This document shows, piece after piece, positions 1 to 64,000 of a stretch of DNA of 64,000 nucleotides (position 1 is the stretch's first letter; each line of letters opens with the position of its first letter). The translations under genes and the position numbers were made by a program. Origin of the DNA: Bacteroidota bacterium (GTDB lineage Bacteria > Bacteroidota > Bacteroidia > Chitinophagales > Chitinophagaceae). Where the stretch lies: assembly GCA_029573235.1 (NCBI GenBank), contig JAKQGX010000004.1:1-64000 (forward strand), in the 5' to 3' direction. The notes under the pieces are model-generated. The model was given only the letters and a program-made list of their open reading frames with translations. It was not told the origin of the DNA and did no database searches.

Positions 1-452
1 GGGTTGCCAAAGCTGTAAGCATAGGGCTTTTGCAGCGGCAGCCGCAGCCAACTGTCCTTCCATATCGTATCCGGCAGCACAAAGAGGCTGTCGTAATATA
101 CCGTATCTAACTGGGGATGTACCATAGCTCCCGGTACAATAGGAACGGGAAACATAGAGTAGTGGCTCGACCCCATCCGCACCATCAGCCCGGGCAGGTA
201 GGCACCCTTGGGGGTCATCCCGGCATTTCGGATATACAAGTCGGTGATGACCCCCTGGGCGGGCATGTTCGGAAAATCGGAACGATGGTACAATACCTGA
301 TAACCGCCTGACTGGTAGTGGGCTAACATAGTCCCTACAGTGTACAGTCTGGAACTGGGGGGGAAGGTATCGCATTTGTAGAGGGGGGTGCTCTGGGCAG
401 CCGCCGTGGTGGCTGCCAGCATAAAGGCTATTATGGTTATATATGTTCTCAT
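1..452 (-). CDS. Secreted hypothetical protein, C-terminus truncated by window start
   Basis: Reverse-strand frame open from ATG at 452 to the window edge; begins MRTYITIIAFMLAATTAAAQS (signal peptide), absent from ORF track because it runs off the edge. Confidence 0.7.
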   Translation of the reverse strand, partial: MRTYITIIAFMLAATTAAAQSTPLYKCDTFPPSSRLYTVGTMLAHYQSGGYQVLYHRSDFPNMPAQGVITDLYIRNAGMTPKGAYLPGLMVRMGSSHYSMFPVPIVPGAMVHPQLDTVYYDSLFVLPDTIWKDSWLRLPLQKPYAYSFGN

Positions 453-464
453 GATGCCTTCTAT

Positions 465-2093
465 TTAGCGTTTCAAAAATTTTTGACTGGGGATGCCGGG
501 TATTTGCAACCAATACGTACCACTGCCCAGCGAGCGGATGTCTATCTCCTTGCTCGGGGTGCTGCCCTGCAGCATTACCCGCCCGGTCATATCCATAATG
601 GTATAGTGGTAAGGTGCCGGTGCAGAGGTAGTAAGGTGCAGCCAATCGTTTGCGGGATTGGGGTAGAGGGTAGCTGCCGGCACGGTGGCTACCTGAACGA
701 CGGTAGGTCGAAACTTCATGGTATCCGGCGAGGGGGATAACTTCATGAATATATTCCCTCCGCTGCCATTGCCTATATCACGACCATCGTACCAAGCACT
801 CAGCAGGTAATCGCCGGAATTGCTGCAAGTACTCAACGCCAACGATTTGGAGGCATCGGCAGATGTATAGTCAGGGCTGATTGCGCCGGTAGGCGATTGA
901 TTGATTTGGTAATAACTGCCACTAAGGGGCAATCCGGAATTGGGTGCTATATCCCAAGCATAGTAGCTGAGGGAATCATATACCAAATAACCCACGGTAA
1001 ATTGTTTTTTACCTATAATAGGAGAAGTAATAGGATGGGGGAATTCTAAACCACCTGCCACACAGGGTGATTTCACATCATTAAGTAAAAAAGGAGTAGT
1101 GAAATGTTGTAACGTGTTGGAGGATTGACCACTTAACCCATACCCTTGATAGCCGGAGCCGACCCTTGCAGATACTGCAACTTGCCACAATGGCTCTGGA
1201 ACGTATTGTATGCTCAAGGATTCAATACGTGGGAAAAGAACTGATGCAACCGAATGATTTATTGTATCTACTATTGTTGGAGTGCCAAAAGGAGGGATTA
1301 GTAATCTAACGGCAGTCAGAATAGAGGGTGGTGCTCCAGGAGTAGCTACAGTATATGTAAATACTGCAAATTTTTGGGGATTAGACGGGTTATTTATTAG
1401 TGTATAACAAGCAACATCCGACGATTCACTATGACCGGTGTGGGATGCTACTTGTGCGGATAGGTTGGTACGTCCTTGTAACTTAAAACCCGACATGTTG
1501 TATAGGGCATAATAAATATCAGATGTCCCGATCGGGTCGAGTTCTGTCCAAGTAACAATAAGTTCATCCAAACGATGAAAGCCATCTTTGTTGTATTGGC
1601 GGGTGTCCGTCCACATATCTAAATGAGGCATTGGGTCGGTATCTGAAAACGGAGGATATGCGGAAAATGACAAAGGAGGCAATGTAATCCCGGCAGATGC
1701 TACATTAAAGGTTGGAAGCCCCACATCTATTAAATCGTAAAAATCAAGTCTCACAAAATTACCGGCATCATAGTAAGTGATGGCGGCACGGTATCGTCCC
1801 GGTTGGTCGGGGTTGTCGCCAATGACGATGTCGGGGCGGCTGCCGTCAATGTTAATAGTGTATGTATGCCCGGCATAGTCTTTAAAGAAAGCATGAGATA
1901 CGTTGCTCTTGCATCCTTCATCCCATGCAATGCCAATAATGGGTTGGTCGTGCAGGGTTTTTATCATGTCGCAATTGACCACTACATCGTCCAGCTTATG
2001 ATCCGGAACGCCCATATTGGTAGTCGTAACTTGGTCCACCCATACATCCGGCAGGGTGGCAGGTACTTGTGCGAGGGTGGATAGGGATAACAT
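465..2093 (-). CDS. T9SS type A sorting domain-containing secreted protein; annotated start probably truncated by a poly-G frameshift, with the intact reading likely starting at 2148
   Basis: C-terminus ATLYPNPANDWLHLTTSAPAPYHYTIMDMTGRVMLQG...LGSGTYWLQI is a classic T9SS C-terminal sorting domain; N-terminus MLSLSTLAQ looks like only the end of a signal peptide. Confidence 0.85.
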   Translation of the reverse strand: MLSLSTLAQVPATLPDVWVDQVTTTNMGVPDHKLDDVVVNCDMIKTLHDQPIIGIAWDEGCKSNVSHAFFKDYAGHTYTINIDGSRPDIVIGDNPDQPGRYRAAITYYDAGNFVRLDFYDLIDVGLPTFNVASAGITLPPLSFSAYPPFSDTDPMPHLDMWTDTRQYNKDGFHRLDELIVTWTELDPIGTSDIYYALYNMSGFKLQGRTNLSAQVASHTGHSESSDVACYTLINNPSNPQKFAVFTYTVATPGAPPSILTAVRLLIPPFGTPTIVDTINHSVASVLFPRIESLSIQYVPEPLWQVAVSARVGSGYQGYGLSGQSSNTLQHFTTPFLLNDVKSPCVAGGLEFPHPITSPIIGKKQFTVGYLVYDSLSYYAWDIAPNSGLPLSGSYYQINQSPTGAISPDYTSADASKSLALSTCSNSGDYLLSAWYDGRDIGNGSGGNIFMKLSPSPDTMKFRPTVVQVATVPAATLYPNPANDWLHLTTSAPAPYHYTIMDMTGRVMLQGSTPSKEIDIRSLGSGTYWLQIPGIPSQKFLKR

Positions 2094-2104
2094 ATTAAAA
2101 ATTA

Positions 2105-2114
2105 CCCCCCCCCC
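2105..2114. repeat. Homopolymer C10 (G10 on the coding strand), candidate contingency tract
   Basis: Ten consecutive C read directly at the 5' end of the T9SS gene. Confidence 0.85.
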
Positions 2115-2261
2115 ATAACATTTTTCTAAATGTGTGCTTTTGTAGCATGTTTGAGAAAGTTTAAAAGGTTAAGAATAGGTTAAAGATAAACACTATTCCA
2201 CCAAAAAACAAAATATGTAAGGAGATAATTTAGAAAATAATGGAACAACAACTAGGGTCCA

Positions 2262-2558
2262 TTACAGCACCAGCATTTCCCGATTCAGGCTCCAGGCTTC
2301 TGCCTTTGCTGCAAACAACGATTTTGTTTTCGACCAAGTATCTTTGAAAAGAGGCGAGAAACGATAATGATTTAGTTTGGCTTCGTTTTCCCAATGACTA
2401 TAGGTAAAGAAAATAGTGGGATCGTGGGCATCTCGCCACAGCTCCAGATGCTTGCAACCATCCACCCGGCGGATACGTTCTTTTCGTTCTTCAAACAAGT
2501 GGAGAAACGTGACTACGTGCTCCGGCAGAAACTGCATTTTTACGATTCGTAGTATCAT
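2262..2558 (-). CDS. Antibiotic biosynthesis monooxygenase (ABM) family protein
   Basis: 98 aa; MILRIVKMQFLPEHVVTFLHLFEERKERIRRVDGCKHLELWRD...FFTYSHWENEAKLNHYRFSPLF typical of ABM/quinol monooxygenase fold. Confidence 0.7.
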   Translation of the reverse strand: MILRIVKMQFLPEHVVTFLHLFEERKERIRRVDGCKHLELWRDAHDPTIFFTYSHWENEAKLNHYRFSPLFKDTWSKTKSLFAAKAEAWSLNREMLVL

Positions 2559-3349
2559 TCGAAGAAAATTTTAACGGTGTTGTACATCAGGTTTTTGTCT
2601 TGGCGCACTTGCAGTCCAAACAACGAAGCAGCCTTGCCTCTGTTGATGGTCAGTTCCAAATATCCGGCAGCATTAAACCGACACAGTTTTTCGCTTTCGC
2701 GCACATCAGTATAGTGTTGTTTGATGCTGGTAATGACCTCGTCTCTCATAAAACGAATGGTAAACGGACGGTTGGCTTGTACGGCTTCAAACTGTTGTCG
2801 GGTGATGTTTAATACCACATTTTCAAATCGGTCGATGTACATCACATGACATTCGAGGGTATTACCTTCCAGCTTGGGCAGCCAATGCACCGGTGTGTTT
2901 TGAGCGTCAAATAGCGGTAAACCCAAGTCGGCAGGAGAGCTTGTCTGCAAGGATTGTAAGAGCCAGCCCAGTTTTTGCATCCAAGCGCCGAATCCATCTT
3001 TAGCGTTCACCGTGGCAGCTTTCCAAAGTGTGGTAGCCGCACTGTCAAAGGTTAAGGAAAGAATACCATTGTCCGGTGCCAGAAAATAATGACCGTCTTT
3101 TTCGCACAGTACCATCACCGATTCTTTTTGATAAAAGATATCAAACAAAACAAGGTGGCAGGTGTTTTTGGGGAAACTCCGGTAGGCGGAAGCCAGTAAG
3201 TAGGCTGCTTGCGAGGTTTGATACGGCTCTACATGATGGCTGATATCCACCATAGGAACATTAGGTATATATGTCATCAATATACCCTTTGCCTTTGCCA
3301 GCGTGGCATCTTGCAATCCGAAATCTGATAATAGAGTAACCGCATTCAT
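2555..3349 (-). CDS. SAM hydroxide adenosyltransferase / SAM-dependent chlorinase-fluorinase family (DUF62)
   Basis: MNAVTLLSDFGLQDATLAKAKGILMTYIPNVPMVDISHHVEPYQTSQAAYLL; start chosen at internal Met of the 285-aa ORF; stop overlaps ABM start by 4 bp. Confidence 0.8.
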   Translation of the reverse strand: MNAVTLLSDFGLQDATLAKAKGILMTYIPNVPMVDISHHVEPYQTSQAAYLLASAYRSFPKNTCHLVLFDIFYQKESVMVLCEKDGHYFLAPDNGILSLTFDSAATTLWKAATVNAKDGFGAWMQKLGWLLQSLQTSSPADLGLPLFDAQNTPVHWLPKLEGNTLECHVMYIDRFENVVLNITRQQFEAVQANRPFTIRFMRDEVITSIKQHYTDVRESEKLCRFNAAGYLELTINRGKAASLFGLQVRQDKNLMYNTVKIFFE

Positions 3350-3489
3350 CAGCAGTGCAAAAGTAGCAGCCTGCGTCACAAAAGCAAAACATGATTTAGG
3401 AGAGAAAACCACCGCTCTTGGTTGCGAATAATATCCTCACTAATATTTCGTTTACATTGGTATAACTTTACGCCCCACAATCTATTGCC

Positions 3490-4914
3490 TTGATGAAGAA
3501 CTCACGCGCTATTATCGGTATGCTTATCAGTGCCATTGTCCTTATAGGTTTCAACGCTTGTAAAAAAGAAACCTTGTTGACCAGCGGCGGAACGCTTCGA
3601 TTTTCTACCGATACCCTCAGTTTTGATACGGTCTTTACCGAATATGCGAGCTTCACGATGGAGCTAAAAATATACAATCCTCAAAGCCAAAAAATATCCC
3701 TCTCCAATGTACGCTTAGAAAAAGGAACACAATCCTATTTTTCCCTCAATGTAGATGGGCAATCCGGAAACAGCATTTCTCAAATTGAGGTAGCCGCCAA
3801 TGATAGTTTCTATGTATTTGCCACGGTGAAAATAGACCCCACCAACGATAATAATCCCTTCATCATTGAAGACCGATTGATAGCCACATTAAACGGAAAT
3901 GAATTTTCGATACCGGTATATGCTTATGGGCAAAATGCGCATTACCTCCGCGATAGTGTCATCTCGCAAGATATGACTTGGGTTAATGACCGTCCCTATG
4001 TGATACTGCACAGTGCTGCCGTGGACGTGGGCAAAACCCTGACCATACAACCCGGCTGCCGGATATATATGCACCAGGACTCGCGCTTGTATGTGCTGGG
4101 ACGACTATTGGCACAAGGAACTAAGCAAGACAGCATTATCTTTCAAGGCAATCGTTTGGATCGGGGATATTTTGGCTATCAAGGTTATCCCGGCGAATGG
4201 GGCGGCATCTATTTCGACAGCAGTAGCACGGGCAATGTACTGGACTGGGTGGTGCTGCGCAACTGTGGTAACAATGCCGGCGGCGGTCTTCCCTTTGCGA
4301 TAGAAGTATTCGGAAAACAAGGCAGCCCTACCCAACTGACCTTGCAACACACCTTAGTTGAAAACAGTATCGGCTATGGATTGATTAGTTTTTCGGGAAA
4401 TATTACCGCACAAAATTCCTTGTTCCATACCTGTGGGGCGCAAGCGTTGGCGCTCTTGCAAGGCGGCAATTACCGTTTCGACAATTGCGACTTTATCATT
4501 TATGGTACCAACAAAGTGAGCCATATCAATCAACCCACAGTAGCCGTGCTCAACTATTTTGACATTACCCAAACCACACGTCTGGTGGGCGATTTAACGG
4601 CTCAATTCAACAACTGTGTTATTGACGGCTCATTGGAGAACGAGCTGTTCTGCAATCGTTCGGATGCTGCCGGCTATCAGGTTTCATTTAATCATTGTTT
4701 GATAAAAAGCAAAGACCCGGTTCCGAATTATGTAACGCTGGCGCAATGCCGTATCAATGAAAATCCATTGTACAAGGATATTTCCAAATGGGATTTTCGT
4801 CCGAAAGAAGGCTCTCCGTTAATTGACAACGGCACAACGATACCGAGTATCACCAACGATTTAGATGATAAAGTGTGGGGGCTTCCCATGGGTATCGGCT
4901 GTTATAAATACTAA
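3490..4914 (+). CDS. Lipoprotein with predicted right-handed beta-helix
   Basis: Lipobox-like N-terminus (VLIGFNACKK), repeated short hydrophobic rungs and a GSPLIDNGTT motif typical of parallel beta-helix proteins. Confidence 0.65.
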   Translation: MMKNSRAIIGMLISAIVLIGFNACKKETLLTSGGTLRFSTDTLSFDTVFTEYASFTMELKIYNPQSQKISLSNVRLEKGTQSYFSLNVDGQSGNSISQIEVAANDSFYVFATVKIDPTNDNNPFIIEDRLIATLNGNEFSIPVYAYGQNAHYLRDSVISQDMTWVNDRPYVILHSAAVDVGKTLTIQPGCRIYMHQDSRLYVLGRLLAQGTKQDSIIFQGNRLDRGYFGYQGYPGEWGGIYFDSSSTGNVLDWVVLRNCGNNAGGGLPFAIEVFGKQGSPTQLTLQHTLVENSIGYGLISFSGNITAQNSLFHTCGAQALALLQGGNYRFDNCDFIIYGTNKVSHINQPTVAVLNYFDITQTTRLVGDLTAQFNNCVIDGSLENELFCNRSDAAGYQVSFNHCLIKSKDPVPNYVTLAQCRINENPLYKDISKWDFRPKEGSPLIDNGTTIPSITNDLDDKVWGLPMGIGCYKY

Positions 4915-4934
4915 ATCACATTACCAACCTTTAC

Positions 4935-7529
4935 CTACAAAGCGCGATACCGTTCGATGAGGTCGGCATCTTTTTCGTCGGCAATAATCCGTGCCCGATA
5001 AGGGTCAATGATGGGTAGCCGGGCTGTGGCAACTGCCCGCAATGATTTATTAGTGGAGGCAGCGGCATGTTGGTAATATTGGTACAATCGAAACACCACT
5101 GCTCCTACATCAAAACGATACGTTTTAATGCTTTCCGTAGCTGCCATTTGTTGTAATAAATGCAAGCAACTATCCAACACCTTTGGGTCTTCGCAGCGGA
5201 TGGCATACGTATATAACTGTTGCGCCAAGGCAATTTTCGAACGACCATAAAGCGTTTTAGACGTATGCGCCAACATATTGAAATCGGCATCATTACCGGC
5301 TTTCGCCAAGATAGACCATACGGCATGGCGAAGCTCCGCATGGCAATCACCACGGGCTATTCGGGATACAGCTATGCGATAGGCACTCGTGCTGTCGATG
5401 GCACTCAAGGCTTCGAGTGCGGCACCGGCAACGGCATAAGAGCTATCGCCAACGGCTTCCGAAAATGCTTCTTTCATTGAGAAAACCTTCCATGCACCCA
5501 GTACTTTAAACGCTTCTGCCCGCACAAGGTTATTACCATCGTGCCTTGCCAACAATACGATAGCATCCTTCAAGTCTTTGAAATGTTTTTGATGGGTATA
5601 ATAATCGTGCAATAAAGAGAGTGCATGCGTTCTTACTTCGGGATGCGGGTCTTTTAAACCCGCTGCTACCAATAGATAGGAGGCGCTGTCGGTGGCATAT
5701 TGCAGGGCGGCTGTCAGGCTTCTTCGTTTGGAGATATAATCATTTTCTGCCACCAAAAATTGTTGTAACCAAAGTGATGCCGATTTGGTTTCCTGCATCT
5801 CGCCCACCAACCCATGCTCGATATCGGGAATTATTAACGGCTTCACTCCCTGCTGATAAGGATAGGAAAACTGCTGTTGTTTTTTTTGCAAGTTCCAAAC
5901 AATGGGCTGCAGCTCGCTACCATACACAAGTCCGGATTTTAAGGTTAAGGCATAAGCTGCCCCTGGTTGCAACTGTTGGATGTGCACTTGCAGCATTTGC
6001 AGCGAATCGTTGTAGTCATATTCCAACTTCAGCACCGGATGCCCTCCTTTGTAATACCATTGAAGGAAAAAAGGCGTCCAATCGGTGCCGGTAACTTGTT
6101 CTACTGCTTTTCGCCAGTCGGATACTTCTGCATTGCCCAAAGCATGAGATTGCAGGTATCGATTCATAGCCAGATAAAAAGCGCTGTCGCCCATCAAGCC
6201 ATGCATATAGCGCAAGATGGCACTACCCTTTTGATACGACACACGGTCAAACATGTCTTCGTGCCGGGCATATTGGGTGCGCACCAGCGGTGGGTCGTTG
6301 TTGACAGCTTGGCGGAGATAACTGTTCAAATCGTTATATGCCAACAGGTCGTTGGACACGGCACCATAGCGATGCTTTCGCCAAAGCTGCTCGCCATAGG
6401 TGGCAAACGATTCGTTGAGGGTCAATTGCCCCCATGACTTTGCGGTAACGTAGTCGCCAAACCATTGGTGAAACAATTCGTGCGATACTACATCTTCGTT
6501 ATTGCGGTCTGCCAGCTCCCGATGATTTTGATGCATAAATTCGCCAAACAAACTGGCACTGGTGTTTTCCATTGCACCGCTCACATAATCGCGCACGATA
6601 ATCTGGCTGTATTTATTCCAAGGATACGGCACGCCGGTAATACCCGAAAAGAAGTCTATCATCTGCGGCGTGTGTTGAAAAATCCGTAAGGCATAAGGTG
6701 CATAAGCCGGCTCGACATAATACTGAATGGGCTTGCCTTTCCAAGGTGTATCATTGACGATTACAAAATTGCCCACAGCAAACATGATAGCATAGGGTTG
6801 TATAGGTTGCCGCATCTCCCAAGTATCCACGCGCTCTCCATTTCCTGTTTTTTGACTTTTCACCAATGCACCATTGCTGAGTGTAACAAAGGAATCCGGA
6901 ACGGTGAGGCGCAATGTAAACGTAAACTTTTCGTTGGGTTGGTCGAAGGTGGGAAACCAATGAGAGTTGGCTTGTGTCTCACCTTGTGTCCACAATTGTT
7001 TGGGCTTGCCGGGTACTTCGTAATTATTGTTGATGTAATACAAACCACGGTCTTCGGAAATGGCTTTGCTGCCGCCCGGATTTGCAACATAAGGCTGTGC
7101 TACGTACTGAATAAATAGAACAATAGTATCATGGGCAGCATAGGTTTTGTCTAATTTTATCACCAGCTTTTCTTCTTTTTGATAATAGGACAACGGCTTG
7201 GTTTGTGGATGCTTCAAAGCTACTTGTTCTACCTTCATGGAGGGTGCATCCAAAAGGATAGAGTCGGAAGGATAGAAATAGGGGTGCAGGCGTATCTGCA
7301 CGGTTCCTTTGGCTTCGTACAAATAGCTTCCGTGGCGCATTTGAAAGGGTTGCAAATCGATATCGGTGTGAAGTATATCCCAATAACGTGGTACTGCTGT
7401 GCGGTACTCAGATGAGGCAGTCGTAACCGTGACGGCTCCAAGAGATTTGTCTTCTGAAATGACTTTTTTAGTGCTTGTGCAAGCCATCATACCCATCACT
7501 GCAACGATAGAAGCAAACAGTTGTTTCAT
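4935..7529 (-). CDS. M1 family aminopeptidase
   Basis: GAMEN motif (VSGAMENTSASLFGEF), HEXXH (VVSHELFHQWFGDYVTAKSWGQLTLNESFATY), HEAT-like C-terminus. Confidence 0.93.
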   Translation of the reverse strand: MKQLFASIVAVMGMMACTSTKKVISEDKSLGAVTVTTASSEYRTAVPRYWDILHTDIDLQPFQMRHGSYLYEAKGTVQIRLHPYFYPSDSILLDAPSMKVEQVALKHPQTKPLSYYQKEEKLVIKLDKTYAAHDTIVLFIQYVAQPYVANPGGSKAISEDRGLYYINNNYEVPGKPKQLWTQGETQANSHWFPTFDQPNEKFTFTLRLTVPDSFVTLSNGALVKSQKTGNGERVDTWEMRQPIQPYAIMFAVGNFVIVNDTPWKGKPIQYYVEPAYAPYALRIFQHTPQMIDFFSGITGVPYPWNKYSQIIVRDYVSGAMENTSASLFGEFMHQNHRELADRNNEDVVSHELFHQWFGDYVTAKSWGQLTLNESFATYGEQLWRKHRYGAVSNDLLAYNDLNSYLRQAVNNDPPLVRTQYARHEDMFDRVSYQKGSAILRYMHGLMGDSAFYLAMNRYLQSHALGNAEVSDWRKAVEQVTGTDWTPFFLQWYYKGGHPVLKLEYDYNDSLQMLQVHIQQLQPGAAYALTLKSGLVYGSELQPIVWNLQKKQQQFSYPYQQGVKPLIIPDIEHGLVGEMQETKSASLWLQQFLVAENDYISKRRSLTAALQYATDSASYLLVAAGLKDPHPEVRTHALSLLHDYYTHQKHFKDLKDAIVLLARHDGNNLVRAEAFKVLGAWKVFSMKEAFSEAVGDSSYAVAGAALEALSAIDSTSAYRIAVSRIARGDCHAELRHAVWSILAKAGNDADFNMLAHTSKTLYGRSKIALAQQLYTYAIRCEDPKVLDSCLHLLQQMAATESIKTYRFDVGAVVFRLYQYYQHAAASTNKSLRAVATARLPIIDPYRARIIADEKDADLIERYRAL

Positions 7530-7628
7530 ACAAGAATTGATAATAGAATACTAATGTAGCAGAATTGATACGGATAAAAAGGGTGATTTATTTACATTTG
7601 CCGGACTATAAAAAACAAGCTGTATTTC

Positions 7629-8129
7629 ATGTTGCAAGCAAAGGTCAACGAAAAAAAAGAATACCGTGTAGAACAAATGGATGGGGAATGGTACGTCAAT
7701 GATACTCCGGTGAAATGGGATATCCGTATGTTGCCCAATGGGCTCATCAGTATTTTGTACAATCACCAATCCTATACGGCCACCTTGGAATCGGTAAACC
7801 ACAAGACCAAAGAAGTGCAACTCAATATAGGTGGAAGACCCTACCACATAGCCCTCAAAGAACCCATTGACCAACTATTGAGCAGCATGGGGCTGGATAT
7901 GGCTTTGGCACAAAAAGTAGAACCGGTGAAAGCTCCAATGCCGGGAATGGTGTTGAAAATATTAGTTACGCCCGGACAACAAATCAACAAAGGCGATGGA
8001 CTGCTGATATTAGAAGCCATGAAGATGGAAAACATTTTAAAAGCAACGGCTCCCGCCACCGTAAAAGCCATTAAAGTAACGGAAAAAACAGCCGTAGAAA
8101 AAGGAGCCATCCTGATAGATTTAGAATAA
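7629..8129 (+). CDS. Biotin/lipoyl-containing carrier protein (acyl-CoA carboxylase biotin carboxyl carrier-like)
   Basis: APMPGMVLKILVTPGQQINKGDGLLILEAMKMENILKATAPATVKAI: biotinylation EAMKM motif. Confidence 0.92.
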   Translation: MLQAKVNEKKEYRVEQMDGEWYVNDTPVKWDIRMLPNGLISILYNHQSYTATLESVNHKTKEVQLNIGGRPYHIALKEPIDQLLSSMGLDMALAQKVEPVKAPMPGMVLKILVTPGQQINKGDGLLILEAMKMENILKATAPATVKAIKVTEKTAVEKGAILIDLE

Positions 8130-8131
8130 TC

Positions 8132-9241
8132 ATGAAATCTTTTATTAAATATTTCACCCTACTCACTGGTCTGTTGTTTTCCTTGCAGGCAGCAGCAGAG
8201 CGCTTTTCGTATGTGTATATACAAGGCGATAAGAAATTGCCATTTTATGTAAAAATGGAAGATGAGATGCTGCCCCGTTACAGCAAATACTTTTGCATCA
8301 TTCCACAATTGGCGGCTGCCCCCATTCAAATACAAATACTCTTTCAGCAAAATGAATACCCTCCCCAAACCTTCAATATTTTAGTGCCTCAAGATGGGCA
8401 TCGAGGTTTTCTGCTAACGCGCATCAATAACAGCTTTGCTTTATACGACCTGCAACAAAAATTTTACCTGCTGCCCGGCACCACCAATGAAGACCGCCTT
8501 CCCGCAACCAACACCCTCACTGCTACGACCGCAACCGCACTCGAAGCTCCTAAAGTAACGACCGCCCGAGTAATACGAAAAAACGAAACACCTCAAACCA
8601 TACTACCTAAAACGGAGACAAACCAACCGACACAAACCAAGAAGGCTGCAGCTACGAATGAGCCGGAGTTTATGGAAGGTATCGAGCTGACTACGCCCAA
8701 TGGTCGCACCCACTCTACGACAACGGAAAACACATCCACGACCAACGAAACAACCGAAAATATTCCGGTACGGCAACCCGTCTACCAGCGTCAACAAACG
8801 AACGTACCTCAGCGAGTAAACATAGCCGACGAAGTAGCCGTGGAAGAAGTGACCGAACCAACTGCTACAACAGAATCAACCGTGATGGAGGAGGCTACAC
8901 CGGCAGCACCTAATCCCGCAACCACTACCCTACCGCAAGTAAATCGTGCCTGTCCGGAACCCATAGGTGATGAGAAATTTGATGATATTTACTTGGCTGC
9001 GAAAGCCAAAAACAATGACGACAAGCGAATAGGATACCTAATAAAAAAGGCAGAAGAGCACTGTTACAGTTCCCGACACGCATTTTTATTAGCTCGATTG
9101 ATGCAAGCAGAGTCGTTGCGGTATTCTTTTTTGAAAGCGATATATCCTAAAATTACCGACCAACAAAACTTTCCATTACTGGCAGATGCCTTGTTTCAAA
9201 CCTTGGAATGGAAAAGTTACTTCACACTGATTTACGAATAA
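8132..9241 (+). CDS. Exported protein with Thr/Glu/Pro-rich linker and DUF4476-like C-terminal domain
   Basis: Signal peptide; low-complexity TE/TT-rich middle; C-terminal IGDEKFDDIYLAAKAKNNDDKRIGYLIKKAEEHCYSSRHAFLLARLMQAESLRYSFLKAIYPKITD resembles DUF4476. Confidence 0.7.
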   Translation: MKSFIKYFTLLTGLLFSLQAAAERFSYVYIQGDKKLPFYVKMEDEMLPRYSKYFCIIPQLAAAPIQIQILFQQNEYPPQTFNILVPQDGHRGFLLTRINNSFALYDLQQKFYLLPGTTNEDRLPATNTLTATTATALEAPKVTTARVIRKNETPQTILPKTETNQPTQTKKAAATNEPEFMEGIELTTPNGRTHSTTTENTSTTNETTENIPVRQPVYQRQQTNVPQRVNIADEVAVEEVTEPTATTESTVMEEATPAAPNPATTTLPQVNRACPEPIGDEKFDDIYLAAKAKNNDDKRIGYLIKKAEEHCYSSRHAFLLARLMQAESLRYSFLKAIYPKITDQQNFPLLADALFQTLEWKSYFTLIYE

Positions 9242-9248
9242 ACGATAC

Positions 9249-9776
9249 ATGTCACAGCGGCTCACCATCAGCGCTATTGCGCTAATTCTTTTTTTATCTT
9301 CTTGTACAAATTCCAAAGAAAAAAAACTCATGGGCAAATGGGTGGCGATAGCCATGGAAAGCCCTCGTTTGGAACAAGAAATTAAAGAAGCACAACGATT
9401 TATAGACACGGTAGGTAGCCACACCACACCGGATGAAAACATGGCACTGTATGGAGTGCGTGATATGGACAGCCTGAGGACACTGTTGAAAGAACAAATG
9501 GAATTGACATTAGTAGAGCAAAAGCGACTCATTGATAGCACTTGGTTAGACTTTTTAAAAGGCGGTATCATTGCATCCAATTTTGGAGCACCACAACCCG
9601 ATACAATAAATTGGTATTTGGATGATGAGGGAGACTTGATATTGGATGAAATGAAAATGAAAGGCAGTGGCGATAAAGTGCGTATGGAAATAACAACCCT
9701 CACCAATGATACGCTGCGACTACGCTTCAATGAAAATGGCTACAGCAGCACCGCCACCTTTGTGCGGAAGAAATAA
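9249..9776 (+). CDS. Hypothetical lipoprotein
   Basis: ALILFLSSCTNSKEKKLMGKWVA lipobox; single-domain lipoprotein. Confidence 0.7.
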   Translation: MSQRLTISAIALILFLSSCTNSKEKKLMGKWVAIAMESPRLEQEIKEAQRFIDTVGSHTTPDENMALYGVRDMDSLRTLLKEQMELTLVEQKRLIDSTWLDFLKGGIIASNFGAPQPDTINWYLDDEGDLILDEMKMKGSGDKVRMEITTLTNDTLRLRFNENGYSSTATFVRKK

Positions 9777-9815
9777 GCAACTACTCCTCGTGATGAAGAC
9801 GGTTTGGAAAATACA

Positions 9816-9848
9816 CGCATGGTCACAGCTTCGCTGTGACCATGCGTG
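9816..9848. terminator. Long perfect hairpin between convergent genes (15-bp stem, TTC loop)
   Basis: ACGCATGGTCACAGC-TTC-GCTGTGACCATGCGT. Confidence 0.75.
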
Positions 9849-9876
9849 ATAAAAACCAAGGGTTATCCCCTATCAA

Positions 9877-10290
9877 CTAATTCCAAACGTATTGTTTTTT
9901 GTTCATCAACAGGGCTTCGCCGGTGATGGTTTGGTCGCCGGTAGCCGCGTCATAAACAGCACATTCATAAAGCACCCTATTTTTTTCAGGGAATATTTCT
10001 TTGACTTTTACAACAGCTTCATATTCTTGATCGGTAAACATGGGCTTCATCCATTTCATAGATTGGCTCAAGTACACATGACCATCCACATACCACAAGG
10101 CGCCAAATATTTTGGTGAACACACTGGCTCCCAAAAAACCATGAATGATGTTTCTGCCAAACATGCTGTCTTTTCCGGCTTGCGCATCAATATGCAAGGG
10201 ATTGGTATCTCCACTTACGCGGGCATAACCATCTACATCTGCTTGTGTGTAACTGAATTTGTGACGGAATTCGTCTCCTACTTTTAACAT
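9877..10290 (-). CDS. MaoC family dehydratase
   Basis: FSYTQADVDGYARVSGDTNPLHIDAQAGKDSMFGRNIIHGFLGASVFTKIFG hot-dog hydratase motif. Confidence 0.9.
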   Translation of the reverse strand: MLKVGDEFRHKFSYTQADVDGYARVSGDTNPLHIDAQAGKDSMFGRNIIHGFLGASVFTKIFGALWYVDGHVYLSQSMKWMKPMFTDQEYEAVVKVKEIFPEKNRVLYECAVYDAATGDQTITGEALLMNKKQYVWN

Positions 10291-10433
10291 AATACGTTGT
10301 TTGTTTTACGATGGCAATATAGTGTTTTTTTCACCACACCAAAATGAATACTTCAAAACAACCGGCATCATGTACGGGCAATTTGTGAATGAAACTCTTG
10401 AAGAAAAAGAGGTGCTGTGCAAGGATGCTATTC

Positions 10434-11072
10434 TTATTTTTTGAAAACCATCTTAAAGATAACCGGCAGGGTTACGATTAGGATAATACCGATAATAATG
10501 AACTCTAAGTTTCCTCGTACCCAAGCATTTTCGCCCAATACATAACCCAGCGTAGTAAGGCTGCCCACCCACAAAATAGAGCCCAATACATTGTAAAACG
10601 AAAAACGTTTCATATCCATGCGAACAGTGCCGGCAATGATGGGGGCAAAGGTGCGTATCACGGGTAAAAAGCGAGCAATAGCAATTGTAAACCCACCTTT
10701 CTTTTCATAAAACTCATGGGCGGCTTTCACATGTTTCTGTTTTAAGAACCAAGTATCCTGTTCTCGATTTATGAGAAATTCGAACTTGTGTCCAAACCAA
10801 TAGCCAAAATAATTGCCCAGCACAGTAGCCCCCATAAAGAGTACCATCCAAAAGGGAAGGTTCCAAAATTCATTACTGAAATGCAGGCTAGAACTATCTA
10901 CAGAGGCGATTACCATACCCGAGATAAACAACAAAGGGTCGCCGGGCAACATAAAACCAAAAAACACTCCGGTTTCAATAAACAATATTAAGAGGACTAA
11001 GTACAGTCCTCCATTTTTCATAATCCAATCTGGATCCAGCAAATGTTGTATAGGTTCTAAGATAGCTTCCAT
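10434..11072 (-). CDS. DedA family (VTT domain) membrane protein
   Basis: IETGVFFGFMLPGDPLLFISGMV ... FYEKKGGFTIAIARFLPVIRTFAPIIAGTVRM. Confidence 0.92.
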   Translation of the reverse strand: MEAILEPIQHLLDPDWIMKNGGLYLVLLILFIETGVFFGFMLPGDPLLFISGMVIASVDSSSLHFSNEFWNLPFWMVLFMGATVLGNYFGYWFGHKFEFLINREQDTWFLKQKHVKAAHEFYEKKGGFTIAIARFLPVIRTFAPIIAGTVRMDMKRFSFYNVLGSILWVGSLTTLGYVLGENAWVRGNLEFIIIGIILIVTLPVIFKMVFKK

Positions 11073-11175
11073 TTCTAAATTGAGGTGGTTGATAGTATTA
11101 TTCGAGCGGGTTAAATGATGGACGCAGTTGCGCTACGTTTTAAGAAGCGCAACCGTGAAAATCGGGATTTGAGTA

Positions 11176-12135
11176 CTAACCCAATTGCTGCAATGCGGCT
11201 TCCAATTTTGTTTGCATATCCATTTCGGATATAGGCTCCTTCACGAATTTCTTGCCGGTTACTTGCTCATATAATTCGATGTATCGTTCAGAAATAGCCG
11301 TAACAACGTCCGTAGTCATTTCCGGAATTTGTTGCCCATCTTTTCCTTGAAAACCATTTTCCATCAACCATTCTCTTACAAACTCTTTGGACAATTGTTT
11401 TTGGGCTTCGCCTTTTTGTTGTCTTTCTTCAAAGCCATCTAAATAGAAATAACGAGAGCTGTCCGGCGTATGAATTTCATCAATGAGGTAAATCGTATCG
11501 CCGATGCGACCGAATTCATATTTGGTATCCACCAAAATCAGTCCGCGCTCTTTAGCTATTTGTTTTCCTCTTTCAAAAAGTGCCAGGGTATATTTTTCTA
11601 ATTGTTCGTATTCGTTTTGACTTACCAACCCACGGCTGATAATTTCTTCACGAGAGATGTCTTCATCATGTCCTTCGTGTGCTTTGGTAGTAGGTGTGAT
11701 AATGGGGTTTTCAAAGAAATCATTTTCCTTCAATCCTTCCGGAAGTGGCACGCCACATAGTTCCCGCTTGCCGGATTTGTAGGTACGCCAAGCATGACCG
11801 GTCAGGTTGCCACGCACAACCATTTCTACCGGATACGTTTCGCATTTATGTCCTAAGGTTGCATTGGGTAATGGAGTACTGATTTTCCAATTGGGAACGA
11901 TATCTGCGGTGGCATCCAGAAACTGAGCTGCAATTTGATTTAACACTTGTCCTTTGTAGGGAATAGGCTTTGGCAACACCACATCAAAAGCAGAAATACG
12001 GTCGCTTACAATCATGGCTAGGTATTTGTCAGCAATGGTATATACATCACGTACTTTGCCTTTATAAAAATTGGTTTGGTTCGATAATTGCAACATAAAA
12101 TTTTTTTGAGGAGGCAAAGGTAACGGGTTTGACAT
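11176..12135 (-). CDS. purC: Phosphoribosylaminoimidazolesuccinocarboxamide synthase
   Basis: [32 protein letters not shown]; start set at internal Met ([10 protein letters not shown]) of the 328-aa ORF. Confidence 0.93.
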
Positions 12136-12244
12136 TTTTATAACGTTAAAAAACAACAGCAACTTGTATTTTTACCCCATAGCTGCAAATGAATATTTGA
12201 CAAACTTGAAAACCTTGTAGCTTCCATATTAAGACGAACACCGC

Positions 12245-12550
12245 ATGAGAAAATATTTTTTAATTGGCACCATAACTATAGCCATTGCCTTCGTATTCGG
12301 AAACTTGTATGCCTTGCCACAAAGCCCCGATGGTAAAGCTGTTTATAAACGCAAATGCGCCCGCTGTCACGGCGATAATGGAGAACCTCAGAAGAAAGGA
12401 GTGACCGACTTGAGAACTAGTGACCTCACCGATGCAGAAGCCTTGAACATTATCACCAACGGTGAAGAGAAAATGCCGGCATTCAAAAAGAAACTAACAC
12501 CCGACGAAATAAAAGCCGTAGCCACTTACGCTAAAAAGTTTAGAAAATAA
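12245..12550 (+). CDS. Cytochrome c family protein
   Basis: YKRKCARCHGDNGEPQKKGVTDLR CXXCH heme site, EEKMPAFKKKLTPDEI with distal Met. Confidence 0.9.
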   Translation: MRKYFLIGTITIAIAFVFGNLYALPQSPDGKAVYKRKCARCHGDNGEPQKKGVTDLRTSDLTDAEALNIITNGEEKMPAFKKKLTPDEIKAVATYAKKFRK

Positions 12551-12764
12551 TTTTTTTCAATGATGGTCATTACAGCCTTCTTTGATTCAAAAAAGAAGAC
12601 TATGCATCATCGTAATCGGTATTCCTCATTGCTTCACACTGTTCCAAACGCCACAATCTATGATTGACCAACGGATACATGTTAGTGCTTGTAATTAGCT
12701 TTTCTGTTGTTTTGAAACTAATCCTCAAAAGTTCTGTATTACCTATTATTTTTGAGCGCTAAAT

Positions 12765-14294
12765 ATGAGGAATACCGTAGGCTATCGTACCATTGCTGTT
12801 GTAGGGCTGTTGCTATTGGCTTCCTGCGCCAATATCACTCGTCCCACCGGAGGGGATAAAGATACGCGTCCACCCAAGCTCCTTTCAGTATCTCCCAAAG
12901 ACTCCTTGCTCAACACTCGCGTAACCCGAATAGAACTGCACTTTGATGAGTTTGTATCGGTAACAAATGCGACCACAGAAGTGCAAACATCCCCGCTATT
13001 GGCGGTACCTCCAGTGGTAGAAGGCAAAAACAAACATGTCGTTATCAAAATCCAAGATAGTGTATTGCGTGCCCATACCACTTATAAAATACAATTGGGA
13101 AAAGCGATTGTGGATGTTAATGAAAACAATGCCTTCAGTGGGTATGAATATGTATTCAGCACCGGCAGCTATTTTGACTCATTGCTGTTGAATGGTCAGG
13201 TTATCAATGCCGCTACCGGATTGCCCGACACAGCTGCTACAATAGTATTGTATGAAGCCCATTCATCGGACAGTATTGTTTTTAGAACCCGGCCGGAATA
13301 CACCGTAAAGACTGATGGAAATGGATATTTTCGTTTTCAAGGATTGCCTCAACAATCATTCAAGATATTTGCCTTGCATGATGCCAATAACAACTTGTTG
13401 TACGATGGCACGAATGAATGGATAGCGTTTTTTGATTCATTGGTTACACCTACCGATACGATTGCTCCCTCACATTCATTGACCCTTTATATCTCTTCCG
13501 AATCGGACACTACTGATAGCAATACACCACAAGCAACAACTAAAAGAAGTGGTAGTAGTCCCACCTATAATGCGGCAGAATCCATGTCTCCCACCAAGGA
13601 TCATGTGAGCAAAAACACAGCCCTTACCTATACCGCCGATATTGATACCACAGACATACGCAAGCGCACCCAAGATATCACAGCACCCATCATTATTCAT
13701 TTCAGCAAACCCATAAAAACGATACAAGCACACCGCATCAACCTTAGCATAGACAGTGCCGGCACGCTCATAGAAGCACCTTTTAATGTAGTGCAAGATA
13801 GCCTCGTGAAAAACAAGGTTGGGCTACACACTTCATGGAAAAGCAACAGCCTTTATACGCTTCGGTTGTTGAAAAATTTTGCCATTGATAGCAATGAAGC
13901 AGAAGCCCTCCCTTCAAAATATCAGTTCCGAACAAAAGCGGAGGAAGACTATGCCACCTTAAAAGTGCATGTGCCCTCAGCCTACTATGGGAAAGCGTAT
14001 GTAATGGTGCTGCTAAAAGACAATCAAGTTACGTATCAGCAACCGATAACCGATACGACCCTTGTATTTGCTCGCCTGCAACCGGCCACATACTCCATGC
14101 GTATCATCATGGATAAAAACCAAAATGGTAAATGGGATCCCGTTAAGTTTTTGTTACGCCAACAACCAGAAATAGTCTTGCCCCACAACCATCGTATTAC
14201 ATTAAAAGCAGGATGGGAAAACATTGTTGACTTCACCGCGTGGCAACCTACTAGTAACACTTCCACTCCAGCTCGATTGGATAAAAAACGATAA
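12765..14294 (+). CDS. Ig-like (Big_5/SbsA-type) domain lipoprotein
   Basis: LLLLASCANITRPTGGDKDTRPPKLLSVSPKDSLLNTRVTRIELHFDEFV, characteristic Bacteroidota Ig-like lipoprotein. Confidence 0.8.
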   Translation: MRNTVGYRTIAVVGLLLLASCANITRPTGGDKDTRPPKLLSVSPKDSLLNTRVTRIELHFDEFVSVTNATTEVQTSPLLAVPPVVEGKNKHVVIKIQDSVLRAHTTYKIQLGKAIVDVNENNAFSGYEYVFSTGSYFDSLLLNGQVINAATGLPDTAATIVLYEAHSSDSIVFRTRPEYTVKTDGNGYFRFQGLPQQSFKIFALHDANNNLLYDGTNEWIAFFDSLVTPTDTIAPSHSLTLYISSESDTTDSNTPQATTKRSGSSPTYNAAESMSPTKDHVSKNTALTYTADIDTTDIRKRTQDITAPIIIHFSKPIKTIQAHRINLSIDSAGTLIEAPFNVVQDSLVKNKVGLHTSWKSNSLYTLRLLKNFAIDSNEAEALPSKYQFRTKAEEDYATLKVHVPSAYYGKAYVMVLLKDNQVTYQQPITDTTLVFARLQPATYSMRIIMDKNQNGKWDPVKFLLRQQPEIVLPHNHRITLKAGWENIVDFTAWQPTSNTSTPARLDKKR

Positions 14295-14455
14295 ACAAAA
14301 GAAGACGGATATGATACCACTTGTAAGTTATTCGAGTGGAAACACTTCATTCATACCCATAATTGAAATAAGCAGGAGCGTCTCACCCTACCTTCCTTCA
14401 CAACTACAATTTTCTAAACATTACTTTACCTTTATCGTCTAATCATCATTAGAAT

Positions 14456-16465
14456 ATGAGAGTAATTCTTTTTCCCTTAATGCTATTTGCATTGGCAGCA
14501 AATGCCCAAAACTCCATGACTCCGGAAATGTTATGGAGCCTAAAACGAGTAAGTGGCAATGGTGTGAGCCCCTCCGGCAAAACGCTATATTATTCCACTC
14601 GTACGGTAGATGTGAACACGCAAAAGTCAACAGCCATTCAATATGCCATGAACCTGACGACCGGTAAAAGCCGTGTATTGTCTTCCAAGAATATCTTTCA
14701 AAGGGATGCTGCCTATTGGTATGCCAAAGAAGGAAATACCCTTTATCGCAGCCATGATAATGGCAAAACATGGGAAGCATTTTATAGCCAAGCAGCCGAT
14801 ATGGAGCAGATTCGCGTATCTCCGGATGGCAATTATATCGCATATTCCAGAGAGGTGGCAGTAAAAGCTGTGATGGGAAATGAACTATATAAAGACCTAC
14901 CCAAGACAACCGCTCGTGTATTCACCGACCTTAACTACCGCCATTGGGACACTTGGGAGGACGGTAAATATTCTCACCTGTTTTTAGTGTCATTGGCCAA
15001 CAATACCATAAAGGATTTAATGCCCAATGAACCCTATGATTGTCCACAGAAACCTTTTGGCGGAACCGAAGATTTTGTTTGGAGCCCGGATAGTAAGTAC
15101 CTCATTTATGTATGCAAGAAAAAGTTTGGAAAGGAATATGCACAAAGCACCAATACCGACTTGTATAAATACGACTTGCAAACCCGCAACACCATCAACC
15201 TGACAGTAGGAATGATGGGCTACGATACCAATCCTGCCTTTAGCAGTGACGGCAAATACTTAGCTTGGACCAGCATGGCTCACGATGGCTTTGAAGCCGA
15301 CAAAAATGATATCTATGTGATGAACACACAAGACGACCATGCACCTAAAATGAACTTGACTGCTGCTTGGGATGGAACCGTGGAAAGTTTTGCTTGGGAT
15401 CATGAAGGCAGCAAAAACATTTACTTCAATGCGGCTTGGCGTGGCACCCAACAATTGTTTGCCGTCAACAACCCGGGCTTGACACGCATCATGCCCATGG
15501 CACATCAAATAACCTCCGGCAATTTTGATATTAACGGGATCATCGGCATTACACCGGATGCTGTGATTGTTTCAAGAACCGATTTCAACCATGCCTCCGA
15601 AATCTTTTCTGTGAAGAAGATCGATGGAAGCATCCAACAATTAACACATGAAAACGATGCTGCCTATAGCCGCATTAGTATGAGCCACTCGGAGTTGAAG
15701 ATGGTAACGACAACAGATGGTAAACAAATGGGTGTGTGGGTTATCTACCCACCAGACTTCAATCCGAAGAAGAAATACCCAACATTATTATACTGCCAAG
15801 GAGGTCCACAATCCGCCTTGACACAATTCTACAGCCTCCGTTGGAATTTTCAATTGATGGCAGCGCATGGCTATATCGTTGTAGCGCCTAATAGACGTGG
15901 GATGCCCGGCTGGGGAGTAAAATGGAATGAAGACATCAGCAAAGACTGGGGTGGTCAACCGATGAAAGATTACCTATCCGCTATTGATGCCATTGCCGAA
16001 GAACCCTACGTGGACAAAAACCGAATGGGATGTATCGGTGCCAGCTATGGCGGTTACAGTGTGTATATGCTTGCCGGTATGCATAACCATCGTTTTAAAA
16101 CCTTTATTGCGCACAATGGTTTGTTTGATTTGAAAAGTTGGTACGGCACGACCGAAGAACTATGGTTTGCCAATTGGGATGTAGGCGGCGGATATTGGAA
16201 GAAACCCGCACCGGCTGGGTATGAAAAATTTAACCCCAGCAACTTTGTAGACAAATGGAATACACCGATGCTCATCATACAAGGCGGAATCGACTTTCGT
16301 GTACCCATTGAGCAAGGGCTGGGTGCTTTTCAAGCCGCACAACTGAAAGGTATCAAAAGCAAGTTGCTGTATTTCCCTGATGAAAACCACTGGGTATTGC
16401 AACCACAGAATGCCTTATTATGGCAACGCGAATTTTATAGTTGGCTTTCCGAAACACTTAAATAA
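14456..16465 (+). CDS. S9 family prolyl oligopeptidase-type peptidase
   Basis: GCIGASYGGYSVYMLAGMHNHRF (GxSxGG nucleophile elbow), IIQGGIDFRVPIEQGLGAFQAAQLKGIKSKLLYFPDENHWV, WD40/TolB-like N-terminus. Confidence 0.92.
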   Translation: MRVILFPLMLFALAANAQNSMTPEMLWSLKRVSGNGVSPSGKTLYYSTRTVDVNTQKSTAIQYAMNLTTGKSRVLSSKNIFQRDAAYWYAKEGNTLYRSHDNGKTWEAFYSQAADMEQIRVSPDGNYIAYSREVAVKAVMGNELYKDLPKTTARVFTDLNYRHWDTWEDGKYSHLFLVSLANNTIKDLMPNEPYDCPQKPFGGTEDFVWSPDSKYLIYVCKKKFGKEYAQSTNTDLYKYDLQTRNTINLTVGMMGYDTNPAFSSDGKYLAWTSMAHDGFEADKNDIYVMNTQDDHAPKMNLTAAWDGTVESFAWDHEGSKNIYFNAAWRGTQQLFAVNNPGLTRIMPMAHQITSGNFDINGIIGITPDAVIVSRTDFNHASEIFSVKKIDGSIQQLTHENDAAYSRISMSHSELKMVTTTDGKQMGVWVIYPPDFNPKKKYPTLLYCQGGPQSALTQFYSLRWNFQLMAAHGYIVVAPNRRGMPGWGVKWNEDISKDWGGQPMKDYLSAIDAIAEEPYVDKNRMGCIGASYGGYSVYMLAGMHNHRFKTFIAHNGLFDLKSWYGTTEELWFANWDVGGGYWKKPAPAGYEKFNPSNFVDKWNTPMLIIQGGIDFRVPIEQGLGAFQAAQLKGIKSKLLYFPDENHWVLQPQNALLWQREFYSWLSETLK

Positions 16466-16497
16466 TTCAACGATCAACAACAGACGAAACATAAGCC

Positions 16498-16806
16498 ATG
16501 ATAACGTATAACGTAACCATAAAACTGGAGAAAGAAATAGAAACCCAATGGGTAACCTGGATGCGAGAAGAACACATGCCCTCATTATTTGACACCGGCT
16601 GTTTCCATAGCTATGTACTGCACAAATTGCTACAAGATGATGCCACTGATGATGGTGTAACCTACATCGCCCAATACCACTGCAACGACCTGAACGAATA
16701 CCAAACTTATATTGACAAATATGCTTCGGAGATGCGCAACGCCGCCTTCGAAAAATTTGGCAATCGGTTTATTGCCTTCCGAACATTGATGGAAAAACAG
16801 TTTTAA
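16498..16806 (+). CDS. DUF4286 family protein
   Basis: MITYNVTIKLEKEIETQWVTWMREEHMPSLFDTGCF...YHCNDLNEYQTYIDKYASEMRNAAFEKFGNRFIAFRTLM. Confidence 0.8.
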   Translation: MITYNVTIKLEKEIETQWVTWMREEHMPSLFDTGCFHSYVLHKLLQDDATDDGVTYIAQYHCNDLNEYQTYIDKYASEMRNAAFEKFGNRFIAFRTLMEKQF

Positions 16807-16926
16807 GAACTACCTAAACCACAAAGCAATTCGGTGCAAAAGAGACAGAAACAGCAAATAAGTGTGAATAAAATGTGGAAAGCTGCAACTGTCAAGGGTT
16901 TTCAAGCAAAAAAATAATTGAAATCA

Positions 16927-16957
16927 TTTGGAACTGTAGTAAACCTCGCTATATTTG
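16927..16957 (+). promoter_or_regulatory. Bacteroidota-type promoter for the HU gene
   Basis: TTTG (16927-16930) - 19 nt - TATATTTG (16950-16957), matches the TTTG/TAnnTTTG consensus. Confidence 0.7.
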
Positions 16958-17000
16958 TTGTAACTGAAATAATTTCTTCATTAAAATCAATTTTAAAAAA

Positions 17001-17282
17001 ATGAACAAAGCAGAACTCATCGACAAAATCGCCAAAGATGCCGGAGTTACGAAAACTCAAGCTAACGATGCCATTGACTCGTTTACTGACAGCATTATTG
17101 CTACCTTAAAGAAAGGAGATCGTGTAACCTTAGTTGGATTCGGTACTTTCTCTGTTTCTGAACGTGCTGCTCGCAATGGTCGCAATCCTCAAACAGGTGA
17201 AGTGATTAAAATCAAAGCTCGTAAAGTACCTAAGTTCAAAGCTGGTAAAGAATTTTCAACGAAGATTGCTAGTAAGAAATAA
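17001..17282 (+). CDS. HU family DNA-binding protein
   Basis: MNKAELIDKIAKDAGVTKTQANDAIDSFTDSIIATLKKGDRVTLVGFGTFSVSERAARNGRNPQTGE. Confidence 0.97.
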   Translation: MNKAELIDKIAKDAGVTKTQANDAIDSFTDSIIATLKKGDRVTLVGFGTFSVSERAARNGRNPQTGEVIKIKARKVPKFKAGKEFSTKIASKK

Positions 17283-17299
17283 TTTTTTCTTGTACTTCT

Positions 17300-17336
17300 C
17301 AAAAAGCAGGCAAGTTTTATTGTCTGCTTTTTTATT
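17300..17336 (+). terminator. Rho-independent terminator after HU
   Basis: AAAAAGCAGGCA...TGTCTGCTTTTTTATTTTT hairpin plus T-run. Confidence 0.7.
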
Positions 17337-17372
17337 TTTGTAATCTAAATCATTTTTTAAAAAATCTATACT

Positions 17373-17486
17373 ATGGGTAGAGGTGACAAACGTACCAAGC
17401 GCGGAAAGATTGCTATGGGCACTTTCGGTAGAAAAAGATTAGCGCGCACCAAAAAAGCAACTGCTACTGCCGGCAAAAAAGCTTAA
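17373..17486 (+). CDS. 30S ribosomal protein THX (bTHX), 37 aa
   Basis: MGRGDKRTKRGKIAMGTFGRKRLARTKKATATAGKKA; not in supplied ORF track because of its length. Confidence 0.9.
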   Translation: MGRGDKRTKRGKIAMGTFGRKRLARTKKATATAGKKA

Positions 17487-17492
17487 TAAAAC

Positions 17493-17516
17493 ACCACCTG
17501 CAACGGTGGTTTTTTT
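17493..17516 (+). terminator. Rho-independent terminator after bTHX
   Basis: ACCACC-TGCAAC-GGTGGT followed by T-run. Confidence 0.8.
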
Positions 17517-17700
17517 ATGCCTATAATTCGTTTGTCTATTCAACAACATTCATCAGCCTTTACGACAAATGGTATCAAGCATAACAACACCATAGCAATA
17601 ATGTTCTTTTCAATTTATCGGTTTATAGCAGGGGCATAGTATCTTGCAAAGAGGAAGTTGTATTAACTTCTCCTTTTCATTTTATCATAGGTATTTTTTC

Positions 17701-20700
17701 ATGAAGCGCATTATCACTATTATTTTCACGATAGTCGTATCTATCAAGACGGCATTGGCACAACAACCCTATTGGCAACAAACCGTGAATACGCAAATAG
17801 AAGTAACCCTTGATGATAAGAACCACTTCTTGCGGGGGAAGGAAATCATAACCTACCAAAACAATTCGCCCGACACCTTACGTTACCTCTACCTGCACTT
17901 GTGGCCCAATGCATATAAACATGATCATACTCCTTTTGCCGAACAACAATATGAACAAAAGAATACAACATTTTACTACGCCAAAGCATCTCAAAGAGGG
18001 TTTATCGATAGCCTCAACTTTGAAATAAATGGAAACTCTCTGGAGTATTTTAGCGCCCCCAACACACCCGACATAGCACGCATCAACCTGCTGCACCCCT
18101 TGCTACCCGGAGAAACGATAACCATTTCAACACCCTTTCGGGTAAAAATACCCGCAATGTTTTCTCGGCTGGGACACTCGGGGCAAGCCTATTATATATC
18201 CCAATGGTTTCCGAAGCCGGCAGTGTATGATCGCAAAGGATGGCACCCTATTTCGTATTTAGATCAAGGTGAATTTTATAGTGAATATGGCTCGTATGAT
18301 GTACGCATTACCCTTCCCCAAAACTATATTGTAATGGCTACAGGCAACATGATGGATGCAACCGAACGCAACTGGATAGACAGCTTAGCAACACTACAAC
18401 CCATCGATTCAAAGAAACCATCATCCGATTCTTTTCCACCAAGCAGTACCACTTGGAAGACCATTCGATTCTACGAAGAAAATGTACATGACTTTGCCTG
18501 GTTTGCCGATAAACGCTATCTCGTAAGAAAAGATAGTTTCCGCTATGACCAAGACACTACCCTTCCGTCAATTACTATTTATACTGCCTTCTTGCCAAAG
18601 TCCTTACATAGTTGGAGTAAAAGCACCCAGCATTTAAAAGACGCTCTAAGAGTATATGGCAACAGCGTAGGTCGCTACCCATACAAAACGATAAAAGCTG
18701 TGCAAGGTGAAATGAATGCCGGTGGAGGTATGGAATATCCTACCATTACCGTTATTGACCAATTGGTGGGGGGATCGAAAACCGTAATCGTACACGAAGC
18801 CGGTCACAACTGGTTTTATGGAATATTAGGCAGTAATGAACGACAACATGCTTGGATGGATGAAGGCATTAATAGCTATTACGAAGCGAGAACCATAGCT
18901 CAAACGAGTGATAGCGCTTTATCTAAAAAAGGAATATCAGTTAATAGTGTTGATGGCATATCTATCAGCTACCAATTGTATCACCCTTTCATTGCACAAC
19001 TGGCGGCTTCTCATACCGACCAAGCCATCAACCAAACGGCAGAAAATTTCAAATCGATGAACTATGGTTTGGATGTTTATTACAAAACAGCTTGGTACCT
19101 GCAATGGTTGGAAGACTATATGGGTACTGCTAATTTTGATGCAGGCATGCAAGAGTATTTTCAATCCTGGAAATTCAAACATCCTTACCCTGAAGACTTT
19201 CGGGAGATTATGAGCCGGCACACCGAGCAACCATTAGACTGGTTTTTTGATGGGCTACTGAACACAACAGAGCGAATAGATTTTTCGATAAAGAAAGTAA
19301 AACAACAACCGAATGAAACCCTGGTACGGGTGCGCAACCATACCGGAATAGCACTGCCGGCAACCCTTGAAGTAAAGCAAAACGATAGTACCACTTCAAA
19401 AATTCATATTCCGCCCTTTGCAAAGGATACCCTCATTGCTATTGCAACACCCCACAAAGGTATCCGGTTATCGGAGGCAGTTGCTGATATGAAAACACAA
19501 AACAATCAGCCCTTTCGAGGCATACAACTGCGCCCAATTGCTGGATTAAACAATGCTGCCAAACAAAAAACATTCTGGCTACCGGCAATGGGTTACAACT
19601 TATATGATGGCTTTGGGCTTGGCTTGATTTGGCATAATATTTCTTTACCCGAAAACAAGTTTCGTTTCATTTTGATGCCTACATATAGCTTTCACAGCAA
19701 GCAACTAACCGGTGCCGGTACGATAGCTTATGTCATGCATCCGCAAAAGTATTTTCAAGAAGTAACGGCACAATTGGATGTTAAAAGCTATCATTACAAC
19801 AGCAGCAAGGTGAATATACCCCAACCACTTTTTGCGCGCTATATCAAATGGGCACCATCTGTGTCCTTTCAACTAAAAGACGCCTCTATAAAAAGCACGG
19901 TGAGACGCACGCTGCAAGTAAAAGGATATGCTATTTCGGAAGATGCATTTACCTATTATCAAAACCCAATAGACAGCTTGTACCGCCCTCAAAAATCCAA
20001 GAATCAGCACTTTTATGGATTGCTGCGATATACCCATCAAAACAATCGTACTTTCAACCCTTTCAGCTATGAAGTAGCAGGGCAAGTAGGGAAAAATTTT
20101 ATTAAAATGTCGGCTGCTGCTAACATCCGAATCGACTATCACTTACCCAAAAAATCGCTTTACCTGCGCGGATTTTTCGGTAAGTTTATAGCGCTACACA
20201 ACACGCCCAGTTATACAAACGACCGCTATTTGCTCAATAGCACTTCAGCAAATCAATACGACTATTTGTATGACCAAACCTACTTTGGTAGAAGCGAGCA
20301 AAAAGGATGGGCTTCGCAACAAATTGCGATGCAAGAAGGTGGATTAAAAATACCTACCCCCTTCCTTTCATCACCATTGGGCAGAAGTGATAATTGGTTG
20401 GCGTCTATCAATATTAAATCAGACTTGCCGATTCGTTTACCCATCCGTCTGTTTATAGATGTTGCCACCTTTGCGGATGCTTCAAAACTAAACCCAAGTG
20501 GCAACAAAATATTGTTTGATGCAGGCGTTGAATGGCATTACGAAGATTGGATAAATATTTACATTCCCTTATTCATGAGTCGCGATTACAAAGATTATTT
20601 CAACACCATTGTTGTAAAAGACAAGTTTTTCCGCAGTATTACTTTCAGTATGCAGTTAGACAAAATTCGTTGGATAAACGCCGGTACCGAGATCATAAAA

Positions 20701-20715
20701 TGGAACGGAAACTAA
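17701..20715 (+). CDS. M1 family metallopeptidase
   Basis: GGGMEYPTITVID, VHEAGHNWFYGILGSNERQHAWMDEGINSY (HEXXH + E); start set at MKRIITIIFTIV within the 1023-aa ORF. Confidence 0.9.
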   Translation: MKRIITIIFTIVVSIKTALAQQPYWQQTVNTQIEVTLDDKNHFLRGKEIITYQNNSPDTLRYLYLHLWPNAYKHDHTPFAEQQYEQKNTTFYYAKASQRGFIDSLNFEINGNSLEYFSAPNTPDIARINLLHPLLPGETITISTPFRVKIPAMFSRLGHSGQAYYISQWFPKPAVYDRKGWHPISYLDQGEFYSEYGSYDVRITLPQNYIVMATGNMMDATERNWIDSLATLQPIDSKKPSSDSFPPSSTTWKTIRFYEENVHDFAWFADKRYLVRKDSFRYDQDTTLPSITIYTAFLPKSLHSWSKSTQHLKDALRVYGNSVGRYPYKTIKAVQGEMNAGGGMEYPTITVIDQLVGGSKTVIVHEAGHNWFYGILGSNERQHAWMDEGINSYYEARTIAQTSDSALSKKGISVNSVDGISISYQLYHPFIAQLAASHTDQAINQTAENFKSMNYGLDVYYKTAWYLQWLEDYMGTANFDAGMQEYFQSWKFKHPYPEDFREIMSRHTEQPLDWFFDGLLNTTERIDFSIKKVKQQPNETLVRVRNHTGIALPATLEVKQNDSTTSKIHIPPFAKDTLIAIATPHKGIRLSEAVADMKTQNNQPFRGIQLRPIAGLNNAAKQKTFWLPAMGYNLYDGFGLGLIWHNISLPENKFRFILMPTYSFHSKQLTGAGTIAYVMHPQKYFQEVTAQLDVKSYHYNSSKVNIPQPLFARYIKWAPSVSFQLKDASIKSTVRRTLQVKGYAISEDAFTYYQNPIDSLYRPQKSKNQHFYGLLRYTHQNNRTFNPFSYEVAGQVGKNFIKMSAAANIRIDYHLPKKSLYLRGFFGKFIALHNTPSYTNDRYLLNSTSANQYDYLYDQTYFGRSEQKGWASQQIAMQEGGLKIPTPFLSSPLGRSDNWLASINIKSDLPIRLPIRLFIDVATFADASKLNPSGNKILFDAGVEWHYEDWINIYIPLFMSRDYKDYFNTIVVKDKFFRSITFSMQLDKIRWINAGTEIIKWNGN

Positions 20716-20721
20716 ACCCAG

Positions 20722-21156
20722 TTGAATGATACTGGTTTCAGCAAAAGTATTTCTATATACCTAATATCGATATCCATCCATAGACTACTTATCTTTGCCC
20801 TCATTCATTTGAGAAGTGTTTTGCAGAAATCAAGCTTACATAAAGGGCTGGCGGTGCTTTTGGCATTAGTGGTGTTCTTCGGTACTACCTCGAAAGAATT
20901 TATCCACTCGTTTGCCGGACACGAAGACACTGAGTCTTGTAATCACACACATAAGGCTCATCCTTCCTTTGAAAGTAAACACCATCACTGTAGTTTTTTG
21001 AGTGATACCCTGATGCCTTTTGATGCTCCTATGAGTATTCAAATTTCAGATGGCATTGCTACTATCTTTCTTATTAAAAATGGGGCATGGATAGAAGCGT
21101 CGGTTTATCCGACGCTCCTGATTCCTACATTACGCGGACCACCATTTGCTATATAA
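20722..21156 (+). CDS. Hypothetical His-rich membrane-associated protein preceding a TonB receptor
   Basis: HKGLAVLLALVVFFGTTSKEFIHSFAGHEDTESCNHTHKAHPSFESKHHHCSF...LRGPPFAI; likely metal-related by context. Confidence 0.55.
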   Translation: MNDTGFSKSISIYLISISIHRLLIFALIHLRSVLQKSSLHKGLAVLLALVVFFGTTSKEFIHSFAGHEDTESCNHTHKAHPSFESKHHHCSFLSDTLMPFDAPMSIQISDGIATIFLIKNGAWIEASVYPTLLIPTLRGPPFAI

Positions 21157-21429
21157 TCTCCAACGGCTCAAATACTATATTCCATTTGTTTCTGACAGGA
21201 ACAAGCACACACATTGCTTACGATAACTGTTGGTAGCCATAAGGGTAGTACCCTGCCGTCTGCAATCCCACTCTCAAGCATTGATTCCAATTGATTAAAG
21301 GTTTATGATGGGATGCTTGCACCATACATATTTACAATCACTACTTCGTCCTTCATTTGTGGCATGTGACTGCAATATGCTGTAGTGAACGACCACGAAT
21401 AGGATGTACTCAATATTATCATTCATTTT

Positions 21430-23826
21430 ATGCAAAACATTATTAAAATAATGCTGCTATTTGGGGTGTTCAATATATACCTTCCCTTAGTAGCACAAAC
21501 CAGCTCTACATTAAAAGGCACCATCAAAGACACGGAAGGAAAAGGAATTGCAGGTGCACTGATTACCATACCCGATATAAAAACCAGTGCCCGCACTGAC
21601 ACATCCGGCAGCTACCAGTTGATGCAACTACCCAAGGGTACTTTCATGGTACAATTTAGCGCTGTCGGTTTTACAACAGAAAACAACCTTATTAGCCTAA
21701 ACGGTGAAACCGTGTATCATGCAGTTCTATCCGAAAACATCATAGAACGAAATGAGGTTGTCGTCACCGGAACCAGCATAGGTACCGAACGACGAAAAAG
21801 TCCAACGCCTATACAAACCATTTCGCTGAAAGAATTACAAGAAAACCCTGCTGCGACGTTAATGGAAGCCTTGACAACGGTGCCCGGTGTTTCGATAACA
21901 GGTACCGGACCTTCTATTGCCAAACCCGTGATACGTGGCTTGGGTGCCAATCGAGTGTTGGTGATTTCGCAAGGAGTACGGCAAGAAGGGCAACAATGGG
22001 GCGATGAGCATGGTATCGAAATAGATGACAACGATGTTTCAGGAGTGGAAATATTAAAAGGTCCGGCATCATTGGCCTACGGCTCTGATGCGTTAGCCGG
22101 CGTGCTGAATATATTGCCTTATGAAGCCATTCCGCAAGGAGAAAGCAAAGGGAAAATAGTATCGAGCTACCAAACCAATAATGGATTGGCAATGTTACAC
22201 GCACAAGCAGGAAGCAATCGCAAGGGTATTGTTTGGCATGCTTCGGGTTCTTTAAAATACGCACATGATTATCGCAATGCTTATGACGGTACTGTTTTTA
22301 ATACTCGATTTAACAACCAAAATTTTGGGGCCGCTATGGGAATTCATAAACCATGGGGATACTCCAAATTGAGTTTCACCTCATACCGACAGACCTTGGG
22401 ACTTGCCGAGGGAGAACGCGACAGTATGGGGCATTTTTTGCAAACTATACGGCAGCACGACACCGAAGCAGTGATAACGGCACCAACGAATAATGGTTAT
22501 GCTATTGCCATCCCTATGCAAAAAATAAATCACCAAAAATGGGTCTGGCAACACAGTCAATATTTCAAAAACCAACACCGTCTTTCAGCGACATTGGGGT
22601 ACCAACAAAATACCCGTAGCGAGTATGAAGACGTGCTGGCACCGCAACATCCCGCCATCCAATTGTTGCTAAAAACTTACAGCTACGACCTCCAATACAT
22701 ATTACCCCAAAACCGGCAATGGAATATCAGTTGGGGTGTCAACGGTATGAAACAAGATAACTTCAATCAAGGTTCAGAGTATTTAATTCCCGATTATCAA
22801 CTATTTGATATAGGCATTTTCACCTTGTTGAGTAAGCAATGGAATGACATGCTATTATCCGGAGGCATCCGCTACGACCACCGGAATTTACAAAGCCGAC
22901 AACTACTGGATGAAGATGACCAAGTGCATTTTCAAGCAATAAAACGAAATTTTTCCAACCTCAGCGGTAGCATCGGGTTCAGCTATTCTTTACCCAACAC
23001 GGTTTTGAAAGTAAACTTGGCATCGGGTTATCGAGCTCCCAACATTGCCGAGCTATCTGCGAATGGAATACACGAAGGTACCTTTCGTTATGAATACGGA
23101 AATCCGGGACTGAAGCCAGAAAGAAGCTTGCAAGCAGACGGAGGTATCGAGTTTAACACGGCACACACACACATCAGTGCTTCTATATTTGTGAATCGAA
23201 TGTATGACTATATCTATCTTCACAAATTGACCAACGCAGCAGGAGATGATTCTATACCCGTATTGAACAATGAAGATAGTTATGCTGCTTTTAGATTTCA
23301 TCAAAACCAAGCCATTACATACGGCGGAGAATTGTACATGGACATGCATCCGCATCCCTTAGACTGGTTGCATGTAGAGCAAGGATTTTCATGGGTACGC
23401 GGGGTGTTCTTACAGGCACCCGACAGTATGCGTAACATTCCTTTTATGCCCGCACCTAAATGGCATATAGGTCTTAGAGCGCAATACAAAAACGGAAAAA
23501 ACAAGTGGCAAGATGCCTATCTAAGAATTTCGTTAGATAATTACTTCGCACAAAACTATATCTACAATGCCTATCATACCGAGACGCCAACACCCGGCTA
23601 TAGCCTGTTACATGCTGGAGTAGGGATGACTTTAGTAAACAAAAAAGCAGCGCCGGTATGTACGTTTTCTTTTACAGTTCAAAACCTATTAAACAAAAGT
23701 TATCAAGACCATTTAAGCCGTTTAAAATACGCTCCGGAGAACTATGCAACGGGCAGACAAGGCATCTATAACATGGGGAGAAATGCCTATATCAGCCTAC
23801 AATTCCCCCTAATTTTTAGTAAATAG
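21430..23826 (+). CDS. TonB-dependent receptor with carboxypeptidase-regulatory-like N-terminal domain
   Basis: LKGTIKDTEGKGIAGALITIPDIKTSARTDTSGSYQL; plug domain RGLGANRVLVISQGVRQEGQQWGDEHGIEIDDNDVSGVEILKGPASLAYGSDALAGVLNI. Confidence 0.95.
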   Translation: MQNIIKIMLLFGVFNIYLPLVAQTSSTLKGTIKDTEGKGIAGALITIPDIKTSARTDTSGSYQLMQLPKGTFMVQFSAVGFTTENNLISLNGETVYHAVLSENIIERNEVVVTGTSIGTERRKSPTPIQTISLKELQENPAATLMEALTTVPGVSITGTGPSIAKPVIRGLGANRVLVISQGVRQEGQQWGDEHGIEIDDNDVSGVEILKGPASLAYGSDALAGVLNILPYEAIPQGESKGKIVSSYQTNNGLAMLHAQAGSNRKGIVWHASGSLKYAHDYRNAYDGTVFNTRFNNQNFGAAMGIHKPWGYSKLSFTSYRQTLGLAEGERDSMGHFLQTIRQHDTEAVITAPTNNGYAIAIPMQKINHQKWVWQHSQYFKNQHRLSATLGYQQNTRSEYEDVLAPQHPAIQLLLKTYSYDLQYILPQNRQWNISWGVNGMKQDNFNQGSEYLIPDYQLFDIGIFTLLSKQWNDMLLSGGIRYDHRNLQSRQLLDEDDQVHFQAIKRNFSNLSGSIGFSYSLPNTVLKVNLASGYRAPNIAELSANGIHEGTFRYEYGNPGLKPERSLQADGGIEFNTAHTHISASIFVNRMYDYIYLHKLTNAAGDDSIPVLNNEDSYAAFRFHQNQAITYGGELYMDMHPHPLDWLHVEQGFSWVRGVFLQAPDSMRNIPFMPAPKWHIGLRAQYKNGKNKWQDAYLRISLDNYFAQNYIYNAYHTETPTPGYSLLHAGVGMTLVNKKAAPVCTFSFTVQNLLNKSYQDHLSRLKYAPENYATGRQGIYNMGRNAYISLQFPLIFSK

Positions 23827-23900
23827 TAATGAGTTTCTATTCCTTCTTGCAGATTTAAAATTTATCTATTACCTTCAACCGTTAAAATTTATTTAAGCTG

Positions 23901-24155
23901 ATGAAATTTCGTTTATCCAAGGTAGGGCTAATGCTTATTACTGTAGTTACTGTAACGGTTTTTAGTTCGTGCACGCAAGAATACAGTTGCCGTTGCACGA
24001 TATCCTATTCAGGGCTTCCCGGGCTGCCGGATACGTTGGTAAAGGAATATCCGGTGCGTGATACGAAAAAGAAAGCTAAGGCGGTTTGCGAAGAAAACTC
24101 CAGCCAAACGGTTACGGATGGAATTACTACAACGGAGAAATGTCTTTTGTATTAA
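23901..24155 (+). CDS. Hypothetical small lipoprotein
   Basis: TVTVFSSCTQEYSCRCTISYSG lipobox, 84 aa. Confidence 0.6.
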   Translation: MKFRLSKVGLMLITVVTVTVFSSCTQEYSCRCTISYSGLPGLPDTLVKEYPVRDTKKKAKAVCEENSSQTVTDGITTTEKCLLY

Positions 24156-24175
24156 TGCCTTAAGTTTGTGCCATC

Positions 24176-25120
24176 ATGCACAAAGCCATTAACACCGACT
24201 CAAAACAACCAATATTCATTACTATTATAGCGATACTGCTGCTACTTACCTTGGCAGCAGTATTTTTATTTTCGGGCATCAGCAAGTTGTTCGCTTTTGA
24301 GCAGCTCATGTGGAATTTCATGGATGTGGGCATCACCCACATGGCGCTTGCTGGTATCTTAGCAAGATTGTTTATTGCTTTGGAGTTACTACTCGGTTGC
24401 TTCCTGCTGTTGCAATTATATTTACGTTCTTTCACCTACCCTGCTGTTATGGCAATGTTGGTTGGCTTCAGCGTGTATCTTATGTTTCTAATCCAAACAC
24501 AAGGCGACAATGGCAACTGTGGCTGCTTTGGAGAGGCTTACGCTATGCGACCATCTGCGGGTATTCTCAAAAATATTGGACTGTTGGGTATCGCTGCGTT
24601 GTTATGGAGGTACTTTCCCGGACGTAGTTATAAAAACAGTATTTACATAGCGATGATGGCTATTATGCTGTCATTGATGACACCTTTTGTGGTTATTCCC
24701 CTCAGTCGGCAATCACAACCTACTGTCACCCAAGCGGACATTAACTTGCAACCCTTGTATGAAGAAGCAGCAAAGCCTACCGTTGACCTACGCAAAGGAA
24801 AGCATATCGTTGCCTTTATGAGCTTGAGCTGCCCACATTGTAAGAAAGCCGCATTTCTTTTTCACATCCTTAAAAAACAACACCCCGAATTACCCTTATA
24901 CATGGTGCTTGCCGGTGATGATGCTGATGAAAAAAACTTTTTTGAAGAAACAAAATCCATGAGTGTGCCACATCTCCGATTCAAGAATATGGATGCCTTT
25001 ATGCAATACGCCAAAGAAGGGGTTCCCGCTATTTTCTACATCAACAATAGCGTGATAGAGCGTAAAGCGAATTATTTTCAATTAGACCCCGGGTATATGT
25101 CCACCTGGCTCAAGCAATAG
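24176..25120 (+). CDS. DoxX/MauE-type membrane protein with C-terminal thioredoxin-like domain
   Basis: FSGISKLFAFEQLMWNFMDVGI, GNCGCFGEAYAM, and MSLSCPHCKKAAFLFHIL thioredoxin-like CXXC. Confidence 0.8.
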   Translation: MHKAINTDSKQPIFITIIAILLLLTLAAVFLFSGISKLFAFEQLMWNFMDVGITHMALAGILARLFIALELLLGCFLLLQLYLRSFTYPAVMAMLVGFSVYLMFLIQTQGDNGNCGCFGEAYAMRPSAGILKNIGLLGIAALLWRYFPGRSYKNSIYIAMMAIMLSLMTPFVVIPLSRQSQPTVTQADINLQPLYEEAAKPTVDLRKGKHIVAFMSLSCPHCKKAAFLFHILKKQHPELPLYMVLAGDDADEKNFFEETKSMSVPHLRFKNMDAFMQYAKEGVPAIFYINNSVIERKANYFQLDPGYMSTWLKQ

Positions 25121-25210
25121 CAACAACACTTATTACACATCACAAGACAGCTATACTACTGTATTTCTAAGAGAAATAAGAACAGGCAATACATCATCAA
25201 GCGCACCAAC

Positions 25211-25732
25211 TTACTGCTTTGTAAGGGTAAACAACAGCGTATAGGCAGGATCGAAATTAGGTTTGAAATTGACATTTAATGTTAGTGTGTTCCCATTCAA
25301 ATTGCCCGACCCGGATATTTGAATAAACTCTGCATTAAAGTCTTGTATGGTAACCGTATTATTCTTTGCAACAGTAGCGTTAAAAGAGGCATTGTTAAGT
25401 GACGAAAGCGAAATGGTATAAGCATTCCCGCTGCCATTGGCAATGATGCAAGTATAATTTTTTATCACACCACTGCTGTCTTGCTTTACGGCATACGTAC
25501 CTACAAAGCGAGCCCTTGTTTCTATCTCGCAGTTAACACCTTCGTAGCCTTGATTGCAGTCGCAAGTACCGGTAGTCAAATCGCATGTGCCATTTACTTC
25601 ACATAAAGGATCACAATTTTTAACCGGAGATTTTATGCATGATTGAGTAGTTAGCAACGTAGCCAATGCCAAGGTAGAAATGTAGAAATATTTTTTCATA
25701 ATGTAAGAAACTTGCCTTGATGATAGTGGCAA
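25211..25732 (-). CDS. Lipoprotein with EGF-like calcium-binding motif
   Basis: CDPLCEVNGTCDLTTGTCDCNQGYEGVNCEIE. Confidence 0.75.
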   Translation of the reverse strand: MPLSSRQVSYIMKKYFYISTLALATLLTTQSCIKSPVKNCDPLCEVNGTCDLTTGTCDCNQGYEGVNCEIETRARFVGTYAVKQDSSGVIKNYTCIIANGSGNAYTISLSSLNNASFNATVAKNNTVTIQDFNAEFIQISGSGNLNGNTLTLNVNFKPNFDPAYTLLFTLTKQ

Positions 25733-25876
25733 TTCGGATTATTTGTTATTGAAATAAAGTATCCAACAAATTTAGGCAATACGAAAACATAATAATAAAT
25801 GAATGTTTATTGTATAACTACTCATTTTATATAAGGATAGGGATATGTTTCTTATCCATGAGTTGTAAAGCGACTA

Positions 25877-26563
25877 CTAGTTGGGAAGCAGGTATTGGCG
25901 AAGGATTTCAATACCTTCAGTAGCCGGCTTTTCTATACGAATGACAGACCTATCGTTGATGGGTGGTATTTTTTTATCAATGACGTATTTGTCCACCATC
26001 GGTGGTACATAATCAACCAAACCAGCGGCTGGATATACGACCAACGAGCTGCCAACCAACACAAATATATCTGCAGACGCTAAAATGGGAATAGCTTCTG
26101 CTATCATGGGTACCGGCTCTTCAAACCAAACGATATTGGGTCGAAGCCTTGCACCATCCGCCGCACGATCGGTAAGTAGCATATCACGGGTAATGGGATA
26201 CACCAATGTGGCATCAGCTTCACTTCTGCATTCTAATATTTTCCCGTGCAAGTGAAGCACATTTTCTGAACCGGCTCTTTCGTGCAAGTCGTCAATATTT
26301 TGAGTAATGATATGCACATCAAAATGCACTTGCAAAGCTGCCAACCCAATATGAGCTGCGTTGGGTTGAGCATTCAATACTTGTTGGCGACGCATATTGT
26401 AAAAATCGAGTACCAACTGAGGGTCGCGCCTCCATGCGCGCGGCGTTGCCACATCTTCAATACGGTGGTTTTCCCAAAGTCCATCACCATCACGAAAGGT
26501 CTGTAACCCGCTCTCCGCACTTATTCCGGCTCCTGTGAGCGCCACTAATTTTTTCATTGTCAT
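25877..26563 (-). CDS. cobB: NAD-dependent protein deacylase (Sir2 family)
   Basis: VALTGAGISAESGLQTFRDGDGLW, ITQNIDDLHERAGSENVLHLHG, VGSSLVVYPAAGL. Confidence 0.93.
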   Translation of the reverse strand: MTMKKLVALTGAGISAESGLQTFRDGDGLWENHRIEDVATPRAWRRDPQLVLDFYNMRRQQVLNAQPNAAHIGLAALQVHFDVHIITQNIDDLHERAGSENVLHLHGKILECRSEADATLVYPITRDMLLTDRAADGARLRPNIVWFEEPVPMIAEAIPILASADIFVLVGSSLVVYPAAGLVDYVPPMVDKYVIDKKIPPINDRSVIRIEKPATEGIEILRQYLLPN

Positions 26564-26746
26564 AGGGTTTCAAAAATACTAAAGTAGCAGCTGAAAATAA
26601 CCGTACCAACAAACGTAAAGTAGCAACAATACTCAACAGGCAGTATCAATGGAGCAAAAAATAAGGTTTTCCACATTTGTACAATACTTCGGGAAAACTA
26701 GACCTATCATTGTAAATTTGCCCTTATCAAAAGTAGGTACTGCACG

Positions 26747-27427
26747 ATGAAATATACGTACTATGGGCAATCTTGTTTTGGATTAGAAATAAACGGCAAG
26801 CATTTGCTTTTCGACCCTTTTATTTCCGACAACCCATTGGCAAAACACATTGATATCCACCAAATAAAAGCGGACTATATTTTCGTATCGCATGGGCATG
26901 GCGACCATGTGGGCGATTTAGTATCGATAGCCAAGCGTACGAATGCCACTGTCGTGGGCGCTTATGAAATAACGGAGTGGTGCTTGCAACAAGGCATTCA
27001 GCAAGTGCATCCTATGAACCTTGGCGGGCAATGGCAATTTCCTTTTGGAAAGGTAAAGTTTGTAACTGCCGTTCATAGCAGTGTCCTTCCTGATGGAACA
27101 TACGGTGGCAACCCAGGCGGTTTTATCCTCACTACAGAAGAGGGAAACCTTTACTACAGCGGCGATACAGCACTCACGATGGATATGCAGCTGATACCCC
27201 GATGGGCAAACCTCGATGTAGCCATACTTCCTGTGGGCGACAATTTCACAATGGGTGCCGATGATGCGATATTAGCTGCGGGCTTTATTCAATGCAAAAA
27301 AATCATTGGGGTGCATTATGACACCTTTGGATATATTAAAATAGACCACGAACAAACCATTAGAAAATTTTCTGATGCCGGTCTGCAATTGACATTGCCG
27401 ACAATAGGTGCAGAAATGATATTGTAA
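26747..27427 (+). CDS. Metal-dependent hydrolase, MBL fold (UlaG-like)
   Basis: MKYTYYGQSCFGLEINGKHLLFDPFISDNP ... FVSHGHGDHVGD. Confidence 0.92.
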   Translation: MKYTYYGQSCFGLEINGKHLLFDPFISDNPLAKHIDIHQIKADYIFVSHGHGDHVGDLVSIAKRTNATVVGAYEITEWCLQQGIQQVHPMNLGGQWQFPFGKVKFVTAVHSSVLPDGTYGGNPGGFILTTEEGNLYYSGDTALTMDMQLIPRWANLDVAILPVGDNFTMGADDAILAAGFIQCKKIIGVHYDTFGYIKIDHEQTIRKFSDAGLQLTLPTIGAEMIL

Positions 27428-27565
27428 CAATTAAAAAGAGAACAAACTGTAATTTGCCTCCTTTACTCTATAGAATACAAACTATATTGCAGTCGGAAGC
27501 AACAAGCGAGCGACCCGAACGGTATATTTTTGATAAAATAACCACATTAGCAACGACAAATTGAT

Positions 27566-28387
27566 ATGGCAAAAATAATAGCAATAGCCAACCAAAAAGG
27601 TGGCGTTGGAAAAACTACTACAGCAATAAACCTAGCTGCTAGCTTGGCAGTATTAGAATATAAAACACTGCTGGTAGATGGCGACCCACAGGCGAATAGC
27701 ACAACCGGTAATGGCTTTGAACTGAAAAACATTCAAGTGAGTCTCTATGATTGTATGGTAAACGAAACACCCGTTAGTCAAGCCATATTAGAAACAGAAA
27801 CACCCAACTTATTCCTACTGCCTTCGCATTTGGACTTGGTAGGTGCCGAGATAGAGCTTATCAATCATCCCAACAGAGAGCACATCATCAAAAACGCCTT
27901 GCAAACCGTAACTCAAGATTATGACTTCATCATCATTGATTGCTCTCCTTCTTTAGGTTTGATAACTGTAAACGCCTTAACCGCTGCGGATAGCGTAGTA
28001 ATACCGGTACAGTGCGAATACTTTGCCTTAGAAGGGTTGGGAAAATTGCTCAACACCATAAAAATCGTACAAGCACGCATAAATACCGGCTTGCAAATAG
28101 AAGGCATCTTAATGACAATGTACGATGGACGTTTGCGCCTCAGCAACCAAGTAGTAGAAGAAATAAAAAATCATTTTGAGGATACGGTGTTCAACACTAT
28201 CATCCATCGCAATACTCGACTAGGAGAAGCCCCCAGCTTTGGAAAACCCGCAATCATGTACGATACAGAAAGTACCGGTGCGGTGAACTACTTGAATTTG
28301 GCTAAAGAAATTCTGCAAAAAAATAACCTTACCAAGATTAAAAACGAAGACAAAGTATTTGAAATAGATGAGCACGAGTCCAAATAA
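27566..28387 (+). CDS. parA: ParA family chromosome partitioning ATPase
   Basis: MAKIIAIANQKGGVGKTTTAINLAASLA deviant Walker A. Confidence 0.95.
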   Translation: MAKIIAIANQKGGVGKTTTAINLAASLAVLEYKTLLVDGDPQANSTTGNGFELKNIQVSLYDCMVNETPVSQAILETETPNLFLLPSHLDLVGAEIELINHPNREHIIKNALQTVTQDYDFIIIDCSPSLGLITVNALTAADSVVIPVQCEYFALEGLGKLLNTIKIVQARINTGLQIEGILMTMYDGRLRLSNQVVEEIKNHFEDTVFNTIIHRNTRLGEAPSFGKPAIMYDTESTGAVNYLNLAKEILQKNNLTKIKNEDKVFEIDEHESK

Positions 28388-29294
28388 CAACAACAACAAA
28401 AAGCAGGCATTAGGTCGCGGCATCAGAGCACTCCTCAATACGATTGACGACGAGATAAACACGCCCGTTGCCGGCACTACAACCGTGGGCAGCAGTAGCA
28501 ACACCATGCCTCGCATTCCTATTGAACAAATAGAAGTAAACCCCAAGCAACCCCGTCGCGACTTTGACGAGCAGGCATTAAAAGAATTGTCGGAAAGCAT
28601 TGTATTGCACGATGTGATACAACCCATAACGGTCGTAAAAATAAGCCCTAACAAGTACCAACTTATTTCGGGAGAGCGTCGTTGGAGAGCCTCTAAAATG
28701 GCTGGATTAAAAGATATTCCCGCCTACATCCGTACGGCAGATGACCAGCAAATGTTGGAAATGGCTTTATTGGAAAACTTGCAACGGGAAGACCTCAACG
28801 CCATTGAAATAGGACTGAGTTATAAACGACTGATGGACGAATGTGACCTTACACAAGAGCAAGTAGCCGACCGTATGAAAAAAGACCGTAGCACGGTAAC
28901 GAACTACATACGGTTGCTGAAACTCCCTCCTGATATTCAAAAATCAGTAAGAGATGGAGCCATAAGTATGGGGCATGCACGCGCCATCATCAGCCTCGAC
29001 CAAATAGACCAACAACTCTATGTACACCGCGAAACAAAAGAGAAAGGACTTTCGGTACGTCAGGTAGAAGCATTGGTAAAAAGTATGCTCACGGAAGGTA
29101 AATCAGTAGATAACGCTACGGTAGCGAAGTCGGGTATTTTACCGCCGGCATATAAAAGAATTGAAGACAATATGGCTTCACACTTTTCTACCAAAGTAAA
29201 GCTAGACCGAAAGAAAAATGGAAAGGGTATTATCCAAATTGAGTTTTATAACGACAACGATTTGGAACGCATTTTAGAAAAAATGAGCTTGTAA
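28368..29294 (+). CDS. parB: ParB/RepB/Spo0J family partition protein
   Basis: IPIEQIEVNPKQPRRDFDEQALKELSESIVLHDVIQPITV, ISGERRWRASKMAGL; 20-bp overlap with parA. Confidence 0.95.
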   Translation: MSTSPNNNNNKKQALGRGIRALLNTIDDEINTPVAGTTTVGSSSNTMPRIPIEQIEVNPKQPRRDFDEQALKELSESIVLHDVIQPITVVKISPNKYQLISGERRWRASKMAGLKDIPAYIRTADDQQMLEMALLENLQREDLNAIEIGLSYKRLMDECDLTQEQVADRMKKDRSTVTNYIRLLKLPPDIQKSVRDGAISMGHARAIISLDQIDQQLYVHRETKEKGLSVRQVEALVKSMLTEGKSVDNATVAKSGILPPAYKRIEDNMASHFSTKVKLDRKKNGKGIIQIEFYNDNDLERILEKMSL

Positions 29295-29356
29295 TAATCC
29301 ATTAATTTAGTTTACACACTCACATTTTTTCATCTGTACTAATCGAAAATCATACT

Positions 29357-29845
29357 ATGAGCATACGTATTCTTGTTACCGGCGGCACCTTCGATAAAGA
29401 ATATGACATGATAAACGGGAAGCTTCACTTCGAAGAAACCCATGTTCCTGAAATGTTGAAATTGGGGCGATGTACCTTGAACGTAGAAATCAGAACAGTA
29501 ATGATGATAGACAGCTTGGAGATGACAGATGCCGATAGAGAATTACTGCTACATAATTGCAAAGCTGCTCCGGAAGATAAAATACTCATCACACACGGCA
29601 CCGATACGATGGCGCAAACCGCCGCTTATCTGGCTAAAGAGCAACTGGACAAAACCATTGTCATTACCGGCGCCATGATACCGTATAAGTTTGGCAGTTC
29701 GGATGGTTTTTTCAACCTGGGAGCCGCTATGGCGTTTTTGCAAACACTGCCCACCGGTGTATATGTAGCCATGAATGGACGCTACTATCATTGGGATAAT
29801 GTAGTGAAGAATAAAAAAACAGGATACTTCGAAGAGCTGTCTTAA
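29357..29845 (+). CDS. Asparaginase domain-containing protein (short, N-terminal-domain-only form)
   Basis: MSIRILVTGGTFDKEYD ... ILITHGTDTMAQTAAYLAKEQLDKTIVITGAMIPYKFGSSDGFFNLGAAMAF. Confidence 0.85.
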   Translation: MSIRILVTGGTFDKEYDMINGKLHFEETHVPEMLKLGRCTLNVEIRTVMMIDSLEMTDADRELLLHNCKAAPEDKILITHGTDTMAQTAAYLAKEQLDKTIVITGAMIPYKFGSSDGFFNLGAAMAFLQTLPTGVYVAMNGRYYHWDNVVKNKKTGYFEELS

Positions 29846-29883
29846 CCACGAAAAGCCACATTAATTAGCCACCATATTATAGT

Positions 29884-29918
29884 GAATGAGGGGTTCAGCA
29901 AAGCTGAACCCCTCATTC
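29884..29918. terminator. Long perfect hairpin between convergent genes (16-bp stem, AAA loop)
   Basis: GAATGAGGGGTTCAGC-AAA-GCTGAACCCCTCATTC. Confidence 0.75.
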
Positions 29919-29936
29919 ATTATAGGGCAATACTAC

Positions 29937-31964
29937 CTAAAATAATTTGTAGCGAATACCAGCATAAAAACTTCTACCCATGATGGGTCCCCAAACCAGT
30001 GATGCATCAAAGTCGGCACTGTATGGATTATCATACGACGTTATCGGATGGTGCTGCATGTAATTGGTGATATTCTCTGCACCCACATAGATGTCCAACA
30101 CTTCTTTAAATGTCTTTGTGATTTGTGCGTTCATCAACACATACGATGGCGAATAATACTCCTTCCGTTGGTTGGCATGGTCATGTCTTGCCGGTACCAA
30201 TTTCGGTCCTATCCATTGAACCGTATAATCAAACTTCCATTGGTTGCGGGTTTCATAGCCAATGTTTGCAAAGGCTCTATGTGCCGACACCAAAGGTTTT
30301 TCCTTTAGTACACCGTTGTAAGTAGTCTTCACATCATACCAGCGATATGCCAGTCGAATGTCTAAGTTGCGGAGTATTTCATAATCTAACTGTGCTTGAA
30401 AACTATGAGCATACGACTTTCCATTTAGGTTATAAAACTCTACAAAATGGGTATCAGAGTAAAGATCTACTACAATCTGATTTTTAAAATCGGTGTAATA
30501 ATAATCAACAGTAAAGGCTCCATCCCTATAATTCAATTGGAATTTTTGTGTAAAGTTCAGCCCGTAATTCCAAGCTACTTCCGGGCGCAACCCATATGCT
30601 TTGCTATCGGATGGATGGCTAATGATAAAGCCTCTACCACTGGCCATATAACCCATATTCTCGGCAAAGATGTTGGCGGTGCGTTGCGCCCTGCCAATAG
30701 ATGCTCTCAAAGCAGACTTGGGAAAGGGAGCATAACGAACGTGTAAACGCGGTGTAACAAAAGCACCAAACAAGTTGTTGTAATCTACACGAAGACCGGC
30801 AACCATATTAAATTTTTCAGAAGCCGTGTAGCTATATTCTGTAAAGGCTCCGGGTACCACTTCTTGTCTTTTGTACAACGAATCGATATAAGCTTCGCGG
30901 TAATTATCTACCATACTGCTCAACCCAAACTTGATAACATGATTGGTGTTTTTGATGATAGATTGATAAATGAGATTGGCATAAAAGCTTTTTTGTATTC
31001 CATCATAATTTGCCAAACCATACTTTGCATCTTGGTTGTGGTACACACCGGATAGTTGTAATCCTATGCTGGTAGCGGGTTTGTTCTGAAATATTCTTGC
31101 CAGTTTTGCCCAGCCTTCTACCCTACGCGTGTCTAGTTCAAAACCCCAAGGCATATTCAACCCTTCTTTCATCCCTTTTTTATAATCCATTTGTCCGCCT
31201 ACGTTGTCGATATATATTCCCTTCACGCCGGCTTGTACCTCCCAACCTTTGGGCGAAAACCAAATCCATCTATTAGCACCTACGAACTGCTTATCCAAGG
31301 GCTGGTCCATAAACCCATCTTTGTTACCATCTATTCTATCCCATTGCGAACGCCCATGAAGAAAGAAGTTGGTCGAAAGGTTGTCGTTTATTTTTATTTT
31401 ATGAACAATGTTTCCTTCGGAACGTGCTTGTGAATTTTGATAGAGGTTAAAATGCCATTTCTCTTCTTTGTCTTCAAAAGGTTTGCGCCATTCAACATTT
31501 ATTTGTCCGGCGACACTTTCAAAACCATTGACTACACTACCGGTGCCTTTACTAAGTTGCATACTTTCTACAAAGGTGCCGGGTGTAAAAGTCAATCCGG
31601 TAATGGAACCCAATCCACGGTTGTCGGGAATGTTTTCGCGAGTGATCGATGTATAGGCACCGGCAAGCCCTAACATCTGAATCTGCTTATATCCTGTTAC
31701 GGCATCGGTAAAACCTACATCAACGGAAGGCGTTGTTTCAAAGCTTTCACTTAGGTTACAACAAGCCGCTTTCAACAATTCTTTGTTGCTTATCTTCTCC
31801 TTTTTCATAGGGTCGTATAAGCTAATGGTTGTCGTTGCTTGCTTTTGACGGATATATACTTCGTCCAAGTCCTTTTCTCTTGTGGTAGTATCTTGTGCGC
31901 TGACAGTAGCCGTAGCCATCCAAATAGCAATCCCTGTCAGCATGTAGCTGTGTATCTTTTTCAT
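29937..31964 (-). CDS. TonB-dependent receptor, likely metal related
   Basis: Plug/barrel features (QIQMLGLAGAYTSITRENIPDNRGLGSITGLTFTPGTFVESMQLSKGTGSVVNGFESVAGQINVEW), terminal aromatic YKLF; adjacent to HMA-domain gene. Confidence 0.9.
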   Translation of the reverse strand: MKKIHSYMLTGIAIWMATATVSAQDTTTREKDLDEVYIRQKQATTTISLYDPMKKEKISNKELLKAACCNLSESFETTPSVDVGFTDAVTGYKQIQMLGLAGAYTSITRENIPDNRGLGSITGLTFTPGTFVESMQLSKGTGSVVNGFESVAGQINVEWRKPFEDKEEKWHFNLYQNSQARSEGNIVHKIKINDNLSTNFFLHGRSQWDRIDGNKDGFMDQPLDKQFVGANRWIWFSPKGWEVQAGVKGIYIDNVGGQMDYKKGMKEGLNMPWGFELDTRRVEGWAKLARIFQNKPATSIGLQLSGVYHNQDAKYGLANYDGIQKSFYANLIYQSIIKNTNHVIKFGLSSMVDNYREAYIDSLYKRQEVVPGAFTEYSYTASEKFNMVAGLRVDYNNLFGAFVTPRLHVRYAPFPKSALRASIGRAQRTANIFAENMGYMASGRGFIISHPSDSKAYGLRPEVAWNYGLNFTQKFQLNYRDGAFTVDYYYTDFKNQIVVDLYSDTHFVEFYNLNGKSYAHSFQAQLDYEILRNLDIRLAYRWYDVKTTYNGVLKEKPLVSAHRAFANIGYETRNQWKFDYTVQWIGPKLVPARHDHANQRKEYYSPSYVLMNAQITKTFKEVLDIYVGAENITNYMQHHPITSYDNPYSADFDASLVWGPIMGRSFYAGIRYKLF

Positions 31965-31988
31965 GTTTGCAAATTCAAGAATGAGGGA

Positions 31989-32333
31989 TTAATGATGGCA
32001 CTCTTCCGTTTTGTAATGACAGCACTTAGGCAGTTTTTCGTAGTCGGCTTCCTTTGCCTCGTAAAGTGGTGTGTTGTGTCCGGCTTTGGCTATGCTTTGT
32101 TGAATAGCTTCAACATTAGTTTTTGCACTGTTATAGACCACTACAATTTTATGGTCGGCTTTGTTCCAATCGGCACGTTTCACCCCTATGATATAGGCTG
32201 CATTTTCGATACGCTTTTTACACATATCGCAATTACCATCTACAGAAAAAGTATCCGTTTTAATATCTCCTTTTGCTTGTGCAGAAGTAATAGCCATAAG
32301 TATGATGGCTATGATAGAAATGAGTTGTTTCAT
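31989..32333 (-). CDS. Heavy-metal-associated (HMA) domain-containing exported protein
   Basis: KTDTFSVDGNCDMCKKRIENAAYIIGVKRADWNKADHKIVVVYNSAKTNVEAIQQSIAKAGHNT. Confidence 0.88.
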   Translation of the reverse strand: MKQLISIIAIILMAITSAQAKGDIKTDTFSVDGNCDMCKKRIENAAYIIGVKRADWNKADHKIVVVYNSAKTNVEAIQQSIAKAGHNTPLYEAKEADYEKLPKCCHYKTEECHH

Positions 32334-32522
32334 CTTTTACGATTTTTTGAATGATTAATATTGCATCTAATATTTGAATGGTTCTAAGGCAACCATTGGT
32401 TAGGTCAATAGATTATTGAGAAAACTTTAGAGAGTTGGGTAGCAAGCCTCCCACATTACCCCTTTGGAAAGCACTATAATAAAAAGCTTAGGTGCATTCA
32501 ATCAATAATCAAACAAGATGTA

Positions 32523-32936
32523 TTAACCGTAGTACGTAAAAGAAGAGAATAGCTTATAAAGCGGTATGGATTGCCAATTACCGGGTGGTGCGTTGGCATC
32601 ATGAATTACGTTGTTGGAGGTGCCGTTGAGCAACGCTGCATTCTGCAATGCATAAGTAAAAGGAGTAGGTAGCAAAGCAGTTGAAGAGAGATAGATCACC
32701 TTATATGGCGATACCGTAATCTGTTCGCTGGCTACTTGCGACTTAATTATTTTTTCTTTGCAGCAATTATCCGCAGGTGTACTTTCATCATCACAACTAT
32801 CGTCTTCGCAACCATCGGTTTGGCTAGCTATTGCCCAAGATTCTATCGTATCACCACAATAATGCAAGGTTACATGAATGCCCAAAGAGGCAATCATGTA
32901 GAGCACTAATAAGGGTATGACGATAATCTTTTTCAT
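32523..32936 (-). CDS. HYC_CC_PP family protein
   Basis: GIHVTLHYCGDTIESW...DDSCDDESTPADNCCKEKI...ANAPPGNWQSIPLYKLFSSFTYYG: HYC, CC and PP motifs. Confidence 0.85.
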   Translation of the reverse strand: MKKIIVIPLLVLYMIASLGIHVTLHYCGDTIESWAIASQTDGCEDDSCDDESTPADNCCKEKIIKSQVASEQITVSPYKVIYLSSTALLPTPFTYALQNAALLNGTSNNVIHDANAPPGNWQSIPLYKLFSSFTYYG

Positions 32937-33014
32937 GAATGTTTTGCAAACATACGCAATAATCCAGAAACGGTATTTGCATATAAGCCTGCAAGTTTTG
33001 CATTATTTTGTAGC

Positions 33015-33413
33015 ATGAAAAATCCATTTTCTATTGGTGCCCAAAAAGAATATCGCCACATTGTTACCCCTGCTGACTTTGCTCGGTTTGATACAGGCGA
33101 AGTACATGCCGTATATGCTACTTTCTCTTTAGCACGTGATGCCGAATGGAGCGGGCGGCTTTTTGTTTTAGAAATGAAAGAGGAAACTGAAGAGGGCATC
33201 GGAACAGGTATTACTGTAGTGCACCATTCGCCGGCAGTAGCAGGAGACGAAGTAGTTTTTACCGCCACTCTCACTGCTGTTAATGGCAACGAAGTAGTAA
33301 CGGAATATATAGCACAAGTGGGTAATCGAATTATCGCAACCGGCGAGCAAAAGCAAAAAATAGTCTTAAAAGAAAAGCTGAACCAGTTGTTTGAACAACT
33401 GAGGCAAGCATAG
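33015..33413 (+). CDS. Hot-dog fold thioesterase-like protein
   Basis: VTPADFARFDTGEVHAVYATFSLARDAEWSGRLFVLEMKEETEEGIGTGITVVHHSPAVAGDEVVFTATLTAVNGNEVV. Confidence 0.7.
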   Translation: MKNPFSIGAQKEYRHIVTPADFARFDTGEVHAVYATFSLARDAEWSGRLFVLEMKEETEEGIGTGITVVHHSPAVAGDEVVFTATLTAVNGNEVVTEYIAQVGNRIIATGEQKQKIVLKEKLNQLFEQLRQA

Positions 33414-33542
33414 TAAAAAGGTCATTGCACACTTCCACTTTATTAGATATTCCAAAAATGAAAACAGCGTATACTCACAAAACAAATGCGCTTCAGTAAT
33501 CGAAGCGCATTTGCATAAATGACTAAATTCCTTTGACGTTTA

Positions 33543-36341
33543 CTATTTTTCCGGCATCATCAACGCACGAATCAGGTTTTTGTTGATAAGGTATTTATTA
33601 GCCACTTTAGTAAGGGTATCCGGTGTGATGGCATTAATGCGTGCTTCCAGGTTTAGAATATTAGCCGAAGGCAATCCATATTGTTGGTATTTGCTGAGGC
33701 TGGACAACCAATAGCTATTCGTCTTTACCCCTACTTTATATTTTTGAATTGAGGTTTCCGTTGCCTTCTTCAGTTCTTCTGCTTGGATATTTCCGGGCTT
33801 TTTCACTGTTTCAATTATTTCGCTAAAGGCATTTTGCACCTTTGCAACATTCTCGGGGCCACAAGGCAAGTAGCTTTGCATTGAGAATTTTTCTTTGGGA
33901 AATTTCTGCAACCTAAAGCCAACACCACCACCATATATAGCACTCATTTTCTCACGAATGGTATCGGTGATACGGTTGTTCACCACTTCTGTCAATAGGC
34001 TTAAGGCTAGTTCGTCTTGCTGTACATAAGGTGTGTAAAAGAAGGCAATATCCGTTACTGTGCTCTTAGGTTCGGTGCCGGCATGTGCTGTAAATTGGTG
34101 AACACCGGTTATTGGTTCAATGCCAAGGTCTTTATACTTGTTGGCAACCACTTTGCTTCCAAGCCCACCAATATATTTCTCTACAAGTCCTTTAAATTCT
34201 TTTTCAGGAATGCTGCCTACGAAGAAATAATTCATGCCATTGGCTGTATTGAAACGCTGGTTGTAAAAGGCAACAGCATGATCCATATTTATAGCTTCAT
34301 AGTCTTGCGCTGTAGGTATTTCTTTTACACGAGGATTATTTCGGTACATAAAATTATTAAGCGTATCACCGAAATAGCTTTCCGGATTGGATTTGAGCTG
34401 TGCTATTAGTTGAATTTGTCTGTCCTTAAACGACTGAAACGCATCTGCATCTTTACGGGGCGAGGTACTTTTTAAGTAAAGCAATTGCAAAGCGGTTTCT
34501 AAATCTTTCACTGTAGAGCTGCCTCTTACATAATCGCCGTTCATGTCCAGCCAAGTACTTACATTAACGGTTTTGCCTTGTAAGAATTTTTGCAAATCGG
34601 TGCTGGAGAATGCACCATATCCCATCTCATCTACTACATTATTGGAATAGTCAGCACTTTGATAATCGGTACCGGTATAGGTAGATGACCCACCCCAACG
34701 GTATCCGGAGAAAATAATTTCATCGTTTTTGAAATCCGTTTTCTTGTACGTCACTTTTGCGCCATTGCTGAGTGTCCATGTTGTTGTTTGGATGATTGCG
34801 TCTTTCACTTCCTTCACTACCTTGCCGGGCTTGGGTTGTTGTGCCAACAATTGTTTGGGAAGTTCTTTTTCTTGATAAGCGGTCACCTCTGCTTTCAAAC
34901 TATTATCTACATAAGATTGTACTTGTGCATCAGTTGGCAAGTTGTCAGCTGCTTTGGTAGTTACTAAAGCAAAGTAGCGCTTGTCAATATCAATCTTATC
35001 TTTTTGTTTGTTGACTTCATCCAATGTAATGGTTGGAAGCTTTTCTTTTACAAATTGATATTCCCATTCAATACCGGGTACACATTCATTGGTGAGAAAA
35101 TGGCGCACCAATTCATCTACTTTTGTTTTGGATTCAGTCTTGTCTCTTTCATTGTACATCTTCTCGTAGCCTGCTAATAAGGTGGCTTTCGCACGCTCTA
35201 ATTCTGATGCTGTAAAGCCGAATTTTTTTACTTTCACGGCTTCTTTTACGATGGCTTCTATAGCCGGTTCTATTTTGTCGTTACCACAGATAGCAGCTAG
35301 TTGAAAGTTTTCGGTAAAACGTGCAAAACCGCCACCAAAGCCACCAAAGCCAAAGATAAAGGGAGGGTTTGGAGCTGACTTCAATTCATCCAAGCGAGCA
35401 GCAAGCATGGCATTAAATAGGTTTTGTTCTACCTCATCCAAATAGCCTGCTGCGGTAGTTGCCGGATGCTTAGAAACCGTATTTCCAATTACCTGAACCA
35501 TGGTATAGGGTTGCTCTTTATCACTCACGACCATCGCTTTACTAGCGGTGCGGGAGGGGATTTCAAAGCTTTGCGGACGGGGACGTTCGTTGGTGGGGTT
35601 TTTAAATCCGGAGAATTTTTCTTTTATCAATCGCTCTGCTTCCGCCGGTTCTATATCACCCACTACCATTACGGCTTGCAAATTGGGACGGTACCAATCA
35701 CGGTAAAAACGCTTAATCGCATCGTGTTTAAAGGTTTTTAATAATTCTTCATCACCAATGGGCAATCTTTTTGCATACAACGAGCCATTCAAGTATTCGG
35801 GAAGCCACTTCTTCATCATGCGGTCACCGGCACCTTTACCCAAACGGCTTTCTTCCAATACCACACTTCTTTCTTTGTCGATGTCATCATTTTCAAGCAA
35901 GGCTGCTCCCGACCAATCAGCTAATATCTGGAACCCTTGTTCTATTTTTTTCTTATCGTCTGCAGGTATTGGGAGGATATATACGGTTTCATCAAAACTG
36001 GTATAGGCATTCAAATCAGCACCAAATTCCACACCTATGCTTTGCAAATAATGCACCACTTCGTTTTTAGGAAAATGCTTAGAGCCATTGAAGTTCATGT
36101 GCTCCAAGAGATGCGCCAAACCTAATTGGTCATTATCTTCCAAGATAGAGCCGGCATTAACCGCCAGACGTAGTTCAATTTTCTTTTCAGGCTTTTTGTT
36201 TTGAACAATGAAGTACTTCAATCCATTGGGCAGTTGTCCCGTTTTGATGTTGCTATTCATCGGAATCTTGTCTGTCTGCCCAACCGATAAGAAAGGCAAC
36301 AACATCAAAAATCCGCATAGCAAACTAATGTAACGTTTCAT
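33543..36341 (-). CDS. M16 family (insulinase-type) zinc peptidase
   Basis: LGLAHLLEHMNFNGSKHFPKNEVVHYLQSIGVEFGADLNAYTSFDETVY (HXXEH); start set at MKRYISLLCGF. Confidence 0.93.
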   Translation of the reverse strand: MKRYISLLCGFLMLLPFLSVGQTDKIPMNSNIKTGQLPNGLKYFIVQNKKPEKKIELRLAVNAGSILEDNDQLGLAHLLEHMNFNGSKHFPKNEVVHYLQSIGVEFGADLNAYTSFDETVYILPIPADDKKKIEQGFQILADWSGAALLENDDIDKERSVVLEESRLGKGAGDRMMKKWLPEYLNGSLYAKRLPIGDEELLKTFKHDAIKRFYRDWYRPNLQAVMVVGDIEPAEAERLIKEKFSGFKNPTNERPRPQSFEIPSRTASKAMVVSDKEQPYTMVQVIGNTVSKHPATTAAGYLDEVEQNLFNAMLAARLDELKSAPNPPFIFGFGGFGGGFARFTENFQLAAICGNDKIEPAIEAIVKEAVKVKKFGFTASELERAKATLLAGYEKMYNERDKTESKTKVDELVRHFLTNECVPGIEWEYQFVKEKLPTITLDEVNKQKDKIDIDKRYFALVTTKAADNLPTDAQVQSYVDNSLKAEVTAYQEKELPKQLLAQQPKPGKVVKEVKDAIIQTTTWTLSNGAKVTYKKTDFKNDEIIFSGYRWGGSSTYTGTDYQSADYSNNVVDEMGYGAFSSTDLQKFLQGKTVNVSTWLDMNGDYVRGSSTVKDLETALQLLYLKSTSPRKDADAFQSFKDRQIQLIAQLKSNPESYFGDTLNNFMYRNNPRVKEIPTAQDYEAINMDHAVAFYNQRFNTANGMNYFFVGSIPEKEFKGLVEKYIGGLGSKVVANKYKDLGIEPITGVHQFTAHAGTEPKSTVTDIAFFYTPYVQQDELALSLLTEVVNNRITDTIREKMSAIYGGGVGFRLQKFPKEKFSMQSYLPCGPENVAKVQNAFSEIIETVKKPGNIQAEELKKATETSIQKYKVGVKTNSYWLSSLSKYQQYGLPSANILNLEARINAITPDTLTKVANKYLINKNLIRALMMPEK

Positions 36342-36505
36342 GTAAAATGTGTTTTTTTGAAAGGGCAAATGTAACATAGCCTTTGCAGAGTTGCTCTTTT
36401 TATGATTTCTTTTTAACGAAGCGAGTCGAAAAACTATTTGTAAGAATCAATTTACATAGGATAGCAGGCAACAAAAAAGCCACCCGATGGGGCAGCTTTT
36501 GCAGC

Positions 36506-36591
36506 GGAGACGGCGAGATTCGAACTCGCGATACAGTTTCCCGTATACACACTTTCCAGGCGTGCTCCTTCAACCACTCGGACACGTCTCC
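36506..36591 (-). tRNA. tRNA-Ser (anticodon GGA)
   Basis: GGAGACGTGTCCGAGTGGTTGAAGGAGCACGCCTGGAAAGTGTGTATACGGGAAACTGTATCGCGAGTTCGAATCTCGCCGTCTCC: matching acceptor ends, long variable arm, GTTCGAATC T-loop. Confidence 0.93.
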
Positions 36592-36781
36592 CGGTCAAAG
36601 GACGGCAAAGGTAACAGTAAATCATTTATTTCTTTAAATATTTTTTATGTTGATAGCATACGGCTTTTCTTGTTGTAAAACACATGAGGTTTGTATGATT
36701 CAATGACCTCTGATATCAAAGAAAAACCCTCATACAAAATATTGCATGAGGGCATTGTTATCCGATACCTTCGTTAAGATA

Positions 36782-39112
36782 TTACAACGTCAGGTCAGCA
36801 TCATTCTCAGGTATTGTATTGGTATTGGTTGCTTCTGGAGAATTTTGAGGAGTCCTTTCTTTATCATTTCTAAATTGACCTCTTGGGCGATCCTGTCCTT
36901 TTCTATCGAAGTCTTTGCGAGGTCCTTTTTCAGCATTGTCACGACGCTCTCTTTTTTCGGGTTCTACATATCCTTCGGGTTTTTCCATAAGCACCTTGCG
37001 GCTCAAACGAAGTTTACCGGTTTTTGGATCAGTACCCACCAATTTAATTTTCACTTTATCTCCTTCAGCTAATACGCCATCAAGTGTTTCTAATCGTTTC
37101 CAACTCACTTCAGAGATGTGCAATAAGCCTTGTTTGCCCGGCAAAAATTCGATAAAGGCACCAAATGCAACGACTGATTTTACAACGCCTTCATAGGTTT
37201 CACCAATTTCCGGAACAGCTACAATCCCTTTTATCCAGTTGAGCGCTTTATCAATGCTTTCTTTATTGGAAGAAAATACTTTTACGATGCCTTTGTTGTT
37301 TTCTTCTTCAATATTGATGGTCGCACCGGTTTCTCTTTGTATTTCTTGAATAATCTTACCGCCGGGTCCAATTACGGCACCAATAAACTCGCTGTCGATA
37401 ATAAGCTGCTCAATGCGAGGCGCATGTGGTTTCAGGTCTTCACGATGCAGCGGTAAAGTCTGATACATGGCATCAAGGATATGCAAGCGACCACGTTTAG
37501 CTTGTGCCAATGCTTGGCGCATCACATCCATGCTCAGTCCGTCCACTTTAATATCCATTTGAATGCCACATATACCATCACGAGTACCGGTCACTTTAAA
37601 ATCCATATCTCCCAAATGATCTTCGTCGCCCAAGATATCGGTTAACACAGCCCATTTACCATCTGATGCACGAGAGATTAAGCCCATGGCCACACCACCT
37701 ACGTGTTTAGGGAACGGCACACCGGCATCCATTAATGCCAATGAACCGGCGCAAACAGTAGCCATTGAAGAGGAACCATTAGACTCTAAGATATCAGAAA
37801 CAACACGTACGGTATATGGGAAGGAATCGCCGGGCATCATTTGCTCTAAGGAGCGCATTGCCAAGTTACCATGTCCCACTTCACGACGACCTGGGCCACG
37901 CATTGGCTTGGTTTCTCCGGTTGAGAAAGGCGGGAAATTGTAGTGTAGAATAAATTTTCGATAGTCTGAAGTAGCGGCACTTTCTACTAATAGTTCGTCA
38001 TTTGTAGTACCTAATGTAACGGTTGTTAGGGATTGGGTTTCGCCACGGGTAAATAAGGCGGACCCATGTGGAGAAGGCAAGATATCGGTTTCGATAGTCA
38101 AGGGGCGGACATCTTCTAGTCCACGTCCATCTAAGCGTCTTTGCTCATCCAATATCATGTTGCGTACGGTGTAGTACTGTAGGTCTTCTAAATATTTTTT
38201 AGCAAAAGAACGTGTTTCATCCGGTAATGTTTCTCCTTCTGCCAAGCCTTCAGAAAGATGCAACATTAAATCTTCTTGCAAAGCTTTATAAGCATCGCTA
38301 CGGTCGTGTTTTGCTGAGGCACTGCGCGCAATGGTTTTCATGCGCTCTCCGGCAAATGCTTCAACTGCTGCTTTTACGGTTTCGTTTTCTACCGCTTTGG
38401 TATAATCGCGTTTTTCGGGTGCGTTTATTTTTTCGCGAAGGGCTTGTTGTGCTTGTATCTGCGTACGAATGGCAGTATGCGCTGTTTCGATGGCCGTAAT
38501 GAGGTCTTCTTCATTACATTCTTTGGCATCGCCTTCCACCATCATAATATTTTTATCGGTAGCCGCAATGATAAAGTCCATGTCGGCATCTTTCATTTCT
38601 GTGCGTGTAGGGTTTACCAGATATTGTCCATTAACACGGGCAATTCTTACTTCAGAAATAATTTCTTGAATGGGTACATCTGATACGGCAAGAGCAGCAG
38701 AAGCAGCCAAACAAGCCAGTTGGTCAGGCATTACTTCCGGATCGGAAGAAATGAGGTACACTAATACTTGTACATCACACAAATAGTCTTCGGGAAATAG
38801 TGGACGTAGTGCGCGGTCTATCAAACGGGATATTAATACTTCATAATCGCTCAGGCGACCTTCTCTTTTAAAGAAAGAACCCGGTATGCGACCGGCAGAT
38901 GCAAATTTCTCTTGATAATCTACTGTCAATGGAAAAAAAGACTGCCCTGGTTTGGGTTCTTTTGCCGCTACTACAGTAGCCATTATCATACAATTGCCTT
39001 GACGCACTACTACGGCGCCATCAGCTTGGCGGGCAAAACGCCCTGTCTCTATGGAGATTTCTTTTCCGTCGTTCATCTGAAACGAAACGGAAATTGGTTG
39101 AGGAGTGTTCAT
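36782..39112 (-). CDS. pnp: Polyribonucleotide nucleotidyltransferase
   Basis: RNase PH repeats, IIDSEFIGAVIGPGGKIIQEIQRETGATINIEE (KH) and S1 domain; adjacent rpsO. Confidence 0.97.
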   Translation of the reverse strand: MNTPQPISVSFQMNDGKEISIETGRFARQADGAVVVRQGNCMIMATVVAAKEPKPGQSFFPLTVDYQEKFASAGRIPGSFFKREGRLSDYEVLISRLIDRALRPLFPEDYLCDVQVLVYLISSDPEVMPDQLACLAASAALAVSDVPIQEIISEVRIARVNGQYLVNPTRTEMKDADMDFIIAATDKNIMMVEGDAKECNEEDLITAIETAHTAIRTQIQAQQALREKINAPEKRDYTKAVENETVKAAVEAFAGERMKTIARSASAKHDRSDAYKALQEDLMLHLSEGLAEGETLPDETRSFAKKYLEDLQYYTVRNMILDEQRRLDGRGLEDVRPLTIETDILPSPHGSALFTRGETQSLTTVTLGTTNDELLVESAATSDYRKFILHYNFPPFSTGETKPMRGPGRREVGHGNLAMRSLEQMMPGDSFPYTVRVVSDILESNGSSSMATVCAGSLALMDAGVPFPKHVGGVAMGLISRASDGKWAVLTDILGDEDHLGDMDFKVTGTRDGICGIQMDIKVDGLSMDVMRQALAQAKRGRLHILDAMYQTLPLHREDLKPHAPRIEQLIIDSEFIGAVIGPGGKIIQEIQRETGATINIEEENNKGIVKVFSSNKESIDKALNWIKGIVAVPEIGETYEGVVKSVVAFGAFIEFLPGKQGLLHISEVSWKRLETLDGVLAEGDKVKIKLVGTDPKTGKLRLSRKVLMEKPEGYVEPEKRERRDNAEKGPRKDFDRKGQDRPRGQFRNDKERTPQNSPEATNTNTIPENDADLTL

Positions 39113-39251
39113 GATTTTGTTTTTTTCAGCGAGAAACTGCCGAGTAAATACCAGCTAAGTATCGGCAGCCCACAGTTAAGATTACATCCAATAGCACAAT
39201 TCCCAACCGCATTTTATTTAGTTGGGAATTGTGATTAATCATTGTATATAG

Positions 39252-39524
39252 TTATTTACGGATACCTAATTTTTCAATCAAGGCACGGTATCCTTGCAGG
39301 TTCGTACGGCTCATGTACTGCAATAGTCTTTTACGACGACCTACCAATTGCATTAAACCACGGTGTGTAGAGAAATCTTTTTTATTTTGCTTCAGGTGGT
39401 TAGAAATATGGTTGATACGTTCTGTCATTTGAGCGATTTGCACTTCTGTAGCGCCGGTGTTAGTTTCGCTGCCACCGTATGTTTTGTAAATGGTTGTCTT
39501 TTGTTTGCTAGATAAATGTGACAT
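39252..39524 (-). CDS. rpsO: 30S ribosomal protein S15
   Basis: STHRGLMQLVGRRKRLLQYMSRTNLQGYRALIEKLGIRK; start set at MSHLSSKQK. Confidence 0.96.
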   Translation of the reverse strand: MSHLSSKQKTTIYKTYGGSETNTGATEVQIAQMTERINHISNHLKQNKKDFSTHRGLMQLVGRRKRLLQYMSRTNLQGYRALIEKLGIRK

Positions 39525-39841
39525 TATATTATTTTTTCGTTTGCAAAGGTACAATAAATCATTATTCAATTCATTTTTATCAAAAAAATTTTGTTATTGA
39601 TAATCAACTTATTGTAAAACAAGTAAACCAATTAGTAAACCATATTCAGAAAAAAAAGAAGTAAGATAAGGAGGTCGTCCGGTAAAAAAAATCTGAACTA
39701 TAACAGAATTCTAACAGAAATGTTGCCCCCTCTTGCATCTATAAAACAATATGGTGGGTCTATACCATCTTCGACTATGAAAGAGAAATTATCTACGCCA
39801 TGCAACGATTTCATTTTTTACTTTTGCGCATTATTACTACT

Positions 39842-40088
39842 CATGACATCAAACACACAAGACAACCTTCCACGCCGTAGCAATATGGAAAAGATTCAAA
39901 TCCCTCTTCATTTAGGAATGGGCTTTTTATACATCGTAATAGGGCTGATGGTTCTCTACATTAAATACTTCGGCTCAATGGCATTATCATCCAGTATAGC
40001 CTACTTTTTAGGCTCTATGCTTTTGTTATATGGTTGCTTTCGCATTTGGAGAGGCATTACAATGATGCGTCAGCAGACCAAACGATAA
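39842..40088 (+). CDS. Small hypothetical membrane protein
   Basis: MTSNTQDNLPRRSNMEKIQIPLHLGMGFLYIVIGLMVLYIKYFGSMALSSSIAYFLGSMLLLYGCFRIWRGI; two hydrophobic segments; start choice uncertain. Confidence 0.55.
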
Positions 40089-40140
40089 AGTCGTTAAATT
40101 CCTGTTACGCAAAATAGCAACCCGTAAAAATCATTTAAAA

Positions 40141-41058
40141 TTGCACTTTATGAAAATTGTGTCTCCATATGGACTTCTATTCCTTGGTAGCCTTTTCCTT
40201 TTGGGGTGCCGCGATAATGCCCCCCAACAAGCTACGGATACTTTAAGCAGCGGCACAATCCGCATTTCGGCAGACGAAACTTTTCGCCCAATTATTGAAG
40301 AACAAAAAAAGGTCTTTGATAGCAGTTTTCCGGATGCTCATATTACTATTCAATACAAGTCGGAGTCGCAGTGCATACAAGATTTTATGAATGATAGTGT
40401 TAGGCTGGTATTGGTAACACGCGACCTTTCTGCAAATGAAAAAGCCGTTTGTGAACAGAAAAAAGTAGTGCCTACAACCCTGGCTATTGCCAAAGATGCG
40501 GTAGCCGTTATTGTTCACAAAGAAGCTGCTGATTCAGCATTTGGGATAGAAGAGTTGAAAGGAATACTTACAGGTAGTTATAAGAAGAAATTCACCGTCG
40601 TATTTGACAACCAGGGTTCCAGTACGCTTCGGTATATGATGGATTCCATACTACAGAACCAACCCCTTGGCGCCAATGTATTTGCCGCAAAAGGTAACGA
40701 TTCGGTGTTGGCATATGTAGCAAAAAATCCCGATGCTATTGGTTTTGTAGGCGTAAGCTATGTATCAGACTTCAGTGATCCCGAGGGTCTGGCGTTTACT
40801 AGTTCCGTACGAGTGGCTGCCATTTACAACGACAGCTTACAACAGTACTTCAAGCCCTACCAAGCCTATATTGCTCCCAACTATTATCCCCTCACCCGAA
40901 ATTTGTTTTACATTAATAGAGAAACTTACCCCGGTCTTGGCACAGGCTTTGCAAATTTCTTAGCCAAGGAGCGTGGACAATTAATATTTAAACAAGCTCG
41001 TTTATTCCCTTTACGAACCAATATTATTTTCAGAGACGCACAACTCAACACTCGATAA
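40141..41058 (+). CDS. PstS-like phosphate-type substrate-binding lipoprotein
   Basis: FLLGCRDNAPQQATDTLSSGTIRISADETFRPIIEEQKKVFDSSFPDAHITIQYKSE; PBP-like domain. Confidence 0.8.
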   Translation: MHFMKIVSPYGLLFLGSLFLLGCRDNAPQQATDTLSSGTIRISADETFRPIIEEQKKVFDSSFPDAHITIQYKSESQCIQDFMNDSVRLVLVTRDLSANEKAVCEQKKVVPTTLAIAKDAVAVIVHKEAADSAFGIEELKGILTGSYKKKFTVVFDNQGSSTLRYMMDSILQNQPLGANVFAAKGNDSVLAYVAKNPDAIGFVGVSYVSDFSDPEGLAFTSSVRVAAIYNDSLQQYFKPYQAYIAPNYYPLTRNLFYINRETYPGLGTGFANFLAKERGQLIFKQARLFPLRTNIIFRDAQLNTR

Positions 41059-41089
41059 TTTACTTACCAACATTCATATTTGTAGAACC

Positions 41090-42673
41090 ATGTATAGAAC
41101 CATGAAACAACCAATCATAATTGTAGCGGCTTTATCGTTGAGCCTGCAAGCTACAGCACAATCGCTGGAAGAAGGCATTAAAATGTATCATTACGAACGA
41201 TACGAGTCTGCCAAAAAAATTCTAACCCCGCTTGCGGCTAGTAACCCTATTGCCAATTACTATTTAGGACTTTCTGAACTGGGAGTTGAAAACACGTCTG
41301 CAGCTCAAGCCATCTTTTCGAAATATGCTGATGATGCCGCCAACCAATCCGGTATGGCTCGCATAGCCTTTGCCAACGGCAATGCCGCCGAGGGACAAAG
41401 ACTAGCAAAAATGGTAGCCGATAAAGCCAAGAAAAAAGAGTGGGAACCTTTGAAATATGCTGCAGATGCCATTACTTACTCAGAAGGTAGCGACAAACAA
41501 ACTGCTATTGACTGGTATAAAACTGCGTTAACCAAAGCAGACAACACCCCGTTGCGTTTAGCATTGGGTGATGCTTACCGTCAAATAATCGGTGGCGGTG
41601 GAGAAGCCATGAACAACTATGAGCGAGTTACCACAAAAGAACCAAATAATTCACTAGCTTTTTCTAAAATAGGAGCGCTTTGGTATGCCGCTAAGAACTA
41701 TAAGCTGGCACTTGAAAACTACAATAAAGCCAAAGAGGCAGACCCCAACAACCCACTACCCTACCGCGATTTAGCGAATGCTTATTTCTGGACGGGCAAA
41801 TACGATCTTGCCAAGCATAACATTGAGCATTACCTTTCCTTGTCGGATAAATCAATCGATGACCAAATACAATATGCCAATATTTTGTACTTGAGCAAGG
41901 ATTATCCCGGAGCCATCAATAAGGTAAATGAACTCATTCAATCCGGCGTTTCAAAACCGGGATTCTACGGAATTCTTGCCTATAGCCAATTGGAAACAAA
42001 AGATACCGCTAATGCCTTGGTGAACGTGCGTAAATATTTCTCAATGCAAAAACCGGAAAAGATATTCCCTTCCGATTTTATCAATTATGGTAAAATACTC
42101 CTCGCCAATAATCAAGCGGACTCTGCCAACAACTATTTCAGTAAAGCTATTGCTGCCGATACGGCTAAAGACAAATCGGAACGCTATCGGGAAATTGCTG
42201 AAGGATTTAAAAGCCTGAAAACAACAGAAGGCTATGCCAAAGCTGGTGAATGGTACGGCAAAATAATTGCCGAAAACCCACAGGCGAAAGCCCTTGATTA
42301 TTTTTACACCGGTTTCTATAGCTACTACTCCAAAAATTATACGGCTGCTGCCGGTGCGTTTGAACAAATGGAGGCCAAATTTCCCGACCAGCCATCTGCT
42401 ATTTACTGGAGAGCCAGAGTAGCATCCGCACAAGACGAAGAAGCCAAAAAAGGAACTGCGACATCATATTACGAAAAATGGTTACAAACTACTGTAGCGG
42501 GTTATGAAAAAAAGAATGCAGACCTAATGTATGCATACCAATACTTAGCATTGTACTATTATAACACCGGCGACAAAGCCAGCATGAATACATACTTGTC
42601 CAAAATAGAAGCCATAGAACCCGGCAACGCTTTCTTAAAACAAATGAAAGACTTGGGAAAAAAGAAAGGCTAA
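41090..42673 (+). CDS. Tetratricopeptide repeat protein
   Basis: Multiple TPR-type helices (AFSKIGALWYAAKNYKLALENYNKAKEADPNNPLPYRDLANAYFWTGKYDLA). Confidence 0.88.
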   Translation: MYRTMKQPIIIVAALSLSLQATAQSLEEGIKMYHYERYESAKKILTPLAASNPIANYYLGLSELGVENTSAAQAIFSKYADDAANQSGMARIAFANGNAAEGQRLAKMVADKAKKKEWEPLKYAADAITYSEGSDKQTAIDWYKTALTKADNTPLRLALGDAYRQIIGGGGEAMNNYERVTTKEPNNSLAFSKIGALWYAAKNYKLALENYNKAKEADPNNPLPYRDLANAYFWTGKYDLAKHNIEHYLSLSDKSIDDQIQYANILYLSKDYPGAINKVNELIQSGVSKPGFYGILAYSQLETKDTANALVNVRKYFSMQKPEKIFPSDFINYGKILLANNQADSANNYFSKAIAADTAKDKSERYREIAEGFKSLKTTEGYAKAGEWYGKIIAENPQAKALDYFYTGFYSYYSKNYTAAAGAFEQMEAKFPDQPSAIYWRARVASAQDEEAKKGTATSYYEKWLQTTVAGYEKKNADLMYAYQYLALYYYNTGDKASMNTYLSKIEAIEPGNAFLKQMKDLGKKKG

Positions 42674-42710
42674 TTAAAGTTTCTTACATAATTAAGAAAA
42701 CATTTTCTGA

Positions 42711-42745
42711 AGAGGGGCTACAAGTATTTGTAGCCTCTATATTTT
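42711..42745 (+). terminator. Rho-independent terminator after TPR gene
   Basis: AGAGGGGCTACAA-GTA-TTTGTAGCCTCT followed by T-rich run. Confidence 0.75.
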
Positions 42746-42878
42746 TGATGAAACTTTCAAAGTGTTTTCAATATACTGTACAATGCATGGCTTGTAACCA
42801 TAATAAGATTTAGATACTCTAATTGTATATTACCATCATTAAAAAGAAAAGAATTACTTAAACCAACACTATAAACAA

Positions 42879-43976
42879 ATGTGTTCAATTAATTTTAAAT
42901 CAATAACATTACCTCTAATTTTATTCATCTTTTTTGGTGACCTACAAATAGGATTAGCACAGCCACCAACCATAGCCAGCTATAACACAGAAGCATATTG
43001 GCAGGGATTTCATTTGCTTTCTTCCGGTGGAAATCTCGACATCTTACCACAAGACAAAGTAGTCATTATGGCAAGCAATAGGCGTTTCCAAAAAGACTCG
43101 CTTCGTTTTCTCACAGACCAATCTGAAAATAACATTCGCTATTTTTTGGTATGGGAACGTCAGCAGCAACGGTTGGTATTACCGGTAAAGGATTTGAAAA
43201 CAGCCATTCACTCTATTCCCAATAAAGATAAAGACTGGGTCATCTACACCGAAGGTATGGGTAAGCTCTTTACCTCAGCTGCTGATAGAGCTTTGCGGAT
43301 GCAATCCCAATATGATGTAAATGTCATCATGCTCGACTACCCCAGTATCAGCTCCCGGCACAAAAGATTAGGCAATTACTACTTTGCTAAGCGAGAGGCG
43401 ACCCATGCCCACCAAGCTTTTGCACCTGTTTTGGACACCCTTAAAAAAATGAAACAAGGAAACGAATTAGGAAACGGTAGTTTCAACGTGTTCTTTCATA
43501 GTATGGGTAATATTGTGATGGAGACTTTGGTAAAGAAACATCGTTTAAGTGCTATCAACAATACTATTTGGGTGGACAACCTATTACTGAATGCAGCCTG
43601 TGTGCCTCAATACCGTCATCGGAATTGGTTAGAAAAAATCAAGTTTAGTAAACAAATATATGTGCTCTATAACCCCAAAGATTATACTCTTGGCGGTGCC
43701 TATCTCCTCAGCAAAAAACAATTATTAGGAAAAAAAGTACATCGCCCATTAGCAAAAAACGTTCAATATATTAATGTGGAAAACCTAGTAGGTAAAGGAC
43801 ATAGTTATTTCCTTCACTTGCAAGGAATGCCTCCGCAACCCGAAGAGTTGAGAACCTTGTACCAAACCGTATTACATGGCAGTCCTTTACTATTGACCGA
43901 TAAGCAACGCTTTGGCGTATCTTCTTTCCGCCACATTGGTTGGGAAATACTGCCACAGACAAGCAGATTGAACTAA
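42879..43976 (+). CDS. Alpha/beta hydrolase-like protein
   Basis: NVFFHSMGNIVMETLVKKH (GxSxG-like SMGN), signal peptide, VEGKGHSYF-type His region. Confidence 0.6.
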   Translation: MCSINFKSITLPLILFIFFGDLQIGLAQPPTIASYNTEAYWQGFHLLSSGGNLDILPQDKVVIMASNRRFQKDSLRFLTDQSENNIRYFLVWERQQQRLVLPVKDLKTAIHSIPNKDKDWVIYTEGMGKLFTSAADRALRMQSQYDVNVIMLDYPSISSRHKRLGNYYFAKREATHAHQAFAPVLDTLKKMKQGNELGNGSFNVFFHSMGNIVMETLVKKHRLSAINNTIWVDNLLLNAACVPQYRHRNWLEKIKFSKQIYVLYNPKDYTLGGAYLLSKKQLLGKKVHRPLAKNVQYINVENLVGKGHSYFLHLQGMPPQPEELRTLYQTVLHGSPLLLTDKQRFGVSSFRHIGWEILPQTSRLN

Positions 43977-44011
43977 TCAGGACATTTTAGAAAAGAGTCC
44001 CCCAAAAAACA

Positions 44012-44989
44012 CTATTTCTCCAGGCTAAACAAACTATCCACAAATTCGTATTTATTGAAAATTTGTAAGTCTTCCATTTTCTCACCCACGCCAATGTACT
44101 TCACTGGAATTTTAAACTGATTGGCAATTGCCAACACCACGCCTCCTTTGGCAGTGCCATCCAACTTAGTAACCGCAATTGCAGACACTTCGGTAGCTGC
44201 TGTAAAATGTTTGGCTTGTTCCAAAGCATTTTGTCCGGTACTACCATCCAAGACTAGCACAACTTCGTGCGGCGCATCCGGCATTTTTTTGGAAATAACC
44301 CTTCTTATTTTAGACAGTTCGTCCATCAGATATGCTTTGTTGTGCAACCTGCCGGCAGTATCAATAATGACCACATCCGCATCACGAGCAATGCCACTAG
44401 CTACAGCATCGAAGGCTACTGAACTGGGATCGCTTCCCATTTCTTTTTTTACAATGGGCACCCCTACTCGGTCGCTCCAGATGGTCAGTTGATCTACCGC
44501 AGCTGCACGAAAAGTATCGGCTGCACCCAATACTACCGATTTGCCGTGCCGTTTAAAATTGTAAGCCAACTTACCAATAGTAGTGGTTTTACCTACTCCA
44601 TTCACCCCCACAACTAAAATTACGTATGGCTTTTTGCCCGTGGGAACTTCAAAAGTTGCATGTTCGTTGGAAGGAGCATCAGTAAGCATGCTCATAATTT
44701 CTTCCTGCAAGATAGCATTGAGCTGTGCTGTACCGAGGTATTTATCTTTGGCTACTCGCGCTTCTATACGGTTGATAATGGCCACAGTGGTATCAATGCC
44801 TACATCCGCAGCTACTAAGGCATTTTCCAGCTCATCCAACACATCTTCATCCACCTTGTCTTTGCCGGCTATAGCTTTGGTAATCTTTGCAAAAAAGCCC
44901 TCTTTCGTCTTTTGCAAGCCTTGGTCGAGCGCCTGTTTCTGTTCTTCCTGCTCTTTATTTCGTTTGAATAATTTGTCAAAAAGGCCCAT
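44012..44989 (-). CDS. ftsY: Signal recognition particle-docking protein FtsY
   Basis: VILVVGVNGVGKTTTIGKLAYNFKRHGKSVVLGAADTFRAAAVDQL; AVTKLDGTAKGG. Confidence 0.97.
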   Translation of the reverse strand: MGLFDKLFKRNKEQEEQKQALDQGLQKTKEGFFAKITKAIAGKDKVDEDVLDELENALVAADVGIDTTVAIINRIEARVAKDKYLGTAQLNAILQEEIMSMLTDAPSNEHATFEVPTGKKPYVILVVGVNGVGKTTTIGKLAYNFKRHGKSVVLGAADTFRAAAVDQLTIWSDRVGVPIVKKEMGSDPSSVAFDAVASGIARDADVVIIDTAGRLHNKAYLMDELSKIRRVISKKMPDAPHEVVLVLDGSTGQNALEQAKHFTAATEVSAIAVTKLDGTAKGGVVLAIANQFKIPVKYIGVGEKMEDLQIFNKYEFVDSLFSLEK

Positions 44990-45159
44990 AATGATTCTTA
45001 AAACTGCGAAGTTATAAGAACTAGTAATACCTGCACCCCTTCATGTAAAAAAATTGACGCTGAGCATATCTACAGCAATTACCAATGACGAGTCGGTAAT
45101 GCTATAAGCGATTGCTATGAATGAGGTTTACGGTGTTGACTAAGGTGGTTAAAAGGACA

Positions 45160-46572
45160 TTATTTAATATAGCCTAAAATCTTCAACATGCTTTGTGGAG
45201 TTTGCTCTTTGGCATAGAGCCAATCTTCTAATTCGCCGTCTTTATTACGTTCTACAATGATATGCTTAGGCGATGGAATCATGCAATGTTTAATACCACC
45301 ATAGCCTGCCAATTGATCTTGATAGGCACCGGTATGAAAGAAGCCGATGTAGAGCGGTTCTTCCTTTTTGTCCTTATCCAGCTTTGGAAGAAATACGGCA
45401 TTGATATGTTCTTCGGAGGTATAGAAATCGTGGCTATCACAGGTGAGACCCCCGAGGTGTACCTCTTGGTACTCTTTGTCCCATTTGTTGATGGGCATTA
45501 ATAAAAACTTTTCTCCTATGCCCCAAGTATCAGGCAATGTGGTGATAAAGGAGCTGTCAATCATGTACCAAATTTCGCGATCGTTTTGCATTTTTTCGTT
45601 GAGTACCGAGTACACTACGGCACCGCTTTCACCCACAGTAAACGAGCCAAATTCGGTGTAGATATCGGGGACATCTACTTTGTTTTTCTTACAAATGTTT
45701 TTGATGTTGATGATAATTTGGTTGACCATGTAGTTGTAGTCATAGTCGAAGCCCAATGAATGTTTGATGGGAAAGCCGCCCCCAATATTCAACCCATCCA
45801 ATTCCGGACAAATCTTTTTCAACTGGCACCACAGGTTTACTACTTTATTTAATTCGCTCCAGTAGTAAATATCGTCTTTGATGCCTTTATTCATAAAGAA
45901 GTGTAGCATCTTCAACTGAAATCGATTGTTTCCTTTTATTTTATCTACATAAAACTCCAATACATCTCTACTGCGAATACCCAAACGAGATGTGTAAAAA
46001 TCAAAGGTCGGTTCTTCTTCACATGCAATGCGGATGCCTATTTTCACCGGCTCTTTGGTGCGAATAGATTTTTTATAATCTTCAAATTCATCTTTATTAT
46101 CCAAGATGGGAATGACGTTTTTGAAGCCACTGTTGATTAGTTGAGAGATATTACGAGTGTAAGGTTTGGTTTTAAACCCATTGCAAATAATGTATGTTTC
46201 TTTGCTAATTTTTCGTCTTTTGTACAACTGCCGCACCAACTCTATGTCATAAGCAAAAGAAGTTTCGATATGTACTCCGTGCTTCAGGGTTTCCTCTACA
46301 ATAAATGAAAAATGTGAGCTTTTGGTGCAGTAGCAATAGTAGTAATTGCCATCGTATCGATGTTTTTTGATGGCATCATTAAAGAGTTTCTTTGCCTTGT
46401 TTATCTGGCTGCCAATTTTGGGTAAATAGGTCAGTTTGAAGGGGGTGCCATACTTGTCTATCAGTTTTTTGATATCCACACCGTTAAATTCGAGATAACT
46501 GTTTTTTACATCAAACCCCTCTTGTGGGAAGTCAAACGTCTGGTGGACGAGGTCCGTATAAGTATTGTTCAT
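45160..46572 (-). CDS. Arginine decarboxylase-like PLP-dependent (fold III) enzyme
   Basis: YCTKSSHFSFIVEETLKHGVHIETSFAYDIELV ... LNIGGGFPIKHSLGFDYDYN. Confidence 0.82.
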   Translation of the reverse strand: MNNTYTDLVHQTFDFPQEGFDVKNSYLEFNGVDIKKLIDKYGTPFKLTYLPKIGSQINKAKKLFNDAIKKHRYDGNYYYCYCTKSSHFSFIVEETLKHGVHIETSFAYDIELVRQLYKRRKISKETYIICNGFKTKPYTRNISQLINSGFKNVIPILDNKDEFEDYKKSIRTKEPVKIGIRIACEEEPTFDFYTSRLGIRSRDVLEFYVDKIKGNNRFQLKMLHFFMNKGIKDDIYYWSELNKVVNLWCQLKKICPELDGLNIGGGFPIKHSLGFDYDYNYMVNQIIINIKNICKKNKVDVPDIYTEFGSFTVGESGAVVYSVLNEKMQNDREIWYMIDSSFITTLPDTWGIGEKFLLMPINKWDKEYQEVHLGGLTCDSHDFYTSEEHINAVFLPKLDKDKKEEPLYIGFFHTGAYQDQLAGYGGIKHCMIPSPKHIIVERNKDGELEDWLYAKEQTPQSMLKILGYIK

Positions 46573-46866
46573 TAAAGTATATCGAATAGATTACCCAACA
46601 AAAAATAAAAGGAAACAAACGTACATAAAAAATTGCATTCATAGCAGTCAACATTCAGTTAAGAAGAAAATGTTTTTTGTCGCACGTTTATTACAGATTG
46701 GATAAGATACTGCTACCATTCCATGTCGGGGGCAGATTTATTTTTTTCATAAAAGAGAATTCCTGTAACTTCCCATCCGTTACGGCTTTTGCCATATTTT
46801 ATTCGCACCGCCACAGCCTACAATACTTCAAAAGCAGCCGTCCTTTATTCACATATTATACCATCC

Positions 46867-48906
46867 ATGGCTCAAAACAAGAAAATCAAAAAGAAAAAAA
46901 ATACCCCATCACATCCCTTAGTGAAAGGACGTATCGAATTTACCAAATCAGGGTTAGCCTTTGTTATCACCGAAAATTCGGATAAAGACATTATCATAAA
47001 ACACGGCTATACCGGTACCGCCTTAGATGGCGATGAAGTGCGTGTAGAGCTGCTTTCCATCAAAAAAAATGGACGGCAAGAAGGTGTCGTACGTGAGGTA
47101 ATACAACGCAAGCAAACAGCCTATAGCGGGCGATTGGAAGTACAAAAACATTTTGCCTTTCTAATACCTGACAAACAAAATATGCCGGTGGACATCTTTG
47201 TGCCATTGCATTTACTACACGATGGTAAAGATGGCGACCTAGCCGTAGTACAGTTGGTAGAATGGTCCGAAAAATCAAAGAATCCCGTGGGGGAAGTCAT
47301 CCAAATACAAACGCACGAGCCGCCCAATGAGATAGCCATGCAAGGCATTCTGATGGAAAGCGGTTTCCCTTTAAGTTTCCCCAAAGAAGTATTGGATGCC
47401 GCAGCCCAATTGCCCGAAGGAGTATCGGAAAGCGCCTTGGCACAACGCGAAGACTTTCGCCCTACCCTCACCTTCACGATTGACCCGGTAGATGCAAAAG
47501 ATTTTGATGATGCTATTTCCATCAAACCCTTGTCCGACGGTAATTATGAAATAGGAGTACACATAGCCGACGTATCGCACTATATGACTCCCGGCAGCGA
47601 CTTGGATACCGAAGCCTACAAACGTGCTACCAGTGTATATTTGCCCGATCGCGTGATTCCCATGTTGCCGGAGCGATTGTCGAATGAATTGTGCTCGCTA
47701 CGCCCCAACGAAGAGAAATATACTTTCTCGGCAATTTTTGATATGAATACCCAAGGTGTCATCAGTCGATATCGATTGGGCAGAACCCTCATTCGCTCTG
47801 ACAGGCGCTATACCTACGAAGAAGTGCAAACCGTGATAGAGGGTGGAACAGATGTTTATCAAAAAGAACTGATGGTGCTACGGGAATTGTCGCAAAACTT
47901 GCGGAAAAATCGTTTTAAAAATGGCGCAATCAATTTTTCGTCGCAGGAAGTGCGGTTTCAATTAGATGAAAATGCAGTACCGATAGGCATTACCATCAAA
48001 GAAAGTAAAGAAGCCCATCAATTGGTGGAAGAGCTCATGCTATTAGCCAACCGCACCGTTGCAGAGCACATTGCAAAGATTCGCATTCATAATGCACCGC
48101 TCCCTTTTCCGTATCGTGTGCATGATGTGCCGGTGGAAGACAAACTAAAATTATTCACTGTTTTTGCTGCCAAATTCCATATTGGTTTCGACCTCAATTC
48201 ACCGGACAAAATCCGCCAATCCTTCAATGAAATGCTGGAAAAAGTAAAGGGACGTCCGGAGCAACATGTGTTGGAAAGCTTGGGTATCCGAACCATGTCG
48301 AAAGCCGTTTACACCACCGACAACATTGGGCACTATGGGTTGGGCTTTGCCGATTATTGCCATTTTACTTCTCCCATTCGACGTTACCCCGATGTAATGG
48401 TGCACCGCATTTTACAAGAAGTATTGACCAACCAAATCGTTCCGATAGCTAAAATGGAACAATACTGCCGTCATTGTAGTGATATGGAACGAAAAGCGAT
48501 GGAAGCAGAGCGCAGTGCCAATAAGTACAAACAAGTGGAGTACATGCAGCAATTTGTGGGCGAAGAATTTGAAGCCGTAATCAGTGGCGTTTCACCCTTT
48601 GGCTTTTGGGCAGAAACCATTGCTACCAAATGCGAAGGCATGGTTTCGATAGCCGACCTGAAAGAAATTGATGATTTTGAACTGGTGGAGCAAGAATATG
48701 CATTGATAGGGCAACACACAGGATTATCCTTCCGCATGGGCGACAACATTACCATACAAGTAGTAGCTGCCAATATAGAAAAAAGGCAGATTGACTATCG
48801 CGTAGTAAAATTACCGGAACAAGAAAGGATGCCTTCTAAAAAAGGAAGAGGCACTACCTTTGCACCGGCAAAAAAAGCCACAAGAAGCAATAAACGAAAA
48901 CAATAA
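46867..48906 (+). CDS. rnr: Ribonuclease R
   Basis: TFTIDPVDAKDFDDAISIKPLSDGNYEIGVHIADVSHYMTPGSDLDTEAYKRATSVYLPDRVIPMLPERLSNELCSL RNB domain and S1; start set at MAQNKKIKKKK. Confidence 0.95.
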   Translation: MAQNKKIKKKKNTPSHPLVKGRIEFTKSGLAFVITENSDKDIIIKHGYTGTALDGDEVRVELLSIKKNGRQEGVVREVIQRKQTAYSGRLEVQKHFAFLIPDKQNMPVDIFVPLHLLHDGKDGDLAVVQLVEWSEKSKNPVGEVIQIQTHEPPNEIAMQGILMESGFPLSFPKEVLDAAAQLPEGVSESALAQREDFRPTLTFTIDPVDAKDFDDAISIKPLSDGNYEIGVHIADVSHYMTPGSDLDTEAYKRATSVYLPDRVIPMLPERLSNELCSLRPNEEKYTFSAIFDMNTQGVISRYRLGRTLIRSDRRYTYEEVQTVIEGGTDVYQKELMVLRELSQNLRKNRFKNGAINFSSQEVRFQLDENAVPIGITIKESKEAHQLVEELMLLANRTVAEHIAKIRIHNAPLPFPYRVHDVPVEDKLKLFTVFAAKFHIGFDLNSPDKIRQSFNEMLEKVKGRPEQHVLESLGIRTMSKAVYTTDNIGHYGLGFADYCHFTSPIRRYPDVMVHRILQEVLTNQIVPIAKMEQYCRHCSDMERKAMEAERSANKYKQVEYMQQFVGEEFEAVISGVSPFGFWAETIATKCEGMVSIADLKEIDDFELVEQEYALIGQHTGLSFRMGDNITIQVVAANIEKRQIDYRVVKLPEQERMPSKKGRGTTFAPAKKATRSNKRKQ

Positions 48907-48932
48907 CATTCTGCCACTTACTACTCATCACG

Positions 48933-49898
48933 ATGCATACCTTTCAACAATTAGCCATAGCTTTTGAAAAAAGAATACAAACACAATCCTTATTCCCAAC
49001 TCATTTGGGAAGCCTTTACGAACCTTGTAATTACTTTTTAGGAATTGGTGGCAAACGTGTTCGTCCGGTTAGTTGTTTGATGGCAAATGAGTTGTTTGGC
49101 GACATTACCGAAGATGCCTGGCATGCTGCCATGGGCGTAGAGTTGTTTCATAACTTCACCCTCGTACACGACGATATTATGGACAAAGCTCCCTTGCGTC
49201 GTGGAAAACAAACCCTGCATGAACGTAATGGAATGACCGCCGGTATTCTCTGTGGCGATGTGATAAGCATCTATGCATACCGGCATCTGGCGCAGGTAAA
49301 ATTTGCGCTGCCTCAAATATTGCAACTGTATAACACCACGGCTATTGAAGTCTGTGAAGGGCAGCAATTGGATATGGACTTTGAAAAAAGAACAGACGTA
49401 AGCTTGGAGGAATACCTGCAAATGATAACGCTGAAAACCTCGGTGCTATTGGCTTGCAGCCTAAAGATGGGTGCCGTTTTGGGTGGTGCCACCGAAGGAA
49501 ATGCACAAACCATGTACGAGTTTGGCAAGAATATGGGCATTGCCTTTCAACTAAAAGATGACTATTTGGATGCGTTCGGCAACCCCGAAAAGACTGGTAA
49601 ACAAGTAGGCGGCGATATATTGGCTAATAAAAAAACATACCTCGCCATTCATGCTCGGCAACAAGCCAATACCCCACAGCTAAACACGTTGGAAGCATTG
49701 GAAAACCGTAATGATATGGATAAAGTAACCCCAACCCTTGCCCTGTATCAAGCCACACAATCCGACATTGCGTGCCAAAATGCTATTCAGCATTATTCCG
49801 AAAAAGCCTTTGAATGTTTGGAAGAAATCATAGTACCGGCATCTCGCAAAGAACCACTTCGTGAATTAGCAAATTATTTATTAGCGCGTGAATATTAG
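48933..49898 (+). CDS. Polyprenyl synthetase family protein
   Basis: VHDDIMDKAPLRRGKQTLH (FARM) and FQLKDDYLDAFG (SARM) motifs. Confidence 0.94.
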   Translation: MHTFQQLAIAFEKRIQTQSLFPTHLGSLYEPCNYFLGIGGKRVRPVSCLMANELFGDITEDAWHAAMGVELFHNFTLVHDDIMDKAPLRRGKQTLHERNGMTAGILCGDVISIYAYRHLAQVKFALPQILQLYNTTAIEVCEGQQLDMDFEKRTDVSLEEYLQMITLKTSVLLACSLKMGAVLGGATEGNAQTMYEFGKNMGIAFQLKDDYLDAFGNPEKTGKQVGGDILANKKTYLAIHARQQANTPQLNTLEALENRNDMDKVTPTLALYQATQSDIACQNAIQHYSEKAFECLEEIIVPASRKEPLRELANYLLAREY

Positions 49899-50062
49899 CA
49901 ACATTATCTACAACAAATAATGATATAAAAAGGGGTAATTCTTTACCGAAAGGATTGCTTTGAAATAGGCGTTCCTTTTTGTGCTTTCATCTACAGCAAA
50001 AGTGGATTGAAGGGTATTTTCAATGAAAATAAAAGGAATAGCAACGTTGCACTAAATACAAT

Positions 50063-50107
50063 AAAAAAGCCGACCTGAGAACAGGCCAGCCCCTATAAAC
50101 CCTATCA
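50063..50107 (-). ncRNA. Candidate very short promoter-to-terminator transcript
   Basis: Minus-strand TTG-N18-TACCTTTG promoter-like element (-7 at 50112-50119) followed within about 45 nt by GCTGGCCTG-TTCT-CAGGTCGGC-TTTTTT terminator hairpin. Confidence 0.35.
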
Positions 50108-50346
50108 GATGCAAAGGTAATCATAATTTTGAATTAGCAAGGCATCCGGCGGTTTTTAGGGGCTATTTTTTGTGAATTTCCTGTTAACCAAATTGAGCAA
50201 TATATACAACCGAGTGATTTACAAACTGCTTGATTCAACCCTCTATTTCTTACCATAAAAAAATTTTTTCAACACCATCAAAATAGAGGAAGAAATCATC
50301 AATCAATTAGAATTAATCACAAAGAGAAAAGCTAGTTTGGATAATC

Positions 50347-52200
50347 TTATAGCACTTTTTTTCCGCGCATCGCATCTTTTAATGCGGCATCCATCACACG
50401 CTCTGCATAGGGACGAGAAAGTTCGTTGAGCTGTTCCGTTTGTTTTTGAATCAAGTCTTTGTCCTTGTCATCCACCGCTTGTTGTAGTTGCTGCATGAGA
50501 ACTTTTGTTTCGGCAATTTCAGTTTCAGTCAAAAAGGCTTGGTGTTTGTTTAGAAACTTCTCAGTGGTTTCCATCATTTGGATAGCTTCTGTGGTTGCTT
50601 CGGCTAAGGCTCTTGCCTGAATGTCATCTTTCGCATGAACAATAGAAGCCATGAGCATTTGCTCTACTTCTTCATCGGTCAATCCGTATTGTGGTTTTAC
50701 CTCTATAGATTGCGTAACACCGCTACGCAACTCTTGTGCACTTACTTTTAGAATACCATCTGCATCTATCAAAAAGCTTATTTCTACTTTAGGCAATCCT
50801 GCAGGCATAGCCGGAATACCGGACAGATTAAAGGAGGCTAATTTTCGATTGTCTTTTACCAAATCTCGTTCTCCTTGATACACGGTGATGCGCATACCCG
50901 ATTGTCCGTCTTTATGAGTGGTGTATTGTCGTCCTACCTTGGTAGGGATTTTTGAATTGCGAGGTATCAATACGTCCATCAACCCGCCCATGGTTTCGAT
51001 ACCTAAAGAAAGCGGCGTCACATCCAACAAAAGCATGTCGGTATTTTTGCCGGCAAGAATATCGGCTTGTACAGCGGCGCCCAAAGCCACTACTTCATCG
51101 GGGTTTAGCTTATCAAATACTTCTTTTCCAAAAAATGCTTGTATCGATTGCTTTACTGCCGGCACTCGTGTACTGCCCCCCACCATTATTACCGCATCCA
51201 AATCTTGAGGGGTTAGGCCTGCATCCTTCAAGGCTTGCTGGCAACTATCAAGGGTATTATTTATGAGTGGTTGCAGCAGTTCGTTCAATTTTTCTTTAGT
51301 TAACGTAAGAGTGCAACCATAAAAGGTTCCGGTAAAGGAGTCTTGTTGTGACAGGTGCTTTTTGGCATCTTCTGCCATCAAACGAAGGACAGCTTTTACA
51401 TTTTTATCCGATAAATCCCATGCATTGGGATTGGCTTCTGTCCAATAAGAAACAATGGCTCGGTCAAAGTCATCACCACCGAGATAGGTATCACCGTGCG
51501 TTGCCAACACTTCAAAAATTCCGTTTGAAATTTTCAAAATAGAAACATCAAAAGTGCCGCCTCCCAAATCATATACGACTATTGTTTTATCTTGGTCCAT
51601 TTGCGTACCGATACCATAAGCAAGACTGGCTGCCGTTGGCTCATTGAGAATACGCAACACATCCAATCCTGCTAACTTTCCGGCATCACGTGTAGCCTGT
51701 CTTTGGGCATCGTTAAAGTAAGCCGGTACTGTTATTACGGCTTTATTCACCGGTGTTTTCAAAATATGTTCAGCTCGTTTCTTCAATTCTTTTAATACCT
51801 CTGCCGATAGTTCAATGGGGGTATAATACTTCCCATTCACTTCTATCTTCACCAAACTATCGGTATCGTCATCGATAATATGATAGGCATATACATTGGC
51901 ATGGTCACTCACATCCATGTATGATTTTCCCATCAATCGTTTTACGGAATAAATGGTACGTTCCGGCGATGATACCAATTTTTCTTTGGCGGTAGTACCA
52001 ACTTGGGGATTATTGAATTCATCAAAATTGACTATTGAAGGCACTAATGCCAAACCGTCAATTTCTCTTAAGGCAATAGGCTGGCGGGTGTCTTCACGTA
52101 CAATGGCTACAAGGCTGTTGGTAGTGCCCAAGTCAATGCCTACAATGGTTTCTTGCTGTTGAATACCTCCGGTAACTAAGTTGATCGCAATCTTGCTCAT
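50347..52200 (-). CDS. hscA: Fe-S protein assembly chaperone HscA (Hsp70 family)
   Basis: [85 protein letters not shown]; HscA-like rather than DnaK-like length and N-terminus. Confidence 0.9.
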
Positions 52201-52416
52201 GGCGGCAAAATTAAGGTATCGTACTTACTATGCTTGATATAATCGGGAAAGTTTATGAGCACTGCGATAGCCACCTTATGGATACATCCTCATCTATCAA
52301 CATTCAAAGAAGAGTGGCATTTGAGCCAACACCTACAAGTAAAAGAAAAGAATAGCTGTTACTAATTGTATCAAATAATTATCTTTACGCCCTAAATCAA
52401 AAAAACAAAGCTGCAA

Positions 52417-53400
52417 ATGCGTACCATACCGTTTCGTCAGGCACTCAGAGAAGCCATGGAAGAAGAGATGCGATTAGACCCGCGTGTTTTTTTAATGGGA
52501 GAAGAAGTAGCACAATATAATGGAGCCTACAAAGTGAGCCAAGGCATGTTGGATGAATTTGGCGCCAAAAGAGTGATTGATACGCCGATTGCCGAATTGG
52601 GTTTTGCCGCTATTGCGGTGGGTGCAGCTTCAAATGGCACGAAACCCATCGTAGAGTTTATGACTTGGAACTTTGCGGTACTTGCACTCGACCAAATCTT
52701 AAACCATGCCGCCAAAATGCTGTCGATGAGTGGCGGACACTTTAGTTGCCCCATCGTATTTCGCGGTCCCAACGGCTCTGCCGGACAGTTGGGCGCACAG
52801 CACTCACAAGCTTTTGAAAGTTGGTATGCCAATATTCCCGGTATCAAAGTCATATCGGTGTCTAACCCCTACGATGCAAAAGGCTTGCTGAAAGCGGCTA
52901 TCCGTGATGAAAATCCGGTAGTGTTTATGGAAAGTGAAGTGATGTATGGCGATATGGGTGAAGTACCCGAAGAAGAATACATCATTCCTATTGGGAAAGC
53001 CGATGTCAAAAGAGCCGGTAAAGATGTGACCATCGTTTCTTTTAATAAAATGATGAAAGTAGCCTTGGGCGCTGCTGAAGAACTGGCAAAAGAAGGTATC
53101 GATGCAGAAGTAATTGACCTTCGCACCATCCGCCCCTTAGATTGGCAAACCATCGTTGCCTCCGTTAAGAAAACCAATCGATTGGTGATTGTTGAAGAGC
53201 AATGGCCTTTTAGCAGTGTTTCTTCAGAAATTTCTTACCGAGTACAAAAAGAAGCTTTTGACTTTTTGGATGCGCCAATTCGTCGTATTTGCTCGGCAGA
53301 TGCTAACATGCACTATGCGCCGAACTTGGTAGCAGCCTTCTTGCCGGATGTACCACGCACCGTACAACTAGTAAAAGAAGTGATGTACTTAAAAAAATAA
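52417..53400 (+). CDS. pdhB: Pyruvate dehydrogenase complex E1 component subunit beta
   Basis: REAMEEEMRLDPRVFLMGEEVAQYNGAYKVSQGMLDEFGAKRVIDTPIAELGFAAIAVGAA. Confidence 0.96.
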   Translation: MRTIPFRQALREAMEEEMRLDPRVFLMGEEVAQYNGAYKVSQGMLDEFGAKRVIDTPIAELGFAAIAVGAASNGTKPIVEFMTWNFAVLALDQILNHAAKMLSMSGGHFSCPIVFRGPNGSAGQLGAQHSQAFESWYANIPGIKVISVSNPYDAKGLLKAAIRDENPVVFMESEVMYGDMGEVPEEEYIIPIGKADVKRAGKDVTIVSFNKMMKVALGAAEELAKEGIDAEVIDLRTIRPLDWQTIVASVKKTNRLVIVEEQWPFSSVSSEISYRVQKEAFDFLDAPIRRICSADANMHYAPNLVAAFLPDVPRTVQLVKEVMYLKK

Positions 53401-53423
53401 AGAATCTTTCTCCTACTTTACTA

Positions 53424-53456
53424 AAAGCCTCCACAACTGTAGGGGCTTTTTTTAGA
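53424..53456 (+). terminator. Rho-independent terminator after pdhB
   Basis: AAAAGCCTCCACAACTGTAGGGGCTTTTTTT. Confidence 0.7.
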
Positions 53457-53534
53457 TAAATCCGGAAGACAACCCACATCAACCATCGCATCGGATACGG
53501 AAACAATAGTACTTTAGCCACACAAATCACCAAC

Positions 53535-54524
53535 GTGCTTTCTTTCTTTAGAAATAAAAATCCACTGGTAATAATCGTATTATTTATCCTGCTGTTGCTA
53601 ATGAAGCTACCGGCGCTCTTGCATCCTATGATGCCGGCAGGACTATCCAATCACACCGTTTTTTCGGGCATCGTTCGCCTTATTCCTTTGTCGGCGTTAG
53701 GGTTTACCATAGTGGCACTACTGCTCCATTTTTTACAGGCACTGTACCTCAACTTTTTGGCAGAGCGACACAAATTGTATGGAAAATCAGGTTTTTTTGT
53801 AGCCTTACTTTATATCATTCTTACCTCTTATTACCCCGGTTTTCAATACTTTAGCGAGGCCTTGTTGATAAACGGGTTGGTACTCTTTGCGGTTGATATA
53901 TTACTGGGGCTTCCCAAAACACCACATGCGGCACAAAAGCTTTACAACGCTGGCTTTGTCATCAGCCTTCCTGTTATGATTGCTTTTCCGACCATCGGCT
54001 TTTTGCTGCTGTTTATCTTAGGTTATTTATTGTTTCGTAGTTTCAAAGGGAAAGAGTTGTTCATTGGGCTATTAGGTTATGGCATGCCCTTTTATTTTTT
54101 AGCCGGTATCTTCTACCTCACCGACCAAACAATTTTGCTCAAAAATCCATTGGAGTTTAAATACACTTGGCAGTTAATATCGGACAGTAGTCTTTATCTG
54201 ATTGGAGTAATAACGGGGCTGGGTGTGATGTTTCTTGCAGCGGTCTATTCCTTTTTGCAAACCACAGACAAGATGGTCATCTATGTGCGGCGCAGTTGGT
54301 TTTTTCTTTTTATATATGGTGCCATCACCGTCCCCATTGCCTTGCTCACCGTCACGAAAGCCCATAGCGAATGGCTCATATTTTTCCCACCACTTAGTTT
54401 AATTATTGGACTGGTTTTTTATCATGATAATAACAAACGAATGAGTACCTTTATCCTCTATTTTTCCTTGGCTTTATTAATATTTTGTCACTTTACCAAT
54501 AAGTACATTTTTATACCTTCATGA
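53535..54524 (+). CDS. Polytopic membrane protein (DUF6427-like)
   Basis: Repeated hydrophobic helices; stop overlaps purQ start by 4 bp. Confidence 0.7.
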   Translation: MLSFFRNKNPLVIIVLFILLLLMKLPALLHPMMPAGLSNHTVFSGIVRLIPLSALGFTIVALLLHFLQALYLNFLAERHKLYGKSGFFVALLYIILTSYYPGFQYFSEALLINGLVLFAVDILLGLPKTPHAAQKLYNAGFVISLPVMIAFPTIGFLLLFILGYLLFRSFKGKELFIGLLGYGMPFYFLAGIFYLTDQTILLKNPLEFKYTWQLISDSSLYLIGVITGLGVMFLAAVYSFLQTTDKMVIYVRRSWFFLFIYGAITVPIALLTVTKAHSEWLIFFPPLSLIIGLVFYHDNNKRMSTFILYFSLALLIFCHFTNKYIFIPS

Positions 54525-55213
54525 AATTCGGAATCATTGTTTTCCCGGGGTCGAATTGCGACAGAGATATGATGCATGCATTACAGGATGACTTGCAACA
54601 AGAAGTGGTAATGCTTTGGCACAAAGACAAAGACCTCAGCATGTTTGGCAAAGGCGATTGTATTGTCTTACCGGGCGGCTTTTCTTATGGCGATTACCTT
54701 CGTTGTGGTGCGCTGGCGCGCTTCAGCCCTATGATGGAACAAGTCATCCAATTTGCTCAAAATGGCGGAAAAGTACTGGGTGTCTGCAATGGCTTCCAGA
54801 TACTTTGCGAATCGGGGTTGCTGCCGGGTGTCTTGTTGCAAAACAATCATCAAAAGTTCATTTGCAAGAACACCTATATTAAAGCCGAACACCAGCATAA
54901 CTTCCTCACCCAAAACACCGGTGACCGAGTGTTGAAAATTCCTGTGGCACACGGTGAAGGACGCTACTTTGCAGACGCTCCTACAATGGAAACGTTAGAA
55001 AAAAACAACCAGATTGTGTTTCGTTATTGCGACGAGAATGGAGAAATAAGCATCGACGCCAACCCCAATGGCAGCACCAACAACATAGCCGGTATCTGCA
55101 ATGCCCAACACAATGTATTTGGCATGATGCCGCACCCTGAGCGGGCTTCCAGCAGTGCTTTACAAAATACAGACGGCAAATGGATATTAGAAGCTTTTTC
55201 CCTGATGAACTAA
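54521..55213 (+). CDS. purQ: Phosphoribosylformylglycinamidine synthase subunit PurQ
   Basis: MKFGIIVFPGSNCDRDMMHAL ... VLPGGFSYGDYLRCGALARFSPMM ... GKVLGVCNGFQILCESGLLPG. Confidence 0.96.
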   Translation: MKFGIIVFPGSNCDRDMMHALQDDLQQEVVMLWHKDKDLSMFGKGDCIVLPGGFSYGDYLRCGALARFSPMMEQVIQFAQNGGKVLGVCNGFQILCESGLLPGVLLQNNHQKFICKNTYIKAEHQHNFLTQNTGDRVLKIPVAHGEGRYFADAPTMETLEKNNQIVFRYCDENGEISIDANPNGSTNNIAGICNAQHNVFGMMPHPERASSSALQNTDGKWILEAFSLMN

Positions 55214-55225
55214 ATCGTCTGAGAC

Positions 55226-55702
55226 ATGAGATTCATTTTATCCTTATCCCTTTTCTTACTGGCAATAACCCCATTGAAGGCACAAGTAGGCAACCTAACC
55301 CCACAAGAACCCATTGCGGACCCTACCGAGTGGAAATTTTTTGCCCACAAACTTGATAATAAAACCTACGAATTAATCTTTCAGGTGACCCTTCAAAAAG
55401 GATGGCACCTTTTTTCATTAAACCCGGGCGACCCTTCCTTAATACCGCCTTCATTTTCTTTTACTCCCGATAAGAAATACAAAAAAACGGGCACTATTAC
55501 CGAAGAAGGAAACTTGGAAGAAGCTAATCTGGAAGGCTTTGACATGAAAGTGCGCTATTTTGAAGGAGAAGTGCGCTTTACCCAAAAGATCATCCTCAAA
55601 GAAACCGGAATGGCGATTTCCGGTACCCATACGTATCAGGTTTGTAATGATGTTATCTGCCTGCCGCCAACCGTAAAACCTTTTGAGTTCCGCATTCCAT
55701 AA
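55226..55702 (+). CDS. DsbD N-terminal-domain-like periplasmic protein
   Basis: ADPTEWKFFAHKLDNKTYELIFQVTLQKGWHLFSLNPGD...YQVCNDVICLPPTVKPFEF; homologous to N-terminus of the next gene. Confidence 0.85.
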   Translation: MRFILSLSLFLLAITPLKAQVGNLTPQEPIADPTEWKFFAHKLDNKTYELIFQVTLQKGWHLFSLNPGDPSLIPPSFSFTPDKKYKKTGTITEEGNLEEANLEGFDMKVRYFEGEVRFTQKIILKETGMAISGTHTYQVCNDVICLPPTVKPFEFRIP

Positions 55703-55738
55703 CACTAATTTCCCACTGTTGTACCACAAGCCATCGAT

Positions 55739-57877
55739 ATGAGTACATTTAAAAACAAACTGTTTCTATTCCTTTTTGCTTTGCTGACGAGCCATTTCAG
55801 CATGACCGCACAAATGATTGAAGACCCTACGCAATGGACGTATGAACTCAAGAAAAAATCAGACAAGGTTTATGATTTGGTATTTAAACTAAAACTAAAA
55901 GAACATTGGCATATCTGGTCGTTAAACCCGGGTGGCGATGGCTTACAAATCCCACCGGAGTTCACTATCGACAATAACCCTGCGGTGAAAAAGATGGGAT
56001 CCATCAAAGAAAGTGGCAAATTGATATCGGAAGAAATGGATGGTGTAGATGGGAAGGTCAACTACTTTCTGAATAATGTAGTGTATACCCAAACGGTAGA
56101 AGTAGCCAACAACACAACCATCAAAGGGAAATACCGCTACCAAGTATGCGATGAAACGCAATGCCTGGCTCCGAAAACCAAATCTTTTAGCCTAGAAGTA
56201 ACCGACAGCAAACCTGCTGCTACGGACACTACGACTACCGACAGCGCAATTACGACAGCCATTGATACAGCAACACCAACAAACTCAGTGGCTACAACGC
56301 CTACCTCCAACAACACTAACGATACCGCAGCCACCCTTGCCTCTGCAGATGATAACAATAGCAACAACGGTAAAGAAAAGAAGTCGTTATTATGGTTATT
56401 CTTTGCTTCATTGACGGGTGGCTTGCTCGCCGTACTTACACCCTGTGTGTATTCTATGATTCCTATTACGGTGAGTTTCTTCACCAAAAGAAGCAAGACT
56501 CGTGCAGAAGGTATTAAGAATGCCGTTTGGTACTCTTTATCCATCATTATTATCTTCACTATTCTCGGTGTATTAATATCCTTGTTCTTTGGTGCCAATG
56601 CCCTCAACAACCTTTCTACCAACTGGATTGCCAACCTGTTTTTCTTTGCCATCTTCGTGTTATTCGGCATTTCCTTCTTGGGTGCATTTGAGATTACACT
56701 ACCCTCTTCCTGGACGAGCAAAACCGATAGCAAAGCCGGTATTGGCAGCATGGGCGGTATCTTTTTCATGGCGCTCACGTTGGTCATCGTATCATTTTCA
56801 TGTACGGGACCCATTGTTGGTCCGTTGTTGGTACTTGCCGGCAGCGGTGGTATTGCTGGTCCGGCACTGGGTATGTTTGCCTTTTCGGTGGGGCTCGCCC
56901 TCCCCTTTGCATTGTTTGCGGTATTCCCCGGCATGCTCAATAAAATGGCGGCTTCGGGCGGGTGGTTGAATCAAGTAAAAGTAGTATTGGGCTTTATCGA
57001 GTTGATGCTGGCACTCAAGTTTTTCTCTAATGCCGACCTCGCACAAGGCTGGCGTATATTAGACCGTGAACTATTCATAGCCGTATGGATTGTATTATCG
57101 GTGCTATTAGGCTTGTACCTATTGGGCAAGTTGAAAATGTCGCATGATGATGCCTCCCCTAAAAATATTTATGGACAAGAATACGTGTCTATCTTTAAAC
57201 TATTCCTCGCCATCACGTTCTTCTCCTTTGCTGTTTATTTATTACCCGGTATGTGGGGAGCTCCACTGAATGGCATGAGCCAATTCTTACCACCCATGGG
57301 TACGCAAGATTATGTAGTGAGTAATGGTGGTGGTGGCAGTGGCAACGCCGGTCATGGCGGCGGCACCGTGGATGGCATTGCCCCGGTAAAATTTGTACAA
57401 GAACTGAAAATGTATGAACCGCCTATTGCGGTGCAAAACGGGCTGGTAACCTTCTACGATTATGAAGAAGCATTGGAAGCATCTAAGAAAATAAAGAAAC
57501 CCGTTATGCTGGACTTTACAGGCATCAACTGCGTGAATTGCCGAAAAATGGAAAGCCAAGTATGGAGCAATCCCGAAGTAATGAAACGCTTGAAAGAAGA
57601 TTTTATCATTGCTTCTCTCTATTGCGATTATGATAAAATTGAAGTACCCAAAGACCAACAGTTTTTCTCAAAAGAACTCAATGCACAAGTAGTGACTATC
57701 GGCGACTGGAATGAGCATTTGCAAGCTTCGAAGTTCAATTCCAACTCACAACCATTTTATTTCTTTGTAAATGGTGATGGTGTTAAATTGGTAGATGAAG
57801 GATATAGCTATAACTCCGATGCTTCCAAATTCATCCAACATCTAGACCGCGTGAAAGCCGCATATACCCAACAATAA
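55739..57877 (+). CDS. Protein-disulfide reductase DsbD family (N-terminal domain, CcdA-like TM domain, C-terminal thioredoxin)
   Basis: EDPTQWTYELKKKSDKVYDLVFKLKLKEHWHIWSLNPGG; GGLLAVLTPCVYSMIPITVSFF; LDFTGINCVNCRKMESQVWSNPEV. Confidence 0.95.
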   Translation: MSTFKNKLFLFLFALLTSHFSMTAQMIEDPTQWTYELKKKSDKVYDLVFKLKLKEHWHIWSLNPGGDGLQIPPEFTIDNNPAVKKMGSIKESGKLISEEMDGVDGKVNYFLNNVVYTQTVEVANNTTIKGKYRYQVCDETQCLAPKTKSFSLEVTDSKPAATDTTTTDSAITTAIDTATPTNSVATTPTSNNTNDTAATLASADDNNSNNGKEKKSLLWLFFASLTGGLLAVLTPCVYSMIPITVSFFTKRSKTRAEGIKNAVWYSLSIIIIFTILGVLISLFFGANALNNLSTNWIANLFFFAIFVLFGISFLGAFEITLPSSWTSKTDSKAGIGSMGGIFFMALTLVIVSFSCTGPIVGPLLVLAGSGGIAGPALGMFAFSVGLALPFALFAVFPGMLNKMAASGGWLNQVKVVLGFIELMLALKFFSNADLAQGWRILDRELFIAVWIVLSVLLGLYLLGKLKMSHDDASPKNIYGQEYVSIFKLFLAITFFSFAVYLLPGMWGAPLNGMSQFLPPMGTQDYVVSNGGGGSGNAGHGGGTVDGIAPVKFVQELKMYEPPIAVQNGLVTFYDYEEALEASKKIKKPVMLDFTGINCVNCRKMESQVWSNPEVMKRLKEDFIIASLYCDYDKIEVPKDQQFFSKELNAQVVTIGDWNEHLQASKFNSNSQPFYFFVNGDGVKLVDEGYSYNSDASKFIQHLDRVKAAYTQQ

Positions 57878-57937
57878 TACGGGTGGCATTGAAAGCAAAA
57901 TCTATAAAACAATAACCGCTCCAATAATAGTAGAGCA

Positions 57938-57978
57938 CCACAAAAAAAGCAGTCCTAATGGGGCTGCTTTTTTTGTGG
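57938..57978. terminator. Strong hairpin terminator separating the dsbD gene from the CRISPR-related locus
   Basis: CCACAAAAAAAGCAG ... CTGCTTTTTTTGTGG (15-bp perfect outer stem). Confidence 0.85.
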
Positions 57979-58109
57979 CGGTTGGAGAATGTATTAGATA
58001 TCACTCGTCTGGTATTAATAGGGAAAGAAATTTCGTAGTTGCAAAACTATTTCTCAAAAAGAGCTAACTCAATTATCTTGCTTATACACAGACCAATAAA
58101 CTAAAGTAT

Positions 58110-58292
58110 ATGAAAAACAACCAAAATGCATTCACCCAAAAGTATCCCCTCTCCAAAACCCTAAGATTTGAACTGAAACCGATAGGGAAAACTTTAGAAC
58201 ATATAGAAGCCAAAGGCCTTTTAAGCCAAGACGAGCAAAGAGCGGAAAGTTATAAGAAGATGAAGTTACAGTTTATTCAAAAAGGAAATTAA
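58110..58292 (+). pseudogene. Cas12a (Cpf1) N-terminal remnant, 60 codons
   Basis: [45 protein letters not shown] is the canonical Cas12a N-terminus ([21 protein letters not shown]...); homology stops at about codon 50 and the frame ends in LQFIQKGN*. Confidence 0.88.
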
Positions 58293-58317
58293 ATATTAAA
58301 TCATAAAACAATAAAAT

Positions 58318-61300
58318 ATGGAAAAGTTTAAAATCACAAAAACAATTCGCTTTAAAGCAATACCACAAAAAGCAGAAAGACTACAGGCTCAAGCAGAGGC
58401 ATTAATGGATAATCCTAAAGCGGACATTACTGTGCTTGTCATTAAGGGTTTTGATTTAATTAATTTATTTGAGGAATTAGTCTATACCAATGATAAAAAA
58501 GAGTATTTAAGAAAAAATATTACTATCCATTTTAGATGGTTACGACAATATGTAAAAAATGAATGGTACGATTGGAAACAAGGGAAAATTGAAATAGAAA
58601 ATGATAATAACAAAGCAAAGCAAAAGCAACCCCAAAAATCCAATTCACCCTTTGCTAGCTTATTAGCCATAAGAGATAATTTTGATGATGCTAAAGAAAA
58701 AGAACAAACAGACCATACTAACAAAACGGCAAAAAACAGTGAGGATAAAAAATTACCATTAGGCTCTGTGCCTTTTCTAAAAAATGAACTTCAAAATATT
58801 AGTAGTAGTTGGCGGGAGCTATTAGATGAATTAAGAAAAGCTTTTGAACGACCTGAGGAAAACCGTATGCGCAGAGCTGATATTGCTAAATTTTTAGGAG
58901 GGCTTTCCACGAGACAAATGCTCCCTGCATTAATCGAATTCATTAATGATTTAAACGATAAAAAATCAGAAGAACAAATTAATGCTTTAAAAAAATTAGT
59001 ACAAGAGTTTAAAGAACTACTTGAAACTTGTCAAAATGCTTATTTATCTGCACAAAGTTCCGGCATAAATATAGCAAGGGCAAGCTTTAACTATTATACA
59101 TTAAATAAGAAAGAGAAAAATTATACAGAAGAAAGGCAAAAAATATTAAACAGCTTGTCAAGGTCATTTTTTGAAAAAGGAAGAGTACCCCAAATTATTA
59201 AGGATTTAAGCATTGACGAAACCCTTTCAATTGGAAACCTATATGAGTTTCTAAAAAAATATAAAGCAGAGCAAAAACAACAATTTCAAGAAGCAGTAAG
59301 CCAAGGTTTAAAGTTTAATGAACTGAAAGAAAAATTTCCATTATTTGATACAATTGAACCTATCTATAAAGACTTTGTTGCAAAAACCAATGCAATTACT
59401 CAAAAAAGTACTGCTTTACAAAACAGCTCTCAAACCAAAGATCTTAAAGATGAAATCAATAAACTCAAAAGAGAACGGGGGCAGATGTTTCAGAAAGGAA
59501 AATTCAGGAAATATACCGAGTTATGTGATGTTTATAAAAAAGTTGCTCAAAATAAAGGAAAACTAAAAGCAGCTCTGATAGGTATCGAAAAAGAAAAATT
59601 AGATTCCCAAAAATTGCAATACTGGGCTTTGATTGGAAGGCAAAACAATCAATACAAACTCTATCTTATCCCCAAAGAAAAAGTGCAGGAAGCCTATGCT
59701 GAAATATCCAGGCAAGGCAGAATAGAAAACGAGGTAAGTACACCGCTGTATTATTTTGAATCGTTTACTTTTAGGGCTTTAAGAAAATTATGTTTTGGGG
59801 TAAATGGAAATACTTTTATTCCTGAAATCAAAAAGGCATTTCCTGAATTCAACACACCTGACTTTGGTGAGCATACTTTCAGAACGGGAAATATTGAACA
59901 AGATGAGCAAAACTTAATTCAATTCTATCAAAAAGTGTTAGATACTGATTTTGTTCTTAGAAATTTAAGGTTGCCTCATTCTCAATTGCAAGAAGTAATA
60001 GATACTAAATACAACAGTCTTCAAGAATTTAAGATTGCCATAGAAAAAGTATGTTACGCCAAACAAACAGTCTTAAATTCAAGAGTATTAAGGCTATTGG
60101 AAACCGATTTTAAAGCACAAATTGTTGAGCTAAGCAGTTTAGATTTAAATAAAGAAAATCCTACCCATTTAAAAGCACATACCCTTTTGTGGAATAGCTT
60201 TTGGAGTAAAGAAAATGAAGCCAATCATTTTACCACTAGAATAAATCCTGAGATCAGCATCTATTGGCGTGAAGCTAAAGCCTCTCGAATAGAAAAGTAT
60301 GGAAAAGGAACGCCGCTTTATGATGAGAGAAAGAAAAACAGGTATTTGCATCCTCAATTTACAGTCGCATTTACTTTCAATGAAAATGCACTTAGCAATG
60401 AGTTGAATTTTGCTTTTGAGGGTTTTGAGAAAAAGAAAGAAGCTCTAAACAATTTCAACCAGCAAATAAACCAAGAGTTTAAAAAGGGATTAGAAAATCA
60501 AATTTTAGGTGCTTTTGGTATTGATACCGGAGAAGCAGAATTGGCAACCATTGGATTAACAGATAATGGAAAACCTTTTCCTACAAAGCTTATTCGGCTA
60601 AAAACAGAAAAATTAAATTTTGAAAAACAAGGCTTTTTTAAAGACGGCACACCCAGAGAAAAACCCTATCGTGCTATTGACAATATGAGTTATTTCTTAA
60701 ATCAAGAATTGTACGAAAAAACTTTTAGAGATTATCTTTTTCAAGAAACTTATACGGAAATTTTTGAAGAATTTGAAACCACTACTATTGACTTAACTTG
60801 TGCCAAAGTGATTTGCGGACATATTGTTTTGAATGGTGATTTGCATATGCGTACCAAGCTCAATTTATTGAATGCAAAAAGGCAAATACGACAAGCACAA
60901 ATTCTTAACCCATCTTTAGAAATAAAATTTGAAGAAGATAAAATCTTGATGCCTGAAACTGATGAAGATAAAAAAGCCATCACATCTTGGAAAGCCATCT
61001 ATCATACCAATGAAGAGTTGGAGCAAATACAACCTATAAAAACAGTAAATGAAATGCTACTATCTTATTTAAAAGAGATTAAAGTAGATGAATCTATTGA
61101 AATAGAAAGCATCAACCGATACCGCAAAGTAGTGGCGGGAAATATGGTTGGGGTTATAGCTCATTTGTACAATAAATATCCTATCCTTATTGCTATTGAA
61201 AATCTTGCCCAAGGCACTATTGAAAAACATCGTTTGCGTTATCAAGGTGTAATGGACAGACCTTTGGAGACAGCACTGTATCGTAAATTCCAATCGAAAG

Positions 61301-61614
61301 GATTAACGCCTCCTATATCTGATGTTGTTGCAATTAGAGAAGCCCTTACCGAAAAGAAAAATAATAAAAAAAGTCAGTTGGGTGTATTACAATTTGTAGA
61401 TGAGCAACTCACCAGTAAAACCTGCCCCAATTGTGGCAAGAATGCCTATGAAGGTAGTAGAAAAGAATTGTACTTAAAGGAGAAGAAACAAGGAATTTTT
61501 TCTTGTACTTGTGGCTATCACAACATCAATAATCCTATGGGCTTGAACTTACACAGTAATGATGCTGTTGCCGCATTTAACATTGCCAAAAGAGGCATTA
61601 AAAACATTAAATAA
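58318..61614 (+). CDS. Divergent Cas12-family (type V) effector with RuvC nuclease and zinc ribbon, 1098 aa, Cas12a2-like C-terminal architecture
   Basis: N-terminus ITKTIRFKAIP (cf. Cas12a [11 protein letters not shown]); RuvC-I GAFGIDTGEAELATIGLTDNGKP (D736); RuvC-II NMVGVIAHLYNKYPILIAIENL (E961); zinc ribbon TSKTCPNCG...FSCTCGYH (C1036, C1039, C1063, C1065); RuvC-III HSNDAVAAFNIAKRG (D1082). Confidence 0.88.
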   Translation: MEKFKITKTIRFKAIPQKAERLQAQAEALMDNPKADITVLVIKGFDLINLFEELVYTNDKKEYLRKNITIHFRWLRQYVKNEWYDWKQGKIEIENDNNKAKQKQPQKSNSPFASLLAIRDNFDDAKEKEQTDHTNKTAKNSEDKKLPLGSVPFLKNELQNISSSWRELLDELRKAFERPEENRMRRADIAKFLGGLSTRQMLPALIEFINDLNDKKSEEQINALKKLVQEFKELLETCQNAYLSAQSSGINIARASFNYYTLNKKEKNYTEERQKILNSLSRSFFEKGRVPQIIKDLSIDETLSIGNLYEFLKKYKAEQKQQFQEAVSQGLKFNELKEKFPLFDTIEPIYKDFVAKTNAITQKSTALQNSSQTKDLKDEINKLKRERGQMFQKGKFRKYTELCDVYKKVAQNKGKLKAALIGIEKEKLDSQKLQYWALIGRQNNQYKLYLIPKEKVQEAYAEISRQGRIENEVSTPLYYFESFTFRALRKLCFGVNGNTFIPEIKKAFPEFNTPDFGEHTFRTGNIEQDEQNLIQFYQKVLDTDFVLRNLRLPHSQLQEVIDTKYNSLQEFKIAIEKVCYAKQTVLNSRVLRLLETDFKAQIVELSSLDLNKENPTHLKAHTLLWNSFWSKENEANHFTTRINPEISIYWREAKASRIEKYGKGTPLYDERKKNRYLHPQFTVAFTFNENALSNELNFAFEGFEKKKEALNNFNQQINQEFKKGLENQILGAFGIDTGEAELATIGLTDNGKPFPTKLIRLKTEKLNFEKQGFFKDGTPREKPYRAIDNMSYFLNQELYEKTFRDYLFQETYTEIFEEFETTTIDLTCAKVICGHIVLNGDLHMRTKLNLLNAKRQIRQAQILNPSLEIKFEEDKILMPETDEDKKAITSWKAIYHTNEELEQIQPIKTVNEMLLSYLKEIKVDESIEIESINRYRKVVAGNMVGVIAHLYNKYPILIAIENLAQGTIEKHRLRYQGVMDRPLETALYRKFQSKGLTPPISDVVAIREALTEKKNNKKSQLGVLQFVDEQLTSKTCPNCGKNAYEGSRKELYLKEKKQGIFSCTCGYHNINNPMGLNLHSNDAVAAFNIAKRGIKNIK

Positions 61615-63536
61615 TGAAGTACATATTTGCAATTGACGAAACAGGAAATTTTTCTTTTGATGAAAAGGCTAACTCTTATGTATGTGGAGTTTTAATTTCT
61701 AAATCAGAAAATGAACTAAAGCAAAAGTATAAGGAAGCTTATCAATCTTTTTTTCCTAATAGGTTAGTTCCTGATACAAAAGAGCAGCTAATAGGAAAGG
61801 AGCAGGAACATTTTCATTTTGCAAAACTCTTCAATAACCAAAAAGAAATTTGCAAAACCGAATTATTACCATTAGCAAATAAGATTTATATTTCTTCAGG
61901 AAAACCCTTGCTATTTGCCAATAACCAAAACTATTGGCAAATAGCGGTTACGGCAGTGATTACACAACTACTAAAGCAACAAAAATTTGATAGAGACGAT
62001 GCTTTAGAAATTCAAATTGATTTTAGAGCAGATAAAGTTTGGGGCACTATCAATGAAACCAGTCCCGACTTTTTAGCTTATCACAATATATTGAAAAATC
62101 AGTTTGAGCTTATCATTAAACCCTACAAAGACACATTAAACATCCCCATAAGCATTTTATTTGCCAGTGATACTTCGTCTTTTTTTGTAAATCTTGCAGA
62201 CATTGTTTGCGGCATTGTTAAGCAGCACAAGGAGGTAAACAGCATAAAATGTCCTTGCGAAAAAGTAATGGGAAATAGTAATCCTGCCTTATTGATAGCA
62301 AATAATCCTTTAGCAGCTTTGGTAACTATTTTTCAAGAACTACTTAATAATGGAGTTTCCAATAATACCGCTTTAATGTCAACTATCTTGGAGCGATGCC
62401 GAAAGGAACAAAATTTATACAATCAGGTTTGGGAAATTTTTTATAGCTTTTTAAAATTTCAAATTAAGGAACGCTTTGAAAACAATCATTTCTCTAAACT
62501 CAATGAAATAAATTCCTTATTCTTAAAAGAGTTTAATCGCAACTTTCAAAAAATAAATAGCGACAAAACCTTAGATATTGCTACTTTATTTGTGGAGTTT
62601 GCTTCGCATAATGGGGAACATATTTTACCTTTTTCAAATGACTTTTTCCTAAACATCTTAAATGATAACCATAACGAAAGTAGGATTTTGAGAAAATGGG
62701 AAAAATGGATTAGTTATGAACTAAGAAGTGCACAAATCTTATTTAACAGTTATGAATTCGATACTATTGAAAGTCGTTTTGAATCCCTTTGGAATCAACA
62801 AGAAAGCATTATTAAATCTATTCCGTTTGCCGAAATTAAAGATGAACACACTACAGCGATTATAGGTACATTGGCACAATCTTATGCCTATAAAGGAAAA
62901 ATGGACAAGGCAATAGAGTATTTTGAACTCTCATTGGAATATGCTACCAGAAGTAATGCTCAAGCCTATTTTTATTTATTGACTTGTCATTTGCTTAAAC
63001 AAGATATTCCCAAAGTGTATCACTATTTTGAATTACACACCCTTACTAAGGCTCAAGATTTTCAAAACAAAAAAGAAAAGAACATTTGGTCCCTGTTAGC
63101 TTATGCTAAACTTAGAGCATTAGAGTTATATACAAATGGTTCTAGTAATCTTCCTGAAATTATTTCAAATGAAGTAGAACCAAATTCTTACCCATATCCA
63201 CTTTTGCTGAAGTGGCAAGCTTTGGCACTTATATTAGAAAACAAAACAGAAAATAAAGAAAGAATAATAAGTTTATTGACACAGGCATTAGAAACTTTGT
63301 TACAAGATAGAAACGGATTTACTATCCAAACATTATCTATCCCAATTATTCAGCTATTTGCATTAATTGATAATACTAATCCATACCACGCCCAATATAG
63401 TCGTTTGATAAGAGAGTGGTCAGAGCAGAGTTTGCCTTTTAAAGGTTTTATTGAAAATTCAGATTTTCTACAAAGTTTAAAAAATGATAAGGATGCTTGG
63501 TATAGAGCGATATCCTTACCCTTTATATATTCTTAA
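61614..63536 (+). CDS. DUF3800 domain protein with C-terminal TPR-like region, translationally coupled to the Cas12-like gene
   Basis: MKYIFAIDETGNFSF (DESG-type motif), SSFFVNLADIVCGIVKQH (terminal DUF3800 LADxVxG motif); C-terminal helical repeats IIGTLAQSYAYKGKMDKAIEYFELSLEYA; TAATG stop/start overlap with upstream gene. Confidence 0.8.
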   Translation: MKYIFAIDETGNFSFDEKANSYVCGVLISKSENELKQKYKEAYQSFFPNRLVPDTKEQLIGKEQEHFHFAKLFNNQKEICKTELLPLANKIYISSGKPLLFANNQNYWQIAVTAVITQLLKQQKFDRDDALEIQIDFRADKVWGTINETSPDFLAYHNILKNQFELIIKPYKDTLNIPISILFASDTSSFFVNLADIVCGIVKQHKEVNSIKCPCEKVMGNSNPALLIANNPLAALVTIFQELLNNGVSNNTALMSTILERCRKEQNLYNQVWEIFYSFLKFQIKERFENNHFSKLNEINSLFLKEFNRNFQKINSDKTLDIATLFVEFASHNGEHILPFSNDFFLNILNDNHNESRILRKWEKWISYELRSAQILFNSYEFDTIESRFESLWNQQESIIKSIPFAEIKDEHTTAIIGTLAQSYAYKGKMDKAIEYFELSLEYATRSNAQAYFYLLTCHLLKQDIPKVYHYFELHTLTKAQDFQNKKEKNIWSLLAYAKLRALELYTNGSSNLPEIISNEVEPNSYPYPLLLKWQALALILENKTENKERIISLLTQALETLLQDRNGFTIQTLSIPIIQLFALIDNTNPYHAQYSRLIREWSEQSLPFKGFIENSDFLQSLKNDKDAWYRAISLPFIYS

Positions 63537-63545
63537 TGAAAACTT

Positions 63546-63767
63546 ATGGAATCCTATATCACCCTATCCTTTCTAAATGATTTTATTTTTTGCCCAAGGA
63601 GTATTTATTTTCATCAGCTCTATAGCAATTTTACTGAAACTGTGTATAAGCAGCAGCCTCAAATAAAGGGTACTGCTGCCCACCAAAGTATAGACGAGCA
63701 AAACTATAGCACCGCTGCTCATATCCTGTAAGGCTTGGAAGTGTTTAGTAAAGGTTTAATAAGGTGA
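63546..63767 (+). pseudogene. Cas4 N-terminal remnant with in-frame stop
   Basis: MESYITLSFLNDFIFCPRSIYFHQLYSNFTETVYKQQPQIKGTAAHQSIDEQNYSTAAHIL* then GLEVFSKGLIR*; matches the type V Cas4 N-terminus (FCPRSIYFHxLY); reading continues Cas4-like after the TAA at 63729-63731. Confidence 0.82.
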
Positions 63768-63817
63768 AATCATCATAATACTACATTTATAAAAACTAAA
63801 TTTAATACTTTTGCATA

Positions 63818-64000
63818 ATGTTCTATAGGAGAAAAATTATTTTGGCACTTTTACAAATATTTGGAGGACAAATTGATAAAATAAGTCTTCAAAAGTTACT
63901 TTTTTTATTTACAAGAGGGCAAAAAAAAGCAGAATACGATTTTATCCCATATAAATACGGTTGCTATTCGTATTCTGCAAATGCAGATTTAACAGCTATG
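63818..64000 (+). CDS. Partial ORF, possibly SocA/Panacea (DUF4065)-like antitoxin-type protein
   Basis: MFYRRKIILALLQIFGGQIDKISLQKLLFLFTRGQKKAEYDFIPYKYGCYSYSANADLTAM..., open to window end; LQKLLFL...Y.F.PYKYG pattern. Confidence 0.4.
   Translation, partial: MFYRRKIILALLQIFGGQIDKISLQKLLFLFTRGQKKAEYDFIPYKYGCYSYSANADLTAM

What the first reader, a model, noticed from the sequence alone, without database searches (positions are those of the whole stretch)
63546..63767. cas4 decayed by a nonsense codon, then truncated; no cas1/cas2 visible
Seen in sequence: ...YSTAAHIL then TAA (63729-63731), with the same frame continuing GLEVFSKG before diverging and ending at 63767. Intact Cas4 proteins read ...ILQG(L/I)xVYS..., so the TAA looks like a CAA-to-TAA change. 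The first Cys (FCPR) remains, but the nuclease core and C-terminal Cys cluster are gone. The next ORF starts at 63818 and is not cas1. The adaptation module therefore appears lost, and the effector must use a fixed or trans-encoded array.
Basis: partly seen in the sequence, partly recalled or inferred. Interest (0 to 1): 0.65.

Follow-up and report, generated by a model that had tools for sequence, protein, structure and literature searches.

The report
Defence cassette splits CRISPR adaptation genes
In this bacterium a two-gene defence cassette sits across the junction of two genes that add new memories to a Cas12-type CRISPR system, so the system has probably lost the ability to learn, but its memory bank, a shortened cas1, a complete cas2 and one intact cutting enzyme lie next to it, most of them just past the end of the window.

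Summary
In detail: 63546-63767 is the first 61 codons of a type V cas4 ended by TAA at 63729, and the two closest relatives checked have CAA there. The conclusion 'adaptation module lost, array fixed or in trans' comes partly from the window edge. The real event is larger than a nonsense codon. Compared with a same-genus relative, a ~1.8 kb stretch carrying a two-gene candidate defence pair (PADLOC PDC-M19A/B) replaces ~441 bp from cas4 codon ~68 to cas1 codon ~29, so both genes are cut. Upstream, cas12a is reduced to its first 52 and last ~8 codons by an in-frame ~4 kb deletion, while the neighbouring Cas12a3-like effector is intact. Most likely: one RNA-triggered effector using a cis array that no longer gains spacers normally. 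An independent MAG (L050) shows similar decay. Loss of adaptation genes is a known phenomenon; the parallel is the mildly novel part. No reads were available to check the base or junction calls.

The parts
58110..58292 (+). cas12a remnant: first 52 codons fused in frame to the last ~8 codons, then stop; ~4 kb of cas12a missing
   Evidence: N-terminus hits Cas12a models only over about positions 1-53; DNA alignment to intact cas12a of L026/L030; only match to Cas12a family TIGR04330 in the genome
58318..61614 (+). intact 1098-aa Cas12a3-like effector, RuvC residues D736/E961/D1082 and zinc-ribbon cysteines kept, most of the tRNA-loading domain region absent
61614..63536 (+). 640-aa DUF3800-like protein with TPR-like part, start overlaps effector stop by one base; conserved in L042 and L048
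   Evidence: the DUF3800 match is below the Pfam cut-off (18.1 against 21 bits)
63546..63748 (+). cas4 remnant: codons 1-61, TAA at 63729-63731, cas4 homology to about 63748
63749..64000 (+). start of the ~1.8 kb replacement segment (continues to contig position ~65555) that takes the place of ~441 bp spanning the cas4 3' part and the cas1 5' end; junctions approximate
63818..64000 (+). 5' part of PDC-M19A candidate defence gene with DUF488 domain (whole gene is contig 63818-64702). Beyond the window, same numbering: PDC-M19B 64704-65528; 5'-truncated cas1 65613-66428; cas2 66443-66715; CRISPR array of 8 repeats 66833-67314
   Evidence: PDC-M19A PADLOC E 1.6e-129, DUF488 E 2.5e-25; M19B E 1.5e-127, cas1 model positions 45-316 of 317, cas2; array

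Best explanation
A tandem type V locus (cas12a, Cas12a3-like effector, DUF3800 gene, cas4, cas1, cas2, array) has been partly dismantled. Shown by comparison: an in-frame deletion removed nearly all of cas12a; a two-gene candidate defence pair (PDC-M19A/B) replaced the stretch from cas4 codon ~68 to cas1 codon ~29; a C-to-T change put a stop at cas4 codon 62. Inferred: Cas4 is dead, and Cas1 (lacking at least 29, probably ~49, N-terminal residues) with Cas2 integrates spacers poorly or not at all, so the array next door is a fixed memory. Inferred: the intact effector processes crRNAs from this cis array and gives RNA-triggered immunity alone.
For: cas1, cas2 and array on the same contig and strand; gene order matches loci with complete genes L026/L042 and L030/L049; DNA homology stops and resumes at the two junctions; M19A/B is a stable pair found in many other genomes, not next to cas1 in the roughly 1.5 kb flanks read; own genome has one cas1, one cas4 fragment, one array of this repeat, no full cas12a; effector has no internal stop and keeps RuvC residues; fold match to Cas12a3. 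cas4 and cas1 remnants show few amino-acid changes (7 nonsynonymous against 25 synonymous in cas4 vs L042; cas1 dN 0.12-0.14, as between relatives with full-length cas1), so the damage looks recent.
Against: The genome is a MAG 81% complete: intact copies could lie in missing parts, and the stop and junctions are unchecked by reads. Cas1 keeps its C-terminal part and could start at TTG 65613 or an unusual start further up; cas1 shows no excess of amino-acid change, so it may still work. In F. novicida loss of Cas4 removed PAM selection but not acquisition (PMC13034035), so loss of Cas4 alone would not freeze the array. Array expression and effector activity are untested.
Confidence: 0.8

Rival explanations
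1. Adaptation still works in altered form: truncated Cas1 plus Cas2 integrate spacers without Cas4, with loss of PAM choice.
For: cas2 is full length; Cas1 keeps its C-terminal domain and shows no sign of relaxed selection; Cas4 is not needed for acquisition as such in F. novicida.
Against: Cas1 lacks its start codon and 29-49 N-terminal residues; cas12a, which stimulates acquisition in F. novicida, is also gone.
Confidence: 0.12
2. One reading: the adaptation module is gone and the effector relies on a trans or distant array.
For: cas4 is truncated and no cas1/cas2 lie within the window.
Against: cas1, cas2 and a matching array follow within 3.6 kb; no second array of this repeat found in the genome.
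Confidence: 0.03
3. Assembly or binning artefact: base error at 63729 and a chimeric join of the M19 pair into the locus.
For: MAG in 43 contigs, no reads or coverage available.
Against: Both flanks of the insert are cas genes in the ancestral order, and the retained parts fit the expected place and strand; a chimera would need two matching joins. The cas12a deletion is a third separate lesion.
Confidence: 0.05

Closest known systems
Tandem Cas12a plus Cas12a2-type loci with a shared array (PMC9811890)
   Same: Two type V effectors in tandem beside one Cas12a-type array, as in the relatives of this locus
   Different: Here the Cas12a partner is deleted and cas4/cas1 are cut by a defence pair
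Cas12a3 (Ba1Cas12a3, PMC12851939)
   Same: Best sequence and fold match (E 1e-119 to 9e-126; TM 0.73-0.74); RuvC residues and zinc ribbon kept
   Different: Only 35 residues align to the 106-residue tRNA-loading domain; falls in a separate 7-member group, possibly Cas12a4, which I could not compare directly
V-A2 loci with DUF3800 accessory nuclease (PMC12669027)
   Same: A DUF3800-like gene follows the effector
   Different: Pfam match is below cut-off; found in 3 of the 17 loci examined
CRISPR-Cas loci lacking adaptation modules (e.g. type VII, III-G/H; PMC12669027)
   Same: Array presumed not to gain spacers normally
   Different: Here recent remnants of cas4 and cas1 and a full cas2 remain, so it is decay of one locus rather than a trait of the subtype

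Membership tests
Functional type V Cas4 (cas4_PREFRAN) | N-terminal part with first cysteine (FCPR) | tested here: met
   76.6 bits, positions 1-55 of 178
Functional type V Cas4 (cas4_PREFRAN) | Nuclease core and C-terminal cysteine cluster | tested here: not met
   Absent after codon ~68; the relatives' alignment continues for over 100 further residues ending in the cysteine motifs
Complete type V adaptation module | Full-length cas1 | tested here: not met
   Model positions 45-316 of 317, no usual start before codon ~49
Complete type V adaptation module | cas2 and adjacent CRISPR array | tested here: met
   90-aa Cas2, 8 repeats
Complete type V adaptation module | Spacer acquisition activity | not testable with these tools
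   Needs experiment
Cas12a3 | Sequence and fold similarity, RuvC residues, zinc ribbon | tested here: met
Cas12a3 | tRNA-loading domain (Ba1 residues 855-960) | tested here: not met
   35 of 106 residues aligned; no counterpart of the segment that holds R902, Y922 and N924
Cas12a3 | RNA-triggered tRNA tail cleavage | not testable with these tools
   Needs experiment
Cas12a4 | Grouping with ApCas12a4 in a tree | not tested
PDC-M19 candidate defence pair | Both PADLOC models over full length, adjacent genes | tested here: met
   E 1.6e-129 and 1.5e-127

The most novel reading that the evidence does not exclude
Tandem Cas12a/Cas12a3-type loci repeatedly shrink to a stand-alone RNA-triggered effector with a frozen array: loss of cas12a, which boosts spacer acquisition in F. 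novicida, goes with decay of cas4 and cas1, while the RNA-triggered effector is kept by selection. Two MAGs of different genera (the window genome and L050) fit.
Probability: 0.3. Interest if true: 0.55.

Novelty: new member of a known kind. Interest (0 to 1): 0.38.

Why it matters
If true, it shows that the RNA-triggered partner of a tandem type V locus can be kept when the DNA-cutting Cas12a and the learning machinery are lost, and it makes testable whether such a fixed array still protects. It also shows one candidate defence pair landing inside another system's adaptation genes.

Tried and rejected
Array or cas genes in trans: own-genome searches found none besides this locus. Strict link between DUF3800 and absence of the tRNA-loading domain: rejected, because L048 has DUF3800 and a full-length domain region while L043 lacks both. 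Spacer targets: 23-24 nt cores of 6 of the 7 spacers had no exact match in viral contigs, and the whole array gave only chance-level hits in phages; the second spacer was not scanned in viral contigs. Single-protein search of genome contigs found nothing; the alignment search found 16 loci. No relatives of the effector in viral contigs. Mobile-element ends around the M19 pair: none seen by eye, not searched formally. Substitution rates are rough because synonymous sites are near saturation.

Full report
Observation. The frame at 63546 reads 61 residues of Cas4, TAA at 63729-63731, then GLEVFSKGLIR and a stop at 63767. It exceeds the curated cut-off for type V Cas4 (76.6 against 70 bits). Two relatives, L026 (same genus; the same contig returned by name as L042, isolate SZAS-28) and L030 (returned as L049), read CAA where the window reads TAA.

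What lies beyond the window. The window is the first 64000 bases of a 97.2 kb contig, so coordinates carry on unchanged. From the edge onward come PDC-M19A (63818-64702, DUF488 domain), PDC-M19B (64704-65528), cas1 (65613-66428), cas2 (66443-66715) and an array of eight 36-nt repeats with seven spacers of 26-29 nt (66833-67314). The repeat ends in the Cas12a-type stem AATTTCTACTATTGTAGAT.

The real lesion. Against L026, DNA homology covers cas4 to 63748, breaks, and resumes at about 65559 inside cas1. About 441 bp of the relative's sequence is replaced by about 1.8 kb holding the M19 pair. cas1 thus lost its start and about 29 codons; the first usual start is a TTG at about codon 49. cas2 is full length. 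M19A at full length occurs in 26 other genomes of 399 sampled in the family (my count of full-length matches over 50% identity), and M19B adjoins it in all 11 other loci read, none showing cas1 in the short flanks. The order of the nonsense change and the replacement cannot be told.

Upstream. The ORF at 58110-58292 is the first 52 codons of cas12a joined in frame to its last eight or so; about 4 kb is missing compared with L026. No other Cas12a of family TIGR04330 was found in the genome. The 1098-aa effector at 58318-61614 has no internal stop, keeps the presumed RuvC residues D736, E961 and D1082 and zinc-ribbon cysteines, and matches Cas12a3 best by sequence and by predicted fold (mean pLDDT 78, pTM 0.59; TM 0.73-0.74). 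It lacks most of the tRNA-loading domain: 35 residues against 106 in the L055 protein, which I take to be Ba1Cas12a3 or a near copy, because its N-terminus matches and R902, Y922, N924, K881 and K885 fall at the published positions. Seven such short effectors form one side of the tree (SH-aLRT 100). They may be Cas12a4; I had no Cas12a4 sequence to test.

How it probably works. In F. novicida, Cas4 is needed for PAM choice, not for acquisition itself, and Cas12a strongly raises acquisition (PMC13034035). Here Cas4 and Cas12a are gone and Cas1 is cut, so new spacers are probably rare or absent (inferred). The effector with its cis array can probably still act, since its relatives keep crRNA-processing residues and respond to RNA targets (PMC12851939; inferred for this protein). 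Few amino-acid changes in the cas4 and cas1 remnants suggest recent damage, or continued use in the case of cas1.

Related loci. Some contigs are short, so absence of a gene in L044-L046, L052 and L055 is not informative. L050 shows similar decay: cas12a reduced to about residues 2-25 and 1225-1283 with stops, cas4 with TAG at codon 148 where L054 reads CAG, cas1 split by a frameshift, but a 1213-aa Cas12a3 without stops. So a broken cas4 is not unique to the window genome; this corrects my notebook entry. L042 is roughly the reverse: the effector has an in-frame TGA at codon 536, while cas12a, cas4, cas1 and cas2 have open frames. L057 keeps cas4, but no cas1 or cas2 was found in the 9.4 kb after it. 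With two cases, and single-base calls from MAGs, a trend is a hypothesis.

Judgement. The finding is a sound observation with a conclusion distorted by the window edge. Decay of CRISPR adaptation genes is known; the specific disruption is a new example, and the parallel with L050 is the part worth following.

Noticed in passing
58110-58292: Upstream cas12a is reduced to a 60-codon in-frame remnant while the next effector is intact.
   Followed up: yes
58318-61614: Cas12a3-like effector without most of the tRNA-loading domain; one of seven short relatives across several phyla, possibly Cas12a4.
   Followed up: partly
61614-63536: DUF3800-like gene overlapping the effector stop; also after the effector in L042 and L048.
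   Followed up: partly
L050:9724-16240: Similar decay of cas12a, cas4 and cas1 beside an intact Cas12a3 and a 15-repeat array in another genus.
   Followed up: partly
L042:11606-11608: In-frame TGA at codon 536 of the effector, with cas12a and adaptation genes present.
   Followed up: no
L049:13530-14501 and several other loci: RhuM-like gene beside the effector or cas4 in L042, L049, L050, L052, L053 and L054; none in the window locus.
   Followed up: no
L043:15192-22759: Array motif counted 119 times next to a short effector and a full-length cas12a match.
   Followed up: no
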